Part shown: positions 1 through 13,800 of the stretch, piece after piece
Layout of the letters: each line of letters starts with the position of its first letter
Position numbering within the stretch: the first letter of the stretch is position 1
Source: an uncultured Eubacterium sp.
Lineage (GTDB): Bacteria > Bacillota_A > Clostridia > Lachnospirales > Lachnospiraceae
DNA: 13,800 nt
Direction of reading: 5' to 3'
NCBI GenBank assembly: GCA_947653505.1
Contig: CANTHI010000028.1
Location: 1-13,800, forward strand
Notes under the pieces: generated by a model
The model's input: only the letters and a program-made list of their open reading frames with translations
What the model was told of the DNA's origin: nothing
Database searches by the model: none
Position numbers and translations under genes: made by a program

Positions 1-204
1 GAGGATGCAGACGGCGTGGAGGATACAGGGGTCGGGGAAGATGTGTTCAGGGACGGCGGATGGAGCCTTACCGCAGAGACTGAAAATCTGATACCGGAAT
101 ACTTTTCGCCTTTTGAACAGCGCAATATTGATATTTATTATATGTCTGAAATCGAAGATGCCGTTTTGTTTAAAGGTGACGGAGATATGGACAGGCCAAA
201 TTAG
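1..204 (+). CDS. 3' end of an unidentified protein (partial)
   Basis: The reading frame is open from base 1 and stops at the TAG at 202-204, giving the last 67 residues of a protein that begins outside the window. The visible tail is strongly acidic, rich in Asp, Glu and Gly, and contains the aromatic stretch IPEYFSPFEQRNIDIYYM. I see no family motif, membrane segment or repeat that identifies it. It ends 21 bp before the GTG start of the E1 gene on the same strand, so it is probably cotranscribed with the cluster. A start at the ATG at 16 is possible but unlikely, since the frame is open upstream and no ribosome site precedes it. Function unknown. Confidence 0.6.
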   Translation, partial: EDADGVEDTGVGEDVFRDGGWSLTAETENLIPEYFSPFEQRNIDIYYMSEIEDAVLFKGDGDMDRPN

Positions 205-214
205 AAGACAGAAT

Positions 215-219
215 AAGGA
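215..219 (+). promoter_or_regulatory. Ribosome binding site for the E1 fusion gene
   Basis: AAGGA ends 6 nt before GTG 226 and 9 nt before GTG 229, but 18 nt before ATG 238. The spacing favours a GTG start. An alternative ATG 238 start, served by a weaker GGTGGTGAAG, would remove only four residues and change no domain. Confidence 0.45.
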
Positions 220-225
220 TCATGG

Positions 226-2211
226 GTGGTGAAGCTGATGGGAAAGCTGAATATAACAGATGCATACAGCCAGATGTATACGATACGCAGATTTGAAGAG
301 ACGCTGTTAAAATTGTTTTCGGAAAATAAACTGCAGGGCACGACGCATACCAGTATCGGACAGGAAGCAGATGCGGTGGGCGTGATGCGGCATGTCACGG
401 ACCGGGATTTTGTTTTCAGCAGTCACAGATGTCATGGGCAGTTTCTGGCATATGCGGGTGATGCCCGCATTCTGATGTCAGAAATTATGGGAAAAGAATC
501 CGGCATGTGCAAAGGACGCGGGGGAAGCCAGCACATCTGCTACAGACATTTTTATACGAACGGTGTTCAGGGAGGGATTGTGCCGGATGCGGCAGGGGTG
601 GCATTTGCAGAAAAGATCCGGGCAGGACAAAAGGATGAAGAAGCGCCTGTTGTGGTTGTATTTCTGGGAGACGGTACGCTTGGACAGGGAGTCGTGTATG
701 AAACCTTTAATATGGCGGCGCTTTACCATCTGCCGGTACTGTTTGTCATTGAGGAAAATGGCTATGCCATGTCAACAAAGACTGCGGATGCGGTTGCCGG
801 TAGTATCCGGCTGCGGGCAGAAGCGTTTGGGATCCACACGTGTGAGGTACAGTCCAATGATGTGTGTATCATCGATGCGGAAGCCGGGAAGGCGTTTCAT
901 TATGTACGAAAGCAGCAGCTGCCTTATTGCCTGATTCTGCATACTTACAGGCTGGGACCTCACAGTAAGGGAGATGACAACAGGGATAAAAAAGAGATAG
1001 AGGTATGGCAGAAACAGGATCCGCTGCGGATTGCAGAATCCAGACTGGATGAAGAAACCGCAAAAAAAATCAGGGAAAAGGCGGATCAGATGATTGCGGA
1101 AGCAGAAGGATATGCGAAGGGACAGAAAACGGATGCTTTTATTGCGGCTTCTACGGTGAAAGGCCGCCGCTTCAGGCCGGGACAGAAAAGTCTTTTGAAT
1201 CATAAAAAAATAAAGTGTGTGGAAAGCCTGAATCTTGGTCTGGAAAAAGCATTAAAAGACATGCCGGACGTAGTGCTGCTGGGAGAGGATATCTGTGATC
1301 CGTATGGCGGCGCTTTTAAAGTGACAAAAGGCCTTTCGGCGCAATATCCGGACCGGGTGATCAACACGCCGATCAGCGAAGCGGGAGTAGCCGGTATCTG
1401 TGCCGGGATGGCAATGAATGGAATGAAACCTGTGATGGAAATGATGTTTGGTGATTTCATTACGCTGTCTTTTGACCAGCTCTTAAACCATGCGGCAAAA
1501 TATAACGGGATGTATGCGGGTCAGGTAAAGGTACCGATGCTGATCAGGGCTCCGATGGGAGGAGGACGCGGGTATGGCGCGACCCACAGCCAGTCACTGG
1601 AAAAGTTTCTGATAGGAATCCCGGATCTTAAGGTATTTGCCCTGTCAAAGCTTATGGATGCCGGACAGTTTGTCTGCAGGATACTGGACGGACTGGATGG
1701 TCCGGCTGTGCTGATCGAGCATAAGAGGATGTATGCCGGACATCTGTATCTGGAAAAAGACGGCAGGATCGGATTATTTTCCGTGGAGGACAGCAGGACA
1801 GAGGCGCCGGTTTATAAGCTGTCCATCTTACCGCAGCAGCAGGCAGATCTGGCAGTTATCACCTATGGCGCAATGACAGATCTGGCCATGAACGCCGCAG
1901 AACAGCTGATGATGGAGGATGAGCTGAATATCAGTATCATTGTCCATACTTCCCTAAGCCCTCTGGATGTGGATGCCATGTCTGGATTTCTCGGGGATAC
2001 CAGAAACATTCTGACACTGGAAGAAGGGACTGGCATGGCCGGATGGGGCGCGGAAGTCATAGCGCAGCTGGCAGGGCGGCTGTCCGGACGAAGCTATGGG
2101 CGGCTGGCAGCCTGTGACTGTGTCATTCCATGCGGAATAGAGCTGGAGCAGAAGGTACTGCCGGATGAAAGAAAACTGATGGAACAGATAAGGAGAATGT
2201 GCAATGTCTGA
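226..2211 (+). CDS. 2-oxo acid dehydrogenase E1, alpha-beta fusion (TPP-dependent)
   Basis: This 661-residue protein joins both E1 subunits of a pyruvate/acetoin/branched-chain type 2-oxo acid dehydrogenase, which decarboxylates a 2-oxo acid on thiamine pyrophosphate and acylates a lipoyl domain. Residues about 10-320 are alpha-like: HRCHG (67-71), GRGGSQH (98-104), and the TPP/Mg motif running from GDG (148-150) to Asn178 in EENGYAMST. Residues about 330-661 are beta-like: LLGEDI (351-356), ISEAGVAG (383-390) with the expected catalytic Glu385, and PMGGGRGYGATHSQS (443-457). Such fusions are known, for example in Bacteroidetes, so the fusion is not itself new. The stop overlaps the next gene by 8 bp, implying translational coupling to the lipoyl protein. 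The 2-oxo acid used cannot be read from the sequence. Clostridia usually oxidise pyruvate with ferredoxin oxidoreductase, so a glycan-cluster E1 is more likely specialised than central-metabolic (inference). Confidence 0.9.
   Translation: MVKLMGKLNITDAYSQMYTIRRFEETLLKLFSENKLQGTTHTSIGQEADAVGVMRHVTDRDFVFSSHRCHGQFLAYAGDARILMSEIMGKESGMCKGRGGSQHICYRHFYTNGVQGGIVPDAAGVAFAEKIRAGQKDEEAPVVVVFLGDGTLGQGVVYETFNMAALYHLPVLFVIEENGYAMSTKTADAVAGSIRLRAEAFGIHTCEVQSNDVCIIDAEAGKAFHYVRKQQLPYCLILHTYRLGPHSKGDDNRDKKEIEVWQKQDPLRIAESRLDEETAKKIREKADQMIAEAEGYAKGQKTDAFIAASTVKGRRFRPGQKSLLNHKKIKCVESLNLGLEKALKDMPDVVLLGEDICDPYGGAFKVTKGLSAQYPDRVINTPISEAGVAGICAGMAMNGMKPVMEMMFGDFITLSFDQLLNHAAKYNGMYAGQVKVPMLIRAPMGGGRGYGATHSQSLEKFLIGIPDLKVFALSKLMDAGQFVCRILDGLDGPAVLIEHKRMYAGHLYLEKDGRIGLFSVEDSRTEAPVYKLSILPQQQADLAVITYGAMTDLAMNAAEQLMMEDELNISIIVHTSLSPLDVDAMSGFLGDTRNILTLEEGTGMAGWGAEVIAQLAGRLSGRSYGRLAACDCVIPCGIELEQKVLPDERKLMEQIRRMCNV
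2190..2196 (+). promoter_or_regulatory. Ribosome binding site for the lipoyl-acyltransferase gene
   Basis: AAGGAGA lies inside the E1 coding end, 7 nt before ATG 2204. It fixes that start and supports expression coupled to the E1 gene. Confidence 0.7.
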
Positions 2212-3247
2212 ACAAATACTGACAGCTCCAAGAATTGGGATCAATGACGAGTATGTGACGGTTGGAAGCTGGCTGGTCAAAAGCGGGACATACGTATCAG
2301 CCGGTCAGGAAATCGCTTCACTGGAAACAACAAAAGAAACAGAAAGTCTTAAGGCAGACTGTGACGGATATCTGCATTACCAGATTGACGCAGGAGAAGA
2401 GGTCAGGGTAGGAAGTCCGCTGGCTGTTTTATCGGACCAGCCGGATTATCAGTTTGAATCCCGCAGCCAGCCGCAGGAGACAGGTAAAATCACGGCAAAA
2501 GCGGAAAGGCTGATCAGAAAATACCAGGTAGATTTGTCAAAGCTGGCCCATCTGGAACTAATCAGGGAGAAAGATGTATGGGAACTGCTGGGGATCAGCC
2601 GTCCGGACGGACGAAATCAGGCAAATGATCTGATTGTCGTATCCGGAGGCGGATTCGCAAAAATGTGTATCGAGCTGGTCCGCCAGCAGAAGGCGTATCA
2701 TGTCTGTGGGATCCTGGATCCAAAGCTGGGGGAACATACAAAGGTGCTGGATGTTCCGGTCATCGGTACGGATGACGATATGGAAAAACTGCGCCAGCAG
2801 GGATATCTGCTGGCCGTAAACGCGATGGGAAGCATTGCCGCGGATAATACATCCGCCCGTTTTTTTCACAGAAAGACCATTTATGAAAAGCTAAAAGCAA
2901 ACGGGTTTTATCTGCCGCCGCTGATTCATCCATCGGCAGTCGTTTCTCCTTCTGCACAGCTTGGAGAAGGGACGCTGGTTATGGAACGTGCAGTGATTGG
3001 GAGTGAGGCGGTAATCGGTGATGACTGTATTATTAATACAGGCGCCATCGTATCGCATGACTGCAGGATCGCGGACCACGCAAGAATATCACCGGGAGCG
3101 GTTCTTGCAGGTGATGTTGCGATTGGTGAAAATACGTTAATTGGCATGGGAGTAACGATTTATATCGGCGTCAGGATTGGCAGAAATGTGATTCTTACAA
3201 ATGGCCGGAATATTACAGGAGATGTAGCGGACAATGCCATATTGTGA
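2204..3247 (+). CDS. Hybrid E2: lipoyl domain + subunit-binding segment + NeuD/PglD-type sugar N-acyltransferase
   Basis: This 347-residue protein has three parts. Residues 1-79 form a lipoyl domain: ASLETTKETESLKADCDGY carries the predicted lipoylated Lys44, and the second half is DAGEEVRVGSPLAVL. A biotin domain would show a Met-Lys-Met motif, which is absent. Residues about 95-130 resemble a peripheral subunit-binding domain, the E1/E3 docking unit of E2 proteins (AERLIRKYQVDLSKL, then REKDVWELLG). Residues 141-347 match NeuD/PglD acyltransferases: a nucleotide-sugar-binding N-subdomain (IVVSGGGFAKMCIELV), then left-handed beta-helix hexapeptides (IHPSAVVSPSAQLGEGT onward) with the family catalytic His at 285 in VSHDCRIADHA. 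There is no E2 CAT domain and no HxxxDG motif. The protein ends at DVADNAIL, without the G-x-P-A-K tail common in CoA-using relatives. It lies between E1 and lipoate ligase genes. I infer direct transfer of an acyl group from dihydrolipoamide to a UDP-4-amino sugar. Domain calls are firm; the reaction is inferred. Confidence 0.88.
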   Translation: MSEQILTAPRIGINDEYVTVGSWLVKSGTYVSAGQEIASLETTKETESLKADCDGYLHYQIDAGEEVRVGSPLAVLSDQPDYQFESRSQPQETGKITAKAERLIRKYQVDLSKLAHLELIREKDVWELLGISRPDGRNQANDLIVVSGGGFAKMCIELVRQQKAYHVCGILDPKLGEHTKVLDVPVIGTDDDMEKLRQQGYLLAVNAMGSIAADNTSARFFHRKTIYEKLKANGFYLPPLIHPSAVVSPSAQLGEGTLVMERAVIGSEAVIGDDCIINTGAIVSHDCRIADHARISPGAVLAGDVAIGENTLIGMGVTIYIGVRIGRNVILTNGRNITGDVADNAIL

Positions 3248-4262
3248 GTGTGGGAAAAATACGGAGATTTTTATACATACTGCGTCCACCTTTGATCCAT
3301 ATCAGAATCTGGCATATGAAAATGCCCTGCTGGAGTATGTCAGCAGGCGTACGCGGCAGGGATATGCCGTATGCGGGCTGTTTCTGTGGCAGAGCAGCAA
3401 TGCGGTTGTATTTGGCCGGAACCAGAGCATTACGCGGGAATGCAATATGGACGTTGTGGAAACATACCAGATCAGACTTGTCAGACGTTTTTCCGGAGGC
3501 GGAGCCGTTTATCAGGATATGGGCAATCTGAATTTTTCTTTTATATCATCAGAGAGTGTGCACAGTACACAGAAAAATCTGGATATTATTTTAAGAGCCC
3601 TGAAAAAGCTTGGCATTCTGGCAGAAGCGTCCGGCAGAAATGATCTTGTGGCAGATGGCAGAAAAATATCAGGAAATGCGTTCTTTCATTCCGGCCAGGC
3701 AGTCCTGCATCATGGAACGCTTCTGGTGTGTGAAGATCTGGCAATGGCACAAAAGTGTCTTTCTCCGGATTTATATAAATTAAAAGCCAACGGGGTATCA
3801 TCCGTCAGAAGCAGGATCATGAATCTGGCTGATTTATCTGAAGCCTGCAGTGTTCCAGCCGCCGCAGACCGGATTCGGGCAGAATTTCTGGATACATGGC
3901 ACACCAGCAGATACCAGAGTCCCGGAATCTGTACAGAAGCATACGAACAGACATGGAACATGCTCCGTTCCAGAGAATGGATTATGGGACATGCATGCAA
4001 TGACTGCCGCACGGTACATGCAGCGTGGGGAACCTTACGGTATCAGATAAAGGAAAAAGACGGATGTATAGCAGAATTTATATATGAGACAGACGCGCTG
4101 GAGCTGGATTTTCTGGACCGCCTGTCGGACCGTCTGCGGGGAATGCCGTTATCAAAGAAGCATTTTGACGCGTTTGTAAAAAATCCGGATCTGGAAATGA
4201 CAGAGCTGGAAAAAGATATGATGCATTCTGTCATAAATAAAATCAGAAAGGAGCTGGTGTAA
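3234..4262 (+). CDS. lplA: Lipoate-protein ligase A (LplA-like)
   Basis: This 342-residue ligase activates lipoate with ATP and attaches it to lipoyl-domain lysines. Residues 84-103 carry the lipoate-binding signature (RRFSGGGAVYQDMGNLNFSF). GRNDLVADGRKISGNA (134-149) contains the expected catalytic Lys144, and SVRSRIMNL (190-198) is a further family motif. The C-terminal part (from about 245: EWIMGHACND, then WGTLRYQIKEKDGCIAEFI) corresponds to the LplA accessory domain, so this is a full-length bipartite ligase. Its start overlaps the lipoyl-acyltransferase gene by 14 bp, with AGGAGA 11 nt upstream. That tight linkage says its main client is probably Lys44 of that protein. It could also serve a glycine cleavage H protein elsewhere in the genome. 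Confidence 0.92.
   Translation: MPYCECGKNTEIFIHTASTFDPYQNLAYENALLEYVSRRTRQGYAVCGLFLWQSSNAVVFGRNQSITRECNMDVVETYQIRLVRRFSGGGAVYQDMGNLNFSFISSESVHSTQKNLDIILRALKKLGILAEASGRNDLVADGRKISGNAFFHSGQAVLHHGTLLVCEDLAMAQKCLSPDLYKLKANGVSSVRSRIMNLADLSEACSVPAAADRIRAEFLDTWHTSRYQSPGICTEAYEQTWNMLRSREWIMGHACNDCRTVHAAWGTLRYQIKEKDGCIAEFIYETDALELDFLDRLSDRLRGMPLSKKHFDAFVKNPDLEMTELEKDMMHSVINKIRKELV
4247..4253 (+). promoter_or_regulatory. Ribosome binding site deciding a TTG start for E3
   Basis: AAAGGAG, inside the end of the lplA gene, lies 11 nt before TTG 4265. The reading from TTG gives MESIYDLLIIGAGPGG, the expected N-terminus of a dihydrolipoamide dehydrogenase. No in-frame ATG fits without cutting into the FAD-binding fold. 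Confidence 0.6.
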
Positions 4263-4264
4263 AG

Positions 4265-5635
4265 TTGGAAAGCATATATGATCTTCTGATTATCGGTGCA
4301 GGTCCGGGAGGATATGAAGCGGCGTGTCTGGCGGGAAAAGCCGGATTAAAGACGGCGTTAATAGAAAAAAAGACTCCTGGAGGGGTCTGTCTGAATCAGG
4401 GCTGCATTCCATTTAAAAGCTATCTGCATATTGCCGGTGTCAGAGAAGAAGCGGGCCGGCTTGTGGCGCAGGGACTGCTTGAAAATACAGCGGAGATTCT
4501 GGTAAACCAGAAAGCGGTATACCGTTATAAAAATGCGGTTGTAAAAGCTCTGGGAAAAAGTATGGAAGCGGGGCTGAAAAATGCCGGTGTCAGTCTGATA
4601 CATGCCACAGCGTTTATCCAGAGTGTGGAAGCGCATGGGATATGTGTATCGGCAGATGGGACTGTTATAACAGGAAAAAAGCTTCTGATCGCGACAGGTT
4701 CCAGGGAGGCCCGCCTTTTGTGCGACAGGGAGCGGCTGTCTTATCCGGTCGTATACAGCGACGGGATGCTGGAAATACAGTCCCTGCCGGAAAACGTTTT
4801 CATCGTTGGCGCGGGAGTGATCGGTCTGGAGGCAGCGGATTATTTTCACGCATGTGGATGCAAAGTGACGGTAATAGAATCCGGGACGTGTATTGGAGGC
4901 GGAAATCTGGATCAGGAAATAGCGGATACACTGCTGAAATGTCTCGCCAGAAAAGGAATCACGTTTTATCTGGACACAACGGTTGCGGAATTTCAAAAAG
5001 ATGCCGTTATGTTAACATCCTCAAATGGCAGCTTTTATCAGGAACCAGATTTTGTAATGATCGCTGTGGGCAGAAAGGCGGCTACAGACGGACTGGGGCT
5101 TGCGCATACAGATATTGCGTATGATGAAGACGGAATCAAGATCAATGCATACGGTCAGACTACAAATCCTTCCGTCTATGCATGTGGCGATGTAACCGGA
5201 AAGCCGATGCTGGCTCATGCGGCTATCCGGCAGGCGGATATAGCGGTAGCGCATCTGTCCGGAAAAAATCCGTCTGTTTCGGACGCCTGTATACCGGCAG
5301 TTATTTATACAAATCCGGAAGCGCTAAACGTGGGATTATCTGAAGAATGCTGCAGAAAAAACCAGATTTCTTATGTGGCGAAGTCGCTGCCAATGACGTA
5401 TAGCGGAAAATATTTTGCAGAGCACGGGAAAGATCCGGCCCGTGCGAAAATGATTGCCGACGCGGATACCGGAACGCTGCTTGGATTTCATATGGTGGGA
5501 AACGGAGCGGCAGAAATCGCACTGGCAGCGGAACTGATGATGACCCGGCATATGACGGTACAGGAGATCAGACAGCTGGTGTTTCCACATCCGGCGGTTG
5601 GGGAGATCATTCGTGAGCTGGCCGGATGCTTTTAA
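4265..5635 (+). CDS. lpdA: Dihydrolipoamide dehydrogenase (E3)
   Basis: This 456-residue flavoprotein re-oxidises dihydrolipoamide with NAD+, closing the oxo-acid dehydrogenase cycle. It shows the FAD-binding IIGAGPGG (9-16), the redox-active disulfide GGVCLNQGCIPFK (39-51; Cys42, Cys47), a second dinucleotide fold (FIVGAGVIGLEAADYF), the FAD motif YACGDVTGKPMLAHAA, and a dimerisation domain ending in FPHPAVGE with the catalytic His442 and Glu447. Length is normal for the family (450-475). The first His of the common H-x-HP motif is Phe here, which is not a catalytic loss. It starts 2 bp after lplA with a TTG codon. A generic disulfide reductase is a weaker alternative, given the canonical CxxxxC and C-terminal HP-E pair and the E1 and lipoyl neighbours. 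Confidence 0.93.
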   Translation: MESIYDLLIIGAGPGGYEAACLAGKAGLKTALIEKKTPGGVCLNQGCIPFKSYLHIAGVREEAGRLVAQGLLENTAEILVNQKAVYRYKNAVVKALGKSMEAGLKNAGVSLIHATAFIQSVEAHGICVSADGTVITGKKLLIATGSREARLLCDRERLSYPVVYSDGMLEIQSLPENVFIVGAGVIGLEAADYFHACGCKVTVIESGTCIGGGNLDQEIADTLLKCLARKGITFYLDTTVAEFQKDAVMLTSSNGSFYQEPDFVMIAVGRKAATDGLGLAHTDIAYDEDGIKINAYGQTTNPSVYACGDVTGKPMLAHAAIRQADIAVAHLSGKNPSVSDACIPAVIYTNPEALNVGLSEECCRKNQISYVAKSLPMTYSGKYFAEHGKDPARAKMIADADTGTLLGFHMVGNGAAEIALAAELMMTRHMTVQEIRQLVFPHPAVGEIIRELAGCF

Positions 5636-5644
5636 GACTGCTAT

Positions 5645-5700
5645 AAAGCAAAACAAAGCAATAAAAAGCAATAGAAAGCAATAGAAAGCAATATAAAGTG
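5645..5700 (+). repeat. 10-bp tandem repeat, AAAGCAATAG-like, in the intermodule gap
   Basis: AAAGCA occurs at 5645, 5655, 5665, 5675 and 5685, exactly 10 bp apart, and a sixth degenerate copy (AAAGTG) starts at 5695. Linkers are AAAC, ATAA, ATAG, ATAG and ATAT. The array fills most of the 76-bp gap between the E3 gene and capE and abuts the capE ribosome site. No hairpin or T-run terminator is present. A-rich runs spaced near one helical turn could bend DNA, or the array could vary in copy number and so alter the leader. Both functions are inference. Confidence 0.8.
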
Positions 5701-5711
5701 GGAGAAATAAA

Positions 5712-6758
5712 ATGTCATCATATAAAGACGCGACACTATTAATTACAGGAGGCACCGGCAGCTTTGGACATTCCGTTTTAAAGCATTTTCTTACGACTGA
5801 CATTAAAGAAATACGGATTTTCAGCAGGGATGAGAAAAAGCAGGATGATATGCGTCACAATCTGCAGGCAGTCTGTCCGGATGCTGCCAGTAAAGTGAAG
5901 TTTTACATAGGCAATGTCCGTAATCTCCAGTCCATCTGTGACGCCATGACGGGGGTAGATTATGTATTTCATGCGGCAGCTTTAAAACAGGTACCAAGCT
6001 GTGAATTTTTTCCGATGGAAGCGGTACGAACGAATGTCGCCGGTACGGATAATCTGCTGCATGCAGCAGTCGGGGCAGGTGTAAAAAAGATCGTATGCCT
6101 GAGTACGGACAAGGCTGCGTATCCGATTAACGCAATGGGGACTTCAAAAGCGATGATGGAGCATGTCGTGCGGGCAAACGCGCGGGTGGCGGCGGAGCGG
6201 GGCAGTACGGTCATCTGCTGCACGCGGTATGGAAATGTGATGTGTTCCAGAGGATCTGTCATTCCCCTGTTTGTCGGACAGATTAAAAGCGGACAGCCGG
6301 TCACGATTACCAATCCGCAGATGACCCGTTTTCTGATGGATCTGGATGAGGCGGTAGAGCTGGTAAAGTTTGCGTTTGAACATGCAAGACCAGGAGATCT
6401 GTTTATCCAGAAAGCGGACGCCTGTACGATTGATACGCTGGCTAAGGCGGTACAGCGGATTTTTGGAAATACGGGCAGGAAGATGATTGGCAGCCGTCAT
6501 GGCGAAAAGTTGTATGAAACGCTGATGACAAAAGAAGAGCATATGCGTGCTGAAGATATGGGCGGTTATTACCGTGTCTGCGCAGATAACAGGGATCTGA
6601 ACTATGATAAATATTTTACGGACGGGGAAGCAGCGGATGAATCGGTCGAAGCGTATACGAGCCATAATACAAGACTTCTGAATGTGGAGGAGACGATGAA
6701 AAAGCTTCTTGCGACTGATTATGTGCAGACACAGTTAGGAGACGGGGTACATCCATGA
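5712..6758 (+). CDS. capE: UDP-GlcNAc 4,6-dehydratase/5-epimerase, CapE/FnlA type
   Basis: This 348-residue extended SDR enzyme is the first step to UDP-L-FucNAc. It removes water across C4-C6 of UDP-GlcNAc and epimerises C5 to the L-arabino 4-keto sugar. It shows the cofactor loop GGTGSFG (13-19), FSRDEKK (37-43), AAALKQVPSCEFFP (88-101), and the active-site segment STDKAAYPINAMGTSK (121-136), where the usual SDR Tyr of YxxxK is Met132 with Lys136, as in CapE/FnlA. The C-terminal YYRVCADNRDLNYDKYF and SHNTRLLNVEE separate this group from the D-series PseB/FlaA1 and CapD enzymes. GGGAG 7 nt before the ATG sets the start. The next two genes complete the same pathway in order. A PseB-type role is the alternative but fits the neighbours less well. 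Confidence 0.9.
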   Translation: MSSYKDATLLITGGTGSFGHSVLKHFLTTDIKEIRIFSRDEKKQDDMRHNLQAVCPDAASKVKFYIGNVRNLQSICDAMTGVDYVFHAAALKQVPSCEFFPMEAVRTNVAGTDNLLHAAVGAGVKKIVCLSTDKAAYPINAMGTSKAMMEHVVRANARVAAERGSTVICCTRYGNVMCSRGSVIPLFVGQIKSGQPVTITNPQMTRFLMDLDEAVELVKFAFEHARPGDLFIQKADACTIDTLAKAVQRIFGNTGRKMIGSRHGEKLYETLMTKEEHMRAEDMGGYYRVCADNRDLNYDKYFTDGEAADESVEAYTSHNTRLLNVEETMKKLLATDYVQTQLGDGVHP

Positions 6759-7945
6759 TGAAAATATTAGTGACAGGCGCGAAAGGATTTGTTGGAAAAA
6801 ATCTGACAGAAAACCTGAAAAATATCCGGGATAAGAAAGACCGGACAAGACCAGGACTTTCTATTGGTGAAATTTATGAATACGATACGGGTCTGGATGA
6901 AAGCGTTTTGGAGCGTTATTGTACAGACTGTGATTTTGTCTTTCATCTGGCAGGCGTGAACCGTCCGGAGGATCCGCGGGAATTTATGGATGGAAATTAT
7001 GGGCTGACAGCAAAGCTGCTGGGGTATTTAAAGGCGCACGGCAATTCCTGTCCGGTGATGCTGTCCTCATCCATACAGGCATCCCTGACCGGACGCTTTG
7101 TGGATTCTGCATATGGAAAAAGCAAGCTTGCAGCGGAAAAGCTGCTGTCGGCATATGCCAGTGAGACAGAAAGCAGGGTTCTCATATACCGGTTACAAAA
7201 TCTTTTTGGAAAATGGTGCAGGCCTGCGTATAATTCTGTTGTCGCAACGTTTTGCCATGCGGTTGCAAATGATCTGCCTTACGTGGTGGATGACCGGGAT
7301 ACGGAGCTGGAGCTGTTATATATCGATGATCTGGTAAAAGAACTGACAGACGCGCTGGAGTCAAAAGAGCACCGCAGCGGGAACAGCGTATATTGTTATG
7401 TGCCGGTGACATACCAGGTGACGCTTGGAAAGATTTGTGAGCTGCTGGAACAGTTTCACAGGCAGCCTGAGACGCTGATGTTTGCAAAGCTGCCGGATCC
7501 TTCTTTTGAAAAGAAGCTGTATGCTGTCTATATTTCTTTTCTGCCGGAAGAAAAAGCGATTTTTGACCTGCCTTCTGTCACAGATTCCCGCGGGTCTTTT
7601 ACAGAGTTTTTTAAGACGCGGTCTTTTGGACAGTTCGGCATCAATATCTCAAAACCTGGCATGACAAAAGGGCAGCACTGGCATAATACCAAGCTGGAGA
7701 TTTTTCTTGTTGTATCCGGTCAGGGCATGATAAGGGAGCGCAAAATCGGGACGGACGAAAATGGTGAATTGTATCCGGTCAGGGAATACCGTGTCAGTGG
7801 TGACAGGCTGCAGGCCGTTTATATGCTGCCAGGATACACACATAGTCTTATAAATTTATCAGACAGGGAAGATCTTGTGACGGTAATCTGGGCAGATGAA
7901 CGGTTCCGGCCGCAGCAGCCGGATACTTTTTCGGAGGATGTATAG
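6755..7945 (+). CDS. capF: CapF/FnlB-type bifunctional epimerase-reductase with C-terminal cupin
   Basis: This 396-residue enzyme is the second step to UDP-L-FucNAc: C3 epimerisation of the 4-keto sugar by the cupin domain, then C4 reduction by the SDR domain. The SDR part (1 to about 265) has VTGAKGFVGKN with Gly8, Gly11 and Gly14, FHLAGVNRPED, and the catalytic YGKSK (Tyr120, Lys124). The cupin part (about 270-396) carries a metal site, KGQHWHNTKLE, with His308, His310 and Glu315, plus His363 in PGYTHS. The IWADERF near the end is also typical. Length is slightly above S. aureus CapF. It overlaps capE by 4 bp (ATGA), with AGGAGA 12 nt before ATG 6755; ATG 6758 is an equally possible start. 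Confidence 0.92.
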   Translation: MMKILVTGAKGFVGKNLTENLKNIRDKKDRTRPGLSIGEIYEYDTGLDESVLERYCTDCDFVFHLAGVNRPEDPREFMDGNYGLTAKLLGYLKAHGNSCPVMLSSSIQASLTGRFVDSAYGKSKLAAEKLLSAYASETESRVLIYRLQNLFGKWCRPAYNSVVATFCHAVANDLPYVVDDRDTELELLYIDDLVKELTDALESKEHRSGNSVYCYVPVTYQVTLGKICELLEQFHRQPETLMFAKLPDPSFEKKLYAVYISFLPEEKAIFDLPSVTDSRGSFTEFFKTRSFGQFGINISKPGMTKGQHWHNTKLEIFLVVSGQGMIRERKIGTDENGELYPVREYRVSGDRLQAVYMLPGYTHSLINLSDREDLVTVIWADERFRPQQPDTFSEDV

Positions 7946-7972
7946 GATATGTGCACAAAATAAGGAGAATGT

Positions 7973-9166
7973 ATGAAACTGCCGGAATGGAAAAATAATG
8001 GAAGATTAAAACTGCTGATCATTGTTGGCACAAGGCCTGAGATTATCAGACTGTCTGAGGTGATTAAAAAATGCAGGAAATGTTTTGACACGATGTTATG
8101 CCATACAGGGCAGAATTATGATTATTATTTAAATGGCGTTTTTTTTAACGAGCTGGGGCTGGAAGCCGCGGATATAACGCTGGATGTGGCGGCTGGCAGT
8201 CCTGGCGCTACGATCGGAAATATTATCGCTGATTCGTATCAGCTGATGGACGGATTGAAGCCGGACGCGTTGCTTGTACTGGGAGATACCAATTCCTGCC
8301 TGTCTGCCATCAGTGCGAAACGGCTGCATATCCCAATCTTTCATATGGAAGCTGGCAACCGGTGCAAGGATGAATGTCTGCCGGAGGAGACAAACCGGCG
8401 CATTGTCGATATTATCTCAGATGTAAATCTGGCCTATTCCGGACATGCGCGCAGATATCTGGCTGAATGCGGCCTGCCGAAAGAGCGCACGTATGTTACC
8501 GGTTCTCCGATGGCGGAGGTACTAAGCTGCCATCTGCAGGAAATCCTGCATTCGGATGTGCTGGCACGGCTGGAAAAAGAAACGGGGGTATGTCTGATAC
8601 CGGAAAACTATATACTGCTGTCAGCGCACAGAGAGGAAAATATTGATACGGAGAAAAATTTTCTGTCTTTGTTTCAGGCGGTAAACGCCCTGGCCGGACG
8701 TTACCAGATGCCGGTCTTATATTCGTGTCATCCCAGAAGCCGCAGACGGCTGGAGCAGATGGAAGCGTCCGGGGATTTTCATCTGGCATCCGGAATCCTT
8801 GCGCATGAGCCTTTGGGCTTTTTTGATTATAATTATCTGCAGGCGCACGCGTTTTGCGTCGTTTCAGACAGCGGTACACTGCCGGAAGAAAGCAGCTATT
8901 TTACTTCTATTGGCAGACATTTTCCAGCTGTCTGCATCCGTACAAGCACAGAGCGTCCGGAAGCGCTCGACAAAGCATGCTTTGTACTGGCAGGTATCGA
9001 AAAGGACGGGCTGCTGCAGGCTGTGGAGATGGCCACGGCGCTGGATGCGTCTGGCTGGCATGGAACGCCGGTGCCGGATTATACGGATCTTAATGTGAGC
9101 ACAAAAGTGGTAACGATTATCCAGAGTTATACAGGGATTATTAACAGGTTTGTATGGAGGAAATGA
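7973..9166 (+). CDS. capG: UDP-sugar 2-epimerase, CapG/FnlC type (makes UDP-L-FucNAc)
   Basis: This 397-residue member of the non-hydrolysing UDP-GlcNAc 2-epimerase family is the last step to UDP-L-FucNAc, inverting C2 of the CapF product. Visible family segments are VGTRPEIIRLSEV (18-30), HTGQNYDY (44-51), LGDTNS (103-108), HMEAGNRCKDECLPEETNR (124-142), SAHREEN (217-223), SCHPRSRRR, and SDSGTLPEES, which binds UDP. HMEAGNRCKDE is characteristic of the FnlC/WbjD group rather than of WecB, and the position after CapE and CapF agrees. The start is set by AAGGAG 5 nt upstream (7962-7967). The gap to capF is 27 bp and to the next gene 3 bp. A plain WecB/MnaA making UDP-ManNAc is the alternative. 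Confidence 0.9.
   Translation: MKLPEWKNNGRLKLLIIVGTRPEIIRLSEVIKKCRKCFDTMLCHTGQNYDYYLNGVFFNELGLEAADITLDVAAGSPGATIGNIIADSYQLMDGLKPDALLVLGDTNSCLSAISAKRLHIPIFHMEAGNRCKDECLPEETNRRIVDIISDVNLAYSGHARRYLAECGLPKERTYVTGSPMAEVLSCHLQEILHSDVLARLEKETGVCLIPENYILLSAHREENIDTEKNFLSLFQAVNALAGRYQMPVLYSCHPRSRRRLEQMEASGDFHLASGILAHEPLGFFDYNYLQAHAFCVVSDSGTLPEESSYFTSIGRHFPAVCIRTSTERPEALDKACFVLAGIEKDGLLQAVEMATALDASGWHGTPVPDYTDLNVSTKVVTIIQSYTGIINRFVWRK
9156..9160 (+). promoter_or_regulatory. Ribosome binding site for a GTG start
   Basis: GGAGG inside the end of capG lies 9 nt before GTG 9170 and supports that codon. The next in-frame ATG (9245) lies 25 codons in, within the family's normal N-terminal extension, and has no comparable site. 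Confidence 0.6.
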
Positions 9167-9169
9167 TAC

Positions 9170-10399
9170 GTGGGAGAAATAATCGGTGGCTTTTTGGATC
9201 TGGACAGCTTTATCAGCCAGCATGTGATCAGACGGGAACAGAGTATGTTTCTGGATGATATAAAAGCAGGCTGGAACAGCATACAAACATCCATTTCTAA
9301 TGCAGACATACTCGTGATCGGAGGAGCCGGGAGTATCGGAAGCAGCTTTATCAAAGCGATTCTGCCCTTTGGACCGTCTGAACTGGTCATTGCAGACATC
9401 AATGAAAATGCACTTACTGAGCTGACCCGTGATCTGCGGTCAGAAAAAGGAACACAGGTGCCAGACAGCTATAGGACCTATCCGGTGGATTATGCGTCCG
9501 CGGCATTTGAAAAAATGTTCCGTGCGCATGGGGGATTCCGCATTGTGGCGAATTTTGCGGCGCATAAGCACGTCCGGACCGAAAAAGATATCTATGCGAT
9601 GGAGGCGATGCTTTACAATAATGTCATCCATGCCAGGACACTGCTGGAGCTTTTATGTGAGTTTCCACCAGAAAGTTATTTCTGTGTGTCTACCGATAAA
9701 GCGGTGAATCCGGTGAGTATCATGGGAGCCAGCAAACGCCTGATGGAAGATCTGATCTTTAGCTATTCGGACCGGTTTGCGGTAAAAACGGCAAGATTTG
9801 CAAATGTTGCATTTTCCAATGGTTCCCTGCCGGCAGGATTTCTGGAACGGATCCGCAGGCAGCAGCCGGTTTCGGCGCCATCCGATATCCGGCGGTATTT
9901 TGTTTCACCAGAAGAATCCGGTCAGATTTGTATGCTTGCATGTACACTTGGCAATAACAGGGAAATTTTTTTCCCAAAACTGGAAAAAGCGCAGATGATG
10001 ACATTTGATGGGATTGCAAAGGAGCTTCTTACAGCCTGTGGTTATGAGCCGCTGCCGTGCCAGTCGGATGAAGAGGCCGTTGCGGCGGCTCTGGAGCTGA
10101 GACGCGGAGCACGTGCCTGGCCGGTGCGTTTTTCAAAATCAGATACATCAGGAGAAAAGCCGTATGAGGAGTTTTACACAAAGACAGAGCATGTGGAACG
10201 CGGGAGATTTCAGGCTCTGGGAGTTATTACGGATAAGGAAAGACCAGACAGAAAAAAACTGGACCAGATGATCCTGCAGCTGCAGGAAGCATTTGAAAAA
10301 AGAGATACTGATAAGGACATGATTGTCCGGATTCTGCAGTCCTATCTTCCGCATTTTGCTCATAGAGAGACCGGAAAGTCGTTAGATGACAAAATGTAA
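9170..10399 (+). CDS. Soluble NDP-sugar 4,6-dehydratase-like protein (CapD/PglF family, LegB-like role)
   Basis: This 409-residue protein has an N-terminal extension of about 45 residues, then an SDR fold of the polysaccharide-biosynthesis CapD family: VIGGAGSIGSSF (49-60), ADINENALTELTRDLR (75-90), FAAHKHVRTE (129-138), and STDKAVNPVSIMGASKR (174-190) with the Thr175-Asp176-Lys177 triad expected for 4,6-dehydratases and Met185/Lys189 in place of YxxxK. A late SGEKPYEEF corresponds to the family's RPGEKLYEEL motif. There are no membrane segments, unlike the PglF-type protein at the end of the operon. The likely reaction is UDP-GlcNAc to its 4-keto-6-deoxy sugar, feeding the LegC-like aminotransferase that follows 26 bp later. 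A different UDP-sugar substrate or a non-redundant epimerase role cannot be excluded. Confidence 0.8.
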   Translation: MGEIIGGFLDLDSFISQHVIRREQSMFLDDIKAGWNSIQTSISNADILVIGGAGSIGSSFIKAILPFGPSELVIADINENALTELTRDLRSEKGTQVPDSYRTYPVDYASAAFEKMFRAHGGFRIVANFAAHKHVRTEKDIYAMEAMLYNNVIHARTLLELLCEFPPESYFCVSTDKAVNPVSIMGASKRLMEDLIFSYSDRFAVKTARFANVAFSNGSLPAGFLERIRRQQPVSAPSDIRRYFVSPEESGQICMLACTLGNNREIFFPKLEKAQMMTFDGIAKELLTACGYEPLPCQSDEEAVAAALELRRGARAWPVRFSKSDTSGEKPYEEFYTKTEHVERGRFQALGVITDKERPDRKKLDQMILQLQEAFEKRDTDKDMIVRILQSYLPHFAHRETGKSLDDKM

Positions 10400-10425
10400 A
10401 CAAAAAAGCAAAGGAAGTATAGAAA

Positions 10426-11637
10426 ATGGGTAAATACATCCCTCTTTCCGTGCCGAATCTGGCCGGAAATGAACAAAAATATGTGAAACATGCAATCGCG
10501 CAGACCTGGGTTTCTACGGGCGGCGCATATGTGACAGAGTTTGAGCGGCAGCTTGCCGGATTTCTGGGCGTGGAGCAGGTAGCAGCCTGTCAGAGCGGTA
10601 CCTCGGCGCTGCATCTGTCACTGGCAGAGTGCGGAGTGCGGCATCAGGATGTGGTGATTGTACCAGCGCTTACGTTTATAGCCGCGGTGAATCCGGTTTT
10701 ATATCAGTCTGCGGAGCCGGTATTTATGGATTGTGATGACAGTCTTTGTATGGATCCGGTAAAATTAAGGGCATTTTGCGAACAGGAGTGTGCGTATTGT
10801 GACGGAAAGCTGCTGTATCATAAAAAACATGTCAAAGCGCTGGTGATTGTACATGTGTTTGGAAATATGGCTGATATGGAAGCATTGATGGATATCGCAA
10901 AGGCTTATCGCCTGACCGTGATAGAAGATGCGACAGAAGCGCTTGGCACACGTTATGAGAGCGGGCGCTATGCCGGAAAGTATGCGGGTACGATCGGGGA
11001 TTTCGGTGCGTTTAGCTTTAATGGAAATAAAATCATTACAACAGGCGGAGGCGGGGCAGTCACTGCAAAGAACCCTGCCCATACAGAGCATATGCGTTAT
11101 CTTTCGGCGCAGGCAAAAGATGATCCCCGGTTTTATATTCATCATGAGGCAGGGTATAATTACCGTATGACGAATCTGCAGGCAGCGCTTGGCGTGGCAC
11201 AGATGGAACAGCTGCCAGCTTTTTTAGAGATAAAACAGAAAAATTATGTACGGTATCAGACACTCATTGCGGATATACCATATTGTGAGCTGCTGCCGTT
11301 TCGTGACGGTACAAGGCCCAATTACTGGTTTTATTCGCTGAACATCCATGTAAAAGCTCTTGCGGCCGATGTGCGCAAAATTATGGAAGAGCTGGAACAT
11401 CAGGGGATTCAGACCAGGATGATCTGGGGGCTGATTCATGAGCAGAAGCCTTATAAAGACTGCTACGCTTATCAGATCCGGCAGGCAGTGGCTTATGGGA
11501 AAAGTATTTTAAATCTGCCGTGTTCTACAAATCTGACAGAGGATGATGTGAATTATGTAAGCAGCCGGATCCGGGAGCTGTCTGACCATGCCGCCTTTTG
11601 GCGGCAGGAGAAAAACAGTGAGGAGTCGTTATCATGA
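10426..11637 (+). CDS. PLP-dependent sugar aminotransferase, DegT/DnrJ/EryC1/StrS family, LegC/PglE-like
   Basis: This 403-residue aminotransferase is predicted to transfer an amino group from glutamate to C4 of a UDP-4-keto-6-deoxy-HexNAc, giving UDP-2-acetamido-4-amino-2,4,6-trideoxyhexose. It has the N-terminal IPLSVPNLAGNEQKYV typical of LegC-type members, QSGTSALHLSL (56-66) for PLP phosphate binding, VIEDATEALGTRY (165-177) with the ring-binding Asp168, and the Schiff-base Lys202 in SFNGNKIITTGGGGAV. The C-terminal half has the usual YNYRMTNLQAALGVAQ. AAGGAAG (10411-10417) precedes the ATG. It sits between two 4,6-dehydratase genes. Its 4-amino product is the natural acceptor for the PglD/NeuD-like domain encoded at 2204-3247, the only such acyltransferase in the window. 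Confidence 0.9.
   Translation: MGKYIPLSVPNLAGNEQKYVKHAIAQTWVSTGGAYVTEFERQLAGFLGVEQVAACQSGTSALHLSLAECGVRHQDVVIVPALTFIAAVNPVLYQSAEPVFMDCDDSLCMDPVKLRAFCEQECAYCDGKLLYHKKHVKALVIVHVFGNMADMEALMDIAKAYRLTVIEDATEALGTRYESGRYAGKYAGTIGDFGAFSFNGNKIITTGGGGAVTAKNPAHTEHMRYLSAQAKDDPRFYIHHEAGYNYRMTNLQAALGVAQMEQLPAFLEIKQKNYVRYQTLIADIPYCELLPFRDGTRPNYWFYSLNIHVKALAADVRKIMEELEHQGIQTRMIWGLIHEQKPYKDCYAYQIRQAVAYGKSILNLPCSTNLTEDDVNYVSSRIRELSDHAAFWRQEKNSEESLS
11589..11606 (+). other. Perfect 7-bp hairpin near the end of the aminotransferase gene
   Basis: TGCCGCC-TTTT-GGCGGCA forms a perfect 7-bp stem with a 4-nt loop, still inside the coding region. It ends 13 nt before the GAGGAG ribosome site of the next gene. No T-run follows, so it is not an intrinsic terminator. 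An effect on translation coupling or mRNA stability is possible but unproven. Confidence 0.5.
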
Positions 11638-13484
11638 GCAGGAAAGCCGGAACAGGCGCAAAAGCGGCGGCGCTTCTGCTGCTGGATATTCTGGCAGTAT
11701 ACCTGTCCAGTTTTCTGGCGCTGGCGATCCGCTTTGAACTGAATATTTCAAAAATCGAGCCCCGATTTATAGAATCCGCTTACCGCTATCTGGCGGTGAA
11801 TATCATCTGCACGGTTGTTGTCTTTTATTTCATGAGGCTGTATGCAAGCCTGTGGAAGTATGCAAGTATGCAGGAAATGTGCAGTGTTGTGTTTGCTGTG
11901 GCGCTTTCCGGTGTTCTGCAGTTTGCGGGAATGCATGGATTGGGAATGCAGATGCCGCGCAGTTATTATATTCTGTATGTTCTGCTGCTGCTCATTCTGG
12001 TATCATGTACCCGGTTTGGTTATCGTTTTTTCCGCTTTTTTCGCAACGGGCACGGTTCCGTGCAAAAAGGCGTTGCCAACGTTATGGTCATTGGAGCGGG
12101 GGATGCCGGAGCGGCGATTTTAAAAGAAATGCGTCTGAGTAAATTTGTGACACAGCAGGTCAGGTGCTTTATCGATGACAGTCCATCCAAGCAGGGAAAA
12201 TATATTCAGGGATGTCCGGTGGCAGGAGGCAGGGACCAGATTCTGGAAGCGGTATGGGAGTACGGGATCGAAAAAATCATCATCGCGATACCGACGGCGT
12301 CCGGCAGGACAATACGGGAAATTCTGGAAATCTGCCAGCAGACCGGGTGCGAGGTTAAAATCCTGCCAGGCGCCTATCAGCTGATTAACGGAGAGGTCAG
12401 TATCTCAAAGCTGCGTGAAGTAAAAATAGAAGATCTGCTTGGCCGGGATCAGATCCGGATCGATCTGGATGAAATACCAGGCTATGTCAAAGGGCAGACG
12501 GTACTTGTAACCGGAGCCGGAGGCTCCATCGGGAGCGAGATCTGCCGCCAGCTGGCACGGCATAAGGTAGGCAGACTGATTCTTGTCGATATCTATGAGA
12601 ACAATATCTACGATATCCAGCAGGAGCTGGCCCATGACTATCCGCAGCTGCAACTGACCGCGCTGATCGCTTCCGTGCGCAACACACACCGGATCCATGA
12701 GATTATGGAAACATACAGACCGGCTGTCGTCTATCATGCGGCGGCGCATAAGCACGTCCCGCTGATGGAAGAAAGTCCGAATGAAGCGGTCAAAAATAAT
12801 GTCTTTGGCACTTACAAGACAGCTGAGGCAGCCGGCAGATACGGTGTCAGGCGGTTTGTGCTGATTTCTACAGACAAGGCGGTGAATCCTACGAATATTA
12901 TGGGGGCTTCCAAGCGTATCTGTGAAATGATTATCCAGATGATGGACAAGCGTTATAAGACAGAATTTGCGGCAGTACGCTTTGGAAATGTGATCGGCAG
13001 CAATGGAAGTGTGATTCCACTGTTTCAAAAGCAGATCGCGCAGGGCGGCCCGGTCACGGTAACACATCCGGATATCGTGCGTTATTTCATGACGATTCCG
13101 GAGGCTGTGGCGCTTGTACTGCAGGCCGGAGCCTATGCAAAGGGAGGAGAGATCTTTGTGCTGGATATGGGTGAGCCAGTAAAGATTCTGGATCTGGCCA
13201 GAAATCTGATCCGCCTGTCTGGCTGTACGGCAGGGGAGGATATTGAAATCCGCTTTACCGGCCTGCGGCCCGGGGAAAAGCTGTATGAAGAGCTTTTAAT
13301 GGATGAAGAAGGGCTCGCAGATACGAAAAACAGTCTGATACATATTGGAAAGCCGCTGGATTTTGATGAAGAAAAACTGATGGAACAGTTAAAGGAGCTA
13401 AAGAAAGCCGCAGATGGAGACAGTGCGGGAATCCGGCGTATGGTAAAGGAAATCGTGCCGACGTATCGGATGAATGAAAAATAA
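11634..13484 (+). CDS. Membrane-anchored UDP-GlcNAc 4,6-dehydratase, PglF/CapD type
   Basis: This 616-residue inner-membrane enzyme converts UDP-GlcNAc to UDP-2-acetamido-2,6-dideoxy-alpha-D-xylo-hexos-4-ulose. Four hydrophobic segments lie at about 11-33, 51-69, 82-103 and 111-128. A first Rossmann fold follows (VIGAGDAG, 152-159), then the catalytic SDR domain: TGAGGSIG (293-300), YHAAAHKHVPLMEE (367-380), and STDKAVNPTNIMGASKR (412-428) with Thr413-Asp414-Lys415 and Met423/Lys427. GLRPGEKLYEELLMDEEG (543-560) is the conserved late motif. The length is typical of PglF/CapD/WbpM. It overlaps the aminotransferase gene by 4 bp, with GAGGAG 8 nt before the ATG. It is the last gene of the operon. 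Together with the aminotransferase and the PglD-like domain it mirrors the PglF-PglE-PglD route to UDP-diNAc-bacillosamine. Confidence 0.93.
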   Translation: MSRKAGTGAKAAALLLLDILAVYLSSFLALAIRFELNISKIEPRFIESAYRYLAVNIICTVVVFYFMRLYASLWKYASMQEMCSVVFAVALSGVLQFAGMHGLGMQMPRSYYILYVLLLLILVSCTRFGYRFFRFFRNGHGSVQKGVANVMVIGAGDAGAAILKEMRLSKFVTQQVRCFIDDSPSKQGKYIQGCPVAGGRDQILEAVWEYGIEKIIIAIPTASGRTIREILEICQQTGCEVKILPGAYQLINGEVSISKLREVKIEDLLGRDQIRIDLDEIPGYVKGQTVLVTGAGGSIGSEICRQLARHKVGRLILVDIYENNIYDIQQELAHDYPQLQLTALIASVRNTHRIHEIMETYRPAVVYHAAAHKHVPLMEESPNEAVKNNVFGTYKTAEAAGRYGVRRFVLISTDKAVNPTNIMGASKRICEMIIQMMDKRYKTEFAAVRFGNVIGSNGSVIPLFQKQIAQGGPVTVTHPDIVRYFMTIPEAVALVLQAGAYAKGGEIFVLDMGEPVKILDLARNLIRLSGCTAGEDIEIRFTGLRPGEKLYEELLMDEEGLADTKNSLIHIGKPLDFDEEKLMEQLKELKKAADGDSAGIRRMVKEIVPTYRMNEK

Positions 13485-13500
13485 ATACACAGACTATCCG

Positions 13501-13537
13501 GCGGGAAGGATACAGCAATGTCCTTCCCGCTATTTTT
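13501..13537 (+). terminator. Intrinsic terminator closing the operon
   Basis: A perfect 10-bp stem (GCGGGAAGGA at 13501-13510 with TCCTTCCCGC at 13521-13530) around a 10-nt loop is followed by TATTTTT. It begins 16 bp after the stop codon of the PglF-type gene, as expected for a rho-independent terminator at the end of the transcription unit. Confidence 0.9.
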
Positions 13538-13540
13538 CAC

Positions 13541-13800
13541 GGGTCAGGAACGCGCAGGGTCTGCCCTATAGGCACGAACTTAAGTGGAAATGCAACAATT
13601 TACATAAAAATGTTACTTTTTGGCTATGCGGACGCCGGATGGGAGGCGTTGGCCTGTCTGCCTGTGACTTTTCCAGAATGTAAGAAGCTCCAGGCATTCT
13701 GCTTCTGGTCTATGGTACCGGACGGGCGCGACACCTGGTTCGCTCCTGGCTACCGCCAGCAGCTAAAGGTGCCGCTTCGGCTTCGCCGCCTGTGTATCGG
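13541..13800. other. Region after the operon with no recognised gene
   Basis: These 260 bases follow the terminator. One plus-strand frame is open from ATG 13610 to the window edge (about 63 codons, beginning MLLFGYADAGWEALACLPV). It has no convincing ribosome site and no family I recognise, so it may be the start of a gene or chance. The GC-rich last 120 bases contain short hairpins, for example CTGGC-TACC-GCCAG (13746-13759) and GCCG-CTT-CGGC near 13771. That could point to a structured RNA or a repeat element, but no known class is recognisable. No tRNA, rRNA or clear promoter is seen. Confidence 0.3.

Follow-up and report, generated by a model that had tools for sequence, protein, structure and literature searches.

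Introduction

The described systems closest to the present locus are the 2-oxo acid dehydrogenase complexes (pyruvate, branched-chain and 2-oxoglutarate) together with acetoin dehydrogenase, and the nucleotide-amino-sugar N-acetyltransferases of the NeuD/PglD/PerB/VioB family (TIGR03570). The former have in common with it an E1 alpha/beta with ThDP motifs, a lipoyl domain, a subunit-binding domain, an E3 and a lipoate ligase; their CAT domain, however, gives the acyl group to CoA, whereas an unrelated left-handed beta-helix sugar acyltransferase occupies that place in the fusion protein described here. According to a 2018 paper, no more than five lipoate-dependent complexes have been characterised, to which it adds a role in sulfur oxidation (PMC6067878). 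LbpA, the lipoate-binding protein of the Hdr-like sulfur oxidation system, is another lipoyl protein that does not belong to the five classical complexes and that is served by specific ligases (PMC6067878); it consists of one GcvH-like domain and acts in sulfur oxidation, whereas the role proposed for the fusion protein is acyl transfer to a sugar. In the relevant text of PMC4875605, the "lipoylation" of flagellar glycans concerns fatty acid chains.

Members of the NeuD/PglD/PerB/VioB family share with the fusion protein a Rossmann-like PglD_N domain and a beta-helix, the catalytic His, the nucleotide-binding Asp and the oxyanion Gly, and have pathway-gene neighbours of the same kinds. Unlike them, the fusion protein possesses N-terminal lipoyl and subunit-binding domains, is linked to an E1, carries Asn333 where Ala is usual, and has no GxPA tail.

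LpxD is a beta-helix acyltransferase that takes its acyl group from a carrier protein and not from CoA. LpxA is likewise a beta-helix acyltransferase with a carrier-protein rather than a CoA donor (PMC6408518). The donor of both is acyl-ACP, loaded on phosphopantetheine and a separate protein, whereas the lipoyl arm of the fusion protein lies in the same chain. No description of a lipoyl-NeuD design was found among the matches listed in a search of an open-access library with few subscription journals and no bioRxiv preprints.

Organization of the operon and architecture of the fusion protein

The window, that is, the whole 13,800-nucleotide stretch of DNA analysed, carries an operon in which a fused E1 alpha-beta gene is followed by the lipoyl/NeuD fusion gene, a lipoate ligase, an E3 and then amino-sugar genes (Table 1). 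The first-pass annotation had assumed an E1 partner; a neighbouring E1 is indeed present, with the correction that it is a single alpha-beta fusion and that the lipoate ligase and the E3 lie directly downstream of the fusion gene. The ThDP motif GDG (at 148), beta Glu385 and beta His454 were identified in the window E1, which is closest to the pyruvate-type enzyme in a comparison with solved E1s. Against the NCBI equivalog models, the ligase scored 254.9 bits (cut-off 280) and the E3 377.1 bits (cut-off 408.8), and these sub-threshold scores count against the proposed mechanism. The dehydratase is named PglF-like; no NCBI equivalog cut-off was reached by this protein.

Table 1. Features of the lipoyl/NeuD operon, numbered from the first letter of the window.
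Feature	Position	Strand	Evidence
E1 alpha-beta fusion, 661 aa	226..2211	+	Pfam E1_dh, Transket_pyr, Transketolase_C
Lipoyl - subunit-binding - NeuD fusion protein, 347 aa	2204..3247	+	ATG start; domain searches, structure model
Lipoyl domain (residues 1-78), ETTKE motif	2204..2437	+	Pfam, alignment, structure model
Lys44 codon, expected lipoylation site	2333..2335	+	K in 118/118 homologues, 79/79 loci
Peripheral-subunit-binding-like domain (residues 93-132)	2480..2599	+	Profile-profile match; helices in model
NeuD/PglD left-handed beta-helix acyltransferase domain (residues 140-347)	2621..3244	+	Pfam, NCBIfam, alignment, Foldseek
His285 codon, expected catalytic base	3056..3058	+	Aligned to PerB His; invariant
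Asn333 codon	3200..3202	+	Asn in 81/81 fused proteins; Ala in 17/22 stand-alone NeuDs
Lipoate-protein ligase (LplA family), 342 aa	3234..4262	+	Above Pfam cut-offs
E3, dihydrolipoyl dehydrogenase family, 456 aa	4265..5635	+	Above Pfam cut-offs
Four nucleotide-sugar genes: FnlA-like, FnlB/WbcJ-like, WecB-like, SDR	5712..10399	+	All four under NCBI equivalog cut-offs
LegC-family aminotransferase, predicted source of the amino-sugar acceptor	10426..11637	+	NCBI 438 bits, cut-off 420
PglF-like NDP-sugar 4,6-dehydratase with CoA_binding_3 domain	11634..13484	+	Polysacc_synt_2 405.3 bits

The three-part architecture that had been read from the single ORF was borne out by domain searches. The lipoyl segment with Lys44 matches Pfam Biotin_lipoyl (residues 6-76; 33.7 bits, cut-off 22.1), and the C-terminal part, proposed to be a NeuD/PglD beta-helix with His285, matches PglD_N (residues 143-211; 34.3 bits, cut-off 23.4), Hexapep (62.9 bits, cut-off 27) and the NCBIfam NeuD family TIGR03570 (178.4 bits, cut-off 160.8), while remaining under the cut-offs of the LpxD model TIGR01853 (62.6 against 242.5 bits) and the LpxA model TIGR01852 (51.7 against 231.05 bits). 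Of the 67 members aligned, just 1 gives a Pfam E3_binding match in the subunit-binding-like segment between these two parts; in a profile-profile comparison, the segment nevertheless matches canonical E2 subunit-binding domains with a probability of 96% and an E of 3.6e-9, a value from one single comparison, the reference domains having been cut by motif from 14 canonical E2s among 20 regions fetched. As had been stated, the CAT domain is missing: a search with PF00198 at an E threshold of 1 was negative for all ten window proteins.

An AlphaFold2 model of the fusion protein alone (mean pLDDT 92.9, pTM 0.63) shows a lipoyl fold (residues 1-78) and a NeuD fold (140-347), with short helices between them in the region 98-129. 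The linker that Lys44 would have to bridge to reach His285 is 17 residues long in the window and ranges from 17 to 44 in the family. Its top Foldseek match is the perosamine N-acetyltransferase PerB (E 3e-17, target TM 0.88, 38% identity). The NeuD domain thus models closest to CoA-using enzymes, an observation that counts against direct transfer from the lipoyl arm. Gly303, 18 residues past His285, is the candidate oxyanion Gly, and this spacing is the same as that of His142 and Gly160 in PMC8040287.

Conservation, spread and linkage to a dedicated E1

The fused gene set occurs in bacteria of many phyla, Dokdonia pacifica DSM 25597 and Lujinxingia vulgaris TMQ2 among them. Among the 120 listed of 1111 homologues found (the window's own protein being one of the 120), position 44 is Lys in all 118 that reach it, the remaining two being N-truncated, and position 285 is His in 120/120. 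Across 80 genome loci, Lys44 is present in each of the 79 with a lipoyl part, His285 in 80/80; the exception, L059, has neither the lipoyl part nor, on its short contig, an E1. The fused NeuD domains form one clade relative to 22 stand-alone NeuDs (support 100/99). The system is rare in the class and phylum of one genome, G002: 14 of 148 genomes of its class matched at E 1e-40, but only G002 over the lipoyl part, and a search of 398 genomes of its phylum for E1 beta at E 1e-62 was positive for G002 alone.

At 74 of the 80 loci, an E1 beta gene precedes the fusion gene in the same orientation, in 70 cases at a distance of up to about 340 bases and in 4 with a single intervening gene; three more loci have an E1 nearby on the opposite strand; at L063, no E1 was found within 10 kb. 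The fusion-linked E1s (79 rows) lie together on one side of a branch, and the 24 further E1s that these genomes encode lie on the other (support 100/100). Their catalytic E1 beta residues are retained, with Glu in 78/79 rows (one gap) and His in 79/79, and the GDG pattern was present in 71 of 75 E1 alpha frames. Although E1 distances and fusion-protein distances correlate (r = 0.93 across 77 loci and 0.94 across 30), this was discarded as a sign of coupling, since the value for an aminotransferase control is almost as high (0.92).

The genomic context of lipoate use was also examined. In three Clostridia metagenome-assembled genomes (MAGs), the sole strong E1, the sole near-full-length E3 and the sole LplA matches are those of the operon; GcvH was found in none of the three, and an E2 CAT domain was absent from two and weak in one, although genomes lacking an alternative E2 are MAGs and may be incomplete. 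The E2 CAT family was matched somewhere in 26 of the 30 genomes searched, so that few are without a possible alternative partner, a point against the proposed mechanism. By clustering, a DegT aminotransferase and a phosphoglycosyltransferase were each found in 29/80 loci; one locus combines the fusion with PseB, PseC, PseF and PseI, and another with LegC, NeuC and NeuB.

Proposed mechanism and alternative explanations

The first-pass annotation proposed that the acyl group made by E1 moves directly to a UDP-amino-sugar. At the level of sequence, this interpretation is supported by the dedicated E1, the missing CAT domain, the lost GxPA tail and the genomes in which nearly all lipoate-related genes lie in the operon. 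We regard it as the best reading, and a likely one, that S-acyl-dihydrolipoyl-Lys44 passes its acyl group to a nucleotide amino sugar without a CoA step. In such a cycle, the lipoate ligase would lipoylate Lys44, and E1 with thiamine diphosphate would decarboxylate a 2-oxo acid and acylate the lipoyl group. The lipoyl arm, on flexible linkers, could then swing into the active site between NeuD trimer subunits, where His285 would deprotonate the sugar amine and the Gly303 backbone would stabilise the oxyanion, as in the CoA-using relatives, while the acyl group goes from dihydrolipoyl-Lys44 to the amino group of the nucleotide-activated amino sugar; E3 and NAD+ would reoxidise the dihydrolipoyl group. 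A precedent that counts for direct transfer is LpxA, with its carrier-protein donor in a beta-helix fold (PMC6408518).

In the window, the PglF-like dehydratase and the LegC-type aminotransferase would together supply the acceptor, a sugar of the UDP-4-amino-4,6-dideoxy-GlcNAc type; UDP as its nucleotide is deduced from the pathway genes. The nucleotide-site Asp172 is present in 80/81 fused proteins. The adjacent position 173 is Asp in 71/81, a residue that would assist uracil binding; it is Pro in the window, which counts against the proposed mechanism.

Two other readings retain CoA, and the tail bears on both. In Pcryo_0637, the tail proline turns cis on CoA binding and the tail closes (PMC8040287); a GxPA-type tail is present in 21/22 stand-alone NeuDs and in 0/81 fused ones (one of which, L061, is cut by the contig end). 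The NeuD domain might be an ordinary CoA-dependent N-acetyltransferase, the lipoyl domain just tethering it to E1/E3 or having a redox or regulatory function. Characterised stand-alone NeuDs do use CoA, and the score of the fused domain exceeds the cut-off of the NeuD family, but the CoA-linked tail is gone, and it would be costly to keep a conserved subunit-binding domain, a dedicated E1 clade and an operon lipoate ligase for a tether. Moreover, the same arm is joined to a second type of acyltransferase beside the same kind of E1: Actinomycetota have a fusion of like design, following an E1, with another hexapeptide acyltransferase of the isoleucine-patch type (its structure model, with a mean pLDDT of 69.3, was too weak for a fold search). 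We therefore consider this reading unlikely.

Alternatively, the NeuD domain could be a substitute E2 core that unloads the lipoyl arm onto CoA, whereupon acyl-CoA would acylate the sugar, either in this active site or in another place. The proteins closest in fold bind CoA, and the second fusion type retains a GVPA motif in 32/32, for which reason tail loss was rejected as a universal mark of CoA independence. In the fused NeuDs, however, the CoA-closing tail is missing throughout, position 333 is Asn in 81/81 where stand-alone NeuDs mostly have Ala (17/22), and the sugar side (Asp172, His285, Gly303), needless for a CoA transferase, is retained; a substitute core is thus quite improbable. 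Least credible by far is a chimera, assembly error or decayed E2, for which nothing was found in favour: the 79 lipoyl-bearing loci in many phyla, together with the E1 linkage, exclude the isolated assembly error that had been named as the refuting case; the lysines are intact in 118/118, and the mean model confidence is 92.9.

Implications

If CoA proved to be the donor after all, the finding would shrink to a variant of the NeuD family. On balance, we lean towards a modular lipoate-dependent class in which one E1 clade would load a lipoyl arm serving exchangeable beta-helix acyltransferases (NeuD for amino sugars, the isoleucine-patch type for other acceptors), oxidative decarboxylation would pay directly for CoA-free glycan acylation, and some Clostridia would have no other use for lipoic acid. 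Direct transfer, if true, would add a further kind of lipoate-dependent complex, with a sugar instead of CoA as acyl acceptor, and thus a new use of lipoic acid. It could account for the lipoate ligase in genomes without classical complexes and for the attachment by bacteria of acyl groups that have no CoA route, and could serve as a natural module for CoA-free sugar acylation.

Domain architecture and gene setting

The first-pass annotation had described one ORF carrying a lipoyl motif (Lys44), a subunit-binding-like segment and a NeuD domain, and this architecture is borne out by domain searches, by a structure model (mean pLDDT 92.9; best PDB match, PerB) and by the conservation of Lys44 and His285. 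The lipoyl domain (residues 1-78, with Glu-Thr-Thr-Lys44) is followed by the subunit-binding-like domain (residues 93-132) and the NeuD domain (residues 140-347); of 67 aligned members, 66 have Pfam hits to Biotin_lipoyl, 66 to PglD_N and all 67 to Hexapep. A homology search returned 1111 proteins (E 1e-3), and among the best 120, one being the window's own, Lys44 is Lys in all 118 that reach the position (two are truncated), Glu lies at -3 in 117 of these 118, and His285 is His in 120/120. The residues before a biotinyl lysine are Ala/Val-Met; since Glu stands at -3 instead, lipoyl attachment is favoured over biotinyl. The absence of the CAT domain of a normal E2 also held, as none of the 10 window proteins matched PF00198 in a Pfam search.

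The window contains 10 consecutive genes on one strand, with no tRNA and no Rfam family reaching its gathering score. A PglF-like dehydratase together with a LegC-family aminotransferase would provide a UDP-4-amino sugar. An SDR of the Polysacc_synt_2 family (window 9170-10399) reached no NCBI equivalog cut-off; its relatives adjoin a similar aminotransferase in loci L036 and L057.

Coordinates of the window genes and of the second fusion type at two other loci
Feature	Location	Strand	Remarks
E1 alpha-beta fusion	226-2211	+	Overlaps fusion-protein ORF
Lipoyl-NeuD fusion protein	2204-3247	+	Overlaps E1 fusion 5' and lipoate ligase 3'
Lipoate ligase	3234-4262	+	Pfam cut-off exceeded; NCBI equivalog cut-off not reached
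E3	4265-5635	+	Pfam cut-off exceeded; NCBI equivalog cut-off not reached
Six nucleotide-sugar genes	After E3 (5635) to 13484	+	Follow E3
Second fusion	L064:9015-10613	-	ORF directly after E1 beta
Second fusion	L180:2698-4275	+	Directly after same kind of E1

Recurrence and linkage to E1

The same domain order recurs in other genomes, as the annotation had proposed to check. Among loci L001-L080, the best 80 of 112 relatives from one species-genome scan, 79 retain the lipoyl lysine and 74 have a same-strand E1 beta upstream (61 counted by script and 13 added by reading overlapping stop-to-stop open frames), with one gene intervening in four of the 74 (L001, L037, L045 and L068). E1 is nearby on the opposite strand in three more (L064, L076 and L078); it was not found at L059 or L063, and L029 begins at a contig edge. 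An alpha-beta fusion of E1 occurs in 23/80 loci, and the cluster includes lipoate ligase and E3 in three (L001, L002 and L046) as well as in the window. The loci span Bacillota, Chloroflexota, Bacteroidota, Pseudomonadota, Gemmatimonadota, Verrucomicrobiota, Myxococcota, Actinomycetota and Thermodesulfobacteriota; most source genomes are MAGs, and among the isolates are Dokdonia pacifica DSM 25597, Lujinxingia vulgaris TMQ2 and Lewinella sp. IMCC34183.

At L059, the exception, a NeuD of the fused clade (2102-2905) stands on a short contig with neither lipoyl part nor E1, and no lipoyl motif occurs in the plus-strand frames of the contig; secondary loss is possible. Related genes lie immediately upstream of the fusion protein at L063 (8937-9971, sulfotransferase-like) and L064 (6553-7842).

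DegT aminotransferases and phosphoglycosyltransferases each occur in 29/80 loci (by clustering with scanned representatives). At L002, E1, fusion, ligase and E3 are adjoined by PseB, PseC, PseF and PseI, and at L006 a LegC-type aminotransferase, NeuC and NeuB precede E1 and the fusion. Such positions would suit an amino-sugar N-acyltransferase. Formyltransferase-like and PIG-L deacetylase-like genes (L002:13480-14936) follow the pseudaminic-type operon. Around 10900-11300 of L057, a stand-alone NeuD is the immediate neighbour of the fused one, alongside an aminotransferase and an SDR; one sugar may possibly be acylated twice there.

Ancestry and a second fusion type

The maximum-likelihood E1 beta tree places 79 rows (the window, L144, L155 and 76 loci; no usable row came from L029, L059, L063 or L072) on one side of a branch, opposite 24 other E1s, with support 100/100. 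These 24, from the same genomes as the group, were drawn from 70 matches with lower scores across 25 genomes; within the group, 26 matches reached at least 204.4 bits, against 175.6 for the best of the 70. In the NeuD-domain tree, 82 fused-family rows, L059 included, formed one clade apart from 22 stand-alone NeuDs (100/99), with long branches among the latter.

The second fusion at L064 combines a lipoyl domain (ETTK), a subunit-binding-like segment (by eye) and a hexapeptide acyltransferase distinct from NeuD. A search yielded 933 proteins, with scoring restricted to candidates sharing most words; the lipoyl Pfam domain was found in all of the best 120, and the organism-named relatives, among the matches listed, are Gaiellaceae. 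Judged by score (at least 270 bits; other matches listed, at most 218), E1 of the kind linked to these fusions occurs in 17 of 199 genomes of the class of genome G029, with the second fusion adjoining it in seven and a NeuD fusion nearby on the other strand in six. Of the rest, L197 bears a divergent NeuD fusion. The short stretch of L182 contains no fusion, but its E1 is that of L078, where one is present; no fusion lies within the available stretch at L191 or L193.

Acyl donor side and lipoate use

The largest residue differences between 81 fused and the 22 stand-alone NeuDs lie at position 333 (Asn in 81/81 versus Ala in 17/22) and position 284 (Ser in 80/81 versus Glu or Asp in 17/22). A GxPA-type tail occurs in 21/22 stand-alone and 0/81 fused NeuDs (L061 ends at a contig edge), nor was it found in the last 30 residues of the best 120 of the 1111 homologues; 61/81 fused NeuDs have AGxxWP-like C-terminal tails, and the window protein ends short. 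In the related protein Pcryo_0637 (PMC8040287), the corresponding proline switches to cis when CoA binds and the tail goes back to the subunit it belongs to; the probable base there is His142, the oxyanion hole is provided by Gly160 NH, and the nucleotide is bound through Asp40 and Asp41. The window protein retains His285, Gly303 and Asp172; position 173 is Asp in 71/81 fused NeuDs and Pro in the window. Retention of these residues with loss of the GxPA tail indicates, at the level of sequence, a conserved sugar side and an altered CoA side.

In three Clostridia MAGs, which may be incomplete (G001, G002 and G021, bearing L001, L002 and L046), the operon holds the sole strong E1_dh match, the sole near-full-length E3 match (next best, at most 120 bits) and the sole lipoate-ligase match. 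GcvH had no match in the three, and E2 CAT none in G002 and G021 and only weak ones, in a 313-aa frame, in G001. Other lipoyl/biotin domains amount to one 102-140 aa frame each, by size putative biotin carriers, plus three weak ones in G001. Across the 30 genomes searched, CAT matches occur in 26 (all except G002, G006, G018 and G021). In the two further Clostridia examined, G003 and G009, the clusters lack ligase and E3; CAT, E3, ligase and GcvH lie elsewhere in these genomes.

No earlier description of the lipoyl-NeuD design was found in the open-access literature searched, among the matches listed. The fusion, together with E1, is real and widespread; we infer direct acyl transfer from lipoyl arm to sugar, and in the three Clostridia MAGs this operon may be the only use of lipoate.
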